Shown in pieces: positions 1 through 64,000 of a stretch of DNA of 64,000 nucleotides (positions are counted from its first letter, which is position 1; the number at the start of each line of letters is the position of its first letter). The stretch is from Rhizobium leguminosarum (GTDB taxonomy: Bacteria; Pseudomonadota; Alphaproteobacteria; Rhizobiales; Rhizobiaceae). Location of the stretch: positions 3,188,501-3,252,500 of the forward strand of contig NZ_JAGIOR010000001.1 in assembly GCF_017876795.1 (NCBI RefSeq), written 5' to 3'. The position numbers were made by a program, and so were the translations under genes. The notes beneath the pieces were generated by a model that saw only the letters and a list, made by a program, of their open reading frames with translations, did not search any database and was not told where the DNA came from.

Positions 1-1
1 G

Positions 2-265
2 GTCGAGGCCGGCGACGGCACGGCCGAGATCAAGCGCATGTTCGTCGATCCAGAGGCGAGGGGCCTGCGGATTGCCAGCGGCCTGATGAACGCGCTCGAA
101 GCGATCGCTAGGGAAAAGCGGCTATCGGCGATCCGGCTCGAAACCGGCATCTACCAGCCCGAGGCGATCGCTCTCTACCGCAAATACGGATACCGGGACA
201 TCGAGCCTTTCGGCAGCTATCTGCCGGACCCGCTCAGCCTGTTCATGGAAAAGCGGCTGGGATGA
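2..265 (+). CDS. GNAT family N-acetyltransferase, 5' truncated by window
   Basis: The reading frame is open from the first bases, so the gene begins upstream of the window; only the last 87 residues are visible. They fit the C-terminal half of a GNAT fold: the acetyl-CoA pyrophosphate-binding stretch (KRMFVDPEARGLRIASGLM, a variant of the R/Q-x-x-G-x-G/A motif) followed by LYRKYGYRDIEPFGSY, the usual beta6-beta7 end of these enzymes. Such proteins transfer acetyl groups from acetyl-CoA to amines; the substrate cannot be told from this fragment. The in-frame ATG at 38 is an internal methionine rather than the start, because it would remove part of the cofactor-binding strand. Confidence 0.8.
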   Translation, partial: VEAGDGTAEIKRMFVDPEARGLRIASGLMNALEAIAREKRLSAIRLETGIYQPEAIALYRKYGYRDIEPFGSYLPDPLSLFMEKRLG

Positions 266-282
266 TGGTCTGCTAAGGCGGT

Positions 283-1500
283 TCAGCCTTCGGCAATACG
301 GGGGATCGTTTTCGGCGATCCGGGGATTGCCGGCGGGGCCTGTTCGTCGATGAGAACCTGCGGTCCCGTCTCGCTCTTGTCGGCGTTGCGTGCCTCGTGG
401 ATCCATTCGCGCCAGATGGCGACGATCAGCGCCATCAGCACCGGGCCGATGAAGAGGCCGAGGAAACCCATCGTCTTAACGCCGCCGACAAGGCCGAAGA
501 AGGTCGGCAGGAAGGGCAGCTTGATCGGGCCGCCGACGAGCTTCGGCCGCAGCGTCTTGTCGACGATGAAGAGTTCGACCGTCCCCCAGACGAAGAGACC
601 GATGCCGGCCACATGCGAGCCGCTTGCCAGCAGATAGATTGACACCAGCGTGAAGCAGAGCGGCGCACCGCCCGGGATCAGCGCCATCACGCCAGTCAGC
701 ACGCCGAGTGTCACCGGCGACGGTACGCCGGCAATCCAGTAGGCAAGGCCGAGCACGATGCCTTCGCCGATCGCAATCAGCGTCATGCCCATGACGGTCG
801 AGCTGATCGTCGCCGGCACGACGCGGGAAATGCGCTCCCAGCGGTTCGGCAGGATGCGTTCGCCGAGCATGTCGATCTGCTTGGAAAATGAAAAACCGTC
901 GCGATAGACGAAGAACAGCGCGATCAGCATGAAGAGCAGCGTCAGCAGGAGATGGAAGGCGCCACCGCCGGCCGCAAGCACGGCCCGGTAGATATTGCCG
1001 ATATTGGCGCCGCTGACCGCCTGGATAACCTCGCCCAGGGCACCGGGGCTGCCGATATATTTGGTCCAGACTTCATCGAGATAGGTGCCTGCCCACGGCA
1101 GCGCGACAATCCAGGCCGGCGTCGGGGCGCCGGCGCGGTTGGCGTGGATTGCCCAGGCAACCCAGGTGCGCACTTCACCCGTCGTATAGGTGACGGCAAG
1201 GCCGATCGGGATGACCAGGAAAGTGATGATCATGATGATGGCGATGGTCGCGGCGATCGTCGTATTGCCGCCGACGCGGGCAAGAAGCTTGCGGTAGAGC
1301 GGCCAGCTGGCGAAGCCGATGACCAGGGATGCCAGCACCGGCACGAGGAAGCCGTAGAAGAAGTAGACACCGGCCGCGACGATCAGAACAAGCAGCCAGC
1401 GGGCCGCCGAGATGGAGGGGATCAGCGGCGTGCGTGTCGGCGCCGACGACCCGAGCCATCGCGGTACATGATTGCTTTTCTGACGGTCGAACACACCCAC
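283..1500 (-). CDS. AI-2E family transporter (PerM/YdiK-type permease)
   Basis: The 405-residue product is an integral inner-membrane protein with about eight hydrophobic segments. These include a paired N-terminal hairpin (WLLVLIVAAGVYFFYGFLV) and a C-terminal glycine/proline-rich stretch around FFGLVGGVKTMGFLGLFIGP, which is the recognisable signature of the AI-2E/UPF0118 family. Members are proposed exporters of small molecules or cation antiporters; the substrate here is unknown. The start is a GTG at 1500 preceded by an AGAGGC-like ribosome site; a second GTG two codons downstream is possible. It ends just downstream of the GNAT gene in convergent orientation, with only 17 bases between them. 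Confidence 0.88.
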   Translation of the reverse strand: MGVFDRQKSNHVPRWLGSSAPTRTPLIPSISAARWLLVLIVAAGVYFFYGFLVPVLASLVIGFASWPLYRKLLARVGGNTTIAATIAIIMIITFLVIPIGLAVTYTTGEVRTWVAWAIHANRAGAPTPAWIVALPWAGTYLDEVWTKYIGSPGALGEVIQAVSGANIGNIYRAVLAAGGGAFHLLLTLLFMLIALFFVYRDGFSFSKQIDMLGERILPNRWERISRVVPATISSTVMGMTLIAIGEGIVLGLAYWIAGVPSPVTLGVLTGVMALIPGGAPLCFTLVSIYLLASGSHVAGIGLFVWGTVELFIVDKTLRPKLVGGPIKLPFLPTFFGLVGGVKTMGFLGLFIGPVLMALIVAIWREWIHEARNADKSETGPQVLIDEQAPPAIPGSPKTIPRIAEG

Positions 1501-1615
1501 GCGCGCCTCTTGTTTTTCTTGTACTCTGGTTATGGGCCATCAACCCGGCGGTTTCAAGGTCCGCACCGTGAAAGCGTATACAAAGCGTCGCTAATCGGCG
1601 GCCAGACCGAGCGTC

Positions 1616-2755
1616 TTACTGCTGCGGACGCCTAACTACCTTGAAGGCATAGAATTGCGTCTTCTGGCTGGTCGAGAAATTGTTGTCGGAACCAAGAATG
1701 AGAACATCGGTGCCGTCTTTGGCCTTGCCCAGCGACATCGCCTCGATATTGTCGGGGACGAGCCCGATCGCTCTCAAATCAAGGACCTGGCTCTTGCGGG
1801 CGGGGACGACGCGCTGATCGGTTTTGGCGAGCGAAGCGATGGCGGATACATCAGTGGCATCGGCCAGATCCATCATCATGATCTTGATGGTGTTGCCATA
1901 GCCTTGGGCATAACTGCGCTCGACGGCGAGCAGCCGGTGGTCGTCAAGAGCCAGCATTTCCGACATGCCGTTGTCATTGCCGCCGTCGGCCCTGGTGGCT
2001 GCCTGCGGGATCGGTGAGACTGGATAAACATACTCAGCCTTCGGCTCGCCGCTCGCGCCGTCATAGCGGATGATGCGCGACAGGCTGCCCGACGTCAGCG
2101 AGGGGTTGGGGCCATCCTGATAGAGCGCGGCTTCGACACCGACGAAGACATCGCCCGAAGGCGTAACGGCGAGATCTTCGAAAGCAAGGTTGTCGCGGAT
2201 GCCGGTCGACTTGTCGGCTGTCGGCGCAAAGCCCCGCGGCAGTTTGAATTCGCGCACGAAAGAGCCGTCCGGCGCAGTCACGCGGACGAAGGGCGCAAGC
2301 AGCGCCTTGCCGTCACCTTCGCTGCCCCAATAAATGCCGTCCTTGCCGAGGCGGATCGATTCCGGGTCGACGGTCTTGGCGGCGAAGGGCTCGCCGTTGT
2401 TGTCCTTCAACGTCACTTGGCTGACGACCGAAACACCCTTGAGGCCGGACGCCTCGACATCGACGTCCAGTCGATAGAAGCGGGCAGGACCCCTTTCGGA
2501 GCGGTCGTCGCTGATGGCGAGATAGTCGCCGGTGGCAGCATCGAAATCGAGGCCTGAAATGCCGCCGAATTCGACGCCGTTTTCCATGTGACCTGTGGGG
2601 ATAACGAATTCACCGAGATAAGAGAGCGAAATGCTGGCGGCGCAATCGCCGAAGGGGCAGGCGGTCTCGAAGGTGGCGCGGATATCGGTGGCGCTCACGG
2701 TGACAGTGCTGGACAGGAGAACGAAAGCGGCAGCGGCGAGAAAGCGCTTGGTCAT
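1616..2755 (-). CDS. Secreted esterase-like protein of the phytase-like family
   Basis: The 379-residue protein starts at an ATG at 2755; an upstream TTG at 2770 is less likely. A clear signal peptide (MTKRFLAAAAFVLLSSTVTV...) directs it to the periplasm. The body carries the features of the family annotated as 'esterase-like activity of phytase', a beta-propeller type: GISGLDFDAATGDYLAISDD, then DPESIRLGKDGIYWGSEGDG, then NEGMSEM-like and LAVERSY segments. Members are predicted phosphoesterases or lactonases, but the substrate is unproven. Its promoter must lie in the roughly 200 bases between it and the 3' end of parE, which lies upstream on the same strand. Confidence 0.82.
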   Translation of the reverse strand: MTKRFLAAAAFVLLSSTVTVSATDIRATFETACPFGDCAASISLSYLGEFVIPTGHMENGVEFGGISGLDFDAATGDYLAISDDRSERGPARFYRLDVDVEASGLKGVSVVSQVTLKDNNGEPFAAKTVDPESIRLGKDGIYWGSEGDGKALLAPFVRVTAPDGSFVREFKLPRGFAPTADKSTGIRDNLAFEDLAVTPSGDVFVGVEAALYQDGPNPSLTSGSLSRIIRYDGASGEPKAEYVYPVSPIPQAATRADGGNDNGMSEMLALDDHRLLAVERSYAQGYGNTIKIMMMDLADATDVSAIASLAKTDQRVVPARKSQVLDLRAIGLVPDNIEAMSLGKAKDGTDVLILGSDNNFSTSQKTQFYAFKVVRRPQQ

Positions 2756-2953
2756 GGCAAAATCCGGCAAGGGGTTGAAACGGTTCGAACCAGCGCAGCT
2801 GCTCCCCCGAAGGGAAGGCGCGCCGACCGCTTCATGCGCCGGTTGTTTGAAGGCCTTGTTACGGTTCTTCGTCAGTTCCGTGAAATCGCAGATGCTAAAA
2901 AACGGCGCACGGAACCCATGTCTATCCGACCGTTTGGCGGGCTCGCATATGTT

Positions 2954-5068
2954 CTAAATATCGAGGTTTTCGGCGAAGGCCGCGCGGTCCTGGATGAATC
3001 GGAAGCGGGCTTCCGGCTTGGTCCCCATCAGATCGTCGACGGCGCTGCGGGTGCCTTCGAAATCCACCTCGTCGATCAGCACCTTGAGCAGGGTGCGCTT
3101 GGACGGATCCATGGTGGTTTCCTTGAGCTGGGCGGGCATCATTTCGCCGAGACCTTTAAAGCGGCTGATCTCGACCTTGGCCTTGCCCTTGAATTCCGTC
3201 TGCATCAGTTCGGCGCGGTGATTGTCGTCGCGGGCATAGGCGGATTTCGACCCTTGGGTGATCTTGTAAAGCGGCGGCACGGCAAGGAAAAGATGGCCGC
3301 CGCGCACCAGCTCCGGCATCTCCTGATAGAAGAAGGTGATCAGCAGCGAGGCGATGTGGGCGCCGTCGACGTCGGCATCGGTCATGACGATGATGCGCTC
3401 GTAGCGCAGGTCTTCGTCGCGGTATTTCGAGCGGGTGCCGCAGCCGAGCGCCTGGATGAGATCGGCGAGCTGCTGGTTGGCGCCGAGTTTTTCGCGGCCG
3501 GCACTGGCAACGTTGAGGATCTTGCCGCGCAGCGGCAGAATCGCCTGGTTGGCGCGGTTGCGCGCCTGCTTGGCCGAACCACCTGCCGAGTCACCCTCGA
3601 CGATGAAGAGTTCGGCGCCTTCGGCGATATTCTGCGAGCAGTCAGCGAGCTTGCCGGGCAGGCGCAGCTTGCGCACCGCGGTCTTGCGGTTGACTTCCTT
3701 TTCCTTGCGGCGGCGCAGGCGCTCCTCGGCGCGCTCGATCACCCAATCGAGCAGCTTGGCCGACTCGTTCGGATTGTCGGCAAGGTAGTGGTCGAAAGGA
3801 TCGCGCAGCGCGTTCTCGACGATGCGCTGGGCCTCGACGGTCGCGAGCTTGTCCTTGGTCTGGCCGACGAATTCCGGCTCGCGGATGAAGATCGACAGCA
3901 TGCCGACGGCCGAGATCATCACGTCATCGGTGGTGATCTGCGCGGCGCGCTTGTTCTGCGTCAGCTCGGCATAGGCCTTCAGGCCCTTGGTCAGCGCGAT
4001 GCGCAGGCCCGCCTCGTGCGTGCCGCCTTCGGGTGTCGGGATGGTGTTGCAATAGGAATGCACCTGCGGATCACCGCCATACCAGGTGATCGCCCATTCC
4101 ATCGAGCCATGGCCGCTGGTCTTCTCGGTCTTGCCGGCAAAGATCTCGCGGGTGACGGTGAATTCCTTGCCCATCGTCGCCTGGAGATAGTCCTTCAAGC
4201 CGCCGGGGAAGTGGAAGACGGCCTTGTCAGGGACCTCGGACCCTTCAGGCAAAACGCCCGCCTCGCAGCTCCAGCGGATCTCGACGCCGCCGAAGAGGTA
4301 GGCCTTCGAGCGCGCCATGCGGAAGACGCGGGCGGCATCGAACCTCATGTGATCCCCAAAGATCTGGGGGTCGGGATGGAAGCGCACGCGGGTGCCGCGG
4401 CGATTGTGGACGTCGCCCAGCTCTTCCAAGCCGCCCTGCGGCAGGCCGCGGGAGAAGCGCTGGCGGTAGAGTTTGCGGTTGCGCGCCACTTCCACTTCGA
4501 GGTCGTCGGAAAGCGCGTTGACGACCGAGACGCCGACGCCGTGCAGGCCGCCCGAAGTCTCGTAGGCCTTGCCGTCGAATTTGCCGCCGGCATGCAGCTT
4601 GGTCATGATGACTTCGAGCGTCGACTTGCCCGGTACCTGCGGATGGTTCTCGACCGGGATGCCGCGGCCGTTGTCGGAGACGGTGAGATAACCTTCGAGG
4701 TCGAGGTAGACCTCGATGAAATTGGCGTGTCCGGCGACCGCCTCGTCCATCGCATTGTCGATGACTTCGGCAAAAAGGTGATGCAGCGCTTTTTCATCGG
4801 TGCCGCCGATATACATGCCCGGGCGCATGCGCACCGGCTCGAGGCCTTCGAGGACGCGGATCGACGAGGCGCCGTATTCGTCCGAATTCGACGCAGCGGG
4901 CGCCGGCCGGGCTGATGCTCCGGCAGTAGGGGGTGCTGCAGCGGCAGGTGGGGCAGGGGCGGGCGCAGCCGTGACCGGCGGCCGCTCGGCCGGAGCGGCA
5001 GGCTTGTGCGCCTCCTCGCGTTTTTCAGAGAGAGGCATTCCGGAAAAGAGGTCGTTGCTATCGTCCAT
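2954..5068 (-). CDS. parE: DNA topoisomerase IV subunit B
   Basis: This is the ATPase subunit of topoisomerase IV, which decatenates daughter chromosomes. A 704-residue protein is read from the ATG at 5068 (MDDSNDLFSGMPLSEKRE). Longer in-frame starts up to 5290 add a basic, poorly conserved tail and are rejected. Residues about 1-65 are an Ala/Pro-rich linker, then the GHKL ATPase begins (VLEGLEPVRMRPGMYIGG, EVIDNAMDEA, DNGRGIP, GGLHGVGVSVVNAL). The transducer follows, and the TOPRIM domain starts near residue 485 (VEGDSAGGSAKQARNR and MTDADVDGAHI, the Mg-binding acidic residues). The length, well below the about 800 of GyrB, and the ParE-type C-terminus favour ParE. It is divergent from the secreted hydrolase at 5277. 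Confidence 0.95.
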   Translation of the reverse strand: MDDSNDLFSGMPLSEKREEAHKPAAPAERPPVTAAPAPAPPAAAAPPTAGASARPAPAASNSDEYGASSIRVLEGLEPVRMRPGMYIGGTDEKALHHLFAEVIDNAMDEAVAGHANFIEVYLDLEGYLTVSDNGRGIPVENHPQVPGKSTLEVIMTKLHAGGKFDGKAYETSGGLHGVGVSVVNALSDDLEVEVARNRKLYRQRFSRGLPQGGLEELGDVHNRRGTRVRFHPDPQIFGDHMRFDAARVFRMARSKAYLFGGVEIRWSCEAGVLPEGSEVPDKAVFHFPGGLKDYLQATMGKEFTVTREIFAGKTEKTSGHGSMEWAITWYGGDPQVHSYCNTIPTPEGGTHEAGLRIALTKGLKAYAELTQNKRAAQITTDDVMISAVGMLSIFIREPEFVGQTKDKLATVEAQRIVENALRDPFDHYLADNPNESAKLLDWVIERAEERLRRRKEKEVNRKTAVRKLRLPGKLADCSQNIAEGAELFIVEGDSAGGSAKQARNRANQAILPLRGKILNVASAGREKLGANQQLADLIQALGCGTRSKYRDEDLRYERIIVMTDADVDGAHIASLLITFFYQEMPELVRGGHLFLAVPPLYKITQGSKSAYARDDNHRAELMQTEFKGKAKVEISRFKGLGEMMPAQLKETTMDPSKRTLLKVLIDEVDFEGTRSAVDDLMGTKPEARFRFIQDRAAFAENLDI

Positions 5069-5276
5069 GGATCCGTTCAGATCTTCATCCTGTCTTGGGC
5101 GGGCATCCGCCGCCGACCCAAAATCACCGCATTTCATGTCACGTTTGCGAATCAGGCAGATTTTGCCAGAAAGCACCTCTATACGCGACACCGCCGGTTT
5201 TGGCGGGATTTTCCCAAATGATTTGCGTCGCCGGGCGCGGAATGGCAAGCGGCGGCAGGCTTCAGGAACCATCCGA

Positions 5277-6176
5277 ATGCGAATGTCCACAAGTCATTGC
5301 ACCATCATCACCGCAATTGCGGCGTTTTTCTTGTCCGCGGGCATCCTGTCTGCTGCCGGGCAGGCGCGGGCGGGCGATGCGCTGCCGCCCTTCAAGGACG
5401 ATCTGTTCTCGAAGCAGGCCATTTTGCAGACAGGCGATGACGGCGCCTTCGAGGTCATCGATTATGATGAGATGCGCGATATCAACGGCCGCGACCAGAT
5501 CCCGCAAAAGCGGGTGCAGCAGAAATATGTGGCGCTCGGCATCCGCAAGGCCCAGGTCGACGAGACGCTGTCTCTCGACGGCATCGGGCTCGATGTCACC
5601 AGGGTGGGACCGGCCCAGAATGCCGCCTTCACGGTGATTTTCATCCATGGCCGCGATGGCGATCGCCGGCTGGGGGCCAACGATTACAGCTTCGGCGGCA
5701 ATTTCAACCGGCTGAAGAACCTCGTCGCCGGCAATGGCGGCGTTTATTATTCGCCGACGGTCAGGAGTTTCGACAGCAACGGCGTTGCGGCAATCGCCGG
5801 CCTCATCCGCTATGCCAGCGCCCAATCACCGGGCCGGCCGGTCATCCTTTCCTGCGCCTCGATGGGCAGCCAGGTCTGCTGGGGCATTGCGCGCGACGGC
5901 GACAGCGTCAAGCGGCTGAAGGGCATGCTTGTTATGAGCGGCGTCGCCGATCCAGATTTCACCAGGAGCGCCTTCTACAAGGCGAAGCTGCCGCTCTGGT
6001 TCGCCCATGGCAGCCGCGACCCGGTCTATGCGGCCAGCGACCAGCAGGCGCTGTTCGAAAACCTGCACAAAGCAAAATATCCGACGCGCTTCACGCTGTT
6101 TGAGACCGGAAATCACGGCACGCCGATCCGGATGATCGACTGGCGCAGGGTCTTGAACTGGATTCTCGCCGGCTGA
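5277..6176 (+). CDS. Secreted alpha/beta hydrolase
   Basis: The protein has 299 residues from the ATG at 5277, with CAGGAAC at a suitable distance upstream; a second ATG two codons later is equally good. A hydrophobic signal peptide (TIITAIAAFFLSAGILSA) ends near AGQARA. The mature part has an alpha/beta hydrolase fold: strand and oxyanion region VIFIHGRDGD, nucleophile elbow CASMGS (serine between Ala and Met), acid region WFAHGSRDPV and catalytic histidine ETGNHGTP. It is probably a periplasmic serine esterase or lipase; the substrate is unknown. The 208-base gap to parE must carry both divergent promoters. Longer upstream readings overlap parE and are rejected. Confidence 0.8.
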   Translation: MRMSTSHCTIITAIAAFFLSAGILSAAGQARAGDALPPFKDDLFSKQAILQTGDDGAFEVIDYDEMRDINGRDQIPQKRVQQKYVALGIRKAQVDETLSLDGIGLDVTRVGPAQNAAFTVIFIHGRDGDRRLGANDYSFGGNFNRLKNLVAGNGGVYYSPTVRSFDSNGVAAIAGLIRYASAQSPGRPVILSCASMGSQVCWGIARDGDSVKRLKGMLVMSGVADPDFTRSAFYKAKLPLWFAHGSRDPVYAASDQQALFENLHKAKYPTRFTLFETGNHGTPIRMIDWRRVLNWILAG

Positions 6177-6312
6177 GGCGGGCTGCCTGGCGTTTTTCGG
6201 CAGAAATATAGGCGGGATCGCCGAGATTCCCCTTACGTCAAGGGCATGATGCTTTTCTTTGCCGCGCGCTTTTGATATTGCCCAAGGCATATGCAGAATT
6301 TGGAAGGCTGGC

Positions 6313-7083
6313 ATGACACCTGACGTGCGCCCGCTCGTGGCGGGAAACTGGAAAATGAATGGCATGCGTGCCTCCCTGGATCAGATCAAGACGATCGCCG
6401 AGGGTGTTTCCTCGCCGCTCGCCGACAAGGTCGAAGCGCTGATCTGCCCGCCGACGACGCTGCTTTACGTGGCGACGGCGCTCTGCACCGACAGCCCGCT
6501 GGCGATCGGCGCCCAGGACTGCCATCAGAACCCGTCAGGCGCCCATACCGGCGACATCTCGGCCGAGATGATTGCCGATTGTTTCGGCACTTATGTCATC
6601 GTCGGCCACTCAGAGCGGCGCACCGACCATGCCGAGACGGATCATCTGGTCCGCGTCAAGGCGGAAGCTGCCTTCGCCGCGGGGCTGACGGCGATCATCT
6701 GCATCGGCGAGACGGCGGATGAACGCCGGACAGGCCAGGCGCTCGACGTCATCAAGCGTCAGCTTTCCGCCTCGGTTCCGGACGGCGCCACCGCCGAGAG
6801 CACAGTCATCGCCTACGAGCCGATCTGGGCGATCGGCACCGGTGTGACGCCGACATCAGGCGATGTCGAAAAGGCGCATGCCTTCATGCGCGCCGAGCTC
6901 GTGGCCCGCTTCGGCGACGAAGGCCGCAAGATGCGCCTTCTCTATGGCGGTTCGGTCAAGCCCGCCAATGCCGGCGAGCTGATGGGCATCGCCAATGTCG
7001 ACGGCGCGCTGATCGGCGGGGCGAGCTTGAAAGCAGCCGACTTCCTCGCCATCTACCGGGCTTATGAGGCGCTGCTCGCCTGA
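6313..7083 (+). CDS. tpiA: Triose-phosphate isomerase
   Basis: This 256-residue enzyme interconverts dihydroxyacetone phosphate and glyceraldehyde 3-phosphate in the cytoplasm. All catalytic signatures are present: NWKMNG near residue 10 (substrate-binding Asn and catalytic Lys), VGHSERR near residue 96 (electrophilic His), [10 protein letters not shown] near residue 165 (catalytic base Glu and the flexible loop), and [11 protein letters not shown] with GALIGGASL for phosphate binding. GGAAGG sits just upstream of the chosen ATG; an upstream in-frame Met at 6259 is not needed. It is followed by secG and pyrG on the same strand, a typical alphaproteobacterial order. Confidence 0.97.
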
Positions 7084-7202
7084 GGCATTGTGAATTCCCA
7101 AGTTTATTCCGGGCCGAAGGGCTTGGAATAGACGAAAGCCTCATGTAAAGAGCCGCCAGAATTCTTACTTATGTCCGTCTCCAGGCGGGCAGGACTGGAC
7201 CC

Positions 7203-7727
7203 ATGCAGACCGTATTGATTGTCATTCATCTCATGATCGTGCTCGCGCTTGTCGGCGTCGTGCTCATCCAGCGCTCTGAAGGCGGCGGCCTCGGCATCGG
7301 CGGCGGTTCGGGCTTCATGTCGGCCCGCGGCACGGCCAATGCGCTGACGCGCACCACCGCGATCCTGGCGACGCTGTTCTTCCTGACCTCGCTCGGCCTC
7401 GGCATACTGACGCGTTACCAGGGCCGTCCGAGCGACATTCTCGACCGCATTCCGGCAACGGGCGGCCAGGGTAACGGCATTCTCGATTCGCTCGGCGGCG
7501 GTGCGAAGGCGCCGGCAGGTCAGCCGGCCGGCAACGGCGTTCCGAGCAGCGGGGCGGCAACGCCTGCCGCACCAGCGCCGGCAACTCAGGCTCCGGCAGC
7601 GCAGGCCCCCGCGGCTACCGTACCTTCGACGACGGCTCCGGCCGCAACCGCTCCGGCAACGACTGCCCCGGCAACTCCGGCCGCGCCGGCACCGGCTCAG
7701 CCCGCCGGCGTCCCGACGGGACAGTAA
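7203..7727 (+). CDS. secG: Preprotein translocase subunit SecG
   Basis: SecG is the small stimulatory subunit of the SecYEG channel in the inner membrane. Residues 1-75 form the conserved core: a first helix (TVLIVIHLMIVLALVGVVLI), the cytosolic loop QRSEGGGLGIGGGSGF with the family's glycine run, and the second helix ILATLFFLTSLGLGIL. Residues about 100-174 are an Ala/Pro/Thr-rich tail, common in rhizobial SecG and probably disordered. The gene is followed within 25 bases by a strong hairpin terminator, so tpiA-secG transcription probably stops here before pyrG. Confidence 0.94.
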   Translation: MQTVLIVIHLMIVLALVGVVLIQRSEGGGLGIGGGSGFMSARGTANALTRTTAILATLFFLTSLGLGILTRYQGRPSDILDRIPATGGQGNGILDSLGGGAKAPAGQPAGNGVPSSGAATPAAPAPATQAPAAQAPAATVPSTTAPAATAPATTAPATPAAPAPAQPAGVPTGQ

Positions 7728-9500
<1,773 letters not shown>

Positions 9501-9514
9501 TCACAATGATGATT

Positions 9515-9542
9515 CAGATCGCGCGATTTCAAGCGCGATCTG
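9515..9542 (+). terminator. Hairpin downstream of pyrG
   Basis: A perfect 10-bp inverted repeat, CAGATCGCGC and GCGCGATCTG with an 8-base loop, starts 14 bases after the pyrG stop codon. There is no following T-run, so it may protect the 3' end or act weakly as a terminator rather than be a classical intrinsic one. Confidence 0.5.
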
Positions 9543-9574
9543 GGCAAGTGCGTGTGGTGCTCTATTTTGCCGGC

Positions 9575-10045
9575 ATGGCCACCCAACGCAGCACCACCGT
9601 TTCACGCTTTATCGCCGCCCCGCCTGAGCGCATCTACCGTGCCTTCCTGGATGCGGAGGCCGTCGCCACCTGGCTTCCGCCCGGTTCGATGCGCGGGATC
9701 GTCCATGCTTTCGAGGGCCGGGAAGGCGGCGCTTTCAGCATGTCGCTCGTTTATCCCGAAGACGCGGCGTCGCAGCCGGGCAAGACCTCCGACAAGACCG
9801 ACAGGTTCGAAGGCCGTTTCGCAAGACTCGTGCCTGATGAGCGGATCGTCTGGGCCACGGTCTTCGATTCCGAAGATGAAAGCTTTTCCGGCGAGATGAC
9901 GGTCAGCACGACATTGTCAGCGGTGGATGGCGGCACCGATGTGACGATGGTCTGCGACAACATCCCCCCCGGCATCCGCCTTGAAGACAATGAGGAAGGG
10001 TGCCGATTGACGCTCGACAACCTCGCGGCTTTTGTCGGCGGTTGA
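9575..10045 (+). CDS. SRPBCC domain protein (AHSA1/Hsp90-activator-like)
   Basis: The 156-residue cytoplasmic protein has the START/SRPBCC helix-grip layout. The first strand and helix are STTVSRFIAAPPERIYRAFLDAEAVATWLPP, given here in two parts as STTVSRFIAAPPE and RIYRAFLDAEAVATWLPP. The central motif GRFARLVPDERIVWA is typical of the AHSA1 subfamily, and the long C-terminal helix is GCRLTLDNLAAFVGG. These folds bind hydrophobic ligands; no ligand can be inferred. It starts 75 bases after pyrG, on the far side of the pyrG hairpin, and ends 42 bases from the convergent citrate synthase gene. Confidence in the family is good; function is unknown. Confidence 0.82.
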   Translation: MATQRSTTVSRFIAAPPERIYRAFLDAEAVATWLPPGSMRGIVHAFEGREGGAFSMSLVYPEDAASQPGKTSDKTDRFEGRFARLVPDERIVWATVFDSEDESFSGEMTVSTTLSAVDGGTDVTMVCDNIPPGIRLEDNEEGCRLTLDNLAAFVGG

Positions 10046-10086
10046 CGGTTGGCGGCAGGGACATGCCTCGCCGCCCATTTCAGCCT

Positions 10087-11175
10087 TCAGGCAGCGGCCG
10101 GCAGCGGGCCAATATAGACCGAGCGCGGACGAATCAGCCGGCCATCGAGCGCCTGTTCGCGGGCATGCGCCAGCCATCCGACGGTGCGGCCGATCGCAAA
10201 GACGCCGGTGAAGGCCTGCCGCGGGAAGCCGAGCGTTTCCAGCAGCAGCGCCGTGTAGAACTCGACATTGACGTCGAGCGGCCGGTTGGGCTTGCGCAGC
10301 TTCAGGATCGCCAAGGCGGCAGCTTCCACGGCTTCCGCCAGCGCGCCGCGGGCGCTGTCGACCTGCCCGGTTGATATCAGCGGCTTCAGGGCGCCCTTCA
10401 GCGCATCGGCGCGCGGATCGCGGACGCGATAGATGCGGTGGCCGAAGCCCATCAGCCGTTCGCCGCGATCAAGGGCTTCGCCTAGCCATAGCTCGGCGTT
10501 CTCGGCCGTTCCGATCGCGTCCAGCATGTCGAGCACCGGACCGGGCGCACCACCATGCAGCGGCCCCTTCAGCGCGCTCAGCGCCGCCAGAACCGAAGAG
10601 GTGAGCCCGGCTTGGGTCGAGGCGATGACGCGCGATGCGAAGGTCGAGGCATTGAGGCCATGGTCCGATATCGTCACGAGGTAGGCGTCGAGCGCCGCCG
10701 TCTGCTCCCTGATTGGCAATTTGCCGGTCAGCATGCGCAGGATATCGGCCGCCTGCGGCAGCGAGGCGTTGGGCGCGATCGGTTTTTCGCCGCGCTGCAG
10801 GCGTAGAACCGCCGGCAGGAAGACGGCGGGCGCTGCCAGAAGGCTGAGCGCTGTATCGAAATCCTCACCGTCCGGCAGCCGGGCGATCAGCGCCCGCATC
10901 GCGTCGACTGGAGGCAGGGCGAGCAGGGCGGCATCGGCAGCCTTGATATGATTGAACACTCCAGTTCGGGCTTTCGCCAGCCAGCCGCGCAATTCGCTTT
11001 CGCCGAAGCTTCGTTCCATCAGCCCGTCGAGCAATAGCGCGGCGACACCTTCATAGGTGCCGTCTGCGACCAGTTGATCCAGCGATATGCCGCGGATGAT
11101 CAGTCGCCCCGCTTCGCCATCGACATCCGAGAGTTGCGTTTCGGCGGCAATGATATCTTCCAAGCCGTTTTTCAT
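10087..11175 (-). CDS. Citrate synthase / methylcitrate synthase-type enzyme
   Basis: The 362-residue protein is read from an ATG at 11175 with an excellent AAAGGAG site eight bases upstream; the longer reading to 11229 lacks one. It carries the citrate synthase catalytic triad: ISDHGLNASTFASRV (first His), GPLHGGAP (second His) and GFGHRIYRVRDPRAD (His, Arg and catalytic Asp). The C-terminal IGRTVGWLAHAREQ, which binds substrate carboxylates, is also present. It should condense oxaloacetate with acetyl-CoA or propionyl-CoA. At 362 residues it is shorter than the about 430-residue hexameric GltA and resembles short type I or methylcitrate synthases. It diverges from the HTH-citrate synthase at 11261. 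Confidence 0.88.
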   Translation of the reverse strand: MKNGLEDIIAAETQLSDVDGEAGRLIIRGISLDQLVADGTYEGVAALLLDGLMERSFGESELRGWLAKARTGVFNHIKAADAALLALPPVDAMRALIARLPDGEDFDTALSLLAAPAVFLPAVLRLQRGEKPIAPNASLPQAADILRMLTGKLPIREQTAALDAYLVTISDHGLNASTFASRVIASTQAGLTSSVLAALSALKGPLHGGAPGPVLDMLDAIGTAENAELWLGEALDRGERLMGFGHRIYRVRDPRADALKGALKPLISTGQVDSARGALAEAVEAAALAILKLRKPNRPLDVNVEFYTALLLETLGFPRQAFTGVFAIGRTVGWLAHAREQALDGRLIRPRSVYIGPLPAAA

Positions 11176-11218
11176 ATTTGTTTTCTCCTTTACGGCCGGG
11201 ATGATCCGCCCTACTCTC

Positions 11219-11248
11219 ATTGACGTCAATCTTGACGCAATTGATCAA
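11219..11248. promoter_or_regulatory. Palindromic operator-like site between two citrate synthase genes
   Basis: The 85-base divergent intergenic region contains a perfect 12-bp palindrome, ATTGACGTCAAT (11219-11230). A second TTGACGCAA-like half (from 11232) and a further palindrome TTGATCAA (11241-11248) follow. Larger flanking CTCAT...ATGAG symmetry (11216-11254) encloses the whole. Read toward the minus-strand gene, TTGACG with 17-base spacing to GATCAT could form a promoter overlapping the palindrome. The neighbouring gene encodes a protein with an N-terminal HTH, so autoregulation through this site is a natural inference. No binding data are available. Confidence 0.5.
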
Positions 11249-11260
11249 TATGAGGCTCCG

Positions 11261-12406
11261 ATGTCGTGGCTGACCGCCGAGGAGGCGCTACGGGCGCTGA
11301 AGACCAAGCCACAGACGCTCTACGCCAATGTCAGCCGCGGTCGCATCCGTGCCAAGGCCGATCCCACCGACCCACGCCGCAGCCTCTACCAGGCGACCGA
11401 CGTGCAGCGGCTTGCCGAGCGTCATGCCGGCCGCCGCAAGACCGAAACCGTTGCCGCCGAGGCGATAAAGTGGGGCGATCCGGTCCTCTCGTCGGCAATC
11501 TCCACCATTATCAATGGGCGGCTTTTCTATCGCGGACTAGATGCGGCCGATTTTGCCGAGGCAGCGACGCTGGAGCAGACGGCGGCACTGCTTTGGAACG
11601 GTGCGGAAGCGGTGTTCTCCGGCGCCGGCGCCGGGTATGCCGCTCCGTCGCTTGAGGCGGCGTTCCTGGCACTGGCAGGCCGGGTAACATCGGATCTGCC
11701 GTCGCTCGGCCGATCGCCGGCGGCGCTTCGCCGCGAGGCGCAAGGAGTCCTCTCTACCGTCGCCGATGCGCTGGCGCCGGGGCCTTCGGATCGGCCGCTG
11801 CATCTGCGGCTTGCGGAAAGCTGGCAGCGGCCGGATGCTGCCGATTGCCTGCGCCGGGCGCTGGTGCTGCTTGCCGATCACGAACTCAACGCCTCGGCCT
11901 TTGCTGCACGGGTCACGGCATCGGCGGGTGCTGCGCTTTCGGCCGCCGTGCTTTCCGGTCTGGCGACGCTGACCGGGCCGCTGCATGGCGCTGCCTGGCA
12001 GAGTATCGACGCCTTGATCGAGGCCGCTGCCACCCTCGGAGCCGAGCAGGCGATCCGTCGCACGCTTGCCCAGGGCCATCGCCTGTCGGCCTTTGGCCAT
12101 CCGCTCTATCCCGACGGCGATATCCGAGCTCTCGCACTGCTCTCGCATTTTCCCCTGCCGCTGGAATTTGCAGACCTCCGTGACACGGGCGAAGTGATGA
12201 TCGGCGAGAAAGTCAATCTCGATTTCGCGCTTGCCGCGATGGCCGCCGCCTTCGATCTCCCGAAGGAGGCGCCGATCATCATGTTCTCGCTTGCCCGTTC
12301 CGCCGGTTGGCTTGCACATGCGATGGAGCAGATCGACAGCGGCGAATTGATCCGGCCGCGGGCACGTTATGCCGGACCAGCGCCGGAAACCGATACCAGC
12401 CGCTAA
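11261..12406 (+). CDS. Citrate synthase family protein with N-terminal helix-turn-helix
   Basis: The 381-residue protein starts at the ATG at 11261 (TGAGG upstream). Residues 1-55 form a MerR/excisionase-like HTH: MSWLTAEEALRALKTKPQTL, then YANVSRGRIRAKADP, then SLYQATDVQRLAERHAGRRK. Residues about 70-381 are a citrate synthase domain, with LADHELNASAFAARV, GPLHGAAW and SLARSAGWLAHAMEQ. The third motif is AFGHPLYPDGDIRA, where GHR becomes GHP and DPRA becomes DIRA, so catalysis may be altered. This could be a metabolite-sensing transcription factor built on an enzyme fold, or an enzyme with a DNA-binding tail. It is divergent from a citrate synthase with an intact active site, with a palindromic site between them. 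Confidence 0.85.
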   Translation: MSWLTAEEALRALKTKPQTLYANVSRGRIRAKADPTDPRRSLYQATDVQRLAERHAGRRKTETVAAEAIKWGDPVLSSAISTIINGRLFYRGLDAADFAEAATLEQTAALLWNGAEAVFSGAGAGYAAPSLEAAFLALAGRVTSDLPSLGRSPAALRREAQGVLSTVADALAPGPSDRPLHLRLAESWQRPDAADCLRRALVLLADHELNASAFAARVTASAGAALSAAVLSGLATLTGPLHGAAWQSIDALIEAAATLGAEQAIRRTLAQGHRLSAFGHPLYPDGDIRALALLSHFPLPLEFADLRDTGEVMIGEKVNLDFALAAMAAAFDLPKEAPIIMFSLARSAGWLAHAMEQIDSGELIRPRARYAGPAPETDTSR

Positions 12407-12541
12407 GAATCGGCTGGGGATTGTGGCGTTTGCTTTTTTACCTAGGGAATTATCCGAATTCGGCTATCATGCCCGACATGGAAGAAGACGGTTGGCGGGC
12501 GCTTTCGAAAAGAGCTGTCCGCACGGTCATGGGGGCTTTCC

Positions 12542-13060
12542 ATGAATACGACGCTTCGCAGCCTGTTTGCCGCCGCACTCGCTGTCGGTCTCATTCCACA
12601 TGAGGCGGCCTTCGCGCAGTCTGCCGGCTGCACGATCGCGCGCGGCGCCGGCGCCCGCCAGGTGTTCACTTGTCCCGGCGGAGTAAAGATCACGGCGGAG
12701 GCCGGCGCTTCGTTTCGCCTTGCCGACCGCAACAGTGACGGCAGCCCCGATTCGGCATCGCTGCGGCGCAAGGCGATCCTCGTCGATGTCGACAGCAGCC
12801 AACATGCCGGCGGTTTTCAGGTGGTGACACCACAGGCGATCGCTGCGGTGCGCGGCACGCAATGGGCCGTCGACGTCGCAAGCGGCAAGACTTCGGTGCT
12901 GGTCGTCAGAGGCAGCGTCGCGGTCCGCCGGCCGGCCGGCGAGCAGGTGGTGCTGTCGCCGGGCGAGGGCGTCGATGTCAGCGGCGGGACCGAACCGCTC
13001 GTCGTGCGTCGCTGGCCGGCGCCGCGCGCCGCCGCCCTCCTTGCCCGCCTCGGCCAATAA
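12542..13060 (+). CDS. Periplasmic FecR-domain protein
   Basis: The protein has 172 residues with a Sec signal peptide ending near AAFAQSAG. The mature part holds a FecR-type beta domain: VVTPQAIAAVRGTQWAVDV, then KTSVLVVRGSVAVRRP and VVLSPGEGVDV. Unlike FecR anti-sigma factors it has no cytoplasmic N-terminal domain, so it probably acts wholly in the periplasm. The stop codon is only three bases before the start of the CHASE2/cyclase gene, which indicates an operon. FecR-like proteins next to CHASE2 sensors recur in bacteria, which suggests a periplasmic partner or ligand-presenting role for the cyclase; that role is inference. Confidence 0.82.
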   Translation: MNTTLRSLFAAALAVGLIPHEAAFAQSAGCTIARGAGARQVFTCPGGVKITAEAGASFRLADRNSDGSPDSASLRRKAILVDVDSSQHAGGFQVVTPQAIAAVRGTQWAVDVASGKTSVLVVRGSVAVRRPAGEQVVLSPGEGVDVSGGTEPLVVRRWPAPRAAALLARLGQ

Positions 13061-13063
13061 TCG

Positions 13064-14920
13064 ATGAACCATCGCCTGCAGACGGTGATCGCGCTGTTTT
13101 TCGCCGGTCTTTGGGGAGCTGCGCTCGGCTATGCCAATCTCACTGCCGGAAGCGGCGTTCTCGACCGGATGGAGGCCTCGCTCACCGATATCCGCAGCGT
13201 TATCGTCGGGGGGAAGACACCGCCTCCCGGCGTCTCGATCGTCGCCATCGACGACCGCTCCGCGGCGACCCACGGCTATCCCCTGGATCGGGCCACACTT
13301 GCGCGCCTTGTCGGCGCGATCGCCGCCTTGAAGCCGAGGGCCCTGGCGCTCGACATTCTGCTGGTCGATCCCGGGCCGGAGGAGGGCGATGCGGCGCTGG
13401 CTACCGCCCTTGCCCAGGGGCCGAGCGTAATTGCGGCTGCGGCCACCTTTGCCGGAAGCAGCCAGCAAGTCACCGATGCGGCCAACGATCCGCTCGCCGC
13501 CATCCCCGAGGCAGGTCAGCTTCTGTTGCCGCTTCCCCGTTTTGCCGAGGCGGCCGCCGTCGGCATCGTCAATGTCGCAACCGACCAGACCGGCACGCCG
13601 CGCTACATTCCGCTGATCTCACGCGCCGCGGATCGGCTGGATCCGGCCTTTCCGCTGCGTGCCGCATCGATGGCGCTCGGCGTCGATCCCACCATCGAAC
13701 CTGACGCCATCATGCTCGGAAAGCTGCGTATTCCCACAGATATCGGCCAGCGGCTGCCGGTGACCTTCTATGGCGGGCACGGCAGCATCGCCACCTTCAG
13801 CGCCACCGATGCGCTGGATGGCACGCTTTCGGCCGATGCGGTCGCCGGCCGCATCGTCGTCATCGGCTCGACGGTTACCGGTGGCGGCGACGTCTTCCCG
13901 ACGCCGTTCGATCCGGTTATGCCCGGCGTCGAGGTGATGTCGACGGCGATCACTCATCTCGTCAGCGGCGACGGCATGGTGCGCGACCACCGGATAAGGC
14001 TGATCGATGCCGGCATCGCCGTCGGGCTGCCGCTCGTGCTCGTTTCGCTGATCGCCTGGCGGCGAAGCGCTGCGGGCTATCTCATCATCGTCTTGACGCT
14101 GATCGTCTGGGCGCTGCTCAATCTGGCGGCCTTTGCGCATGGTTACTGGCTGAGCGCGGCGCTTCCGATCGCCGCAGCGCTGCCGCCGGCGCTGATTTTC
14201 GGCGCGGCCGAACTCTGGCTCGATCGCGGCCGTGCCCGCCATTTTGCCGAGCAGAGCGCGCTGCTGCAACGCATCGAGGCGCCCGGCCTCGGCGAGTGGC
14301 TGGCGCGCGATCCGAATTTCCTTGCCCAGCCGGTGCGCCAGAACGCCGCCGTCATCTTCATCGATCTCTCGGGTTTCACCGGCCTCAGCGAAAACCTCGG
14401 GCCGGTCAAGGTCAGCGAGGTGCTGAGCGGCTTCTTCGAACTGATCGACGAGGAGGCGCGCGCCCACGGCGGCGCCATCACCAGCTTCATGGGCGATGGG
14501 GCGATGATCCTGTTCGGCCTGCCGGAGCCTGCCGATGACGATGCCGCCCGGGCGGCCGCCTGCGCCGTCAGCCTGTGCGAGCGCACCCGAGCCTGGCTTG
14601 GATCGCACGGAGGCTTCGCCGAGAAGAAGATCGGCTTCAAGGTCGGCGCCCATTGCGGCCCGATCGTCGCCTCGCGGCTCGGGACCGGCGACCGGCAGCA
14701 GATCACCGCGGCGGGTGACACCATCAATGTCGGCAGCCGCCTGATGGAGGTTGCCGCCCGCCACGGCGTCGAGCTGGCGCTGAGCGCCGAAATCGTCCGT
14801 GCGGCCGGCCCCGACAGCGTGTTGCTACAGGCGGGCCGCATGGAGGGTCCGTTGGAAACGACGTTGCGTGGCCGGGCAAGCCATATCGACGCCTGGCTGT
14901 GGCGCAGCCACACGCTTTGA
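13064..14920 (+). CDS. CHASE2-domain transmembrane class III adenylate/guanylate cyclase
   Basis: The 618-residue sensor cyclase has a first membrane helix (residues about 8-26) and a periplasmic CHASE2 domain (about 30-310, with GVSIVAIDDRS and RPRALALDIL-like segments). Two or three helices follow (about 313-375), then a cytoplasmic class III cyclase domain (about 420-600). Metal-binding aspartates are visible at D434 (FIDLSGFTGLS) and D478 (FMGDGAMILFG), with the transition-state Asn and Arg in TINVGSRLMEVA. It should convert ATP to cAMP in response to an extracytoplasmic signal. The preceding FecR-domain gene is almost contiguous and likely cotranscribed. Confidence 0.9.
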   Translation: MNHRLQTVIALFFAGLWGAALGYANLTAGSGVLDRMEASLTDIRSVIVGGKTPPPGVSIVAIDDRSAATHGYPLDRATLARLVGAIAALKPRALALDILLVDPGPEEGDAALATALAQGPSVIAAAATFAGSSQQVTDAANDPLAAIPEAGQLLLPLPRFAEAAAVGIVNVATDQTGTPRYIPLISRAADRLDPAFPLRAASMALGVDPTIEPDAIMLGKLRIPTDIGQRLPVTFYGGHGSIATFSATDALDGTLSADAVAGRIVVIGSTVTGGGDVFPTPFDPVMPGVEVMSTAITHLVSGDGMVRDHRIRLIDAGIAVGLPLVLVSLIAWRRSAAGYLIIVLTLIVWALLNLAAFAHGYWLSAALPIAAALPPALIFGAAELWLDRGRARHFAEQSALLQRIEAPGLGEWLARDPNFLAQPVRQNAAVIFIDLSGFTGLSENLGPVKVSEVLSGFFELIDEEARAHGGAITSFMGDGAMILFGLPEPADDDAARAAACAVSLCERTRAWLGSHGGFAEKKIGFKVGAHCGPIVASRLGTGDRQQITAAGDTINVGSRLMEVAARHGVELALSAEIVRAAGPDSVLLQAGRMEGPLETTLRGRASHIDAWLWRSHTL

Positions 14921-15017
14921 CAATCGCGGCGGGAGCGGCTAGGAACGGCGCAAATACCCGCCGGCTGGTTCCGGCCATGGCGCATTTCGCGCCTGACAGC
15001 TCCGAAAGATCGAACTC

Positions 15018-17018
15018 ATGACAGAATTCAACGGCGTCGTTCCGGCGATCGCCAAGGCGTTGCAGAAGCGCGGTTACGCCGAACTCACCCCGGTGCAGAA
15101 GGCAATGCTCGATCCGGCGCTCGCCGCGTCCGACGCGCTGGTCTCGGCCCAGACCGGTTCCGGCAAGACCGTCGCCTTCGGCCTGGCGCTGGCGCCGACC
15201 CTGCTTGAGGGCAGTGAGCGTTTCGGCAATGCCGGCGCCCCGCTCGCCCTCGTCATCGCCCCGACACGTGAGCTTGCCCTGCAGGTAAAGCGTGAGCTTG
15301 AATGGCTGTTTGAGATGACCGGCGCGGTGATCGTCAGCTGCGTCGGTGGCATGGATATCCGCAGTGAGCGCCGGTCGCTCGAACGCGGCGCCCATATCGT
15401 CGTCGGCACGCCGGGCCGCCTCTGCGATCATATCCGCCGCAGGGCGCTCGACATGTCGGAACTGAAGGCCGCCGTGCTCGACGAGGCGGACGAAATGCTG
15501 GATCTCGGCTTCCGCGAGGACCTGGAATTCATTCTCGATGCGGCGCCGGATGAACGTCGGACGCTGATGTTTTCGGCAACGGTGCCGGCGGCGATCGCCA
15601 AGCTTGCCAAGAGCTACCAGCGCAACGCCGTGCGCATCAGCACCGCAGCTGAGGCAAAGCAGCATATCGACATCGAATACCGCGCGCTCATGGTCGCCCC
15701 CAGCGACCGCGAGAATGCGATCATCAACGTGCTGCGTTATTACGAGGCGACCAACGCCATCGTCTTCTGCTCGACGCGCGCTGCCGTCAATCATCTGACC
15801 GCGCGCTTCAACAACCGCAACTTCGCCGTGGTGGCGCTTTCCGGCGAGCTGACGCAGAACGAACGCACCCATGCGCTGCAGGCGATGCGCGACGGGCGCG
15901 CCCGCATCTGCATCGCGACCGACGTCGCCGCGCGCGGCATCGACCTACCGGGCCTCGATCTCGTCATCCATGCCGATCTGCCGACCAATCCGGATACGCT
16001 GCTGCACCGCAGCGGCCGCACCGGCCGGGCCGGACGCAAGGGCATCAGCGCCATGATCGTGCCGCTGAATGCACGGCGCAAGGCCGAGCGCCTGCTCGAG
16101 AACGCCGGAATTTCGGCCGCCTGGGCACGGCCGCCGTCGGCCGAAGAGGTCAGTGAGCGCGACGACGAGCGGCTGCTTGCCGATCCGATCTTCAGCGAAA
16201 CGCCGCAGGAAGACGAACAGGGGCTGGTGCAGCAGTTGCTTTCCAGCCACGGCGCCGAAAAGCTCGCCGCCGCCTTTCTGCGTCTTTACCGCACCAATCA
16301 TTCGGCGCCGGAGGATCTGATCGAGGTCACCGTGCAGGACGGGGGCAGCCGCAAGCGCCGCGACAATGCCGAGCCGTACGAGCCGGCGCAGAAGGGACCG
16401 CGCGAGGATTTCGGCGACAGCGTCTGGTTCTCCGTTTCGGTCGGCCGCAAGCAGAATGCCGAGCCGCGCTGGCTGATCCCGATGCTCTGCCGCAACGGCA
16501 ATGTGACGAAGCGCGAGATCGGCGCGATCAAGATGCAGCCCGAGGAAACCTTTGTGGAGATCGCGGCAGCGAGTGCCGAAAGCTTCCTGGCAGCAATCGG
16601 ACCCAACAAGGCGCTCGAGCGCGGCATCCGCGTGACCAAGCTTTCCGGCACGCCGGATTTCAGCCGGTCTGCGGCGCCGAAGCCCTATGCCGGCAAGTCA
16701 TCGCGTGACGAACGGCCGGGCGACACGTTCCGCGACGAACGCCCGAACAACAAGTTCGGCAAGGGCCCCGGCGGCGGATATGCGGCAGCCGACAATAGCG
16801 GCCAGCAAAGACAGGACACCAAGCCGTGGAGCAAGAAACCGGGCAAGCCCGGCTTCGATGGTCCGAGATCCGATAAGCCGAAGTTCGACAAGCCTAAATA
16901 CGACAAGCCAAAATACGAAGGCGGGAAATCCGAAGCCGCCAAATCCGAACGCCCGAAATTCGAGGGCAAGGGCGGCGCCGGCGTGAAGGGCAAGTTTTCG
17001 AAAAAGAAGCCCGGCTAA
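15018..17018 (+). CDS. DEAD-box ATP-dependent RNA helicase
   Basis: The 666-residue helicase has the complete core: Q motif (ELTPVQKAM), motif I AQTGSGKT, Ia PTRELALQ, GTPGRL, motif II DEADEMLD, motif III SAT, ATDVAARGID and motif VI HRSGRTGRAG (residues about 5-370). Residues about 470-555 look like a DbpA-type RNA-binding domain (WFSVSVGRKQNAEPRWLIP). This points to a ribosome-assembly or cold-adaptation role. The tail (about 560-666) is basic and repetitive, with KPKFDKPKYDKPKYEGGK, probably disordered and RNA-binding. Such an extension recurs in rhizobial copies. It follows the cyclase gene by about 100 bases and probably has its own promoter. Confidence 0.93.
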   Translation: MTEFNGVVPAIAKALQKRGYAELTPVQKAMLDPALAASDALVSAQTGSGKTVAFGLALAPTLLEGSERFGNAGAPLALVIAPTRELALQVKRELEWLFEMTGAVIVSCVGGMDIRSERRSLERGAHIVVGTPGRLCDHIRRRALDMSELKAAVLDEADEMLDLGFREDLEFILDAAPDERRTLMFSATVPAAIAKLAKSYQRNAVRISTAAEAKQHIDIEYRALMVAPSDRENAIINVLRYYEATNAIVFCSTRAAVNHLTARFNNRNFAVVALSGELTQNERTHALQAMRDGRARICIATDVAARGIDLPGLDLVIHADLPTNPDTLLHRSGRTGRAGRKGISAMIVPLNARRKAERLLENAGISAAWARPPSAEEVSERDDERLLADPIFSETPQEDEQGLVQQLLSSHGAEKLAAAFLRLYRTNHSAPEDLIEVTVQDGGSRKRRDNAEPYEPAQKGPREDFGDSVWFSVSVGRKQNAEPRWLIPMLCRNGNVTKREIGAIKMQPEETFVEIAAASAESFLAAIGPNKALERGIRVTKLSGTPDFSRSAAPKPYAGKSSRDERPGDTFRDERPNNKFGKGPGGGYAAADNSGQQRQDTKPWSKKPGKPGFDGPRSDKPKFDKPKYDKPKYEGGKSEAAKSERPKFEGKGGAGVKGKFSKKKPG

Positions 17019-17184
17019 TTCCGCCGGCAGCCCTTCGCCGGTCCAGGCGGAGGGCTTAATCTGACGGCCGGCCGACAAGCTGTCGCCTTACCAGCGTTTC
17101 GGCTTGGTGGACTTCGGCGAAATTTCTCGACTGCGGCAGGCCGCATCTCGCCATGAAGAACGATTGAACGATCGGACTTCATGA

Positions 17185-17291
17185 CTAAAGCGCGTCGCGA
17201 TCTTTCAGATTCGCTCCTTGCGCTTTAGCTCTTTGTTTTTACGCATATCGTTGCCCCAAAACGCTGCACACTTTTGCCCGACATGCTTTAG
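17185..17291. repeat. RIME-like palindromic intergenic element, copy A
   Basis: This 107-bp mosaic consists of two palindromes. The first is CTAAAGCGC...GCGCTTTAG around a loop with ATCTTTCAGATTCGCTCC. The second runs from ACGCATATCG through a CAAAA...CTTTTG stem to CGACATGC. It is nearly identical to the copy at 54424-54530 and half-matched at 35244-35313. The architecture matches the Rhizobium-specific intergenic mosaic elements (RIME1) known from rhizobia; assignment is from memory, not a search. Its end abuts the AGGAG ribosome site of the methyltransferase gene. Confidence 0.75.
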
Positions 17292-17303
17292 GAGCTGACG
17301 CCT

Positions 17304-17981
17304 ATGAAACGCTCCGGCATGCCGCGTCCCGATCCGGCCACCTTCATCCAGGCTAACTTGCCGATCTCACCTGTTCGGGCCATTCCCGAAATCCTGCTCC
17401 ATACGGCAGGACCCGCGAGCGGGCTCTGGCGGCTTGCCGGCCGCGGAGAGACCGATCCACCGCCCTACTGGGCCTATCCCTGGGCCGGCGGTGTCGTGCT
17501 TGCCTGCCATCTGCTCGATCGACCGCAGACAGTCGCCGGCCGCCGCGTCCTCGATCTCGGCGCCGGCTCCGGGCTCGTCGCCATCGCGGCGGCCAAGGCC
17601 GGCGCTGCCGCGGTGACGGCGGTCGATGTCGATGCAAACGCCATCGCCGCAATCGGCCTCAACGCGGCGGTGAACGGTGTGGAGATCGTTGCTATCGCCG
17701 CCGATATCATCAAGGAGCCGCCGCCGGAGGAGACCGATCTCGTTGTGGTCGGCGACCTGTTCTACGATCCCTCCCTTGCTGTACGGGTAATGGCCTTCCT
17801 GCGGCGCTGCCAGGCCGCCGGCATCGAGGTGTTGATTGGCGATCCCGAGCGCGCTCACCTACCACAGAAAGAACTTCAGCGGATCGCGACCCACCCGGTT
17901 GCGGATTTCGGCGCAGGTACGGGAGCGACGCCGTTCATGCGGGTGTCTTCTCGCTGTCAGCATAGTGATGGGAGAGATTAA
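17304..17981 (+). CDS. Class I SAM methyltransferase, ETF-beta lysine methyltransferase-like
   Basis: The 225-residue Rossmann-fold methyltransferase has the SAM-binding loop LDLGAGSGLVAIAA near residue 80, the acidic residue after strand 2 (AVDVDANAI) and a post-motif VVVGDLFYDP. The front segment PPYWAYPWAGGVVLACHLLD and the D-x-F-Y post-motif resemble the METTL20/ETF-beta lysine methyltransferases found in eukaryotes and alphaproteobacteria, which methylate electron-transfer flavoprotein. The family placement is an inference by eye. It starts directly behind a RIME copy, whose end is next to the AGGAG ribosome site. The gene is followed by an IS110 element; whether the last residues (FMRVSSRCQHSDGRD) were changed by that insertion is unclear. 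Confidence 0.78.
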   Translation: MKRSGMPRPDPATFIQANLPISPVRAIPEILLHTAGPASGLWRLAGRGETDPPPYWAYPWAGGVVLACHLLDRPQTVAGRRVLDLGAGSGLVAIAAAKAGAAAVTAVDVDANAIAAIGLNAAVNGVEIVAIAADIIKEPPPEETDLVVVGDLFYDPSLAVRVMAFLRRCQAAGIEVLIGDPERAHLPQKELQRIATHPVADFGAGTGATPFMRVSSRCQHSDGRD

Positions 17982-18157
17982 ACTTAGCCTGCCTGCCGCA
18001 TTATCTCATCTGCTCGCGCAGAATTGCTGCCTAGGTGTTTAGATGGGATATTCGGCTGGCGCCCCATCTAGCGGTGATGGGTTGAGGTACTGCGCTTCAA
18101 GCTGATGATAAACATGGTCTGTGTGACGCAGCCACAAACATCAAAAGGAAGCGCAGC
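17982..18157. other. Noncoding leader of the IS110 transposase gene, possible bridge-RNA region
   Basis: These 176 bases have no credible ORF. They contain a perfect 8-bp inverted repeat TAGATGGG / CCCATCTA (18040-18047 and 18063-18070) with a 15-base loop, then GCGGTGATGGG. IS110-group elements are known to transcribe a structured bridge RNA from the noncoding end beside the transposase gene; in IS110-type members this is the 5' side. The location and hairpin fit that idea, but the element's true left end is not defined by sequence alone. Confidence 0.35.
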
Positions 18158-19490
18158 ATGAAGCATTTTGCCGGACTGGACGTTTCTGTCAAAGAGACCT
18201 CCATTTGCATTGTAGACGAAACGGGTAAGATTTGCCGCGAGATAAAGGTTGTCAGCCATCCCGACGATCTTGCCGATGTGCTGACTGATGCTTCCTGGAA
18301 TTTCGTGCGGGTTGGGCTTGAGGCCGGGCCTTTGTCGCAATGGTTGTTCAGTGGCCTGGTGGAAGCCGGGTTGCCAGCGATCTGCATCGAGACACGGCAC
18401 GCGAAGGCGTTCCTGAAGGCACAGGTTAACAAGACCGACCGAAACGACGCTCGCGGTATCGCACAGATGATGCGTGTCAATCTCTTCCGACCGGTCCATG
18501 TCAAAACGCTGGCAAGCCAGAAGCGGCGCGTTCTGCTGACCGCACGCAAACTGCTTCAGGAGAAGGCCATTGCTATCGAGAACGACATCCGTGGCCTGTT
18601 GCGTAACTTCGGTTTGAAGGTTGGTATTGTTGGTGCTGGAAAGTTCGAGGAACGCATCCGGGATCTCGCCGGTGATATGCCGGAGCTGTGCGACATCATG
18701 GATGCCCTTCTTGTGGCGCGACAGAAACTTCGTGAGCAGTTCACCGTGCTTCACGAGCGGCTGCTGTCCATTGCGAAGAATGACGCTGTTTGCAGAAGGC
18801 TGATGACAATTCCGGGCGTTGGGCCTGTTGTCGCTCTGGCTTTCGCGGCCACGATAGACGTTCCGGCCCGCTTCCGAAGTTCGAAAGCCGTTGGCCCTTC
18901 TCTCGGGCTAACCCCACGCCTGCATCAATCCGGTGAGGACAGTCGAATAGGCCGCGTCTCTCTGTGCGGCGATCCCATGATGCGAACGCTGCTTTATGAA
19001 GCGGCGCAAGTTTTGCTGACAGTCGTGAAGAAGTGGTCCTGGTTGAAGGCCTGGGCGATGAATGTCGCCAGGCGTCGGGGGCGGCAGAAAGCAACTGTCG
19101 CTCTCGCCCGTAGGCTGGCTGTCGTCATGCATAGAATATGGTCTGATGGCAGTGAGTTCCGCTGGACGCGAGAGGAGGCCGGCAGCGCCATGTAAGATAC
19201 CAGCTGGTTGCGGGCGAAACGACCGATAACAAGATCCGCCACGGGTGGATGAATGTCCTTCGCGGGACGGAGGATGAAGAGAGGGCGTGCCGGGACTCGT
19301 ATCCATCGTGACAACACGATGAGGACGTTGTTTAGATTGCTCCCTTCATTCCAACTGACCCCATGATGGGAAGGCTGATAGCCGATCCCGAAGAGAAGCA
19401 TGGCCTCGCGAAGACATCAGACATTCTGGTTGAAGAAGCTTGAAAGTACTTGACCACAAAACGCCGAATAGAGAAGTCCCGGCATTTGAC
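18040..19490 (+). mobile_element. IS110-family insertion sequence (boundaries approximate)
   Basis: This element is defined by the intact transposase at 18158-19195 plus flanking noncoding sequence. IS110 elements lack terminal inverted repeats, so the ends cannot be fixed here. The left limit is set at the 18040 hairpin, and the right limit at the change near 19490 after a roughly 300-base tail of coding-like density with no homologous ORF. It sits directly between the methyltransferase gene and the type I secretion cassette, so it may mark one edge of an inserted block. Confidence 0.4.
18158..19195 (+). CDS. IS110 family transposase
   Basis: The 345-residue protein is a DEDD-type recombinase. 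The RuvC-like N-terminus begins AGLDVSVKETSICIVDE, with the first acidic residue in GLDVS. The second conserved block is KTDRNDARGIAQMM. The C-terminal transposase_20 domain carries MTIPGVGPVVALAF and the serine-bearing LCGDPMMRTLLYEAA region typical of IS110 and IS1111 enzymes. The gene is uninterrupted and has GGAAG upstream of the ATG, so it may be active. It differs from the two frameshifted transposases near the end of the window. Confidence 0.93.
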   Translation: MKHFAGLDVSVKETSICIVDETGKICREIKVVSHPDDLADVLTDASWNFVRVGLEAGPLSQWLFSGLVEAGLPAICIETRHAKAFLKAQVNKTDRNDARGIAQMMRVNLFRPVHVKTLASQKRRVLLTARKLLQEKAIAIENDIRGLLRNFGLKVGIVGAGKFEERIRDLAGDMPELCDIMDALLVARQKLREQFTVLHERLLSIAKNDAVCRRLMTIPGVGPVVALAFAATIDVPARFRSSKAVGPSLGLTPRLHQSGEDSRIGRVSLCGDPMMRTLLYEAAQVLLTVVKKWSWLKAWAMNVARRRGRQKATVALARRLAVVMHRIWSDGSEFRWTREEAGSAM

Positions 19491-19719
19491 GGGACAATAG
19501 TTTTCTTGGCAGGTCAGACGGTTTCCAAGATGAGCAGCCTTGGGAACAACATGGTCTGTTAGGCCTGTTTTATGATTTCTCGCTCGCAACTATCCCGAAA
19601 TGTTGTGGGTGCTAATTTCTCGATAGCGTTGTAGCGCTGAGTGAGCTACATCGTGAGCAAATGTGAACGGTCAACCCTAAACGCGCCAATCTTCAACTTC
19701 AGAGAGAATTATTTCGTAC
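19196..19719. other. Long intergenic region upstream of type I secretion operon
   Basis: These 524 bases hold no gene I can support; antisense ORFs here extend from inside the transposase and look spurious. The first about 300 bases probably belong to the IS110 right end. The remaining roughly 230 bases are relatively AT-rich compared with the chromosome and should contain the promoter of the ABC exporter gene. No operator is recognisable. Confidence 0.5.
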
Positions 19720-21867
19720 ATGGATGGTGCCATTCCGCAGCATCACGACTCCGGTCTTCGTGCGCTTTGCGGTATCGCCGCGTTTTACCGTATCGCCGCT
19801 GACCCGGTCCAGCTCCAGCACGACTTGGCGCTGAAGGGGCGCACATCCGAAGCGATCGACATTCAGCGAGCGGCCAAGATCATTGGCCTGAAGGCGCGAG
19901 TTGTAGAGAAGGTCACGGAGCACCGCCTTCGATCCATGCCCGCTCCCGCAATCGTCAAAGTGGCCAACGGCTCCTTTCAAGTTTTCGGCGGTTTGAACCC
20001 ATCCGGAAAGTATAGGCTCGTCGATCCGATAACGCGCGTTGATCGGGAAATAGCCCCCTCAGATGTTGTCGCCGAAATCGACTCGCGAGTTATTCTCGTG
20101 GGTCGGCGTATAAGAGGTGAGGGGTCGGACCCGCGAGAATTCGGCTTCAAATGGTTTCTGCCATCAATCTGGCGCTATCGAAAGCCACTTGCTCACGTAT
20201 TGCTTGCCTCGCTGTTTGTGCAGATCTTTGCGCTTATCACACCCTTGTTCTTTCAAGTGGTGGTCGACAAGGTCCTGACGCACAAAGCTTATTCGACCCT
20301 GTTCGTGCTTGTTGCTGGTATCGCGATCATTGGTTTCTTCGATGTTATGCTCCAATACCTGAGAGCCTACGCCTTGGCTCATACGACCAACCGGATCGAT
20401 GTTGAGCTCGGCCAACGATTGTTCCACCATCTTCTACGGCTGCCGCTGGGGTACTTCGAGACGCGATCCGCCGGCCAGACGGTCGCCCGCGTTCGAGAAC
20501 TTGAAACGATCCGCGCATTTCTGACAGGGCAGGGACTGTTTTCGGCGCTCGATGTCGTTTTCACCTTTGTATTCATCGCGGTTCTTTTTGCTTATTCTTG
20601 GAGTTTGAGCCTGATTGTCATCGCCACCATCCCGATCTACATCCTGATCGGAATCGTGGTTCGACCGCCGTTGCGTGAATTCGTCAAAGAGAAGTTCAAT
20701 CGGGGGGCGGCCAGTCAGCAGTTCCTGGTCGAAGCGATCGTCGGCGTTCACACGGTTAAATCCGCCGCGGTGGAGCCGGTGATGCAGGCGCAATGGGAGG
20801 AGAAGCTCGCAGCTTACGTGCGAACGGCTTTCGATACGACACTGCTTAGCATTGGCGGACAAAACGCCATTCAATATGTGAGCAAGCTTTCCACGGCTGC
20901 CCTTCTTCTTTTCGGTGCGAAGGCCGTTATCGACGGGGAGCTTTCCGTTGGCTCACTTGTCGCCTTCAACATGATTGCCGGACAGGTGACCCAACCGGTT
21001 TTGAGGCTGTCCCAACTCTGGCAGGATTTCCAGCAGGTGCAAATCTCGGTCGACCGCCTCGGCGACATTCTGAACTCGCCGATGGAACGTCAGCCAGGCT
21101 CCCGTTTGTCGTTACCTGCCCCGAGGGGGAATATTGAACTTCGAAATGTCACCTTCCGTTACCGGCCCGGCTCTCCGGAGGTCTTGAAAAGCGTATCGCT
21201 AGAAATCAGACCCGGAGAGGTCGTTGGTATCGTCGGCGCATCGGGCTCCGGAAAGTCTACGCTCGCCAAGCTGGTTCAGCGTCTTTATATCCCCGAAGAG
21301 GGGCAGGTCCTTCTTGATGGGATGGATCTATCACAAGTCGATCCCGCCTGGCTTCGAAGCCATATAGGCGTGGTTCTTCAAGAGAACCTGCTGTTCAACC
21401 GCACGATCCACGACAACATTGCTTTCTCAAACCCGGCGATGAATCGCGCGCAGGTGATTGCGGTTGCCAAGCTCGCCGGGGCGGATGAATTCATTTTGCG
21501 ATTGCCGCAAGGCTACGACACGATGATCGAAGAGCGCGGCGCCAACCTCTCCGGTGGCCAGCGCCAGAGGATCGCCATTGCCCGCGCGCTTGCCACCAGC
21601 CCCCGGATCCTGATTTTTGATGAGGCGACAAGCGCTCTCGACTATGAAAGCGAACGCGTCATACAGACCAATATGCACCAGATCGCCGCCGGCCGAACGG
21701 TTATCATCATCGCGCATCGGCTCGCGGCTGTGAGGCCCTGCAATCGGATCATCGGCATGGCAAGCGGCCGCATAGCGGAAGTGGGAAGTCATGACGACCT
21801 ACTTAAGCGCCCGGATGGGCTCTATGCGCGGCTATGGGCTTTGCAGAATGACAGGGGCATCGCATGA
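19720..21867 (+). CDS. Type I secretion ABC exporter (HlyB-type) with degenerate C39 domain
   Basis: The 715-residue inner-membrane ATPase powers export of an RTX protein. Residues 1-125 are a C39-like domain. The segment HHDSGLRALCGIAAFYRI aligns with HlyB DYGLYALEILAQYHN, so the catalytic-Cys position is Ser11 and the domain is expected to bind substrate rather than cleave it. Residues about 150-440 hold six membrane helices. The nucleotide-binding domain follows, with Walker A GASGSGKST near 506, signature LSGGQRQR near 610, Walker B ILIFDEATSALD near 630 and switch His in IIAHRL. Its stop overlaps the start of the HlyD gene (ATGA), so the two are translationally coupled. Confidence 0.93.
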   Translation: MDGAIPQHHDSGLRALCGIAAFYRIAADPVQLQHDLALKGRTSEAIDIQRAAKIIGLKARVVEKVTEHRLRSMPAPAIVKVANGSFQVFGGLNPSGKYRLVDPITRVDREIAPSDVVAEIDSRVILVGRRIRGEGSDPREFGFKWFLPSIWRYRKPLAHVLLASLFVQIFALITPLFFQVVVDKVLTHKAYSTLFVLVAGIAIIGFFDVMLQYLRAYALAHTTNRIDVELGQRLFHHLLRLPLGYFETRSAGQTVARVRELETIRAFLTGQGLFSALDVVFTFVFIAVLFAYSWSLSLIVIATIPIYILIGIVVRPPLREFVKEKFNRGAASQQFLVEAIVGVHTVKSAAVEPVMQAQWEEKLAAYVRTAFDTTLLSIGGQNAIQYVSKLSTAALLLFGAKAVIDGELSVGSLVAFNMIAGQVTQPVLRLSQLWQDFQQVQISVDRLGDILNSPMERQPGSRLSLPAPRGNIELRNVTFRYRPGSPEVLKSVSLEIRPGEVVGIVGASGSGKSTLAKLVQRLYIPEEGQVLLDGMDLSQVDPAWLRSHIGVVLQENLLFNRTIHDNIAFSNPAMNRAQVIAVAKLAGADEFILRLPQGYDTMIEERGANLSGGQRQRIAIARALATSPRILIFDEATSALDYESERVIQTNMHQIAAGRTVIIIAHRLAAVRPCNRIIGMASGRIAEVGSHDDLLKRPDGLYARLWALQNDRGIA

Positions 21868-23321
21868 AAAGCGGGCCTTCCCAAGCTGTTCGATATGCCG
21901 GCCTTCCGCCGCGCCCGCTAAAGCGATCCGATCACGAGTTTCTGGCGCCGGCGATCGAAATCCTGGAAACCCCACCCTCGCCGGTGCGGCTGGCGCTGAT
22001 CTTGATCATCTGCGCCTTCGTCACAACGGCTTTGATCTGGTCCTATATCGGCCACATCGATATTATCGCGGCCGCGCAAGGCAAGATTCAGCCAACCGGC
22101 CGCGTCAAGGTTGTTCAGCCCTTGCTGACCGGGAAGGTGAAGGCGCTTCCGCCGGCAAATGGCGCGCACGTCGAAAGGGGTGATATCCTCCTTGAACTTG
22201 ATCCGACGGATGCCATTGCCGATGAGACGGATGCAGCAAAGGGTCTGGCGTCCGTGAGGGCCGAGGTCCGGCGCCGAAAAACTGCAGTGGACTACGTTCG
22301 TTCGCGGGAGATGGACCAGCTCTTACCAACGCTCTCGTGGGACGCAGATGTGCCCGATGAATTGCGTCGTCGTGAAGAGGGTATCCTCCGGGGCGACCTT
22401 GAACAGCGCCAGGCTGCAGTTGCCTCGCTTGATGCTCAGAAGCACCAGAAGGAGGTGGAGCGCGACCGCCTGACGGTGACGGTCGCGGCTCAGAACTCCC
22501 TGGTCGAAACCCTGAAAGAGCGAGTGACGATGCGCAATATGCTGGCTTCGAATGAGGCCGGAACGATGGCGAGCGTGATCGATGCGACGCAAACCTTGAA
22601 AGAACAGGCGACGCAGCTTGCCATGCAGGAAGGCCAGCTCGCAGATGCCGCTGCCGGCATCGAGGTCTTTACCCGGGAAAAGGACAAGGTAACGCGGACA
22701 TTCCTGAGCGATCAACTCGTGCGGCTCGGCGATGCGGAACGTCGGGTCGAAGAGCTGGAGCAGCGGCTGGCGAAAGCGAGAAATTTTCGTGAGCAGATGA
22801 CATTGCGCAGTCCAATAGACGGCACGGTGCAAGCGTCCTCGATTACCAGCGTGGGTCAAGTGGTGACGGTCGGGCAAGACGTTATGCGCGTTGTGCCCGA
22901 GGGCAGTACGCTGGAGCTCGAAGTTTACGCTTTGAACAAGGACATCGGCTTCATAAAGGTCGGGCAAGAAGCTGTCGTAAAGCTCGAAGCTTTTCCCTTT
23001 ACCCGCTACGGAACGATCGCGGCCCACGTCACCAAAATTGCGGCAGATGCAATCCCGGAACCCGATGCCGCACGCCGTGAAGGCGATCCTGCGACAAGAC
23101 AGGCGCAGACACCATTCGGCGGCGCCGAAAGGATGCAGAACCTGGTTTTTCCGGTCACCTTGAGTCTGGAGGTAGATCAGATTTCAGCAGATGGCCGTAA
23201 CGTCAAATTAAGTGCGGGCATGGCAGCAATTGCCGAGGTTCGAACGGGAGAGCGCAGGATTCTTGAATACGTCTTTTCGCCTTTGGTCGAGGTCGCGCAG
23301 GAAGCGCTTCATGAGCGCTAG
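21864..23321 (+). CDS. Type I secretion membrane-fusion protein (HlyD family)
   Basis: The 485-residue adaptor links the ABC exporter to an outer-membrane TolC channel. There is a short cytoplasmic N-terminus, one membrane helix (LALILIICAFVTTALIWSYI, residues about 41-60), a lipoyl half-motif (GKIQPTGRVKVVQPLLTGKV), and a long coiled-coil hairpin (about 110-310). The barrel then follows with LRSPIDGTVQ and the HlyD signature region VVPEGSTLELEVYALNKDIG. The ATG overlaps the exporter stop by four bases. No TolC gene lies in the window, so a TolC encoded elsewhere must complete the channel. Confidence 0.93.
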   Translation: MKSGPSQAVRYAGLPPRPLKRSDHEFLAPAIEILETPPSPVRLALILIICAFVTTALIWSYIGHIDIIAAAQGKIQPTGRVKVVQPLLTGKVKALPPANGAHVERGDILLELDPTDAIADETDAAKGLASVRAEVRRRKTAVDYVRSREMDQLLPTLSWDADVPDELRRREEGILRGDLEQRQAAVASLDAQKHQKEVERDRLTVTVAAQNSLVETLKERVTMRNMLASNEAGTMASVIDATQTLKEQATQLAMQEGQLADAAAGIEVFTREKDKVTRTFLSDQLVRLGDAERRVEELEQRLAKARNFREQMTLRSPIDGTVQASSITSVGQVVTVGQDVMRVVPEGSTLELEVYALNKDIGFIKVGQEAVVKLEAFPFTRYGTIAAHVTKIAADAIPEPDAARREGDPATRQAQTPFGGAERMQNLVFPVTLSLEVDQISADGRNVKLSAGMAAIAEVRTGERRILEYVFSPLVEVAQEALHER

Positions 23322-23439
23322 CGACTCCGTCAAACCTTCCTGAATATAAATAAAGCTTTTAGTTGAAGTTTCCCTTTTTATGGAGCAGAGGGAAACTGGC
23401 ACTAGGCACGGCCGAACGGAATAGGCAAACGGGGATTTT

Positions 23440-26400
23440 ATGACGGACCTTATTACTCCGACGAAGAGTGTCATCTTGACTGGGGATCAGAAGGTAGACG
23501 GGCTCTTCAGCGGCACTGCCTGGGACGGAACGATAACCTATGCGTTTCCCACGACCTCGTCATCATATGCCGATGGCGCCGAATTATACTACGAAAAATA
23601 CTATTCATTCTCTCCTATTTCGTCGCAGCAGCAGTCTCTCGCCTTGTACTTTATGGAGCAATCCTACGGGAGTGCGGCAAATGACGGCTTCTCCGTCGAG
23701 GGGTTCACGAACGCTAACTTTGAGGCCGGAAGCGCGAATACCGCAACGGTGCGGTTCGCTCAAACGTCGGATCCCTTGCTGGATACGGCAGGGGCCTATT
23801 TCCCAGCCGCAGACGGGCGGGGTGGCGATATCTGGTTCGGGACGGGATATGCTGGCACCGAAGCTGATTATCGCTTCCCGAGGTTCGGCAACTATGCGGG
23901 CCAAACCTTGGCGCACGAGCTGGGTCACGCGCTCGGACTGAAACATGCTCACGAAGGGGGAACGGTCGTTCCAAGCGCCTACGACTCGCTCGAATACACG
24001 ATCATGACCTACCACACATTTATCGGAGACGATGAGAGTGGGGCCAAGTATGAGCAAAATGGCGCGCCACAAACCTTCATGATGCTCGACATCGCCGCCC
24101 TGCAGGAAATGTATGGTGCGGACTATACGACGAACAGTGGCGATACCATCTACAAGTGGAATCCGAACCAGGGCATCACCTATGTCAATGGGGTGGCGGC
24201 CATCACGCCCGCTGCCAACAGGGTTTTCGCAACAATCTGGGACGGCGGCGGTACCGACACCTATGATCTGAGCGCTTATACCACCGCCCTCAAGATCGAC
24301 TTGCATGCAGGGGGGTATTCGGTCTTTTCCCAGGGTCAGTTGGCCTATCTGGGCGGCGGGCCGAATGATGGCTATGCCCGCGGCAACATTTTCAACGCCC
24401 TTCTTTATCACGACAATGTCGCGTCGTTGATTGAGAACGTTTGGGCCGGCTCCGCCAACGATACCATTGTCGGCAACGAGGCGGACAATACACTCTGGGG
24501 CAATGCCGGAAACGATACCCTTACTGGCGACTCCGGCAATGACACGCTCGACGGCGGTGCCGGAAACGACAAGATGTCGGGCGGGGCGGGTGACGACGTC
24601 TACATCGCCGACAACGGCAATGATGCTGTCATTGAGAATGCCAATGAGGGGACGGACACGGTCCGGACGACGGTTTGGAGTTATACACTCGGCGCCAACG
24701 TCGAAAACCTGACCTATATCGGCACCGGCACGTTCGCCGGTGGTGGCAATGCGGCGGACAATGTGATCACCGGCGGGACGGGGTCTGATCGGCTGGATGG
24801 GAAGGCCGGTGCCGACACGCTGATCGGTGGTGCGGGCGACGATCAATATACTGTCGATAGTCTCAACGATGTTGTGATCGAGGCCGCCGGCGGCGGCGTT
24901 GACACGATCTGGACCGATCTTAACACTTATTCGCTGGCGGGGATCGCCAATGTCGAGAACCTATCCTTCTCAGGCGGCGGCAATTCTACCGGCACCGGCA
25001 ACAGCCTCGACAATATAATCAAGGGTGGGACAGGCAACGACACGCTCTCTGGTGGGGTAGGCAACGATACTCTGATCGGTGGCTTGGGAACTGACACACT
25101 CATCGGTGGGACTGGCAACGATACTTATGTCGTTTGGGATAACGGCGACACTATCATCGAAAACGTCGACGAGGGGATCGATACGGTTCAGACGACAATG
25201 GCGGCCTACACATTGGCAGCCAATGTCGAGTACCTCATCTACAGCTGGATTGGGGCGTTTGCGGGCACGGGCAACAATCTCGACAACACGATCACGGGTG
25301 GCGCTGCCAGCGATACGCTCTCCGGCGGCGCCGGCAATGACACGCTGGATGGCGGGGCAGGCGCGGACAGCTTGTTCGGTGGTGCCGGTAACGACACTTA
25401 CATCGTCGACAATGCCGGCGACCTCGTCACCGAAGCCGCCGACGCAGGGATCGACACGGTTCGCACCACCCTGTCAAGCTATGTGCTCGGTAGCAATGTC
25501 GAGAACCTCACCTATACCGGCATGGCAGCCGTTGTCGGGACAGGCAATAACCTCGCCAACACGATCAAGGGCGCAGCAGGTGCGGACATCTTGGACGGAA
25601 AGGCCGGAGCAGACATACTGATCGGCGGTGTGGGCGACGACACCTATATTGTCGATAATCTTGCCGACGTCGTCACTGAAAGGCCGAATGAAGGAGCCGA
25701 TCTGACCAAGACGACGCTTTCTTCCTATGGTTTGACCAACAATGTTGAAAATCTAACCTTTATCGGCTCCGGCGATTTTGCTGGTACCGGAAACAGACTT
25801 GCCAACACGATCACCGGCGGTGCCGGCAACGACACACTTGACGGCGGCGTCGGCAACGACACGCTGAACGGTGGCGCCGGCAACGACATCTATATTGTCG
25901 ACAGTGCGAGCGACGTGATCACCGAGGCGGTCGGCGCCGGCACCGATGAAATCCGCACGGCGCTTGCGACCTACTCGATCGCCGCATTGGTCAATGTCGA
26001 GAACCTGACCTACACGGGATCCGCCAACTTCACCGGCACCGGCAATGCGCTTGCCAACACGATCACCGGCGGCGCCGGCAATGATATGCTTGATGGCGGG
26101 GCCGGTGCGGACAGCTTGATCGGTGGTGCGGGCAACGACACCTATATCGTCGACCATGCCGGCGACCTCATCACCGAAGCCGCCGATGAGGGGATCGACA
26201 CGGTTCGCACGGCATTGACGAACTATACGCTTGGCAGCGATGTCGAGAACCTCACCTATAGCGGCACGGTAGCCTTTACCGGGACAGGCAATAGCCTCGC
26301 CAACACGATCCGGGGTGGGGCCGGTGCCGACACGCTGGACGGAAAGGCCGGAGCGGACATACTGATCGGCGGAGCGGGCGACGACACTTACATCGTCGAT

Positions 26401-28164
26401 GAATTGGCCGATGCCGTCACCGAAGCCACCAATCAAGGCACCGATCTGATCAAGACGGCGCTTTCTGTCTATGCGCTGACCAATATCGCCAATGTCGAAA
26501 ACCTAACCTTCATCGGCACCGGCGATTTTAGCGGCACCGGCAATGCGCTTGCCAACAAGATCATCGGCGGCGCCGGCAACGACACGCTTGACGGTGGCGC
26601 CGGCGCCGACACGCTGGCAGGCGGCGGCGGCGACGACATCTACGTGGTCGACAGTGCGAGCGACGTGATCACCGAGCTGGTCAGCGCCGGCACCGACGAA
26701 ATCCGCACGGCGCTTGCGGCCTACTCGATCGCCGCATTGGTCAATGTCGAGAACCTGACCTACACGGGATCCGCCAACTTCACCGGCACCGGCAATGCGC
26801 TTGCCAACACGATCACCGGCGGCGCCGGCAACGATATGTTGAACGGTGGGGTCGGTGCGGACAGCTTGATCGGTGGTGCGGGCAACGACACCTATATCGT
26901 CGACAATGTCGGCGACCTCGTCACCGAATCCGCCAATGCGGGGATCGATACGGTTCGCACGACATTGGCAAGCTATACGCTTGGCAGCGACCTCGAGAAC
27001 CTCACCTATATCGGCACGGGAGCCTTGGTCGGAACAGGCAATGATCTCGACAACATGATCACGGGTGGCGCTGCCATCGATACGCTTTCCGGCGGTGTCG
27101 GCAACGATACGCTGAATGGTGGAGCCGGGGCCGATCGTTTGATCGGTGGTACGGGCAACGACACCTATATCGTCGACCATGCCGGCGACCTCGTCACCGA
27201 GGCCGCCAATGAGGGGATCGACACGGTTCGCACGACATTGGCGAGCTATACGCTCGGCAGCAATGTCGAGAACCTCACCTACATCGGCACGACAGCCTTT
27301 GTCGGGACAGGGAATCTGCTCGACAACGTTATCATGGGTGGTGTTGCTGCCGACAAGCTCATGGGGGCTGCGGGCAACGATACTTTGATCGGCGGGGCTG
27401 GTGCCGACACGATGTTGGGTGGGACGGGTGACGACATCTATGTGGTCGATATTGCGACTGACATCGTGATCGAGAACGCGAATGAGGGGACGGACACGGT
27501 CCAGACGGCGCTTGCAAGCTATACGCTCGGCAACAATGTCGAGAACCTGACCTACACCGGATCCGCCAGCTTCAGCGGTGCCGGCAATGCGCTCGCCAAC
27601 ACGATCACCGGCGGCGCCGGCAATGATGTGCTGAATGGCGCGGCAGGTGCGGATACCTTGATCGGTGGTGCGGGCAACGACACTTATATCGTCGACAATG
27701 CTGGCGACATCGTCACCGAAGCCGCCGATAAGGGGATCGACACGGTTCGCACGAACCTGGCGAGCTATACGCTTGCCGGCAATGTCGAGAACCTGAGCTT
27801 TGCCGGCACTGGGACTTTCGCTGGTACCGGTAACAATCTCGACAACACGATCACGGGTGGCAGTGGCTCTAATACGCTAGCGGGTGGTGCTGGAAACGAT
27901 ATCCTCATTGGTGGAGCGGCAGCCGACGTCTTCGTTTATTCGGCGAACTGGGGCCATGATACGATCACAAACTTCGTGGCAGCCGGCTCCGCACATGACG
28001 CGATCTCGATCGATCATAGCATTTTCGCCGACTGGGAATCGCTTTTTGCGGCAACTGGGCAGTCCGGGAGTGATACAATTATTACAGCCGATTCCGACAA
28101 CACCATAACGCTGAAGAATGTTGTTGTTTCAAGCCTTCAGTCGTGGGACTTCTTGTTTGCTTGA
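23440..28164 (+). CDS. RTX-repeat secreted metalloprotease (serralysin/M10-like), 1574 residues
   Basis: The N-terminal domain (about 1-340) has the zincin motif HELGHALGLKH at residues 159-169 and a Met-turn YTIMTYHTF, as in serralysins. Residues about 340-1500 are about 13 modules. Each has calcium-binding nonapeptides (GGAGNDTLDGG types), a TYIVD strand, and a VENLTY...GTGN segment. The last about 75 residues (GHDTITNFVAAG...WDFLFA) form the uncleaved type I secretion signal. It has no N-terminal signal peptide. It lies 118 bases behind the HlyD gene and is its obvious cargo. It is about three times longer than typical serralysins (about 470-500). Extracellular calcium would drive folding; the target is unknown. 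Confidence 0.92.
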   Translation: MTDLITPTKSVILTGDQKVDGLFSGTAWDGTITYAFPTTSSSYADGAELYYEKYYSFSPISSQQQSLALYFMEQSYGSAANDGFSVEGFTNANFEAGSANTATVRFAQTSDPLLDTAGAYFPAADGRGGDIWFGTGYAGTEADYRFPRFGNYAGQTLAHELGHALGLKHAHEGGTVVPSAYDSLEYTIMTYHTFIGDDESGAKYEQNGAPQTFMMLDIAALQEMYGADYTTNSGDTIYKWNPNQGITYVNGVAAITPAANRVFATIWDGGGTDTYDLSAYTTALKIDLHAGGYSVFSQGQLAYLGGGPNDGYARGNIFNALLYHDNVASLIENVWAGSANDTIVGNEADNTLWGNAGNDTLTGDSGNDTLDGGAGNDKMSGGAGDDVYIADNGNDAVIENANEGTDTVRTTVWSYTLGANVENLTYIGTGTFAGGGNAADNVITGGTGSDRLDGKAGADTLIGGAGDDQYTVDSLNDVVIEAAGGGVDTIWTDLNTYSLAGIANVENLSFSGGGNSTGTGNSLDNIIKGGTGNDTLSGGVGNDTLIGGLGTDTLIGGTGNDTYVVWDNGDTIIENVDEGIDTVQTTMAAYTLAANVEYLIYSWIGAFAGTGNNLDNTITGGAASDTLSGGAGNDTLDGGAGADSLFGGAGNDTYIVDNAGDLVTEAADAGIDTVRTTLSSYVLGSNVENLTYTGMAAVVGTGNNLANTIKGAAGADILDGKAGADILIGGVGDDTYIVDNLADVVTERPNEGADLTKTTLSSYGLTNNVENLTFIGSGDFAGTGNRLANTITGGAGNDTLDGGVGNDTLNGGAGNDIYIVDSASDVITEAVGAGTDEIRTALATYSIAALVNVENLTYTGSANFTGTGNALANTITGGAGNDMLDGGAGADSLIGGAGNDTYIVDHAGDLITEAADEGIDTVRTALTNYTLGSDVENLTYSGTVAFTGTGNSLANTIRGGAGADTLDGKAGADILIGGAGDDTYIVDELADAVTEATNQGTDLIKTALSVYALTNIANVENLTFIGTGDFSGTGNALANKIIGGAGNDTLDGGAGADTLAGGGGDDIYVVDSASDVITELVSAGTDEIRTALAAYSIAALVNVENLTYTGSANFTGTGNALANTITGGAGNDMLNGGVGADSLIGGAGNDTYIVDNVGDLVTESANAGIDTVRTTLASYTLGSDLENLTYIGTGALVGTGNDLDNMITGGAAIDTLSGGVGNDTLNGGAGADRLIGGTGNDTYIVDHAGDLVTEAANEGIDTVRTTLASYTLGSNVENLTYIGTTAFVGTGNLLDNVIMGGVAADKLMGAAGNDTLIGGAGADTMLGGTGDDIYVVDIATDIVIENANEGTDTVQTALASYTLGNNVENLTYTGSASFSGAGNALANTITGGAGNDVLNGAAGADTLIGGAGNDTYIVDNAGDIVTEAADKGIDTVRTNLASYTLAGNVENLSFAGTGTFAGTGNNLDNTITGGSGSNTLAGGAGNDILIGGAAADVFVYSANWGHDTITNFVAAGSAHDAISIDHSIFADWESLFAATGQSGSDTIITADSDNTITLKNVVVSSLQSWDFLFA
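25915..26914 (+). repeat. 750-bp higher-order duplication inside the RTX gene
   Basis: A stretch of over 100 bases beginning near 25970 (CTACTCGATCGCCGCATTGG...) recurs identically 750 bases downstream near 26720; 750 bases is exactly 250 codons, or three modules. The surrounding modules are also closely alike. This indicates recent in-frame expansion of a three-module block by recombination. The exact limits of the duplicated block were set by eye. Confidence 0.7.
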
Positions 28165-28380
28165 TTGTTGCTCGGACCTCGCTGCGCCTTGTTTGGCGGC
28201 AAGAGGCTAAACCCGTAACGGCGTGAATCAGTTCCGGCTGATATTGACGGACGTTGTTACGGTCGTAGCTCTTTCGATCAGCGGCAGGCACTGCAGCGAG
28301 GTTGGCGCAACTGCAGCGTGATCAGCCGGCAGGATCGGAAAAAGATCGCCCAGAGATCGAAATAAATTGAAACTGCAATA

Positions 28381-29604
28381 TCAGCCGAGGAGGTCCGGCC
28401 GCAACAGCATGACTGGGCAGGGCGCACCGGCCGGTAGCTCCGGCGCATGTGGTGGGCGGATGATCAGGCAATCGGCTTGCGCAAACACCTTCATCATCGA
28501 GGAATCCTGTTTGCCGAAGGGTTCGGCGAGCCAGTTTCCGGTGGCGGATTTCGAGAGTTTCGCCCTGATATAGTCCTGGCGGTGGTCATTGACGCGCAGC
28601 GTGACGGCTGCCTCCACCATTGTCTCGCGCTGCACCGGCGGCAGGGAGGCGAGTTCGCGGATCAGCGGCTCCAGGAAGAGCAAGGAACAGACGAGGCTCG
28701 AGACCGGATTGCCGGGCAGGCCGAGCACATGGGTCTCGCCGAAGCTGCCGACCATCAGCGGTTTGCCGGGACGCATGGCGATGCGCCAGAAATCCAGCTG
28801 CATGCCGGCCTCGATCAGCGTCGCCTGTACCAGATCGTGATCGCCGACCGAAGCGCCGCCGAGCGTGACGATGACATCGGCCTTAGCGTCCCGCGCCGTG
28901 TCGATCGCCGCGGTGATCCTGGCCTTATCGTCGGGCACGATGCCGAGATCGAGCACCTCGGCTCCGGCTTTGCGGGCAAGGGCTGCAATACCGAATGTAT
29001 TGGAGGCGATGATCTGCGAAGGACCGGGCGTGCTCCCGGGCGGCAGCAATTCGTCGCCGGTTGCGAGGATGGCGACCAGCGGGCGTTTGAGAATCTCGAC
29101 ATCGGGCCGGTTCATCCCGGCAGCGACCGTCAGCCGCGAGAAATCAAGCACCGTGCCCGCCGACAGCACGGCTTCGCCTTCGGCAAAATCCTGGCCGCGG
29201 GGCCGCACATGCTGGCCCTGCCGCACAGGAAAATTGGTTCGGATGCCGCCTTCAATCTTCTCGGCATCCTCCTGCAGCAGGACGCTGTCGGCGCCTGCGG
29301 GAACGGGTGCGCCGGTGAAGATGCGGACGGCCTCGCCCTGACCGACGCTTCCCTCGAAGCTGTGGCCGGCTGAAGACGTGCCGATGACTTTCAGCGCGGC
29401 GCCCGGCTCGGGCGCGTCGTCGCGGCGCAGCGCGTAGCCATCCATGGCCGACGCGTTGAAGGGCGGTTGGGTTATCCCGGCTTTGAGATCGACGGCCAGG
29501 ACGCGGCCTTCAGCCTCGGCGAGCGGCAATGTCTCTGATACCGTGACAGGCCTTGCGCGAGAGAGCAGGCGGCTCAAAGCCTCAGTGACCGGGAGAAGGT
29601 TCAT
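28381..29604 (-). CDS. moeA: Molybdopterin molybdotransferase
   Basis: The 407-residue enzyme inserts molybdate into adenylated molybdopterin to form the molybdenum cofactor. Family marks include [15 protein letters not shown], the [13 protein letters not shown] segment, and the MoeA/MogA-type core [17 protein letters not shown] and [10 protein letters not shown], followed by [13 protein letters not shown]. The ATG overlaps the moaC stop by four bases (ATGA), so it is translationally coupled to moaC. It ends the ppiD-trpD-trpC-moaC-moeA run. In other rhizobia lexA often follows moeA, from memory; here the RTX block follows instead. Confidence 0.95.
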
Positions 29605-30098
29605 CTTGCCTCCGGATGGCGGAAATCGCCCGACTTGCCGCCGGACTTTTCGAGCAGCCTGACGCCGCCGATCTCCATTGCCTTATCGGCGGCCTTGGCC
29701 ATGTCGTAGATCGTAAGGCACGCGACCGAGACGGCGGTCAGCGCCTCCATCTCCACACCGGTCTTGCCGGTCAACTTGGCGGTTGCCGTGACGCGCAGAC
29801 CGGGCAGGGCGGCGTCTTCCTCTATCTCGACCGTGATCTTGGTCAGCATCAGCGGATGGCAGAGCGGGATGAGATCGGCGGTGCGTTTTGCGGCCATGAT
29901 GCCGGCAAGCCGCGCCGTGCCGATCACATCGCCCTTCTTGGCATTGCCTTGGCGGATCAGCGCCAGCGTTTCCGACGCCATCTTCACATGGCCCTCGGCC
30001 GTGGCGATGCGCACCGTCTCGGCCTTGTCGGAGACATCGACCATATGCGCCTCGCCGGAGGCATCGATATGCGTAAGGCTGGGCTTTCCGCCGCTCAT
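29601..30098 (-). CDS. moaC: Cyclic pyranopterin monophosphate synthase accessory protein
   Basis: The 165-residue protein is read from the ATG at 30098 ([20 protein letters not shown]). MoaC converts the GTP-derived 3',8-cyclo intermediate made by MoaA into cyclic pyranopterin monophosphate. Diagnostic segments are [33 protein letters not shown] and [20 protein letters not shown], the last two with the active-site His and acidic residues. The start lies one base past the trpC stop and its end overlaps moeA. A longer start reading back to 30128 overlaps trpC and is rejected. Confidence 0.96.
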
Positions 30099-30099
30099 A

Positions 30100-30912
30100 T
30101 CATTCGGCCGCGATGGCGGCTTCGCCAAAGAGCAGCGCGCGGGTGGCGGCCGTCACATCATCCCTCCGCATCAGGCTTTCGCCGACAAGGAAGGTGCTGA
30201 TATCGACTGCCTGCAAGCGCTTGCAATCGGCATGGGTGAAGATGCCGCTTTCGCCGATGAGGAGCCGGTCTGCCGGGACCATGGCGGCAAGCGTCTCGCT
30301 GACCGTCAGGCTGACCTCGAAGGTGCGAAGATTGCGGTTGTTGATGCCGATGAGCGGCGAGGACAGTTTTAGCGCCCGCTCCATCTCCTCGGCGTCGTGG
30401 ACCTCGACCAGCACGTCCATGCCTAGAGTGAAGGCTTCGTCCTGCAGACGCTCGGCCTCGTCATCAGAAAGCGAGGCCATGATCAGCAGAATGCAATCGG
30501 CGCCCCAGGCGCGCGCCTCATGCACCTGATAGGTCTCGAACATGAAATCCTTGCGCAGGGCCGGCAACGCGCAAGCAGCGCGGGCGGCCGTCAGAAATTC
30601 CGGCGCACCCTGAAAGCTCGGCGTATCGGTCAGCACGGAAAGGCAGGCCGCGCCACCAGCTTCGTAGGCCTTTGCCAGCGCCGGCGGATCGAAATCCGGA
30701 CGGATCAGCCCCTTCGACGGGCTCGCCTTCTTGATCTCGGCAATCAGACCGAAATCGCCGGCGTCACGCTTGGCAGCAAGCGCGCGATGGAAGCCACGCG
30801 GGGCGGACTGGCCGGCCTGCATCGCCTTCAGGTCGGCAAGCGACACCGCAGCCTTAGCGGCGGCGATCTCCTCGCGTTTATAAAGTTCGATCTTCTTCAG
30901 GATATCGGTCAT
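30100..30912 (-). CDS. trpC: Indole-3-glycerol phosphate synthase
   Basis: The 270-residue TIM-barrel enzyme performs the ring-closing decarboxylation that makes indole-3-glycerol phosphate in tryptophan synthesis. Recognisable parts are [13 protein letters not shown] (catalytic Lys), [19 protein letters not shown] (second Lys), [15 protein letters not shown] (Glu), [13 protein letters not shown] and LIGESGIF with the phosphate-binding SES region. It is monofunctional, without a fused TrpF, as usual in alphaproteobacteria. It follows trpD by 11 bases in the same operon. Confidence 0.96.
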
Positions 30913-30923
30913 CGGGGGTAATC

Positions 30924-31940
30924 CTAGTCGATATCGTTGGAAACGGCGATGAGTTTGTCGAGGGCGAGGGCGGTAGCGCCGCTATCGAGCGACTGCGCCG
31001 CAAGCGTCATGCCGTCGCGAATCGTTTCGACCTTGCCGGCGATCACCAGCGAGGCGGCGGCATTGGCGAGCGAAATATCGCGATAGGCGTTCTTCGCGCC
31101 GCTGAGCACCTCGCGAAGCGCTGCAGCGTTGGCGACACCATCGCCGCCCTTGATGTCGGCAAGCACGCTGGGGCTGACGCCGAAATCGGCGGGCGACAGC
31201 TCGAAGGTGCGGATCTTGCCGTCTTCGAGCGCGGCTACCTTGGTGATGCCGGTCGTGGTGATCTCATCGAGGCCGTCGCCATGGACCACCCAGACGCATT
31301 CGGAGCCGAGATCGCGCATGACTTCCGCAAGCGGCACCAGCCATTGCGGCGAGAAGACCCCGAGCAGCTGGCGGCGGACGCCGGCCGGACTGGAAAGCGG
31401 CCCCAGCAGGTTGAAGATGGTGCGGGTGCCGAGTTCGACCCGGGAAGGGCCGACATGGCGCATGGCGGAATGATGGAGCTGCGCGAACATGAAGCCGACG
31501 CCGGCCTCAGTGATGCAGCGGGAAATGATCTCGGGACCGACGTCGAGCTTGACGCCGAGTGCGGCCAGATTGTCCGCCGCGCCCGATTTCGAGCTTAGCG
31601 CCCGGTTGCCGTGTTTTGCGACGGGGACGCCGGCGCCGGCGACGATCAGCGCCGCCAGCGTCGAGATATTGTAGGTGCCGCTGGCATCGCCGCCGGTGCC
31701 GACGATGTCGATCGCATCGGCCGGAGCCTCGACGGTCAGCATCTTCGAGCGCATCGCGGTGACGGCGCCGACGATCTCGTCGACGGTTTCGCCGCGCACA
31801 CGCAGCGCCATCAGGAAGCCGCCGATCTGCGAGGGCGTCGCCTGGCCCGACATCAGGATGTCGAAGGCGGCGCGAGCCTCGTCACGCGTCAGCGGCTCGC
31901 GGCTTGCGGCCTTGGCCAGGAACGGCTTCAGATCGGTCAT
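30924..31940 (-). CDS. trpD: Anthranilate phosphoribosyltransferase
   Basis: The 338-residue enzyme joins anthranilate to PRPP in the second step of tryptophan synthesis. It has the glycine-rich PRPP loop [20 protein letters not shown], then [22 protein letters not shown], and MHHS-type active-site region [23 protein letters not shown] residues, followed by [11 protein letters not shown]. There is no fused TrpG amidotransferase; in rhizobia anthranilate synthase is a TrpEG fusion encoded elsewhere. It lies nine bases downstream of the ppiD stop, so the two are likely cotranscribed. Confidence 0.96.
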
Positions 31941-31948
31941 AAGGCCTC

Positions 31949-33841
31949 CTAACGAAGCGTCGCCTGTTCGGCGAGCGTCTGGTTGATCTGCGCGCCGTAC
32001 TGCGTCTGCAGCAGGTTGACCATCTGATCGAGAATATCGTCGCCGGCGGCATTGGCCATGGCGGTGATCTGGGCATCGCGGTTGTTCAGCGCGTCGCTGG
32101 TCGGCTCGCTGTTGACCTCGGTGACCTTCATCAGAATCTGCGTCGAGGGATCGGCTCCGACAGCGCTTGCGACCGTATCGATGGGGCCGGAGAAGGCGGC
32201 GGTGACGCCCGCGCGGCCAAGCACTGGATCATCGGTGGAGCGGGTGACGCCGCTCTTGCTTTCGACGGCGATGCCGAGCGGCGTTGCGATATCGGCAAGC
32301 GCGGTGCCCTTGACTGCTGCGGCCTTCAATTCGTCGACCTTCTTGGCAAGTTCGGCTTTCTGCTGTTCCGCCGTCCAGTCCTCGACCACCTTTTCGCGCA
32401 CCTCGGCGACCGGGCGGTCGCGGGTCGGCGTGATTTCGCGGACGTTGAACCAGACATAGCCGTCATTGCCGATCGGCAGCGGCGGCGCATCGACGGCGAC
32501 CTCGGTCTTGAAGGCTTCGCCGAGCAGCTGCTGCTTGACGGGAATATCCTTGACCTCTTTGCCGTCCTTGTCTGCGCCGGTCATATCGACGGCGTCGACG
32601 GCCACGGCCTTCAGCTTCAACTGGCCGGCGATATCCTCGAGCGTGGCGCCGCCGGCGCGCAGATCCTCGATGCGGTCATGAACGTTGATCACTTCCTGAG
32701 AGGCATTGGAAAGCGCCAGCTGCTTGCGGATGTCCTCCTTCACCTCGTCGAAATTCTTGGTCGTTTCCGGCTTCATGTTGGTGATGCGCAGGATGACGGA
32801 GCCGAAGGAACCCTCGACGACAGGTGTCGTGCCGCCATCGCGCGAAACCGCGAAGGCCGCATCGGCAACAGCCTGGTCTGGAACCTTGTCCTTGGTGAAT
32901 TCGCCGAGCAGCACGTCGCTTGCCGTCTTGCCCTGGTCGGAGACCAGTTGATCGAAGCTAGTGCCGCCCTTCAGCGCCGTTTCGGCGGCGGTGGCAAGAT
33001 CCTTGCTGGTGAAGGTCAGCTGTTCGATGGTGCGGCTTTCCGGCGTGCGGTAGGTATCCTTGCTCTTGTCGAAGGCTTCGTGGATCTGGTCGTCGGTGAC
33101 GGTCGCTGCGTCAGCGATATCGGCGGGCTGCAGCTTGAGATAGACGAGCTTGCGATACTCGGGCGCCTGGTAGCGCTGCTTCACACCCTCGAACCACGCC
33201 GCCAGCACATCGTCGGCAGGCGCCTTGATCGGCTCGATATTGGCGTTGGTGAGCAGCAGATAGTCGACGCTGCGGCTTTCACCGCCATAGAGCTTCAGGG
33301 CGTCGACCAGGGTCTTCGGGGCGGTGAAGCCGTTCGAGATGGCGTCGACGACCTGGCTGCGGACGGCGACCTTGCTGCGCTCCTTGATGTAATCATCCTG
33401 GCGGATATTGGCATTGCGCAGGCGCGAGATGAAGAGTTCACGGTCGAACTTGCCGTTGACAGCCTTGAAAGCCGGATCATCGGCGATCAACTGGGCGAGG
33501 CGATCTTCGGACAGGCCGAGGTTCATGTCTTCGGCAAGCTGGTCGAGCGAGGCGCCGGCGACGAGCTGGGCAAGCACCTGCTGCTCGACGCCGAAGGCGC
33601 GGGCCTGTTCCGGCGTCAGGCGCGTGCCGAACTGCTGGCTGAGGCTTGCCACCTGGCGCTGGTAGGCGAGGTGGAATTCGTTGACGTCCACATGCTGATC
33701 GCCGACGGTCACGACCGTGGTGCTGTTGCTGCCGGTAATCAGCGACCGGGAGACGCCCCAGATGCCGAAGGACGCGACCAGCAGAAGCATCAGCAGCTTG
33801 GCGACCAAGGTCTGAGCGGCTCTTCTCAGGATATGGAACAT
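31949..33841 (-). CDS. ppiD: Periplasmic folding chaperone with parvulin PPIase domain (PpiD/SurA_N type)
   Basis: The 630-residue protein is anchored by one N-terminal helix ([20 protein letters not shown]) with the bulk in the periplasm. A SurA_N-like chaperone domain covers about residues 30-200. A parvulin-like region (about 230-370) includes [21 protein letters not shown] and IRKQL-type helices, but with little of the classical PPIase active site, as in E. coli PpiD. The C-terminal part repeats a SurA-like helical pattern. It likely helps proteins emerging from the Sec channel to fold. It heads the trp/mo operon; its promoter lies in the 219-base gap shared with the divergent small gene at 34061. 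Confidence 0.9.
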
Positions 33842-34060
33842 AGAAACGCAAACCTCGCAGTATCATTAACCCGCGCGCGGGCGGACATTTGACGTTCCTT
33901 AGAACAAACCCGACAGGAAATGAAGGGTTTGTCGCGCGAAAAGCTGCGCCGGGCGGCGACGGCGGCGTGGCGGCTCTGCGGCGAACAAAAGATCGGTGGC
34001 GGCGGAACCTTTCGGGCCGCCATTTCGTTGAAGCCGCATCCCATGAAACAGGAGCAGACC

Positions 34061-34342
34061 ATGGCTGAATTGAAAACCGCTTCCGCCGAATCCACCGCTG
34101 CGCGGGTCAAGGCTGATATCGCAGCAGACGATCTGTCGGCGCAGGTCGCAGCCCTTCGCAACGATCTCTCCCGGCTCACGGAAAGCGTGGTCGCGCTCGG
34201 GCAGGGGGCAAAGTCGGCGGTTACCGATGAGGCGTCGCTGATGACGGAACAGCTGCGCGACAAGGTTCGCGAAGAACCGCTGATGGCGCTCGCTGTGACG
34301 GCAGGCATTGCCTATGTTTTCGGCCTGCTGAGCCGCCGTTAA
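34061..34342 (+). CDS. Small membrane-anchored protein of the ElaB/YqjD (DUF883)-like type
   Basis: The 93-residue protein starts at the ATG at 34061 with AGGAGC seven bases upstream; an in-frame ATG at 34043 is possible. The N-terminal two-thirds is a hydrophilic amphipathic helix (AALRNDLSRLTESVVALGQG, with KVREEP). The C-terminus is one short membrane helix (LMALAVTAGIAYVFGLLSRR). This layout is that of ElaB/YqjD proteins, which tether ribosomes to the membrane in stationary phase in E. coli; that role is not proven here. A perfect hairpin terminator follows. Confidence 0.75.
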   Translation: MAELKTASAESTAARVKADIAADDLSAQVAALRNDLSRLTESVVALGQGAKSAVTDEASLMTEQLRDKVREEPLMALAVTAGIAYVFGLLSRR

Positions 34343-34360
34343 AAAGTCTTCGGGACAATG

Positions 34361-34391
34361 AAAAGCCGGGCGCAATGACAGCCCGGCTTTT
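34361..34391. terminator. Bidirectional rho-independent terminator
   Basis: A perfect 11-bp stem AAAAGCCGGGC / GCCCGGCTTTT with a nine-base loop has T-runs on both strands. It lies 18 bases after the DUF883-like gene and about 100 bases downstream of the convergent GlsB gene, so it can end transcripts from both sides. Confidence 0.9.
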
Positions 34392-34404
34392 GATGTTTCG
34401 AAGG

Positions 34405-34483
34405 CCAGCTAACGCGACCGGGCCAGCTAACGCGACCGGGTCAGCTAGCGCGACCGAGTCAGTGTCGCGACCGAGTTAGCTAG
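34405..34483. repeat. 18-bp tandem repeat array
   Basis: Two exact units of CCAGCTAACGCGACCGGG (34405-34422, 34423-34440) are followed by diverging copies: TCAGCTAGCGCGACCGAG, then a 17-base copy, then a partial TTAGCTAG. About 4.4 units are present. The array lies between the terminator and the stop of the GlsB gene and codes for nothing apparent. Confidence 0.85.
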
Positions 34484-34489
34484 TGACTG

Positions 34490-34744
34490 TCAGCGGCGGA
34501 TGACGCGCCCAATGAAAATCAGGATGCACGCACCAATAAAGCCGGTGATCAGATAACCCAGCCAACCTGCAAGCGGCTGGATGTGCAACAGACCCAGGAT
34601 CCAGTTGGCGACGATGGCGCCGACGATGCCTAGCAATATGTTCATGAGCAAGCCCATGTTGCTGCTCATGACCTTTTCCGCCAGCCATCCGGCGACGCCA
34701 CCGATGATGATGGCTGCAATCCAACCCACGCCTGCGTTTTCCAT
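34490..34744 (-). CDS. GlsB/YeaQ/YmgE family stress-response membrane protein
   Basis: The 84-residue protein starts at the ATG at 34744, behind a strong AGGAGGGAG. It has three hydrophobic segments: WIAAIIIGGVAGWLAEKVM, then LLMNILLGIVGAIVANWIL, then LAGWLGYLITGFIGACILIF. These are the hallmark of the transglycosylase-associated GlsB/YeaQ family (about 80-85 residues), which is induced by general stress in many bacteria. An upstream in-frame start at 34783 lacks support. The tandem 18-bp repeats begin seven bases beyond its stop codon. Confidence 0.92.
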   Translation of the reverse strand: MENAGVGWIAAIIIGGVAGWLAEKVMSSNMGLLMNILLGIVGAIVANWILGLLHIQPLAGWLGYLITGFIGACILIFIGRVIRR

Positions 34745-34845
34745 GGTTATCTCCCTCCTGGCAAAACGAGTCACAGAATGCACGAAACGAAGGGAAGTTC
34801 CACTCCCAGTTACGAGATAGCTTGCGGGTCAGCAACTTATGTGAC

Positions 34846-34962
34846 TTACGGCTGCAGCATGGTAACGGGGGACTGCAACGCGTGGGCAGCAAGCTGAAAC
34901 AAGAGGCCGGCAATGGCAAGCATTGCAAATCCGAACGGCATGATCAGGCTTTTGCTAAACAT
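34846..34962 (-). CDS. Candidate 38-residue small membrane protein
   Basis: This ORF is below the usual size threshold but well formed: ATG at 34962, a purine-rich GAGAGGAAC site seven bases upstream, and TAA stop. The predicted peptide begins MFSKSLIMPFGFAMLAIAGL and ends TMLQP, so it is one hydrophobic helix with short tails. It lies about 100 bases upstream of the GlsB gene on the same strand and may share its stress control. No homologue is recognised by eye; the ribosome site and membrane-helix pattern are the evidence. Confidence 0.5.
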   Translation of the reverse strand: MFSKSLIMPFGFAMLAIAGLLFQLAAHALQSPVTMLQP

Positions 34963-35311
34963 CGTTCCTCTCCCTTTGCACAAAGCATAAGCGGAAGTGG
35001 ACGGCGCGCAAGTATATTATTAATAATTAGTTAAGTACTACATTTGATTAAAATTTAATACATTCGCTGATGGTTGAAATTCTTGTGTAAATTGAAATGT
35101 TTCTTGTTTGATATTTAAGTGTGTACTGGCAAATGACCCGACATTGCGCCCAGCTATCTCTCGGCGGTTTTGTCGACGCGAAGTATGAAGGCAGCTGGTG
35201 ATGCTTGAGCCTCCAAGCGCGCATCAAAACGGATTTATTCGGCGCGCTGTAGCTCTTTGGTTTCATGCGTGTCGTATCCCGGAACCGCTGCACACTTTCG
35301 GGCGACATACA
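34963..35311. other. AT-rich intergenic region
   Basis: This noncoding stretch includes a markedly AT-rich section (about 35005-35120, with TTATTAATAATTAGTTAAG) unlike the surrounding GC-rich DNA. It probably holds promoters for the minus-strand small genes. The right part contains the half RIME listed separately. No gene is supported. Confidence 0.5.
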
Positions 35312-35313
35312 TT
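35244..35313. repeat. Partial RIME-like element, copy C
   Basis: The second half of the RIME mosaic is recognisable: TGTAGCTCTTTGG, then CATGCGTGTCGTA, CCGCTGCACACTTTCGGGCGACATAC. It keeps the outer CGTGTCG/CGACAT palindrome but is diverged from copies A and B, and the first palindrome is missing. Confidence 0.6.
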
Positions 35314-35392
35314 ATGTCCGGTGAACGACGAGCATGAAGACGAGGAAGGACGCTGTCGCAACGGTCGCGGCGAAGGCAATCTGATAATCCAT
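35312..35392 (-). CDS. Possible 26-residue membrane peptide
   Basis: A short ORF from the ATG at 35392 encodes MDYQIAFAATVATASFLVFM followed by LVVHRT. It is a single hydrophobic helix of the kind seen in many rhizobial micro-proteins. The ribosome site (GGGTCAACGAC) is weak and the stop lies at the edge of a RIME remnant, so it may be fortuitous. Confidence 0.25.
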   Translation of the reverse strand: MDYQIAFAATVATASFLVFMLVVHRT

Positions 35393-35536
35393 GTCGTTGA
35401 CCCGGTTGGATGGCTTCTGTAAACGCCGGTCGCGCCATAGAGTTCCATATGCAATCCGCGCCGAAGGCCGGCGGATTGATTTTGTCAGGGAATGTATCAT
35501 CTTTCCCTGATCGCCACTCCATCCGGGGAAAACTTG

Positions 35537-35692
35537 ATGTCAAAAGCTGCAACCGTCATCGCCTGCATCTGCCTGCTCACCCTTTCCGGCTGCGGCAATA
35601 CCGCATACGGGCTGAAGAAGGATGGACAGGAGGCGAGCCACGCCATGGACAATGCGACACATCGGGTGCTTTCGGCAGGCGCCAAGAAGTGA
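35537..35692 (+). CDS. Entericidin-like small lipoprotein
   Basis: The 51-residue precursor has a lipoprotein signal peptide (AATVIACICLLTLSGC) with lipobox L-S-G-C. The mature part is about 32 residues (GNTAYGLKKDGQEASHAMDN...). The YGLKKDGQ and HALDNA-like pattern matches the entericidin A/B family, which are membrane lipoproteins involved in envelope stress and programmed cell death in enterics. The ATG at 35537 is preceded by GGGGAAAAC. A start further upstream at 35492 is unnecessary. Confidence 0.85.
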   Translation: MSKAATVIACICLLTLSGCGNTAYGLKKDGQEASHAMDNATHRVLSAGAKK

Positions 35693-35741
35693 GGCCGGCG
35701 CCGATCATTGCGGCAGGCGAGGAAAGACCAACGGCAAAAAA

Positions 35742-35765
35742 AGCCCGCCTGGGGTGAGGCGGGCT
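35742..35765 (-). terminator. Intrinsic terminator for minus-strand transcript
   Basis: The stem AGCCCGCC / GGCGGGCT with an eight-base loop is followed on the minus strand by a run of seven T residues (plus-strand AAAAAAA at 35735-35741). On that strand it ends a leftward transcript, most simply that of the small ORF at 35861-35977. It also lies 50 bases after the entericidin-like gene. Confidence 0.7.
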
Positions 35766-35860
35766 CGCAATAACAGGGAGAATGGACGGATAGACGCCGT
35801 CTCGGCTAATGAAGCATTTCCTTAAGCGCGTGGCTTTACGTCATTCGACGTATCCGCCAA

Positions 35861-35977
35861 TCAGAAGTTGCCCCAGTTCTGGGCGCGGGCACGGGCGCGA
35901 ATAATCCGATATTCGCGACCGCCATAGAGCGAGCCGATTGTCAGCAGAAGCGTCAGAACGTCCCAGATGATATGCAT
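35861..35977 (-). CDS. Candidate 38-residue small membrane protein
   Basis: This is a good small ORF: ATG at 35977 with AAGAGGAT spaced seven bases upstream, and TGA stop at 35861. The product begins MHIIWDVLTLLLTIGSLYGG and ends in a basic tail with REYRIIRARARAQNWGNF, so it looks like one inner-membrane helix with a positively charged cytoplasmic end. A minus-strand intrinsic terminator lies about 95 bases downstream. No function can be assigned. Confidence 0.6.
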   Translation of the reverse strand: MHIIWDVLTLLLTIGSLYGGREYRIIRARARAQNWGNF

Positions 35978-36159
35978 TTTATCCTCTTAGGTTGGACGGC
36001 TCTGCCGTCGATCGGTTGATGTAGAATAGCAATCTTTCGAATGTGCTTATATGACAAGAAATCGGGATGAGCGGGGAAGCGGCGAGGGCGCCTCCGTAGA
36101 GGAAAAGCGGCGTCGCCGTCTTGGAGCAAGGAAGTGAACAGATTACCGGACGGCGGCCG

Positions 36160-37032
36160 ATGACGATTTTCTCCGTCCGCCACATCACGTCCTATCGTTA
36201 CGTCAGGGAGGTCGATTTCGGCGAACATCGCTTGATGTTCCGGCCGCGCGACAGTTTCGACCAGCGGCTGATCGAAGCGTCGTTGACGATTTATCCTGAG
36301 GAAAGTCATGTGCGCTGGATCCACGATGTTTTCGGCAATTGCGTGGCGCTCATCGATTTTTCGAAGCCGGCCTCCGAGCTTCGTTTCGAAACCTGGATCA
36401 CACTCGATCATACGCCCCAGGTCGCCCTCGATCTCAAGGTGGACGACCAGGCCCTGACCTATCCATTCTCCTACGATAAGGACGAAATTGCCGATCTGAC
36501 GCCGGCGATGCAGCGCCATTATCCCGACCCCAACGATGATGTCGGACGCTGGGCGCGCCAGTTCGTGCGGCAGGGGCGTCCGACAGAGACCGGGCATCTG
36601 CTGATGACGCTCTGTTACGCCATTCGGGAAAGCTTCGTCTATGCGCGCCGGATGGAGCACGGAACGCAGACGCCGCTACAGACTTTGCAGCTTCGCTCCG
36701 GCACCTGTCGGGATTTCGCGCTTCTGATGATGGAGGCGGCACGCGTCCTCGGCCTCGCGGCGCGGTTTGTCACGGGCTATGTCTATGTTCCCGATCGCGA
36801 CGGCACCACCGTGCTCGGCGGCGGTTCCACCCACGCCTGGTGCCAGATTTATCTTCCGGGCGCCGGCTGGGCGGAGTTCGATCCGACCAATGGGATCGTC
36901 GGCAACCGCGATCTCATTCGTGTCGCCGTTGCCCGCGATCCGCGCCAGGCCGTCCCGTTGAGCGGCAGCTATGATGGGGATGGGACGGATTTCGACAGCA
37001 TGACGGTGCAGGTCAACGTCACCACGAAGTGA
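36160..37032 (+). CDS. Transglutaminase-like protein with N-terminal bacterial transglutaminase domain
   Basis: The 290-residue protein starts at the ATG at 36160 (MTIFSVRHITSYRYVREVDF), which matches the first strand of the Bact_transglu_N domain; an upstream TTG at 36121 is rejected. The papain-like core has the catalytic Cys in LRSGTCRDFALLMMEAARVL, His in GGSTHAWCQIYLPGAGW and Asp in EFDPTNG. No signal peptide is present, so it is cytoplasmic. Bacterial members may act as proteases or amide-bond enzymes; substrates are unknown. A second transglutaminase gene starts 110 bases downstream. Confidence 0.88.
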   Translation: MTIFSVRHITSYRYVREVDFGEHRLMFRPRDSFDQRLIEASLTIYPEESHVRWIHDVFGNCVALIDFSKPASELRFETWITLDHTPQVALDLKVDDQALTYPFSYDKDEIADLTPAMQRHYPDPNDDVGRWARQFVRQGRPTETGHLLMTLCYAIRESFVYARRMEHGTQTPLQTLQLRSGTCRDFALLMMEAARVLGLAARFVTGYVYVPDRDGTTVLGGGSTHAWCQIYLPGAGWAEFDPTNGIVGNRDLIRVAVARDPRQAVPLSGSYDGDGTDFDSMTVQVNVTTK

Positions 37033-37142
37033 AATTGGACTTCCCGAGATTTGGGCACGGCGACAGTCGCGACTGCGGGAACCGGGCAGCGCGATCGACG
37101 TTGCATAGTCACGCCACCTATGTGGGACGCGAGGAAGCCACA

Positions 37143-37985
37143 ATGAAGATACGCGCCGGGTTTCATCTGGGCTACGAATGCATACAGCCGACGCCGATGC
37201 TTCTCGCTCTCAACATTCATCCTTCCCGCCGTGCCGATCTTCTCACTGAGCAGGTTCTGACATTCGACCGGCCGATCGAGGCCTGGGAATATACCGACGG
37301 TTTTGGTAACGCCTGCAGCCGGATCGTCGCCCCGGCGGGAGTGACGACGATTTCCACGGAATTCGAGATCTACGACAGCGGCCAACCCGACGTCGTTCCC
37401 GACGATGCCATCCAGCATGCGATCAATGACCTGCCGGACGATGTGCTCGTCTTCCTGCTTGGCAGCCGTTATTGCGACACCGACAGGCTTGGCGATTTTG
37501 CCTGGGCAACATTCTCGTCGACGCCGCTCGGCTGGGGGCGCGTCCAGGCGATCTGCGATTTCGTTCATGACCACATCACCTTCGACTACCAGAAGGCCGA
37601 TCTGCTGCGAACCGCGCATGGCGGCTTCACCGACAAGGCCGGCGTCTGCCGCGACTTTGCCCACCTCGCGATCGCGCTTTGCCGATGCATGAATATCCCA
37701 GCCCGATACTGCACCGGCTATCTCGGCGATATCGGCGTCCCGATCGATCCCAATCCAATGGATTTCAGCGCCTGGTTCGAGGTCTTTCTCGGCGGCCACT
37801 GGCATACGGTCGATGCCCGCCATAATACGCCGCGCATCGGCAGAATACTGATGGGGACCGGCCGCGACGCCACCGACGTCGCAATGTCGACGGCCTTCGG
37901 CCCGGCAACGCTCTCCCGCTTCGAGGTGATTACCGAGGAAGTGTCGCAGGAGGGGGCTGTTGAGGCCGATCCTAAGCCTTCTTGA
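37143..37985 (+). CDS. Second transglutaminase-like cysteine protein
   Basis: The 280-residue protein has an N-terminal beta-rich domain (MKIRAGFHLGYECIQPTPML) and a transglutaminase core with catalytic Cys in KAGVCRDFAHLAIALCR, His in GGHWHTVDARH and the following Asp. It is diverged from its upstream neighbour but has the same domain order, which suggests an old duplication. The start at 37143 follows AGGAAGCC. Its last 14 bases overlap the 3' end of the convergent PhnA-type gene. The role is unknown; the pair might process the same substrate. Confidence 0.86.
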   Translation: MKIRAGFHLGYECIQPTPMLLALNIHPSRRADLLTEQVLTFDRPIEAWEYTDGFGNACSRIVAPAGVTTISTEFEIYDSGQPDVVPDDAIQHAINDLPDDVLVFLLGSRYCDTDRLGDFAWATFSSTPLGWGRVQAICDFVHDHITFDYQKADLLRTAHGGFTDKAGVCRDFAHLAIALCRCMNIPARYCTGYLGDIGVPIDPNPMDFSAWFEVFLGGHWHTVDARHNTPRIGRILMGTGRDATDVAMSTAFGPATLSRFEVITEEVSQEGAVEADPKPS

Positions 37986-38196
37986 GGAATTCCGTTTTCA
38001 ACACCAACCCTTTGACCTGCTTGGTGTTGCACTCGATCTCGCCAGGGTTGTCGGTCAGGCGAATGCCTTTGACCAAAGTTCCACGCTTCAGCGTCTCGGA
38101 AGTTCCCTTGACCTTGAGGTCCTTGATCAGCGTCACGGAATCGCCGTCGTGAAGCTGGCTTCCGTTGCTGTCCTTTACGATGATGTCGTCGGCCAT
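37972..38196 (-). CDS. PhnA/YjdM C-terminal-domain protein
   Basis: The 74-residue protein matches the PhnA C-terminal domain: IIVKDSNGSQLHDGDSVTLI, then KDLKVKGTSETLKRGTLVKG, then IRLTDNPGEIECNTKQVKGL. Full-length PhnA proteins have an additional zinc ribbon, which this one lacks. Despite the name, these are not proven phosphonate enzymes. It is convergent with the second transglutaminase, overlapping by 14 bases. Confidence 0.9.
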   Translation of the reverse strand: MADDIIVKDSNGSQLHDGDSVTLIKDLKVKGTSETLKRGTLVKGIRLTDNPGEIECNTKQVKGLVLKTEFLKKA

Positions 38197-38313
38197 GATG
38201 TTTCCGCCTGATAAATTTGCCTGATGATCTCGGGCGGAAAATCACGTCGGCACGCGATAGTCAACCATTTCGAACGGATCGATCGCTCGCCCCAGTCCGA
38301 CGCGGCCCGTCGA

Positions 38314-39207
38314 TCACGTCGCCGCGCAGGCGTCCCGAACGCAGCCGCGCAGCCAGCGATGGGCCGGATCGGCATCCATCCGGGGGTGCCACAGCAGTGA
38401 AACGGTGATCTCAGCGGTTGGAAAGGGCAGGGGAAAACTGTGCATCCCCTGGCGCAAAGCTCCGGTGTGCCGTTCCGGCACGCTGGCAATCAGATCCGAA
38501 GCGCGGGCGAGAGCCAGCGCTGTGGAAAAACCGCCGACGATGGTGGCGATTTGCCGCTCCAGCCCGAGCGCCTCAAGGGCTTCATCGATCGCCCCCTTGT
38601 CGAGCCCGCGCCGTGAGACATGGATGTGCCGGCCGGCCGCATATCGGGAGGGTGTGAGCTCGTCCCGGCAAAGCGGATGCCCCGTTCGAACGACGCCGAT
38701 GAAATGGTCGCGGAACAGGGCCTGCGCCCGAACCTCCGGTCCCATCGTATCGCCGACGACACCGGTTTCCAGGTCGACGCTTCCGTCGCGAAGCGGGGCG
38801 CTGTCCTTGTCCGGCTTCTGCACGAAGCGCAGCCGCACGCCGGGCGCTTGCCCACCGAGGCGGGCGATGAGATCGGGTCCGAAGCTCTCGGCGAAGCCTT
38901 CGCTGGTGCGCAGGGTGAATGTTCGGACCAAGCGTTTGAGATCAAGCGCCTCGGCAGGGCGCAAGACCGCGTGCGCATCCTCGACGATCCGGCCGACCCG
39001 CTCGCGCAGTTCGAGCGCCCGGGGCGTGGGAACGAGGCCGCGGCCGGCGCGCACCAGCAGCGGATCGCCCGTCGTCTCGCGCAATCGCGCCAGCGCCCGG
39101 CTCATCGCCGACGGGCTGAGCCGCAGTCTTTGGGCCGCGCGCGCCACGCTGCCTTCGGCAAGCAGCACATCCAGGGTGACAAGCAGATTGAGATCGGGGG
39201 TCGACAT
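38314..39207 (-). CDS. LysR family transcriptional regulator
   Basis: The 297-residue regulator has the N-terminal winged HTH at residues 1-60 (LNLLVTLDVLLAEGSVARAA, LRLSPSAMSRALARLRETTG) and a LysR substrate-binding domain from about 90. The start at 39207 (MSTPDLNLL) fits the family; the track of residues upstream is unconserved. It faces the MFS transporter gene across 87 bases, the normal arrangement of a LysR regulator with its target. The target gene here is frameshifted. Confidence 0.93.
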   Translation of the reverse strand: MSTPDLNLLVTLDVLLAEGSVARAAQRLRLSPSAMSRALARLRETTGDPLLVRAGRGLVPTPRALELRERVGRIVEDAHAVLRPAEALDLKRLVRTFTLRTSEGFAESFGPDLIARLGGQAPGVRLRFVQKPDKDSAPLRDGSVDLETGVVGDTMGPEVRAQALFRDHFIGVVRTGHPLCRDELTPSRYAAGRHIHVSRRGLDKGAIDEALEALGLERQIATIVGGFSTALALARASDLIASVPERHTGALRQGMHSFPLPFPTAEITVSLLWHPRMDADPAHRWLRGCVRDACAAT

Positions 39208-39294
39208 GCACCCGACATAACACGGTTTGATGTGGCGCCAAACGCAAGAATAGAATGTAAATGCTGCGCGCTCCGCCATGTCGGCCGGAGGACT

Positions 39295-40811
39295 ATGTTT
39301 TCCGGCGGCTCCGTTTCGGGGAGCGAGAAAACGGAGTCCACGGTGAAATCGATCATTGCAGAGCCAGGCGAGGCGGGTGCCGGTGCCGGTGCCGGTGCCG
39401 GTGCCGGTGCCGGTGCCGAACGCACATATTCTGTCCGCTGGATACTCACCAGCCTTTCCCTCTCCATGATGTTGCCATCGCTCGGCACCAGTATCGCCAA
39501 TGTCGGCCTGCCGAGCCTGGCGCGGGCGTTCAACGCACCTTTCAGGACGTCCAGTGGATTGTGCTCGCCTATCTCCTTGCCATCACCACGCTGATCGTCA
39601 GCGTCGGGCGGCTCGGTGATGTCACCGGCCGGCGACGGCTGCTGCTCATCGGCATCCTGCTCTTCACGCTGGCCTCGGTCCTCTGCGGCCTTACACCGAC
39701 GCTGTGGCTGATGATTGCGGCGCGCGCCCTGCAGGGTCTGGGCGCGGCGATCATGATGGCGCTGACCATGGCCTTTGTCGGTGATACGGTGCCGAAGGCG
39801 AGGACCGGGAGCGCCATGGGGCTGCTCGGAACGATGTCGGCGATCGGCACGGCTCTTGGGCCGTCGCTCGGCGGCCTCATGATCGCCTGTTTCGGCTGGC
39901 CGGCAATCTTCCTCGTCAACGTGCCGCTCGGCTTGGCGACCTTCGTTCTCGCCTATCGTTATCTGCCGGACGATATCGGCGGCCAGAAGAAGGATCGGGC
40001 CGGCTTCGATACAGTGGGCACGCTACTGCTTGCCCTGATGCTTTCGGCCTATGCGCTGGCGATGACGATTGGGCATGGCAGCGTTGGCCCGGTGAACCTG
40101 GCCTTGCTGTTCGTCGCCGGTCTCGGCGCCGCTTTCTTCGTCTTCGCCGAGGTAAGAACGGCATCGCCGCTGATCCAGCTGGCTGTGTTCCGCAATCGCG
40201 TGCTCACCGCCAGCCTGGCGATGAACGCGCTCGTTTCGACTGTGATGATGGCGACGCTGGTGCTTGCGCCCTTCTATCTGTCCCGCGCGCTCGGGCTCGA
40301 CGAAGCGCTGGTTGGAGCCGTCATGTCGATCGGTCCCGTGATCTCCATCCTCAGCGGCGTCCCGGCCGGTCGCCTGGTCGATCGTCTGGACACGCCATTC
40401 GTGGTCGCCGCAGGGCTCGTCGCCATGGCCGCCGGCTCCATCGCTCTCGCAGTGCTTCCCGGAATCGCTGGCTACATCGCCGGCATCGCCGTGCTGACAC
40501 CCGGCTATCAGCTGTTCCAGGCAGCCAACAACACGGCCGTTATGTCGGATGTCCGCGCCGACCGGCGGGGCGTCCTCTCCGGCATGCTCAACCTGTCGCG
40601 CAATCTCGGGCTGATTACCGGCGCATCCATCATGGGGGCCGTGTTCGCGTATGGATCGGCAGCATCCGAGATCGCCGCGGCGCGTCCCGAGGCCGTGCAT
40701 TCAGGCATGCAGATGACCTTCGCCGTCGCAGCGGCGTTGATCGCTACGGCGCTTGCCATCGCGGCGGCGACCTACCGGCGCCGAACCAATTCCGATTTAA
40801 CTAAGCAATAA
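39295..40811 (+). pseudogene. MFS efflux transporter (EmrB/QacA-like) with a -1 frameshift
   Basis: The gene starts at the ATG at 39295 with CGGAGG upstream. It reads through an Ala-Gly repeat (encoded by the GGTGCC array), then RWILTSLSLSMMLPSLGTSI and LPSLARAFNAPF. There the frame breaks: one base (probably a C in TTCCAGG) is missing near 39543, and the downstream frame continues QDVQWIVLAYLLAITTLIVS and the motif GRLGDVTGRRRLLLIG. Repaired, the protein would have 505 residues and 14 helices of the DHA2 drug-efflux type. It is divergent from its presumed LysR regulator. Whether this is a real mutation or a sequence error cannot be told here. Confidence 0.85.
39376..39417 (+). repeat. (GGTGCC)7 in-frame hexanucleotide microsatellite
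   Basis: Seven perfect GGTGCC units encode an Ala-Gly repeat in the cytoplasmic N-terminus of the MFS transporter. Slipped-strand change here would alter length by two residues per unit without shifting frame. Confidence 0.95.
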
Positions 40812-41237
40812 GCGATCGAAACTTAGACCAAGGTCCGATCGATCCCGGACTTCGTGCCCATGGCGACTCACGGTAACCATAATAGATTTTGCAGCATTGG
40901 TGGAGTTGCGGAGTTTTGCGGTGACGAAGATTTTCGTTTTGGGAATGATACTGATGCCGGTTATCTTCTGGGGTTATGTTGGCATCTGGGTCTACTCGCT
41001 GTTTTCGTGAGCGGGTGCGGCGTCTTCAGCTGCCGATCACGCTATATCCAGGTCCTAAATCCCTTTAATCGGGTTGCACCGCGACCCTACAAAACATGTC
41101 GGACACGCCCTCCGACGTTGTAAAAGCCATTGCCTGGCCATCAGCTTGCAAGCTTTTCCGGCCATCTATGATTTCAGGCCGGATCGACCGTCATTCTGAG
41201 ATCATGCGAGGGAGTAAAATCCTGCCGACCGGCGGTA
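40812..41237. other. Intergenic region before tRNA-Ser
   Basis: This stretch of 426 bases has no large gene. It contains the candidate 29-residue ORF at 40921-41010, listed separately, and otherwise shows no repeat or motif that I recognise. The last about 130 bases lie downstream of the tRNA (which is on the minus strand). Confidence 0.5.
40921..41010 (+). CDS. Possible 29-residue membrane peptide
   Basis: A GTG-start ORF with GGAG seven bases upstream encodes MTKIFVLGMILMPVIFWGYV followed by GIWVYSLFS. It is almost wholly hydrophobic with a Lys near the N-terminus, the usual look of small bitopic membrane proteins. There is no other evidence, and the long Phe/Tyr/Trp-rich helix is unlikely by chance in a GC-rich genome. 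Confidence 0.4.
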   Translation: MTKIFVLGMILMPVIFWGYVGIWVYSLFS

Positions 41238-41327
41238 TGGCGGAAGAGGTGGGATTCGAACCCACGGTACGGTTTCCCGCACGCCGGTTTTCAAGACCGG
41301 TTCCTTAAACCACTCGGACACTCTTCC
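41238..41327 (-). tRNA. tRNA-Ser (anticodon UGA), with encoded CCA
   Basis: Read on the minus strand the 90-nt gene begins GGAAGAGTGTCCGAGTGGTT and ends GGTTCGAATCCCACCTC...CCGCCA. The acceptor stem GGAAGAG/CTCTTCC pairs fully, the D-arm starts GTCCGAGTGG, and the T-loop is GTTCGAATC. The anticodon loop CTTGAAA holds TGA, serine codon UCA and related. A long variable arm confirms a class II (Ser) tRNA. CCA is genome-encoded. Confidence 0.97.
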
Positions 41328-41586
41328 ATCTGATTGAAAGGTTGAGAAATCGACATTCCGTTGATTTCTACGAACCGGCCATTGCTTCCGGTTTGCGACC
41401 CAATCACTCGATGGCTGGCTTTTTAGCAGCTTTGGTAGCAGCGTCAACTTACCCGGCAGCATTTGTCGGCATCTGCACCGATTGCAATTCCGGCGCATAG
41501 GTCTTTGTCCGTTTCGCACATTGGAAAGGACTGGCGTTCCTTCCGGCTTGAGCGTTTACTGTGTTGTTCTGGCGGAGGAAAAAACC

Positions 41587-41914
41587 ATGGCCATGTATCT
41601 CACGCGCTTCAGCTACACGCCCGAAACATGGGCGCGCATGATCGAAAACCCCGAGGATCGCCGGGAGGCGGCCCGTCGTTACATTGAATCGGTGGGCGGC
41701 AAGCTCCATGGATTCTGGTACGCCTTCGGCGGAGCATGATGGCTGGAATCTGTGGGAGGCGCCCGATAACGTCTCGATGGCGGCTGTCGCGCTTGCTATC
41801 GGGGCGGGAGGGGCAGTCAGCTCCATGGAAACCACGGTCCTGCTCAGCGTCGAGGATACGATCGAAGCCTTGGGAAAGGCGAAGTCGGTTCGGTATCGCC
41901 CACCGGCAGCGTAG
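41587..41914 (+). pseudogene. GYD-domain protein with a +1 frameshift
   Basis: The first frame (ATG at 41587, AGGAAAAAA upstream) encodes MAMYLTRFSYTPETWARMIE...GKLHGFWYAFG, then stops early. From about 41730 the next frame continues EHDGWNLWEAPDNVSMAAVA through to RYRPPAA. Deleting one G in GGCGGAGCATG (near 41731) restores a 108-residue GYD-domain protein, the usual size for this small cytoplasmic family of unknown function. The gene is therefore a pseudogene or carries a sequence error. Confidence 0.85.
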
Positions 41915-42381
41915 GGGCGCCGACCTGGACTAAGATCATCCTGTTTTAGCGTCCGTCGGATCCCGTGGCGGAGATTTCGTTCCCCCAGGGGATCGAAGCA
42001 TCACTACAAGATCCGCGTTGCGTTGCGTCCGATGGGCGACTGAAGCAAGGCAGCGGCAAACGCCGTGGAGCCGTGACGTTGGCGTTTCAATATGGAGCTT
42101 TTCGGGCGTTTTGAAGCGGCCGACTGTTTACCATATGCCCCGCATCGGCACGGGAATTTCAGGCCTCTTTGCAGCAGCAGAAGAGCGGGTCGGCAAGTGC
42201 TCGCGTTAGTGATTTATAAACCATAATCATTAGAATTGTCGCTATCGCTGCGAAATCGTTCGTAAAGTTGCCACGAACTTAGCAAGATTAAATCCTCGTT
42301 AGGCGGGTGGGAATAAGGCGTATTGGTCCAGTATGGGGCAAAGTTCCTTAACCATAACGATCGTTGAGCGGCGTGGGGCAT
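41915..42381. other. Intergenic region upstream of rlpA
   Basis: These 467 bases show no gene I can support; the ORFs here are short and lack ribosome sites. The last 150 bases are AT-richer and carry the likely rlpA promoter. No repeat was recognised. Confidence 0.5.
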
Positions 42382-43476
42382 ATGAAATTGGGATACGGGG
42401 CGGCGTCTTTCGCAACGACAGCACGGTGGCTGGCGGTATCGGCGATGTGTGCGACGGTTGCGGCGTGCGGCACAACGCAGGCGGTGCCGAAGAAGAAAGC
42501 CCACGGCAAAGAATATTTCTCCGAATCCGAATATGGCGTAAAGGCGAGCCCGCGGGTCGCCACCGGCAACAATATCCCCAAGGGCGGCGGCCGCTACATC
42601 GTCGGCAACCCTTACGAGGTGAAGGGCAAGTGGTATTATCCGAAGGAAGACTTCGCCTATAACAAGGTCGGCGTCGCTTCCTGGTATGGCTCGGCTTTTC
42701 ATGGGCGCCTGACGGCGAACGGCGAAGTCTACGACCAGATGCATCTTTCCGCGGCGCATCCGACCTTCCCGTTGCCGAGCTATGCGCGCGTCACCAATCT
42801 CGAAAGTGGTTCCTCCGTCATCGTGCGCGTCAACGATCGCGGCCCCTATCACGAAGGCCGTATCATCGACCTTTCGAACAAGACGGCCGACATGCTGGAT
42901 CTGCAGCACAGCGGCACCGGCAAGGTTCGCGTGCAATATGTCGGTCGCGCCCGCATGGACGGACACGACATGCCGTATCTGATGGCCTCCTACGCGCCGA
43001 AGGGCAGCCGCATTCCCGGCGTCAATCCGGAAGGCCAGATCGCGACCGGCGTGATGGTCGCCTCCAATAGCCGCAAGATCACCCGCGACCAGTTGCAGAG
43101 TTCGGAAGATTACGAGACGCCGGCCAACGTGCCGGTACCGATGTCGGCGACCTCCTATGCCGGCTCGACGCCGAGCGCGCGCTATAATGCGGCACCCGCT
43201 CTTGCTCCGGGTGCGCATGTTCTGGTGGCGCCGCCAGCACCGTCCGTCAACAATGCCCCGCAGGCCTTCGACCAGATGGTCGTGCTGCCGGAGATTGGTC
43301 CCATGCCCTACGAACGGCCGCTTGGCTCTCTGGCGCTAGGTTACCAGAACGAGGACGTGAAGACGGTGACCGTCGATCTCGCCTTCGACGCGGTGATGGT
43401 GCGCAATGACGGGCTGACGCAGGAGTCGATCCTTGCTTCGGCCAAGCGCCAAAAGGCTAAATTCGCCGCGCGCTGA
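42382..43476 (+). CDS. rlpA: RlpA-like septal lytic transglycosylase lipoprotein
   Basis: The 364-residue precursor starts at the ATG at 42382 and has a lipoprotein-like signal (LAVSAMCATVAACG, lipobox A-A-C). The conserved double-psi barrel (about 90-190) shows GVASWYGSAFHGRLTANGEVY, then SAAHPTFPLPSYARVTNLES and VIVRVNDRGPYHEGRIIDLS, including the catalytic-Asp region of RlpA transglycosylases, which cleave naked glycan strands at the septum. The C-terminal part (about 230-364) is low in complexity, with no SPOR domain recognised. It is followed by a penicillin-binding protein, a natural partner in cell-wall turnover. Confidence 0.9.
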   Translation: MKLGYGAASFATTARWLAVSAMCATVAACGTTQAVPKKKAHGKEYFSESEYGVKASPRVATGNNIPKGGGRYIVGNPYEVKGKWYYPKEDFAYNKVGVASWYGSAFHGRLTANGEVYDQMHLSAAHPTFPLPSYARVTNLESGSSVIVRVNDRGPYHEGRIIDLSNKTADMLDLQHSGTGKVRVQYVGRARMDGHDMPYLMASYAPKGSRIPGVNPEGQIATGVMVASNSRKITRDQLQSSEDYETPANVPVPMSATSYAGSTPSARYNAAPALAPGAHVLVAPPAPSVNNAPQAFDQMVVLPEIGPMPYERPLGSLALGYQNEDVKTVTVDLAFDAVMVRNDGLTQESILASAKRQKAKFAAR

Positions 43477-43550
43477 GCGCGGCAATTGCATCGAATTTCC
43501 TCTCGCTCTAACCTCCCGACCACACGCCGCTCGATCGATGGAAACTCTTG

Positions 43551-44798
43551 ATGCTGAAGCCTGTGCTTCGCCTTTGTTTCACCGCAATTCCGGACGCAAA
43601 ACCGCTGTGCACTTTTGCTGGAATTGCTCTGGCATGCCTAATGCCGTTCACCACGGGCGCGCTTGCGGCCGATAGCGGTGCCGCCGGTTTCGCCACCAAG
43701 GCGACGCAGGCCTATATGATCGAGGCCGCCACCGGCACCGTGCTTCTCGCCAAAAACGAGGACCAGGACTTTTCGCCGGCTTCGCTCGCCAAGCTGATGA
43801 CGATGGATCTCGTCTTCGAGGCGGTGACGAAGGGCCAGATCACGTTCGATACCGAATATCCCGTTTCCGAGTATGCCTGGCGGACCGGTGGCGCGCCGTC
43901 GAGGACGGCAACGATGTTTGCCAGCCTCAAATCGCGCGTGCGCGTCGAGGATCTGATCAAGGGCATCGCCATCCAGGGCGCCAATGACAGCTGCATCATC
44001 CTCGCCGAAGGCATGGCTGGAAGCGAGCAGCAATTTGCCGTGTCGATGACGCGGCGTGCCCGTGAGCTCGGCATGGAGAAGGCCGAGTTCGGCAATTCCA
44101 CCGGCCTTCCCGATGGGAAGAGCAAGGTGACGGCGCGCGAGATGGTGACGCTGGCGACGGCCCTGCAGCAATCCTATCCGAAGCTCTATCCCTATTTCGC
44201 GCAGCCGGATTTCGAGTGGAACAAGATCTTCCAGCGTAACCGCAATCCACTGCTCGGGCTCGATCTCGGCGCCGACGGGCTGGCCACCGGCTTTACCGAG
44301 GGGGAGGGTTATTCGATCGTCGCGTCGGTTGAGCGCGACGGCAGGCGGCTGTTTCTGGCGCTTGCCGGCATCGCTTCCGACAAGGAGCGGACGGAGGAGG
44401 CCAAGCGGGTGCTCGAATGGGGGCTGACCGCCTTTGAGAACCGGCAAATCTTCGCCGACAAGGAAGTGATTGGAGCCGCCAGCGTCTATGGCGGCACGGC
44501 GCGCACCGTCGATCTCATCGCCAAGGCGCCGGTCAGCGTCTACATTCCGATCAGCAATCCCGACAGGCTGTCGGCACGCATCGTCTATCGCTGGCCGCTG
44601 ACGGCGCCGGTGACGCCGGATACCCAGGCAGGCACGCTCAGGATTTTCGCGGGCAGCCGGCTGCTCAGGGAAGTGCCGCTCTACACCGTGCAGGCGGTCG
44701 GTGAGGGTTCGCTCAGCAGCCGGGCGGTCGACGCTATGCTGGAACTCGGCGAATCGCTGTTTTTCTCCTGGCTCTGGGACAAGTCCGCGCCCGGCTGA
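43551..44798 (+). CDS. D-alanyl-D-alanine carboxypeptidase-like protein (S11 family)
   Basis: The protein has 415 residues with a signal peptide. The S11 core starts with FSPASLAKLMTMDLVFEA, catalytic Ser78 and Lys81 of SxxK. The second motif is GANDSCIILAEG, where the usual SxN has Gly for Ser. The third motif, GLATGFTEGEGYS, has Ala-Thr-Gly where KTG is normal. So the enzyme may be inactive or have unusual chemistry. The signal-peptide region is partly encoded by a palindromic intergenic repeat. It is the first gene of a run including tmk and holB; spacing to tmk is about 135 bases, so a separate promoter is possible. Confidence 0.85.
   Translation: MLKPVLRLCFTAIPDAKPLCTFAGIALACLMPFTTGALAADSGAAGFATKATQAYMIEAATGTVLLAKNEDQDFSPASLAKLMTMDLVFEAVTKGQITFDTEYPVSEYAWRTGGAPSRTATMFASLKSRVRVEDLIKGIAIQGANDSCIILAEGMAGSEQQFAVSMTRRARELGMEKAEFGNSTGLPDGKSKVTAREMVTLATALQQSYPKLYPYFAQPDFEWNKIFQRNRNPLLGLDLGADGLATGFTEGEGYSIVASVERDGRRLFLALAGIASDKERTEEAKRVLEWGLTAFENRQIFADKEVIGAASVYGGTARTVDLIAKAPVSVYIPISNPDRLSARIVYRWPLTAPVTPDTQAGTLRIFAGSRLLREVPLYTVQAVGEGSLSSRAVDAMLELGESLFFSWLWDKSAPG
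43583..43626. repeat. Palindromic interspersed repeat lying inside a coding region
   Basis: The ends GCAATTCC (43583-43590) and GGAATTGC (43619-43626) are exact complements. The interior GACGCAAAACCGCTGTGCAC, followed by TTTTGCT, resembles the core of RIME elements (CAAAAC...GCACACTTTTG). Repeats of this kind are usually intergenic in Rhizobium; here it encodes part of the signal peptide of the DacA-like protein. Confidence 0.7.
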
Positions 44799-44933
44799 AC
44801 GCCTGACCTTCTGATACAATTTGCCGGGAAAGGTGATTATGTCGCCGCGGCGAAAGGTTTTCCTCCCTGATATCTTCGGATAGATAGAAGAGATGGCGCG
44901 CGCGTGCGGCGCTCGGATTGCGGGAAGTTGTCA

Positions 44934-45614
44934 TTGTCATCCGGTACGGGATTGTTCGTTACGTTTGAAGGCGGGGAAGGCGCTGGGAAGTCCACGCAGA
45001 TCCGCCGCCTCGCCGAGGCACTGAAGGGCGAAGGTCGCGACGTGCTGATGACGCGCGAACCCGGCGGATCACCGGGTGCCGAGGCCGTACGCCACGTGCT
45101 GCTGTCAGGGGCTGCCGAAGCCTTCGGCACGCGGATGGAGGCGATCCTGTTTGCGGCGGCGCGAAACGACCATGTCGAAGAGGTGATCCGACCCGCACTT
45201 GCCGCCGGCAAGATCGTGCTCTGCGACCGCTTTATTGATTCCTCCCGCGTCTACCAGGGCATCACCGGCAATCTCGAGCCCGATTTCATCGAAACGCTGC
45301 AGCGCATCGCCATCAACGGCGTGATACCGGATTGCACAGTGATTCTCGACATCCCCGCCAAGATCGGGCTGGAGCGGGCGCAGAAGCGCGCCGCCGCCGA
45401 CGCTCCCGACCGCTTCGAAAAAGAGCGGCTCGAAACGCACGAGAAACGGCGCGAAGCCTTTCTCGATATCGCCGCCCGCGAGCCGGAGCGCTGTCACGTG
45501 ATTGACGCCATGCAGAGCGAAGAGGCGATCGCCGCCGAGATCCATGCGATCGTCCAACAACTCATGTCGCCCGCTGGCCGTGCCCGCACGCCGGAAGCCG
45601 CACACCATGAGTGA
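44934..45614 (+). CDS. tmk: Thymidylate kinase
   Basis: The 226-residue kinase phosphorylates dTMP to dTDP. It has the P-loop [15 protein letters not shown] motif [13 protein letters not shown] and the LID/arginine region [15 protein letters not shown]. The start is uncertain: a TTG at 44934 follows GGGAAG closely, while a GTG at 44904 would add 10 residues. Family alignment supports [13 protein letters not shown] as the natural N-terminus. It is followed nine bases later by holB, an arrangement common in alphaproteobacteria. Confidence 0.93.
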
Positions 45615-45622
45615 GGCCCATC

Positions 45623-46648
45623 ATGAGTGAAGAAAGGCCCGGACTGCTCGACGGCGCCATCTGGCCGGGGGAAAATACCAGGCTGTTCGGCCATGAGGAG
45701 GCGGAAGCCTTCCTTGCGCAATCCTACCGGTCCGGCAAGGGCCACCACGCCATCCTGATCGAGGGGCCTGAAGGAATCGGCAAGGCGACGCTCGCCTTCC
45801 GCTTCGCCAATCACGTGCTCTCGCATCCCGATCCCGATACTGCGCCGGAGACGATCGGCGATCCGGATCCAGCCTCTCCTGTCAGCCGGCAGATCGCCTC
45901 CGGCGCCTCGCACAATCTCCTGCATCTGGCCCGTCCGGTGGACGAAAAGACCGGCAAGGTGAAGTCGGCGATCACCGTCGACGAGGTCCGCCGCGCCGGC
46001 AAGTTCTTCTCGCAGACCTCGGGCACCGGCAATTGGCGGATCGTCATCATCGATCCGGCCGACGACATGAACCGCAATGCGGCCAACGCCATCCTGAAGA
46101 TCCTGGAAGAGCCGCCGAAGCGGGCGCTGTTCCTGGTGCTCTCGCATGCGCCGGGGCGACTGCTGCCGACGATCCGTTCGCGCTGCCTGCCGCTGAAACT
46201 GGCGCCGCTTGCCGACGATGCGCTGATGGCGGCGCTTGGCCACCTCGGCATATCAGGCGAGGGCGGGGCGGTGCTTTCGGCCGCCAAGGGCAGCGTCGGC
46301 GAGGCGCTGAAACTGTTGAATTACGGCGGCGGCGACATCATCGCCGCCTATGACGAGATGCTGTCGGCCGAAGGAGCGACGGCCCGCAAGGCGATGCATC
46401 GGCTGGCCGACGCGCTTTCGGGCAAGGAAAGTGACACGATCTTCGATTTCTTCGTCAGTCATGTCGGCGACGACATCATGAGCCGGGCACGCGCAGCGGC
46501 AGGCGAGGGGCAGATCACGGCTGCGGAACGGCTGGCGCGGCTCTATTCCGAGATCACCGAGCGGCTCACCATTTCGGATGCCTATAACCTCGACCGCAAA
46601 CAGACGATCATCAGCATTCTCGCCGACATCAAGCAGCCGGGCCTCTAA
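45623..46648 (+). CDS. holB: DNA polymerase III subunit delta'
   Basis: The 341-residue clamp-loader subunit starts at MSEERPGLLDG. It has an AAA+ module with P-loop GPEGIGKATLAFRFA, Walker-B-like DEVRRAGKFF and IVIIDPADDMNRNAANAILK, sensor-1 region LVLSHAPGRLLPTIRSRC (arginine finger of the SRC type). Delta' does not hydrolyse ATP but positions the clamp loader. It is separated from the convergent TauE gene by 22 bases; the tatD-metG genes that normally follow holB lie beyond it. Confidence 0.93.
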   Translation: MSEERPGLLDGAIWPGENTRLFGHEEAEAFLAQSYRSGKGHHAILIEGPEGIGKATLAFRFANHVLSHPDPDTAPETIGDPDPASPVSRQIASGASHNLLHLARPVDEKTGKVKSAITVDEVRRAGKFFSQTSGTGNWRIVIIDPADDMNRNAANAILKILEEPPKRALFLVLSHAPGRLLPTIRSRCLPLKLAPLADDALMAALGHLGISGEGGAVLSAAKGSVGEALKLLNYGGGDIIAAYDEMLSAEGATARKAMHRLADALSGKESDTIFDFFVSHVGDDIMSRARAAAGEGQITAAERLARLYSEITERLTISDAYNLDRKQTIISILADIKQPGL

Positions 46649-46670
46649 CCGCGGGATGCTGATGCTCCGG

Positions 46671-47465
46671 TCAGCCGGTCAACAGCTTCCAGGCGACGAC
46701 GGCGAGTGTCAAGGCAAGGACGATGCGGATGGTGCGTTCGTGCAGCTTCGGCGCCAGCAGGCTGCCGATGATGATGCCGGGGATAGAGCCGATGAGCAGG
46801 GCAAGCAGCATCGGCCAGTCGATTTCGCCGATCAGCCAATAGCCCGTGCCGCCGATCAGTGTCAGCGGGACCGCATGGACGATATCGGAGCCGACGATCT
46901 CGCGCACGTCGAGCCTGGGATAGAGGACCAGCAGGATCGTCACAGCCAGGGCGCCGGCACCGACTGAGGTCAGGGTGACGAGAACGCCGAGGAGGAATCC
47001 GAGAATGACGGTGAGGGCGAGGATGGTTCTCGGCTGCGGCTGCGGCGGCGTGCGGTCGCCGATGGCGCGGCGCGCCAGCTCGAGTATCGGGCCTCGGAAG
47101 ACCAGCATGATCGAGGTCATGACAAGAAGCCAGCCAAGCGCCGTGGTGATCGTATTGGTGACGCCGATACTTTTGCGATCGACGCCTGCCAGCATCCAGA
47201 GCATCAGCAAGGCGGCCGGCACGCTGCCGACGGCGAGACTGCCGACGATCTTCCAGTTGACGCGCCCGTGCATGCCGTGGACGGCGGTACCTGCGGTCTT
47301 CGTGATCGCCGCATAGAGAAGATCGGTGCCGACGGCGGTCGCGGGATGGACGCCGAAGAGCAGCACCAGCAGTGGGGTCATCAGCGAACCGCCGCCAACG
47401 CCGGTGATGCCGACAAGCGCGCCGACAAACAAGCCCGAAAGCGAATAGTGAGGCTCGAACGTCAA
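46671..47465 (-). CDS. TauE/SafE family sulfite/anion exporter
   Basis: The 264-residue protein has about eight membrane helices, with the two repeats of the TSUP (DUF81) family: SLSGLFVGALVGITGVGGGS, then TPLLVLLFGVHPATAVGTDL, and later GFLLGVLVTLTSVGAGALAV. No ATG is present; a TTG at 47465 is used, preceded by GGAGG at proper spacing. Family members export sulfite or organosulfonates; the substrate here is unknown. It interrupts the usual holB-metG order and lies on the opposite strand. Confidence 0.88.
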   Translation of the reverse strand: MTFEPHYSLSGLFVGALVGITGVGGGSLMTPLLVLLFGVHPATAVGTDLLYAAITKTAGTAVHGMHGRVNWKIVGSLAVGSVPAALLMLWMLAGVDRKSIGVTNTITTALGWLLVMTSIMLVFRGPILELARRAIGDRTPPQPQPRTILALTVILGFLLGVLVTLTSVGAGALAVTILLVLYPRLDVREIVGSDIVHAVPLTLIGGTGYWLIGEIDWPMLLALLIGSIPGIIIGSLLAPKLHERTIRIVLALTLAVVAWKLLTG

Positions 47466-47700
47466 TCAAGCGCCTCCGTCGGCGCGCGGCCACGACAAAC
47501 CGGATCGATGAAAACTAGCACTTCGTTCTGTCCCGCCCTCTTTTCAATGACGGGTAGATTGCGGCAGAAGCTGAGTCAAGTTCACCGCAGCCCGCGTCCC
47601 GGAAATCATTGGCGGCGGTAAAACTTGATGTTTCGCTTGACGGTGACATGCGCTAAGAGCGGCTGACCATTTTTATAGACTTAGCCGGACATTGGCCGCC

Positions 47701-49251
47701 ATGACAGACAAGACACCCTTCTACATCACCACCGCGATTTCCTACCCCAACGGTAAGCCGCATATCGGCCATGCCTATGAGCTGATCGCGACGGATGCGA
47801 TGGCGCGCTACCAGCGCCTTGATGGCAAGGACGTGTTCTTCCTGACCGGCACCGACGAACACGGCCAGAAGATGCAGCAGACAGCACGCGCCGAGGGGAT
47901 TACCGCCCAGGCGCTTGCCGACCGCAACTCCGGCGAATTCCAGGCGATGGCTAAGCTGCTGAACGCCTCGAACGACGACTTCATCCGCACCACGCAGGAG
48001 CGTCATCACGAAACATCGCGCAACATCTGGAACCTGATGGCCGAGAATGACGACATCTACAAGGACAGCTATGCCGGCTGGTATTCGGTGCGCGACGAAG
48101 CCTATTATCAGGAAAACGAGACGGAGCTGCGCGCCGACGGCGTGCGCTACGGGCCGCAGGGCACACCCGTCGAGTGGGTGGAAGAGGCGAGCTATTTCTT
48201 CAAGCTCTCCGAATACCAGGAAAAGCTGCTTGCCCACTACGAGGCGAACCCCGATTTCATCGGTCCTGCCGAGCGCCGCAACGAGGTGATCTCCTTCGTC
48301 AAGTCGGGCCTCAAGGACCTCTCGGTCTCGCGCACGACCTTCGATTGGGGCATCAAGGTGCCGAACGATCCCGCCCATGTCATGTATGTCTGGGTCGACG
48401 CGCTGACCAACTACATCACCGCCACAGGCTATATCGAGGACAGGAACGGCCCGCGGGCGAAATATTGGCCGGCCGATGTACACATCATCGGCAAGGACAT
48501 CATCCGCTTCCATGCGGTCTACTGGCCGGCCTTCCTGATGTCGGCGAAACTGCCGCTGCCGAAGCGGGTCTTCGCCCACGGCTTCCTGCTCAACAAGGGC
48601 GAGAAGATGTCGAAGTCGCTCGGCAACGTCGTCGATCCCGTCAATCTGGTGAACCATTTCGGTCTCGACCAGGTGCGCTACTTCTTCCTGCGCGAAGTGT
48701 CCTTCGGCCAGGACGGTAGCTATAGCGAAGAGGCGATCGGCATCCGCATCAATTCCGACCTCGCCAACGGCATCGGCAATCTTGCCAGCCGCTCGCTGTC
48801 GATGATCGTCAAGAATTGCGACGGCAAGATCCCGGAATGCGGTCCGCTCAGCGACGAGGACAAGGCCATGCTGGCGCAGGCCGACGCGCTGCATACCTCG
48901 ACACGCGAGGACATGGGCAAGCAGCAGATCCACCGGGCGCTCGCCTCGATCATTTCGGTCGTTTCCGAGACCGACCGTTATTTCGCGGGTCAGGCGCCGT
49001 GGGCGCTGAAGAAGACCGATCCCGAGCGTATGGGCACGGTGCTCTATGTCACAGCCGAGGTCGTTCGCCAGATCGCCATCCTGCTGCAGCCCTTCATGCC
49101 GGAATCATCAGGCAAACTGCTCGATCTCGTCGCGGCATCCGAAGAGAAACGCGACTTCGCCGCTCTTGGGCAAGCCGGCCGCCTCGTTGCCGGAACGCCG
49201 CTCGAAGCGCCGACGCCGGTCTTCCCGCGCTACGTGGCTCCGGAGGCTTGA
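47701..49251 (+). CDS. metG: Methionine-tRNA ligase
   Basis: The 516-residue class I synthetase has the HIGH-type motif [12 protein letters not shown] near residue 21, a connective-peptide domain, and the KMSKS loop [10 protein letters not shown] near 300. An anticodon-binding helical bundle follows. It belongs to the short type without zinc-ribbon Cys clusters or the C-terminal tRNA-binding extension. The ATG at 47701 gives [20 protein letters not shown]; an earlier TTG is unlikely. Together with tatD and the MBL gene it forms a tight run (4-5 bases apart). Confidence 0.97.
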
Positions 49252-49255
49252 GGCC

Positions 49256-50038
49256 GTGTTGATCGATACGCATTGCCACCTTGATTTCGCCGACTTCGAG
49301 GCGGAGCGCGACGAGATCGTCGCGCGCGCCCATCAGGCCGGCGTCAAGCAGATGGTCACGATCTCGACGCGGGTGCGCAAGCTCGACGGGCTGCTTGAAA
49401 TCACCGAGAAATATCCCTCGGTGTTCTGCTCGGTCGGTACGCATCCGAACAATGCCGATGAAGAGCTGGATATCCAGACGGAAGAGCTGGTGCGGCTTGC
49501 CAATGCCCATGAGAAGGTGGTGGCGATCGGCGAGGCGGGCCTCGATTATTTCTACGATACGCAGAAACCCGAGGACCAGCAGACCGGCTTCCGGCGCCAT
49601 ATCGCGGCGGCGCGCGAGACCCAGCTGCCGCTCGTCATCCACAGCCGCAGCGCCGATGAGGACATGGCAGCGATCCTGACCGAGGAAACGGGGAAGGGGG
49701 CCTTCCCCTTCATCCTGCACTGCTTCTCGGCAGGGCCGGAACTGGCACGGACCGGCGTCGAACTCGGCGGCTATGTTTCCTTTTCCGGCATCCTGACCTT
49801 CCCGAAGTCGGAAGAGTTGCGCGAAATCGCCAAGACGATCCCGCGGGATCGGCTGCTGGTGGAAACCGACGCGCCGTATCTGGCGCCGAAGCGCTGGCGC
49901 GGCAAGCGCAACGAACCATCCTATGTCGTCAACACCGCCGAGGTGCTCGCCGAGACGATCGGCCTTTCCTACGCAGAGGTCGCACGGATCACGACGGAGA
50001 ACGCATTGCGCCTGTTTACGAAGATGCCGAGGGTCTAG
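49256..50038 (+). CDS. tatD: TatD family metal-dependent hydrolase
   Basis: The 260-residue TIM-barrel metallo-hydrolase starts with GTG at 49256, GGAGG nine bases upstream. Metal ligands are visible in IDTHCHLDFADFEAERDE, then GEAGLDYFYD, VIHSRSADEDM and HCFSAGPELA, with VETDAPYLAPKRWRGKRNEP at the end. TatD proteins are DNA 3'-exonucleases and repair-related nucleases in E. coli; the name is historical. It follows metG by four bases and precedes the MBL gene by four, so the three are likely cotranscribed. Confidence 0.94.
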   Translation: MLIDTHCHLDFADFEAERDEIVARAHQAGVKQMVTISTRVRKLDGLLEITEKYPSVFCSVGTHPNNADEELDIQTEELVRLANAHEKVVAIGEAGLDYFYDTQKPEDQQTGFRRHIAAARETQLPLVIHSRSADEDMAAILTEETGKGAFPFILHCFSAGPELARTGVELGGYVSFSGILTFPKSEELREIAKTIPRDRLLVETDAPYLAPKRWRGKRNEPSYVVNTAEVLAETIGLSYAEVARITTENALRLFTKMPRV

Positions 50039-50042
50039 CGGC

Positions 50043-50867
50043 GTGCTCTACCGGCGGCGCTTCACCATTCTCGGCTGTTCGTCGTCACCCGGCGTGCCGC
50101 GCATTACCGGCGACTGGGGCGCCTGCAATCCCGACAATCCGAAGAACCGGCGCACCCGGGCCGCCTTCATGGTGCAGCAATTTGCGCCGGATGGCGGTGT
50201 CACCACCGTCGTCATCGACACCGGACCGGATTTTCGCGAGCAGATGATCAGGGCAGGGGCCGACCACGTCGATGCCGTGCTCTACAGCCATCCACATGCG
50301 GATCATATTCATGGCATCGACGATCTGCGCGGCTATTTTCACAACACCCGCCGCCGGGTGCCGATCTTTGCCGACCAATATACGATGGACAGGCTGCGGG
50401 AGGGCTTCGGCTATTGCCTGGAAACGCCGCCGGGCAGCAATTATCCGCCGATCGTGCTGCCCATTGTCATCGAAAACCTCGACGACCCCGTCGAAATCCG
50501 CGGCCCCGGCGGCAAGATACAGTTTCATCCGCATATCCAGCAGCACGGCGATATTCATTCGCTCGGTTTCCGTATCGGCGATGTGGCTTATTGCAGCGAT
50601 ATCAGCGATTTTCCGCCGCAGACCGTCGACAAGCTTCACAATCTCGATGTGCTGATCATCGACGCGCTGCAGTATACCTACCATCCGAGCCACCTGTCGC
50701 TGGAACAGTCGCTCGATTGGATCGGCCGGCTGATGCCGAAACGGGCGATCCTTACGCATATGCACACACCGCTCGACTACGACGCGGTGATGGCTGAGAC
50801 GCCGGACCATGTGGTGCCGGCCTATGACCAGATGAGTTTCGAAATCGAGGTCAGGATCGGGGCTTGA
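50043..50867 (+). CDS. MBL-fold metallo-hydrolase (PhnP-like)
   Basis: The 274-residue metallo-beta-lactamase-fold protein begins at GTG 50043. It has the metal motif SHPHADHIHGIDDLRGYF (H-x-H-x-D-H), VVIDTGPDFREQM and the late ligands DIHSLGFRI, CSDISDFP and THMHTPLDYDAV. The overall plan is that of PhnP, a phosphoribosyl 1,2-cyclic phosphodiesterase, but members of this family beside tatD are of unknown substrate. The stop codon sits in a palindrome TCGGGGCT/AGCCCCGA (50857-50874), possibly a weak transcription end. Confidence 0.9.
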   Translation: MLYRRRFTILGCSSSPGVPRITGDWGACNPDNPKNRRTRAAFMVQQFAPDGGVTTVVIDTGPDFREQMIRAGADHVDAVLYSHPHADHIHGIDDLRGYFHNTRRRVPIFADQYTMDRLREGFGYCLETPPGSNYPPIVLPIVIENLDDPVEIRGPGGKIQFHPHIQQHGDIHSLGFRIGDVAYCSDISDFPPQTVDKLHNLDVLIIDALQYTYHPSHLSLEQSLDWIGRLMPKRAILTHMHTPLDYDAVMAETPDHVVPAYDQMSFEIEVRIGA

Positions 50868-50899
50868 GCCCCGACCCCAGAGCATAATCGGGCCTGAAA

Positions 50900-51508
50900 T
50901 CACGACATGTAGGGCATAACCTCGACGGCGCCGCGATAAATCATGTCGAGCGAAACGTAGAGAATGATCAGCAAGCCGATATAGGCGATCCAGCGGTGGT
51001 TGTTGAGCAACCGGGCGATCAGGTTGGCGGCGATGCCCATCAGCGCGATCGACAGCGCAAGACCGATGACCAGCACGCTCGGATGTTCGCGCGCGGCGCC
51101 GGCAACGGCGAGCACGTTGTCGAGCGACATCGAGACGTCGGCGATGACGATCTGGGTCGCCGCCTGAAAGAAGGTCTTTCTCGGCGCGCCTTCGGCACTC
51201 GCCGCATCGTGATTGTCGCCATGGCCGGCACGAATCTCGCGCCACATCTTCCAGCAGACCCACAGGAGCAGCAGGCCGCCGGCCAGCAGCAGGCCGACAA
51301 CCGCCAGCAGATAGACGGCGACGCTGGCAAAGAGAATACGCAGGACGGTCGCTGCCAGAATGCCGACGATGATCGCCTTGCGCCGCTGCGTGGCCTCGAG
51401 GCCGGCAGCGGCAAGACCGATAACTACGGCGTTGTCGCCGGCGAGAACGAGGTCAATAGCAATGACCTGCAGCAAAGCCGTCAGACCGGCTGCCGTAAAG
51501 ATGTCCAT
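50900..51508 (-). CDS. TerC family membrane protein (YjbE type)
   Basis: The 202-residue protein has seven hydrophobic helices with conserved acidic pairs in IDLVLAGDNAVVIGLA and IADVSMSLDNVLAVAGAA; these are TerC-family metal-coordinating motifs. Family members are linked to tellurite resistance or manganese export. The start at 51508 (MDIFTAAGLTALLQ) is preceded by GGGGATAAT; a longer reading to 51565 is not needed. No manganese riboswitch could be seen upstream. It is convergent with the MBL gene by 33 bases. Confidence 0.9.
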   Translation of the reverse strand: MDIFTAAGLTALLQVIAIDLVLAGDNAVVIGLAAAGLEATQRRKAIIVGILAATVLRILFASVAVYLLAVVGLLLAGGLLLLWVCWKMWREIRAGHGDNHDAASAEGAPRKTFFQAATQIVIADVSMSLDNVLAVAGAAREHPSVLVIGLALSIALMGIAANLIARLLNNHRWIAYIGLLIILYVSLDMIYRGAVEVMPYMS

Positions 51509-51761
51509 ATGAATTATCCCCGATGCGTCAAGAGCCGTGCTAGCGTCTCGAAGGTTTGACGTCAACCGCTACAGCGCTTTGAATTGCGGCGGCGCCGGAC
51601 AACGATCCTCGATGCCAAAACGTTCCTCATTTCGATATCGGGGAGCCGCCATTACCTCCTCCGCATTCGCTTGGAACATTCCTGTCGTCCACCTGTTTTT
51701 CTGAACAGGAAACCAGCCGGCGGATCGACGGCGTGGGTCTATGCATCGAGAGGAGATTCCC

Positions 51762-52454
51762 ATGAGCAGCATCTACAACGATACCAATCCGGCCTTCTCA
51801 GGCCCGGCGGGGGGCGGCAGCCTCACCGCATTTTTCGACGGCCGCTCGGAAGCCGAATCGGCCGTGTCTCGTCTGGAGGACGCGGGTGTGCCGGTTGCCA
51901 GAATCAGGCTGATGCCGGGGTATGAGGCGGATGGAAAAAACGCCGGCACGATGAGCGACGACCGCAGCGGCTTCTTCGACGCGCTGGCGGACTTCTTCTT
52001 CCCCGACGAGGATCGTGCGGTCTACGCAGAAGGGCTGCGGCGAGGCGGCTTCCTCGTCCAGGTCAATGATATCGATGACGCGCTCTATGAGACCGTCCAC
52101 GACATTCTCGACGACGAGGGCAGCATCGATTTGGATGAGCGGGCGGACCTCTGGTCGTTGGAGGACAGGCAACAAGGCGCATCCAATACCGGTTTTGCCG
52201 GCCAACTTTCTGGCGGCAAAGCGTCGGAAGACCTCGCGGTGTCCGAAAGTGCATTCGAAGCGTCGGCTTCTGACGATGCACGCCCGGTCGCAATGCGCGA
52301 CAGCGCGCATGGAAGCGCCAAGGTGCGTGCCTACACATTGAGCGGCAGCGGCGCCGCGCCGTCGGAGGATGGCAATCGCCAATCGCAAACCGAGGCGCAA
52401 ACCCAGTCGCAAGGCGGATCGCATCAGAGCCAGGGTTTCCGACGCGACCATTGA
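51762..52454 (+). CDS. General stress protein-like, with low-complexity C-terminus
   Basis: The 230-residue cytoplasmic protein starts at the ATG at 51762, GAGAGGAGAT upstream. Residues 1-120 look like the YflT/general-stress-protein 17M domain: TAFFDGRSEAESAVSRLED, AGVPVARIRLMPG, FLVQVNDIDDALYETVHDIL. The remainder (about 150-230) is rich in Ala, Ser and Gln, with a QTQSQGGSHQSQGF tail, likely disordered. A perfect intrinsic terminator follows, so this is a separate transcription unit. Function is unknown; stress induction is suggested only by the family. Confidence 0.75.
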   Translation: MSSIYNDTNPAFSGPAGGGSLTAFFDGRSEAESAVSRLEDAGVPVARIRLMPGYEADGKNAGTMSDDRSGFFDALADFFFPDEDRAVYAEGLRRGGFLVQVNDIDDALYETVHDILDDEGSIDLDERADLWSLEDRQQGASNTGFAGQLSGGKASEDLAVSESAFEASASDDARPVAMRDSAHGSAKVRAYTLSGSGAAPSEDGNRQSQTEAQTQSQGGSHQSQGFRRDH

Positions 52455-52473
52455 GAAACACCCGATGTACCCG

Positions 52474-52504
52474 AGGCCCGGCAGTAATGCCGGGCCTTGT
52501 TTTC
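52474..52504 (+). terminator. Rho-independent terminator after stress-protein gene
   Basis: A perfect 9-bp stem AGGCCCGGC / GCCGGGCCT (52474-52482, 52489-52497) with loop AGTAAT is followed by TTGTTTTC. It lies 20 bases past the stop codon of the general-stress-type gene. Confidence 0.9.
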
Positions 52505-52531
52505 TCCCACCCGTCATTGGAGGACATGTCC

Positions 52532-52912
52532 ATGCAATCATCGATCAACCGGGACGGCCACCTTCCGCTCGACCCCGATGAACTGATCGCCGAAGGTGAA
52601 CCGCCTTTTGCCGACGCCGCCGCCGAGACCGCGCGTGAAAAGGCCGATCAAGACCTGAACGCCCTGCGGCAGGAGCTAAGGCTGCTGCGCGTCCGCATAT
52701 CCGCGCTACGCGAGGATGCCGAAGCGGCTCTCAAAGCCAAGGCCACATCGGTCGATGCAAACGCCCATGTTCAACTCGGCGACTATCCTTGGGCGAAGCT
52801 AGCCGCGGCGATCGGCGCGACCTTCGTTGCTGCCAGGCTGGTTCGACGCCTGCCGTTCGACGTACTGCTTGCGGGCTCTGCCGGCCATGCCTGGGAGGCG
52901 AGGCGGCGGTGA
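52532..52912 (+). CDS. Hypothetical coiled-coil protein with C-terminal hydrophobic segment
   Basis: The 126-residue protein starts at the ATG at 52532 with TTGGAGG eight bases upstream; an ATG at 52526 is too close to it. A charged N-terminal half includes a predicted coiled coil (LRQELRLLRVRISALREDAEAA). It then has a hydrophobic stretch (PWAKLAAAIGATFVAARLV) and basic RR ends. This resembles the DUF883/ElaB topology, but I do not assign it to a family. It lies 28 bases behind the terminator of the stress gene and probably has its own promoter. Confidence 0.6.
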   Translation: MQSSINRDGHLPLDPDELIAEGEPPFADAAAETAREKADQDLNALRQELRLLRVRISALREDAEAALKAKATSVDANAHVQLGDYPWAKLAAAIGATFVAARLVRRLPFDVLLAGSAGHAWEARRR

Positions 52913-52978
52913 CCGGCTGAGGGACGAGCGGTCAGCGCGGCAAGAGCAGTCGCATCGACACCGTGGCTTGGACGGAAG

Positions 52979-53467
52979 TCAATGAAGCGGTACAACGTCC
53001 GAAGGCTTCGGCTTGGCAAGCTCTTTCAGAATCGCTTCAAGCGCATCGGCCGTCGTCTGCAGGCCGGATGACTGCGCAATTTTCAGCGCTTCCCTGCAGT
53101 GAGCAGATAATTCGTCCTGCTGGACGTGATCATTCGCCCGAAATACGATGCCCGCATAGTGCGACGGGTTTCCGGCTGCATCCCTGAAGCAGCGGCCGAA
53201 GGCGGCCACGGCCACGATTTGCCCTGTTCGATCAAATACCCGATAGTCATGGCGGTAGGGATCTCCTGTGATTACCGAGTCCGAAATTGCCTTGGCCACG
53301 GATGGCTTGTCGTCCGGGTGAATCCTGTCGAGGTATTTTATGATCGGCAGCCCCGAGATGGTCTGCTCCGGATCAAGCCCAAAGAGTTTTGCCAGCGCCG
53401 AATCCGCATAAACCGTGTCGGTCGCCAAGTCCCACGTGAAGATGCCAGGCTCTTCGGCAAGGTCCAT
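52979..53467 (-). CDS. PAS-domain protein
   Basis: The 162-residue protein from the ATG at 53467 (MDLAEEPGIFTWDLATDTVY) has a single PAS fold: DSALAKLFGLDPEQTISGLP, IKYLDRIHPDDKPSV, YRHDYRVFDRTGQIVAVAAF, RCFRDAAGNPSHYAGIVF. A C-terminal helix follows. An alternative ATG at 53554 would add 29 residues that are not PAS-like. With no kinase or cyclase domain it may be a standalone sensor that binds a partner protein; the ligand is unknown. Confidence 0.78.
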   Translation of the reverse strand: MDLAEEPGIFTWDLATDTVYADSALAKLFGLDPEQTISGLPIIKYLDRIHPDDKPSVAKAISDSVITGDPYRHDYRVFDRTGQIVAVAAFGRCFRDAAGNPSHYAGIVFRANDHVQQDELSAHCREALKIAQSSGLQTTADALEAILKELAKPKPSDVVPLH

Positions 53468-53734
53468 TCCGTATCCCCAGTCTGACCTGCCGGTTGACCA
53501 CGTCACGCGGCTGGTGCCAACCAATCTTAGCCGCCTTTCGACCGGACGCAACATCGACTTTTTCAATCTTGGTCGTGCCCGCGGCCCGACACCGCCCTAC
53601 AGGCTCGCGACGCGCGGCCGGTAGCGCCTGGCGTTCGTGCGCACCGAAGGAACCCGGAGCAGGCGATAGACGCTTGGAGCCGCCGTTCCCTCGAAGTAGT
53701 GTTTGGAAAAACGCCATTCAGTTCGGGGGACACC

Positions 53735-54427
53735 ATGGATTTTTTGAACGTCGCGGCGATCGTATTCTTCCTTCTCGTCTGGGTGGCACTCGAGCCTTTG
53801 ATGGCAATGGGGTGGCCGCGGCGGAACGACAGTCTTTCCGTCGACATGGTGCGCATTCGCGCGGCCTGGATGCGCGAGGTGCTGACGCGAGACAACAACT
53901 TCATCGGCGACGCGGCGATCCTCGGGCACACGATCAATTCGGCATCCTTCTTCGGATCGGCCAACCTCATCGTCATCGTCGGGCTCAGTGGTGCGCTGTT
54001 CATGGAGCCGAATTATGGATCGGGCGGCGGGCTGATCGCGATGTTTGCGGCGCAGGATCCCGCCTGGTTTTTCCAGTGCAAGGTGCTCTTGATCATGGCA
54101 ACGCTGTTGCGCGGCCTGTCCGATTTCATATGGGCAGTCCGGCAAATCAACTATTGCCTTGCGGCGATCGGGGCGAGCCCCTCGCGCGATGAAGACAGGG
54201 ACATCGTCAGCTGGACAAACGCCCTGACCCTGGTCTTGAATCCGGCTCTTCGATCGTTCAGCGTCGGCGTCCGATCCTACTACTTCACCGTCGCTGCCGC
54301 ATTCTGGTTCATTGGGCCGGTACCCTTCATTGTCGCGACTGTGCTTAGCGTCGGCGTTTTGATCTGGCGTCAATCCTGGTCGGATGCTGCAAAGGGGATC
54401 ATGGCCATACGCAAACTGCTCGACTAA
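53735..54427 (+). CDS. DUF599 domain membrane protein, stop codon supplied by a RIME
   Basis: The 230-residue protein has four or five hydrophobic segments (FLNVAAIVFFLLVWVALEPL; FFGSANLIVIVGLSGALF; YYFTVAAAFWFIGPVPF) and the conserved block RIRAAWMREVLTRDNNFIGDAAI of the DUF599 family (function unknown). The ATG at 53735 is preceded by GGGGGACACC. Its stop codon TAA lies at the first bases of a RIME copy. The C-terminus therefore may have been changed by insertion of that element. Confidence 0.85.
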   Translation: MDFLNVAAIVFFLLVWVALEPLMAMGWPRRNDSLSVDMVRIRAAWMREVLTRDNNFIGDAAILGHTINSASFFGSANLIVIVGLSGALFMEPNYGSGGGLIAMFAAQDPAWFFQCKVLLIMATLLRGLSDFIWAVRQINYCLAAIGASPSRDEDRDIVSWTNALTLVLNPALRSFSVGVRSYYFTVAAAFWFIGPVPFIVATVLSVGVLIWRQSWSDAAKGIMAIRKLLD

Positions 54428-54530
54428 AGCGCGTCGCGATCTTTCAGATTCGCTCCTCGCGCTTTAGGTCTTTGTTTTTACGCATGTCGTTAGCGCAAAA
54501 CCACTGCACACTTTTGCGCGACATGCTTTA
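54424..54530. repeat. RIME-like palindromic element, copy B
   Basis: This 107-bp element closely matches copy A (17185-17291): CTAAAGCGC...GCGCTTTAG followed by GCATGTCG...CGACATGC with an inner GCGCAAAAC/CTTTTGCGC stem. Only a few substitutions separate the two. It begins within the last codon plus stop of the DUF599 gene. The two palindromes would form stable hairpins in the mRNA. Confidence 0.75.
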
Positions 54531-54666
54531 CGCCGAGCGGGCCTAGAATCATCCTGTTCCAGGAATTCAATTGCCTGCGGCCCAGCGCAACGTGATAGTT
54601 TGAGGACTGCGAAGGCCGACACTGGAACGACGACTAGCAGAAGCGCTATCTTACTGGCGGTGGCCG

Positions 54667-55581
54667 ATGGATCGTCTCGAAGCGATGCGCATATTGCTGG
54701 CCGTCGTCGACGCCGGAAGCATCTCGGCCGGCAGCAGGAGGCTGAACGCGCCTTTGCCCAGCATCAGCCGCAAGGTCGCCGACCTTGAACGCCATCTTGG
54801 CGCGAACCTCATTGTCCGCACCAGCCGCAATCTTCAGCTCACAGATGCCGGCCGCGACTACGTCGACGCCGCCCGAAAGATCATAGCGGATATCGAGGAG
54901 GCGGAGCGAAGGGCGTCGGGCGAATACGAGACGCCCAGAGGCGTGCTGACGATCACGATGCCGATCGAATATGGGAACCGCTACGTCCTGCCAGTTGCGC
55001 TCAGTTTCATGGACAAATACCCGGAGGTGTCGCTGAACCTTCTATCGCTCGACCGCACGGTCGATCTCGTGTCCGAGCAGGTGGATATCGCCATCCGTCT
55101 CGGCGACCTCGCCGACAGCTCCCTTCATGCGGTCAAAATCGGCGAATTCCGCCTGCTGACCTGCGCGAGCCCTGCCTATCTCGCGCGGCATGGCGAACCT
55201 CAGGGTCCGGGCGATCTCATCGATCGCGACGGGATCTTCTTCCACAAGCGGACATTCTTCTGGACATTCGACGTCGACGGCAGGCCGGTGGAGGCGGTGC
55301 CCCGCAACCGGCTGGAAGTGAATACCGCGGCGAACTGCGTCGCAGCAGCCGTCGGCGGAGCGGGGATCGCGCGGCTCTTCGACTACCAGGTTCCGGACCA
55401 GCTGGCGTCTGGCGCGCTCGTGCCCATCCTGCGGGATTTCGATGGAGTACCACAGCCCATTCATATCGTTTACGCGCGCCAGGGGCTTCTTGCATTGAAG
55501 GTACGCGCTTTTGTCGACTGGGCTTTGCCAAGATTGCGCGCGCGATCGCAGCACGAAGATAATTCAACATTATCTGAATGA
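54667..55581 (+). CDS. LysR family transcriptional regulator
   Basis: The 304-residue regulator has an N-terminal winged HTH (MDRLEAMRILLAVVDAGSIS, PLPSISRKVADLERHLGANL) and a LysR C-terminal ligand domain. Strands such as VNTAANCVAAAVGGAGIARL belong to the second subdomain. Its 3' end overlaps the convergent alpha/beta hydrolase gene by 12 bases. It could control that gene or the epoxide-hydrolase gene nearby, but the orientation is not divergent, so the target is unproven. Confidence 0.92.
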   Translation: MDRLEAMRILLAVVDAGSISAGSRRLNAPLPSISRKVADLERHLGANLIVRTSRNLQLTDAGRDYVDAARKIIADIEEAERRASGEYETPRGVLTITMPIEYGNRYVLPVALSFMDKYPEVSLNLLSLDRTVDLVSEQVDIAIRLGDLADSSLHAVKIGEFRLLTCASPAYLARHGEPQGPGDLIDRDGIFFHKRTFFWTFDVDGRPVEAVPRNRLEVNTAANCVAAAVGGAGIARLFDYQVPDQLASGALVPILRDFDGVPQPIHIVYARQGLLALKVRAFVDWALPRLRARSQHEDNSTLSE

Positions 55582-56520
55582 TGCACGAAGTTCTTCAACC
55601 GTATGTTCCGGAGCCTGAAGATGTGGAAAGTGGCCAATCCCCGGCAGGATATCGATTTCCGCACCGATCTTGGCGGCGAACTCGATGCCCATTTCCTTTT
55701 TGATGTAGACGTCTTTTTCGCCCCAGATCAGCTTGACCGGCGTCTTCAAGCGATCGAGGTTGGCCTCGAGAGCGTTCTGGTCGCGCGTGAAATTCGCATA
55801 GTAGTGGGCAAAGGCATCCGCTGAAGTCAGCCCGTCAAAACTCCACGAACGGACCATGTCCTGCTGGACGTCGGTCGACAGATCGAATTGCTCGGCGGGC
55901 GACAGGCCGCGCCTGTGCACGTTCTGAAGGATCTCGTCGCTTGTCTTGTTCATATAGGCTCGGGTCGGCGAGGCGGTCGGCTCGGCTTTGAGGTTTTGCA
56001 GGCTCTCCCGCATATATTGCGGCCGGTCGAACGGCGCGAAATCTCCGACGATGATCCGCCTGGCGGTCACCGGCTCATCGAGAGCAAGAAGCAGAACGGG
56101 GAGGGCGGCGATATCGGTCGCATAGATCACGAGGGTCGACCGGTCGATGCCTGCCCTCTCGATATAGGCCTTCAACACCGCCGCGTAGGCCTGCGGCGCG
56201 TAGGAAAACCGTTGCAGGATCGGGCGCGAAGACTGGCCGTAACCCGGCCAATCGAAGGCGTGAACGTCATAATCGCGAGCAAGCGTGCTCGCGATATGCT
56301 TCCAGACCGTCAGCGTTTCCGGAAACCCATGCAGGAAAAGCACGGTGCCTTTTGGCGCCGGGGCGCGAACAATCATTCTCCTCAGCGTGAGGAACTCATC
56401 GATCTCGATGAAGTCGACGTCGCAATCCGGTGCTTCTGCGGACGCGAAGACTTCGGCGAGGGGGAGGGATGAAGCCGCTCCGACCGATGCGGCGCTATTT
56501 GCAGTTTTGTTCTCAGACAT
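55570..56520 (-). CDS. Alpha/beta hydrolase, epoxide hydrolase/haloalkane dehalogenase type
   Basis: The 316-residue protein starts at MSENKTANSAAS; a start at 56580 is not needed. It has the hallmark HGFPE (LFLHGFPETLTVWKHIA), the DWPGYGQSSRP loop, and the nucleophile position Asp in LVIYATDIAALPVLLLAL. The acid is in WGEKDVYI and the His in GIGHFPHLQAPEH. An Asp nucleophile is typical of epoxide hydrolases and dehalogenases rather than serine esterases. Residues about 1-45 are Ala/Ser-rich. It is divergent from the second epoxide-hydrolase-like gene, 377 bases away. Confidence 0.82.
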   Translation of the reverse strand: MSENKTANSAASVGAASSLPLAEVFASAEAPDCDVDFIEIDEFLTLRRMIVRAPAPKGTVLFLHGFPETLTVWKHIASTLARDYDVHAFDWPGYGQSSRPILQRFSYAPQAYAAVLKAYIERAGIDRSTLVIYATDIAALPVLLLALDEPVTARRIIVGDFAPFDRPQYMRESLQNLKAEPTASPTRAYMNKTSDEILQNVHRRGLSPAEQFDLSTDVQQDMVRSWSFDGLTSADAFAHYYANFTRDQNALEANLDRLKTPVKLIWGEKDVYIKKEMGIEFAAKIGAEIDILPGIGHFPHLQAPEHTVEELRASFR

Positions 56521-56896
56521 AAGAGGGTCCTTTCCTGAGCGACGGGTCAATGCGCCCTGTCTGCGCAAATAAGTGGCCACGCCGCCGCCGCGCGGTAGCC
56601 GGGGAATATGAGAGGAACCCTATCGATCTCGCCGCGACGCCGCTGCGCAATGATGTTTCGATCGAGAGGCTCCCTCTTAATTTCTCAAGGTGCCGGGTCT
56701 GCTTCGACCCACCCAAATAGCTACCAGCCGCCGATTTGAGAAAGCTCGTTAGCGTATCGAGGCGGGAGGCAGAGCGTCGGGCGACAGCATAAGGAAGAAC
56801 TGATATGACTGACCGAATTGAACCATGTGGTCATCAAGGGAACAGCCCTTGTCGAACCTGTCCGTTGACCCTCGCTGTCATGAAAGGACACACGTC
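56521..56896. other. Divergent intergenic region between two hydrolase genes
   Basis: These 376 bases carry the two divergent promoters. A 34-codon ORF at 56805-56909, with a good AAGGAAG site, overlaps the start of the epoxide-hydrolase gene and could be a leader. In another frame the same stretch reads ELNHVVIKGTALVEPVR before a stop, a possible relic. Neither is supported beyond this. Confidence 0.45.
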
Positions 56897-58207
56897 ATGG
56901 CGCTGCTGACCTCTTTGAACCACAGGCCTATGTCGCGACGCTCGCTGCTGTGGGGAAGTGCCGCCGCCGGCATATCTGCGGTTCTCCTTCCGCTCGCGTC
57001 AGAGGCTGCCGATGTCACCACCGCCGTAGCCGCGGAGATCCGACCGTTCACGGCCGAGGTTTCCGAGGCAGCGCTCGCCGATCTCAGGCGGCGACTTGCC
57101 GAGACCCGATGGCCCGACGGCGAAACCGTCACGGATCGTTCGCAGGGCGTCCAGCCCGCCAGGCTGAAGGAACTGGTGGGCTACTGGCAGTCGTCCTACG
57201 ACTGGCGCAAGGCAGAGAGCAGGCTGAATGCCTTTCCGCAATTTCTCACCAATATCGACGGACTGGACATCCATTTCATTCATGCCCGTTCCCGCCATGA
57301 AAACGCGCTGCCGCTGATCATGACCCATGGCTGGCCGGGTTCGGTGTTCGAACTGCTCGATGTCATCGGACCGCTCACGGATCCGACGGCGCACGGCGGC
57401 TCGGCCGAGGACGCCTTCCACCTGGTGATCCCTTCGATGCCAGGATTCGGCTTCTCCGGAAAACCTCCGGCGACGGGTTGGAACCCGCAGCGGATAGCGG
57501 CTGCCTGGGACGTGCTGATGAAGCGGCTCGACTATGACCGCTACGTCGCGCAAGGCGGCGACTGGGGCGCGATCATCAGCGACACCTTGGGTCGCCAGGC
57601 GCCCGATGGGCTGCTCGCGATCCACGTCAACAGGGTCGAGCGGGCCACGACGTTCCCATCGGATGCAGCCCAGGCCCTTAAAAATGGAGGAGCGGCTCCC
57701 GACAGCCTGTCTGCGGACGAGAAGGTCGTCTTCGACGAGGCGCGGGACTTCCTCAACAACGGCTTCGGCTACGCCGCAATCATGAATACGCGCCCGGAGA
57801 CGGTCGGTTACGGCATTGCGGATTCTCCGGTTGGCCTCGCCGCCTGGCTTTACGACAAGATCGCCGACTGGGTGTTTACCCGAGGCGATCCCGAACAGGC
57901 GCTCGGCAAGGATGCCATCCTCGACAACATCACGCTGTACTGGCTGACGAACACCGGCCCCTCGAGTGGCCGTATCTATTGGGAAAACGCCATGGCGGGC
58001 GCAAAGCTCACGGAGGTCAAAGTACCGGTCGCCGTCACCATATTCCCCGGAGAGGTCTACAAGCCGCCAAAGCACTGGTTGTCGAAGGCCTATCCGAAGC
58101 TCATCTACTACAACCGCGTCTCCAAGGGTGGCCACTTCGCGGCCTGGGAGGAGCCGGAACTCTTCAGTCAGGAGATCAGGGCAGGGTTCAAGACGGTGCG
58201 GTCATAA
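56897..58207 (+). CDS. Exported epoxide hydrolase-like protein with twin-arginine signal
   Basis: The 436-residue protein starts at the ATG at 56897 (AAAGGACAC upstream). The N-terminus has a twin-arginine-like signal (MSRRSLLWGSAAAGISAVLL). An EHN domain follows (residues about 45-155: AEVSEAALADLRRRLAETRW, and GVQPARLKELVGYWQSSYDW), then an alpha/beta hydrolase core. That core has HGWPGSVFELL, nucleophile Asp in AQGGDWGAIISDTLG, a Glu/Asp acid and His in KGGHFAAWEEPE. This is the microsomal-epoxide-hydrolase fold (about 400 residues). The periplasmic location is inferred from the signal. Substrates are unknown. Confidence 0.88.
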   Translation: MALLTSLNHRPMSRRSLLWGSAAAGISAVLLPLASEAADVTTAVAAEIRPFTAEVSEAALADLRRRLAETRWPDGETVTDRSQGVQPARLKELVGYWQSSYDWRKAESRLNAFPQFLTNIDGLDIHFIHARSRHENALPLIMTHGWPGSVFELLDVIGPLTDPTAHGGSAEDAFHLVIPSMPGFGFSGKPPATGWNPQRIAAAWDVLMKRLDYDRYVAQGGDWGAIISDTLGRQAPDGLLAIHVNRVERATTFPSDAAQALKNGGAAPDSLSADEKVVFDEARDFLNNGFGYAAIMNTRPETVGYGIADSPVGLAAWLYDKIADWVFTRGDPEQALGKDAILDNITLYWLTNTGPSSGRIYWENAMAGAKLTEVKVPVAVTIFPGEVYKPPKHWLSKAYPKLIYYNRVSKGGHFAAWEEPELFSQEIRAGFKTVRS

Positions 58208-58507
58208 GCAACGTCCGATGGGGGCGGGGGGCGACATAGCGTTGAGCGCCAGTGATCAAGCGACGAGTTCACGGACGACCCGTGGCTGATCCTCGCATCA
58301 CCCCTCTGCAATGCCTGAAAGCATGGGCTTAGGCCACTGTCGAGGGGATCGCCGGGTAGCGGCGCCCGATTTGCGCGCGGGCAACGGTCAAGCTTTCGTC
58401 GTGCAGACGGGTTCGTCGATTGACGTTGATTGTGCAACGCTTCACAACGTCCAATGTTGCTACCAACCAAGCAGAAGCGACGCCAACTTCGCGGGGACCA
58501 CGGCTAC
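58208..58507. other. Intergenic region upstream of mscS-like gene
   Basis: These 300 bases hold no gene I can support. No repeat or operator was recognised; the promoter of the channel gene is expected in the last 100 bases. Confidence 0.5.
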
Positions 58508-60654
58508 ATGCGCATCAACGACGACCGTCATTTTTTCGGCAAAGTGTCCACATTCCTGGCGGTGGTATTTTCGACGCTTCTGCTCGCGAACGTGACTGCC
58601 GCCACAGCGGCCGAACCGACCAATTCCTCGGGACCGATCCGGGTTATCATCGAATTGCCGAATGATGATTCCGGACGCGCGCTGGTCAATCGGATCGTTC
58701 CCGGCAATCAGGAACCGGCGCAGCCGGCAGCGGCCCCGCAAGAAGCGGCACCGCCGTCGATTGCCACCGCATTACAGGATTTGCGCCAGAGGTTGCTCAT
58801 ACTCGTCGATGCAGTGCCGACCCTTCCGGGGCAGATCCAAACGGCGATCCGGGTCTTCCAAACGGATGATCGTATCGACGCTGTCGGACTGATCCTGGCG
58901 GTTACGCTCTTCATAGCAGGCGGATTCGCTGCGCAGCGCCTTGCCTGGTGGTCCGGGCGAGGGCTGCTTCATTTTGTGCTGACCGCGCCTGCCGACACCG
59001 TACGGCAGCGGATCAAGCTGCATGCGAGCCGGCTTTCAATGGGCCTTCTCGCGTTGGTCGGTTACCTGATCGGAAGCCTTGGTGCGTTTATCCTCTTTCC
59101 ATGGCCTGCCGTCTTTCGCGATATTGCGCTCATTCTGCTATCAGCGGCGCTGATGGTGCGCCTCGGCGTGCTTGTGGGCCGCATTGTCATCGCGCCCGGC
59201 GCCCGGCTGCCGCATATGCGGCTTCTGACGCTTGTCACCTCGCTTGCCTGGTTCTGGTACTACTGGCTCCTCGCAATCGTCGCGGTGCTGGCGGCTGGCT
59301 GGGCGATCATCGGAGTGTTCCAGACTATCGGGGCTTCGCCCATCCTGGTCGACCTCTTTACCGCGGCGTGGCTCGGTGTCGTTTCAATCACGCTGATTGC
59401 CATGATTTGGCTGCGGCATTTTCGTTCTGACGGGCCGCCGGTGAACCGGCTGGTCTGTGTCGGCTTCAGCGCGAGCATCGTGCTATCGTGGCTGTTATGG
59501 GTGTCCGGGCTCCGTGGAGCATTCTGGACGTTGATCGTCATGACGCTTCTGCCGCTTACCGTTTCCGTGGCTCGTGATATCATTGGTCGCATCATACGAT
59601 CCGGCGGTGAGCACGCCGTCGAAGATCCGGCCATCGTCGGATGGTCGGTGGTCATCATGCAAACGCTGCGTAACGGGCTCATCGTGGTCGCCGCGCTGCT
59701 CATTGCCCGTTCGTGGGATGTCAATCTCAGTGATCTTGCCGCAGCCGAAACGGTGACCACACGTTTGATCCGCGCAGGAATCCGCATCGTTATCGTGCTG
59801 CTGGTGACCGACGTCATCTGGAAGCTCGCAAGCACGCTGATCGACAGCCAGATGGCGGTGGCGTCGCGAAATGCGGAGGCGGGGCATCAGGACGGACCCG
59901 ACGTGCGCCGGCGTCAGCGGTTGAATACCCTGCTTCCGATCCTTCGCAACGTGCTGTTTCTGGCGATCGCGGCTGTCGGCTTCCTGATGATCCTGGATGC
60001 CGTCGGCATTCAGATCGGACCGCTGCTGGCGGGCGCCGGCGTCGTCGGCATAGCCGTCGGTTTCGGTGCGCAAACACTCGTCAAGGACATCATCTCCGGC
60101 GTCTTTTATCTGTTCGACGATGCCTTTCGCATCGGTGAGTACATTCAGGCGGCAAAATACAAAGGGACGGTCGAAGGTTTCTCGCTACGATCCATCCGCC
60201 TGCGACACCCGGTCCGGTCACCATCGTTCCCTTCGGCGAACTCGGCGCGGTGCAAAACCTGAGCCGCGACTGGGTGATCGACATCATCACTCTTACCCTG
60301 AACTATGACAGCGACCTTGAGGAGGTCCGCAAAACCATCAAGCGCATCGGCGTCGAGCTTCTTGATGATGCTGAGCTCGGGCCTAACATCATCGAGCCCT
60401 TGAAAATGCAGGGGATTGAGCAGATGGCCGATTACGGCGTGCAAATTCGGCTGAAGTTCATGGCGAAACCCGGCGAACAATTCGGCGTTCGCCGCAAGGC
60501 CCTTGCCATGCTCAAGAAGACATTCGCGGAAAAAGGCATCCAGTTTGCAACTCCGACGGTCCATGTTTCCAGCGGGACAGGAGATGCCGCGGCTTCCGCC
60601 GCCGCCACGGAGCTACAAAGGCCATTAAAAGTCATCCCAACACCTCAGGAATAG
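58508..60654 (+). pseudogene. Large MscS-type mechanosensitive channel with a frameshift
   Basis: The first frame (ATG at 58508) encodes a signal peptide, a periplasmic segment and several membrane helices. It then gives the MscS core: GVVGIAVGFGAQTLVKDIIS and GVFYLFDDAFRIGEYIQAAK, then KGTVEGFSLRSIRLRHP. The frame then closes. From about 60212 another frame continues GPVTIVPFGELGAVQNLSRD and on to TPQE at 60654. One missing base in the CACCCGG run near 60209 restores a roughly 715-residue channel. The gene is thus inactivated or has a sequence error. Large MscS relatives protect cells from osmotic downshock. Confidence 0.85.
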
Positions 60655-60880
60655 CCGCGTCGAGCCACGGGCAGCTTTCCATCGAATGCTGTCGAAGCAG
60701 CAGCCTGACCGTCCGGCGATGAACTCGCAGATGTGCTTCAAGACGCAAATTCGCGAGGGCCGGTTTTGAAGCGTGGGACGATGAGATGGATGACAATGGT
60801 ATGCCATTGTAATCAAAAGACACTTTTATGTTCCATAATAGAACTTATGCAATGTTATAACTGTAGCGGGTACATTCTAT

Positions 60881-61971
60881 TTCCAAGTGCGACATGCCAA
60901 TGATTACAATGGCTTCACTTTGGAGATTCTGGCATGTCTCGATGCTATACGCAGATCACCCTCGCCGATCGCCGACGCCTGCATCACTTGGTGGCGGCAA
61001 ACGTTCCGATAGACCAGATGGCACGTCGGCTTGGCCGTCATCGCTCGACCATTTACCGCGAGATCAAGCGCAATACGTTTCGCGATCGTGAACTGCCGGC
61101 TACGACGGTTACTACAGCACGGTTGCTGACGATATTTCCAAGGACCGACGACGTCGGCTGAGAAAGCTGCGACGCCACCCGAATTTGCGCACGGAGATCA
61201 TCAACCAGTTGGAGGCTCGCTGGTCTCCAGAACAGATTGCCGGACGCCTGCTGTCGGAGGGGCTCAGTCTTGTTCGCGTCTGCAAAGAGACAATCTATCG
61301 CTTCATCTACAGCAAGGAAGATTATGGGCTAGGCCTCTATCGCTATCTGCCCGAAGCGCGCCGCAAACGTCGTCCACTGCGCTCCAGGAAGCCGCGCGAC
61401 GGTGCGTTTCCAGCCACGCACCGCATATCCCAACGGCCTGATTTTATTGGAGATAGATCGCAGTTTGGGCATTGGGAGGGCGACCTCCTCATCTTCGAAC
61501 GTCCACTCGGCCATGCCAATGTCACCTCCCTCGTCGAGCGCAAGAGTCGCTATACTGTTCTGATCAAGAATCCGAGCCGGCACTCGCGCCCGATCATGGA
61601 CAAGATCATCAGAGCGTTTTCTCCATTGCCGGCCTTTGTGCGTCAAAGCTTCACGTTTGATCGCGGTACGGAGTTTGCCGGATTCAGGGCTTTGGAAGAC
61701 GGGATGGGCGCCCGTAGCTGGTTCTGCGACCCGAGTGCGCCGTGGCAAAAGGGAGCCGTGGAAAACGCCAACAAGCGCATTCGCCGGTTCATGCCAGGCG
61801 CTACGGATCTCGCAGCCGTGTCACAACGCGACCTGATCCAACTCGCACGTCATCTCAACGACCAACCGCGCAAATGCCTCGGATACAGGACGCCGGCCGA
61901 GGTGTTTATGGCGCATTTGCAGGAAGATGGGTGATCCCCTATCCTGCAAAACAGGCATGATGCACTTGGGT
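60881..61971 (+). mobile_element. IS30-family insertion sequence
   Basis: The terminal inverted repeats are visible: CCAAGTGCGACATGCC at 60883-60898, and GGCATGATGCACTTGG at 61954-61969 (its complement CCAAGTGCATCATGCC), matching at 14 of 16 positions. Total length about 1.09 kb and the single transposase ORF fit the IS30 family. It lies 230 bases after the channel gene and 25 bases before the ISNCY-type element. Target duplication is not resolved. Confidence 0.82.
60934..61934 (+). pseudogene. IS30 family transposase with a -1 frameshift
   Basis: The N-terminal part (MSRCYTQITLADRRRLHHLV, then LGRHRSTIYREIKRNTFRDR) contains the IS30 HTH. The reading breaks near 61094, where CCGGCT probably stands for CCGGGCT. 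The next frame continues LRTEIINQLEARWSPEQIAG and the DDE core: FGHWEGDLLIFE (first Asp), FTFDRGTEFAGF (second Asp), KGAVENANKRIRRFMP (Glu). Repaired, the protein has 333 residues, typical for IS30. As read, the element cannot make a full transposase. Confidence 0.88.
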
Positions 61972-61996
61972 TAGCTTCTCCAAGAGCTATTTAGTA

Positions 61997-63692
61997 ATGC
62001 GACAGTTGGGCCAGTTAGAGATGCGACAGTCTCGCCTCTCGACGTTCTGGTCAATGCCAACGTTGGGAGCAAGGATGACGATCTTCAGCCTGGTTGAGAC
62101 CAGGAGCGGTCGGAGTCGTCATGTCCTTTACGATCACCATGTCGCAGAAAGAATTGCATCGCCTCGAAGTCATTCAGAAGATCCGTGACAGGCGTCTGAG
62201 CGTAGTCCGGGCAGCGGAACTGCTTGACCTCAGTCGAAGTCAGCTCCACAGACTGCTGCAGGCGTATGATCAGGATGGTCCGGCCGGTCTCGTTTCGAAG
62301 AAGCGATCTCGTCCGAGCAACCGGCGTCACAGCGAGGATTTCCGCAATGCGGCGTTGGACCTGATCCGCGAGCGCTATCTGGATTTCGGCCCGACGTTGG
62401 CGCGCGAGAAGCTGATCGAGCTGCATTGGATCTCGGTGGCCAAGGAAACGCATCGGCAATGGATGACCGAGGCCGGCATCTGGATCTCGCGTCGCGAGCG
62501 CAAGAAGCGGGTTTTCCAGCCACGCGGTCGGCGTGACTGCTTTGGCGAACTGGTCCAGATCGATGGTTCGCATCACTGGTGGTTCGAGAACCGCGGCCCC
62601 AAATGCGCCCTGCTCGTCTATATCGATGACGCCACCGGCAAGCTCTTGCATCTTCGCTTTGCCGGATCGGAGAATACGTTCGACTATCTGCATGCGACGA
62701 AGGCCTATCTGCAGCAATGGGGCAAGCCGCTGGCCTTCTACAGCGACAAGCACGGCGTCTTTCGCTCCACCCATGCGTCGGAGAAAGACCGGACGAGCGG
62801 CCTGACGCAGTTCGGCCGGGCGCTCATGAGTTGAACATCGACATCATCTGCGCCAACACTCCGCAGGCCAAGGGCCGGGTGGAACGTGCCAATCAGACAT
62901 TGCAAGATCGGCTGGTGAAGGAGATGCGGCTTCGCGGCATCGACACCATCGAGGCTGCCAATGCCTATGCGACTGAGTTTATTGCGGATTTCAATGCTCG
63001 TTTCGGCAAGTCGCCGCGCAATCCGAAGGATATGCATCGGCCGCTGGCCGCGCATGAGAACCTCGATGCCGCCATGTGCCGGAAGGAGGTCCGCACGCTC
63101 TCGCAGTCCCTGACGCTACGCTACGACAAGGTCTTGTTCATTCTCGATCCAACGGAACAGGCCAAGGCGCTGGCGGGAAAGAAGGTCGTCGTCTGCGACT
63201 ATCCGGACGGTCGCCTCGAGATCATGCACGAGAGTTTTGCCCTGCCCTACAGAACTTTCGATAAGTTGCGATCGATACACAGACCCGAAGTCGTCGAGAA
63301 CAAGCGTTTGGACGACATGCTTTCGATCGTCGCTGAGCTGCAGGCTGGACGTGAACTGCAGCGCAGTAAGAGCGGCCCTCGCCGCACCGGTCAGACGGAT
63401 CATATGTTTGGGATACCGGATGGTAGCCAGGGCAATGGTTATCAGAAGCGTGGCCGCAAGCCCGGCCGGCGGACGGACTTCATGAACGATCCGGAAGTCA
63501 TTGCCAAAAGGCAGAAGGCAATGGCGCGCAGGGAGGCAGCGGAATGAACTGGCATTCACGGTCTCAAAGTTAAAGCCGAAGGGGTGCGCCTAACCTGCCC
63601 CCGCTCCTCCTTGCAACCCGGACCAGCCGGTCGGACCGGGGGCTGATCGACAGTGCCAGTGTCGCATTTCTATCTGGCTGGCGACGTCGCAT
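61997..63692 (+). mobile_element. ISNCY/IS1202-type insertion sequence with subterminal repeats
   Basis: The left end has ATGCGACAGT at 61997-62006 and again at 62021-62030. The right end, inverted, has matching copies at 63660-63667 and 63686-63692. Between them the ends share CCAG-x-TAGA-x-ATGCGACA, so the terminal inverted repeat is about 35 bases with paired transposase-binding boxes. The 1.7-kb length fits this family. Its left end lies only 25 bases past the IS30 right end. Confidence 0.7.
62121..63547 (+). pseudogene. ISNCY-type DDE transposase with a -1 frameshift
   Basis: The first frame (ATG at 62121) encodes HTH region LSVVRAAELLDLSRSQLHRL, and DDE core starting GELVQIDGSHHWWFENRGPK with YIDDATGKLLHLRFAG and FYSDKHGVFRSTH. 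It ends at TQFGRALMS. The second frame picks up HELNIDIICANTPQAKGRVE (the catalytic Glu region) and runs to 63547. One lost base near 62826 (CTCATG for CTCCATG) accounts for the break. Repaired length is 475 residues, which fits the integrase-like ISNCY/IS1202 transposases. Confidence 0.88.
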
Positions 63693-63883
63693 CCCTAACC
63701 AGCTTTGACATCGTATCTAGCCGGGGTGGGTTCAAGGATGAAGTGCGACAGACAGTCTCGCTTCCTAATGTGCCGGCTCATCCGAAAGGCAATTCCGCAA
63801 AGCTGATCCGAGTTATGGGCCGGAAGGTTTGCGAGCGGCGTGCCCTTCCCGCGCCCACCGCTACCGCGTGGATCGGCGGTCCA
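63548..63883. other. Intergenic region at the ISNCY right end
   Basis: The first part holds the right inverted repeat of the ISNCY-type element. Downstream a further box GTGCGACAGACAGTCTCGC (about 63741-63759) resembles the left-end ATGCGACAGTCTCGC but is in direct orientation, a possible remnant of another copy. No gene is supported. Confidence 0.45.
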
Positions 63884-64000
63884 CTAGTCAACCGCCTCGG
63901 TTACGAGCTTTGTATTGAAATAGCTTTCCATCGCTTCGGTACCGCCTTCCGAACCGTAGCCGGAATCCTTTATGCCGCCGAAGGGTAGCTCTGGCAGCGC
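63884..64000 (-). CDS. Aldehyde dehydrogenase family protein, C-terminus only
   Basis: Reading the minus strand from the window edge gives [20 protein letters not shown], followed by [18 protein letters not shown] and a TAG stop at 63884. This is the characteristic C-terminal end of NAD(P)-dependent aldehyde dehydrogenases such as succinate-semialdehyde dehydrogenases (P-F-G-G-x-K-x-S-G). The 5' part lies beyond the window. It is convergent with the mobile elements. Confidence 0.85.

Follow-up and report, generated by a model that had tools for sequence, protein, structure and literature searches.

A MerR-type helix-turn-helix domain joined to a citrate synthase fold as a predicted regulator with a conserved operator

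Classical metal-type MerR regulators have their operator inside an over-long promoter spacer of 19-20 bp. The prp operon is governed in Salmonella by PrpR, a sigma-54 activator. In Xanthomonas citri PrpR is a repressor that binds GTTGCAA-N2-TTGCAAC (PMC12153269), and MocR regulators consist of a GntR-type helix-turn-helix (HTH) with an aminotransferase-like sensor (PMC5320631). SCO5831 of S. coelicolor is called citrate synthase-like. In the literature searched, which mostly excluded subscription papers, we recognised no description of an HTH-citrate synthase regulator; the accessible parts of PMC9739823, PMC7324645, PMC12838130, PMC12153269, PMC6765138 and PMC6572756 contain none, and look-ups in PMC5343134 and PMC3840689 were also without a match.

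The protein described here, an HTH-citrate synthase (CS) fusion, is encoded in the window, i.e. the whole stretch of 64,000 nucleotides that was analysed. We consider that it is probably an autoregulatory, single-target one-component transcription factor in which the CS domain serves as ligand sensor. The features of the locus are as follows.

10087..11175, minus strand: divergent citrate synthase paralogue of the NCBIfam PRK12350 group, 362 aa (ATG at 11175, stop at 10087), the predicted target gene; Glu at the catalytic-Asp position
11201..11229, minus strand: promoter-like pair TTGACG-17-GATCAT directed towards the CS gene (matched to the consensus only; 1 found against 0.2 expected)
11219..11230, no strand: exact palindrome ATTGACGTCAAT, overlapping the predicted operator and conserved in part of the family
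11226..11249, plus strand: operator TCAATCTTGAC-N7-ATCAAT, predicted from conservation; contains the inverted repeat TTGAC-N7-ATCAA (11232-11248)
11261..12406 (stop included), plus strand: HTH-CS fusion, the predicted regulator, 381 aa (ATG at 11261)
11261..11431, plus strand: MerR/excisionase-type winged HTH, residues 1-57 (Pfam, homologues, models, structural matches)
11432..11482, plus strand: linker, residues 58-74 (model pLDDT below 50)
11483..12403, plus strand: citrate synthase fold, residues 75-381, catalytic residues retained (Pfam, alignment, model)

The citrate synthase part of the protein is clearly recognised by Pfam (Citrate_synt, PF00285, E 4e-49, 168 bits against a cut-off of 27). 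HTH_17 matches residues 3-55 of the window protein with an E value of 0.0024 and 18.5 bits, and the failure to reach its cut-off of 27 is a point against the regulator reading. We nevertheless regard the HTH as real because, among 54 aligned homologues (E 0.01), 43 match HTH_17 and 12 match MerR_1, with Citrate_synt in all 54, and because of a structural resemblance to MerR-type proteins. The structure model of the window protein has the citrate synthase fold and an N-terminal winged HTH of the MerR class, with a helix (residues 45-56) behind the HTH and then the low-confidence linker. When the HTH was modelled alone, a second structural aligner found it to resemble Xis, SoxR, CarH, CadR, BldC and GlnR/TnrA, i.e. 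MerR-type and excisionase chains ranked first, with some unrelated chains interspersed. Foldseek with the HTH alone gave no match at E 0.001, MarR-type chains standing ahead of and mixed with the MerR-type ones, and the HTH profile had zero matches to PDB sequences at E 0.1. The AAA+ domain and Fis-type HTH of sigma-54-type regulators such as PrpR were absent, as Pfam at E 1 returned Citrate_synt and HTH_17 only. The earlier note had read the protein as a MerR/excisionase-like HTH joined to a CS domain, which the Pfam matches in the homologues and the models bear out.

The two divergent genes are separated by 85 bases (11176-11260), as the earlier note had it. The palindrome ATTGACGTCAAT to which it drew attention in this gap is indeed exact, at 11219-11230. 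By itself it is weak: a 12-bp palindrome was sought in 64 kb, and with up to two mismatches it was found 4 times in the window against 1.78 expected. It was dropped as stand-alone evidence, the case therefore rests on conservation, and it is through conservation that the palindrome is more than chance. A search of the bacterium's own genome for the family-wide site described below, allowing two mismatches, gave one exact match, at this locus, and three matches with two mismatches (reversed control, 2); the longer rhizobial pattern, allowing three mismatches, gave one match against none for the control. In the sole promoter-like match in the gap, a weak match to the consensus only, 17 bases separate the two hexamers, and the dyad lies upstream. 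Its TTGACG at 11229-11224 resembles a -35 hexamer, and an additional TCAA half-site overlaps this -35-like hexamer of the CS gene.

TTGACGTCAATCTTGA is identical in each of 25 loci, 24 of them from the same genus (the own genome counted) and one from a genome of another family, while much of its surroundings is variable. Among 297 genomes of the order, 9 contain the rhizobial form of the site (18 bases) without a mismatch. Across three proteobacterial classes, relatives share the family-wide site TCAATCTTGAY-N7-RTCAAY just upstream of the gene; the ATTGACGTCAAT palindrome extends it in only part of the HTH-CS family.

The generality of this site was evaluated on 120 HTH-CS loci, i.e. thirty loci (L045-L074), ten plasmid regions and the 80 best loci of a genome scan that were chosen on protein motifs and not on the operator; near-copies are included and the window's own locus is among them. 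The dyad TTGA[TC]-N7-[AG]TCAA is found between -150 and +40 of the start codon in 110 of the 120 loci, compared with 6 of 4376 control windows. For the CAAT[CA]TTGA-like core (CAATCTTGA-like) the counts are 114 of 120 and 10 of 4376; the control windows are equal in length and come from the same loci, but, being mostly coding, they match the composition of intergenic DNA incompletely. In most cases the site stops 1-14 bases short of the HTH-CS start. Of the 63 loci in which the CS start could be placed, at least 58 have the TTGA of the site at a distance of 54-62 bases from it.

Five of the dyad misses carry a TTGAA arm (L142, L146, L153, L159 and L164, from Bosea and relatives), and a Deinococcus locus (L081) is missed with a spacer of 6 bases. 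Both motif forms are missing at the gene in four of the 120 loci (L064, L078, L145, L157), which counts against the regulator reading. No recognisable operator was present in the flanking DNA examined of L064, L145 and L157, where the site may have diverged, the start codon may be wrong or the function may be lost. Only for L078, on a Burkholderia cenocepacia plasmid, was the site found elsewhere in the DNA examined. Here the HTH-CS gene closes an operon of four genes on one strand, after SDR, MFS and VOC, and no site precedes it; two sites with one and two mismatches, at positions 3093 and 3262 of the locus, fall between the first operon gene and a divergent gene for D-glycerate dehydrogenase. 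In other words, in this operon the motif marks the promoter and not the start of the HTH-CS gene.

HTH-CS proteins (matches below 1e-100) are present in 24 of 25 same-genus genomes, own included, and in 1 of 16 other genomes of the order. In a phylum sample, 36 of 299 genomes match the profile at 1e-40. Twenty further genomes out of these 36 were searched with at most one mismatch: 16 have the site, beside the HTH-CS gene in 15, and the reversed control gave 0. Three sites lie away from the gene (in G210, in G514 and the only one of G544), and no site was found at this limit in G448, G548, G337 and G422; that 5 of the 20 have no site beside the gene is a point against the regulator reading. 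A large regulon was also considered, and at the mismatch limits used it is unsupported in the own genome and in the sampled relatives.

Plasmid records gave 75 matches at 1e-20, including Agrobacterium, Ensifer, Burkholderia, Paraburkholderia, Roseomonas and one Deinococcus; among the matches listed, the annotated copies are named citrate synthase, citrate synthase family protein or citrate/2-methylcitrate synthase. The HTH-CS group is large, although the totals of protein searches are inflated by ordinary synthases. The arrangement is not a rhizobial peculiarity.

Some individual loci are unusual. In-frame stops were reported for five loci of the same-genus and order set, and in one genome of the genus (G019, locus L028) the HTH-CS gene was matched as two overlapping pieces, which suggests a frameshift or an assembly error. 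On the Agrobacterium fabrum plasmid pAt1D1478 (L079) the HTH-CS/CS pair lies beside sigma factor, FecR and siderophore-uptake genes, with a possible link to citrate-type iron carriers. Downstream of the pair in the window are genes for a FecR-domain protein (12542-13060, plus strand) and a CHASE2-adenylate/guanylate cyclase (13064-14920, plus strand), possibly a sensor and cyclase pair.

The neighbouring gene is a CS gene in 94 of the 120 loci, and it is divergent in all 94. Among the 26 loci without a CS partner, one (L097) lacks it only because the contig ends, leaving 25 informative ones. Pfam searches on ten non-CS partners revealed a CoA-transferase III in three and, once each, a D-2-hydroxyacid dehydrogenase, a PEP-mutase/ICL type protein, an HMGL-like protein, MFS, DUF2332, DinB and a cation efflux protein. 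In a tree built from 119 distinct proteins, 8 changes of the CS/non-CS label are needed when L097 is left out, 5 of them forced by well-supported branches, and 9 when it is counted, 6 of them forced; the tree is a quick one with several long branches that meet, so that these counts are approximate. The operator stays while the divergent partner changes (CS, prpB, acnD-prpF, CoA-transferase, 2-hydroxyacid dehydrogenase and others), and the CS paralogue is merely the commonest case of a target. The earlier note had proposed an enzyme-derived sensor that regulates the divergent gene via the palindrome. The computational comparison supports this proposal well, with three corrections: the sensor domain retains the catalytic residues checked, a CS is only the commonest target, and the site shared by the family, which is not confined to rhizobia, is TCAATCTTGAY-N7-RTCAAY and not the palindrome.

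A change of partner is well illustrated by three genomes of one family. In these prpB takes the divergent position with prpC behind it, and acnD was seen in two of them. The assignments are by NCBIfam, one copy each: prpB 411 bits (cut-off 354), prpC 717 (550) and acnD 1806 (1420). The family is presumably Lysobacteraceae, because the named relatives of one of these prp-linked HTH-CS proteins are from Pseudoxanthomonas, Luteimonas, Stenotrophomonas and Lysobacteraceae. In 60 genomes sampled from the inferred family, the HTH-CS gene is present in 11 (1e-60). All 11 have a divergent prpB with the site, at 0-1 mismatch, in between, and 9 of them have prpC at 70% identity or more within the flank examined. 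Genome-wide, with at most one mismatch, each of the 11 gene carriers has exactly one site, the one between HTH-CS and prpB, whereas the site is present (with one mismatch) in 1 of the 49 genomes without the gene; the reversed pattern was found in 0 of 60. The predicted control site of the prp branch has the form TCAATCTTGAT-N7-ATCAA. In a genome of another family (G454) the divergent genes are acnD and prpF, again with the site in between. We predict that the HTH-CS protein is a transcription factor because of the dyad in 110 of 120 loci, the changes of partner, the 11 of 11 against 1 of 49 genomes and the promoter sites of the L078 operon.

The active site was compared in two alignments, the first with the window protein and its best 120 homologues listed (63-96% identity; 121 rows), the second with 41 rows, i.e. 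40 loci plus the window protein, which is therefore counted twice. In the first, H207, N210, H242, H280, R289, D321, F342, R346, R365 and R367 are invariant in at least 120 of 121 rows; in the wider set N210 is retained in 37 of 41 and the other catalytic and carboxylate-binding positions in 40-41. The roles of the catalytic His, His and Asp and of the carboxylate-binding Arg residues are those that we assume from pig citrate synthase. The earlier note took the third motif to be changed (GHP, DIRA). It reads GHPLYPDGDIRA in the HTH-CS protein against GHRIYRVRDPRA, the His and Arg of GHxxY...DxRA are unchanged, and the residues that differ are not known to be catalytic; a dead enzyme, as an interpretation of this motif, was ruled out by the retention of both. 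After GHxxY, where a basic residue would be a CoA-phosphate contact, the window protein has Pro; 34 of 41 rows have Pro there, too, and 5 have Lys. The distance from the Arg motif to the catalytic Asp is 32 positions in the HTH-CS protein (289-321) compared with 50 in the partner (255-305), i.e. 18 residues shorter.

The catalytic-Asp position itself holds Asp in all 41 HTH-CS rows and Glu in 93 of 94 divergent CS partners. It is thus the predicted regulator that has the canonical Asp and the presumed enzyme that is a conservative Glu variant, so that the note's statement that the neighbour keeps the full active site needs amending. The one exception among the partners has an abnormal frame (L096, where the divergent CS frame is a 1138-aa open frame, possibly a fusion or a sequence error). 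Glu is also found by alignment at this position in the B. subtilis citrate synthase 2c6x, and together with the 93 partners this can be described as a natural variant. Judged by the catalytic residues checked, the sensor domain is not visibly a dead enzyme, and these residues neither demonstrate nor exclude synthase activity. Their full retention would seem to exceed the need of a mere sensor, which counts against a pure-sensor reading; the lost basic residue after GHxxY speaks against an acyl-CoA as a tightly bound ligand.

The computation supports both folds, a conserved operator, a sole close match in the genome, an operator that follows the gene through partner changes and the retained active-site residues. 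We infer that the HTH-CS protein is the binder of the site, as well as its dimeric state, ligand, domain closure and sign of regulation. The MerR-type winged HTH would recognise the site TCAATCTTGAY-N7-RTCAAY within the divergent promoter of 85 bp. The protein probably binds there as a dimer that is held together by the CS fold; dimerisation could come from this fold instead of the helix behind the HTH. Such a dimer would have two HTHs with which to contact the inverted repeat of 17 bp. The CS fold would sense a CS-type ligand, and the positions of the ligand-binding residues of citrate synthase are conserved in the alignments of HTH-CS proteins. Citrate, 2-methylcitrate or oxaloacetate with acyl-CoA are the first candidates because many partners share 2-oxoacid, acyl-CoA or tricarboxylate chemistry (citrate synthase, methylcitrate cycle, HMGL-type, CoA-transferase, 2-hydroxyacid dehydrogenase); the MFS, DUF2332, DinB and cation-efflux partners do not suggest such chemistry. 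Closure of the CS domains upon ligand binding would alter the spacing of the two HTHs. As the operator lies directly upstream of the HTH-CS start codon and extends into the -35-like region, the most likely outcome is autorepression together with switching of the divergent enzyme gene, which in the window encodes a second citrate synthase. The dyad nearly abuts the HTH-CS start codon, a position suited to autorepression. Should the weak promoter match be correct, the centre of the dyad (11240) would be some 46 bp ahead of the transcription start of the CS gene, from where a regulator may activate.

The retained active site bears on a different explanation, that of a trigger enzyme. The protein would then be an active citrate or methylcitrate synthase with operator binding as a second function, and transcription of the divergent gene would depend on its turnover or on its occupancy by substrate. 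Retention of the catalytic positions in 37-41 of 41 rows, and of Asp in all 41 as opposed to the Glu of 93 of 94 partners, argues for such an enzyme, while the shorter Arg-to-Asp stretch, the Pro in place of a basic residue in 34 of 41 rows and the separate synthase encoded alongside in the Rhizobium and prp loci argue against it, and we hold it to be unlikely. We view with similar reserve, as a doubtful proposition, a self-reporting enzyme-regulator whose catalytic state (oxaloacetate and acyl-CoA in, citrate out) controls its grip on the single operator; if it were true, one polypeptide would measure a reaction and set a second synthase or the methylcitrate cycle in at least three proteobacterial classes.

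Two further explanations do without a regulatory role of the protein. It is very improbable that it is simply an auxiliary citrate synthase whose N-terminal domain is decorative or structural, and that the palindrome serves another, general regulator: databases name many HTH-CS proteins citrate synthase and the presence of a motif alone does not identify its binding protein, yet the HTH residues are conserved across the HTH-CS family, and genomes rarely have a close match to the site other than a single one next to the HTH-CS gene, with none in 48 of 49 inferred Lysobacteraceae that lack the gene. The conserved stretch sits where promoters are expected, and with its -35-like TTGACG it might consist of overlapping divergent promoters only, without a dedicated regulator. 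This we find scarcely credible, since a dyad with a fixed 7-base spacer recurs with unrelated partners in three proteobacterial classes and follows the HTH-CS gene, and the promoter match is weak (1 found against 0.2 expected).

If the protein is the one-component transcription factor that we favour, proteins mostly listed as citrate synthases would become predicted transcription factors with a defined site and a named target per genome, and one citrate synthase too many would disappear from genome annotation and metabolic models. Because the CS pocket is retained, the class of ligand can be tested directly. The prp branch suggests a second route, besides PrpR, for the bacterial control of propionate metabolism. 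Suvorova, Ravcheev and Gelfand reportedly announced new regulators of malonate and propionate genes in 2012 (J Bacteriol 194:3234). One of them may be the prp-linked branch of the HTH-CS family, possibly the 'PrpQ' of Suvorova et al. 2012 and RegPrecise, and we claim no priority there.

Compared with known systems, the prp-linked HTH-CS protein has the same place and target as PrpR, i.e. divergent from prpB, but protein and site differ. Citrate synthase 2/CitA of Mycobacterium tuberculosis and other type II (2-methyl)citrate synthases are without an HTH, unlike the HTH-CS protein, which also has a shorter Arg-to-Asp stretch; among the profile matches to PDB sequences listed (60 of 84), all start at position 73 or later. 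The likeness to the MerR-type regulators (SoxR, CarH and CadR, GlnR/TnrA, BldC) and to phage Xis is in the winged HTH of the window protein. By sequence and predicted fold, the HTH-CS protein belongs both to the MerR-type HTH class and to the citrate synthase superfamily. We claim no relationship to the MocR regulators, in which both HTH class and enzyme fold differ; the principle is the same, i.e. an enzyme fold reused as a one-component sensor.
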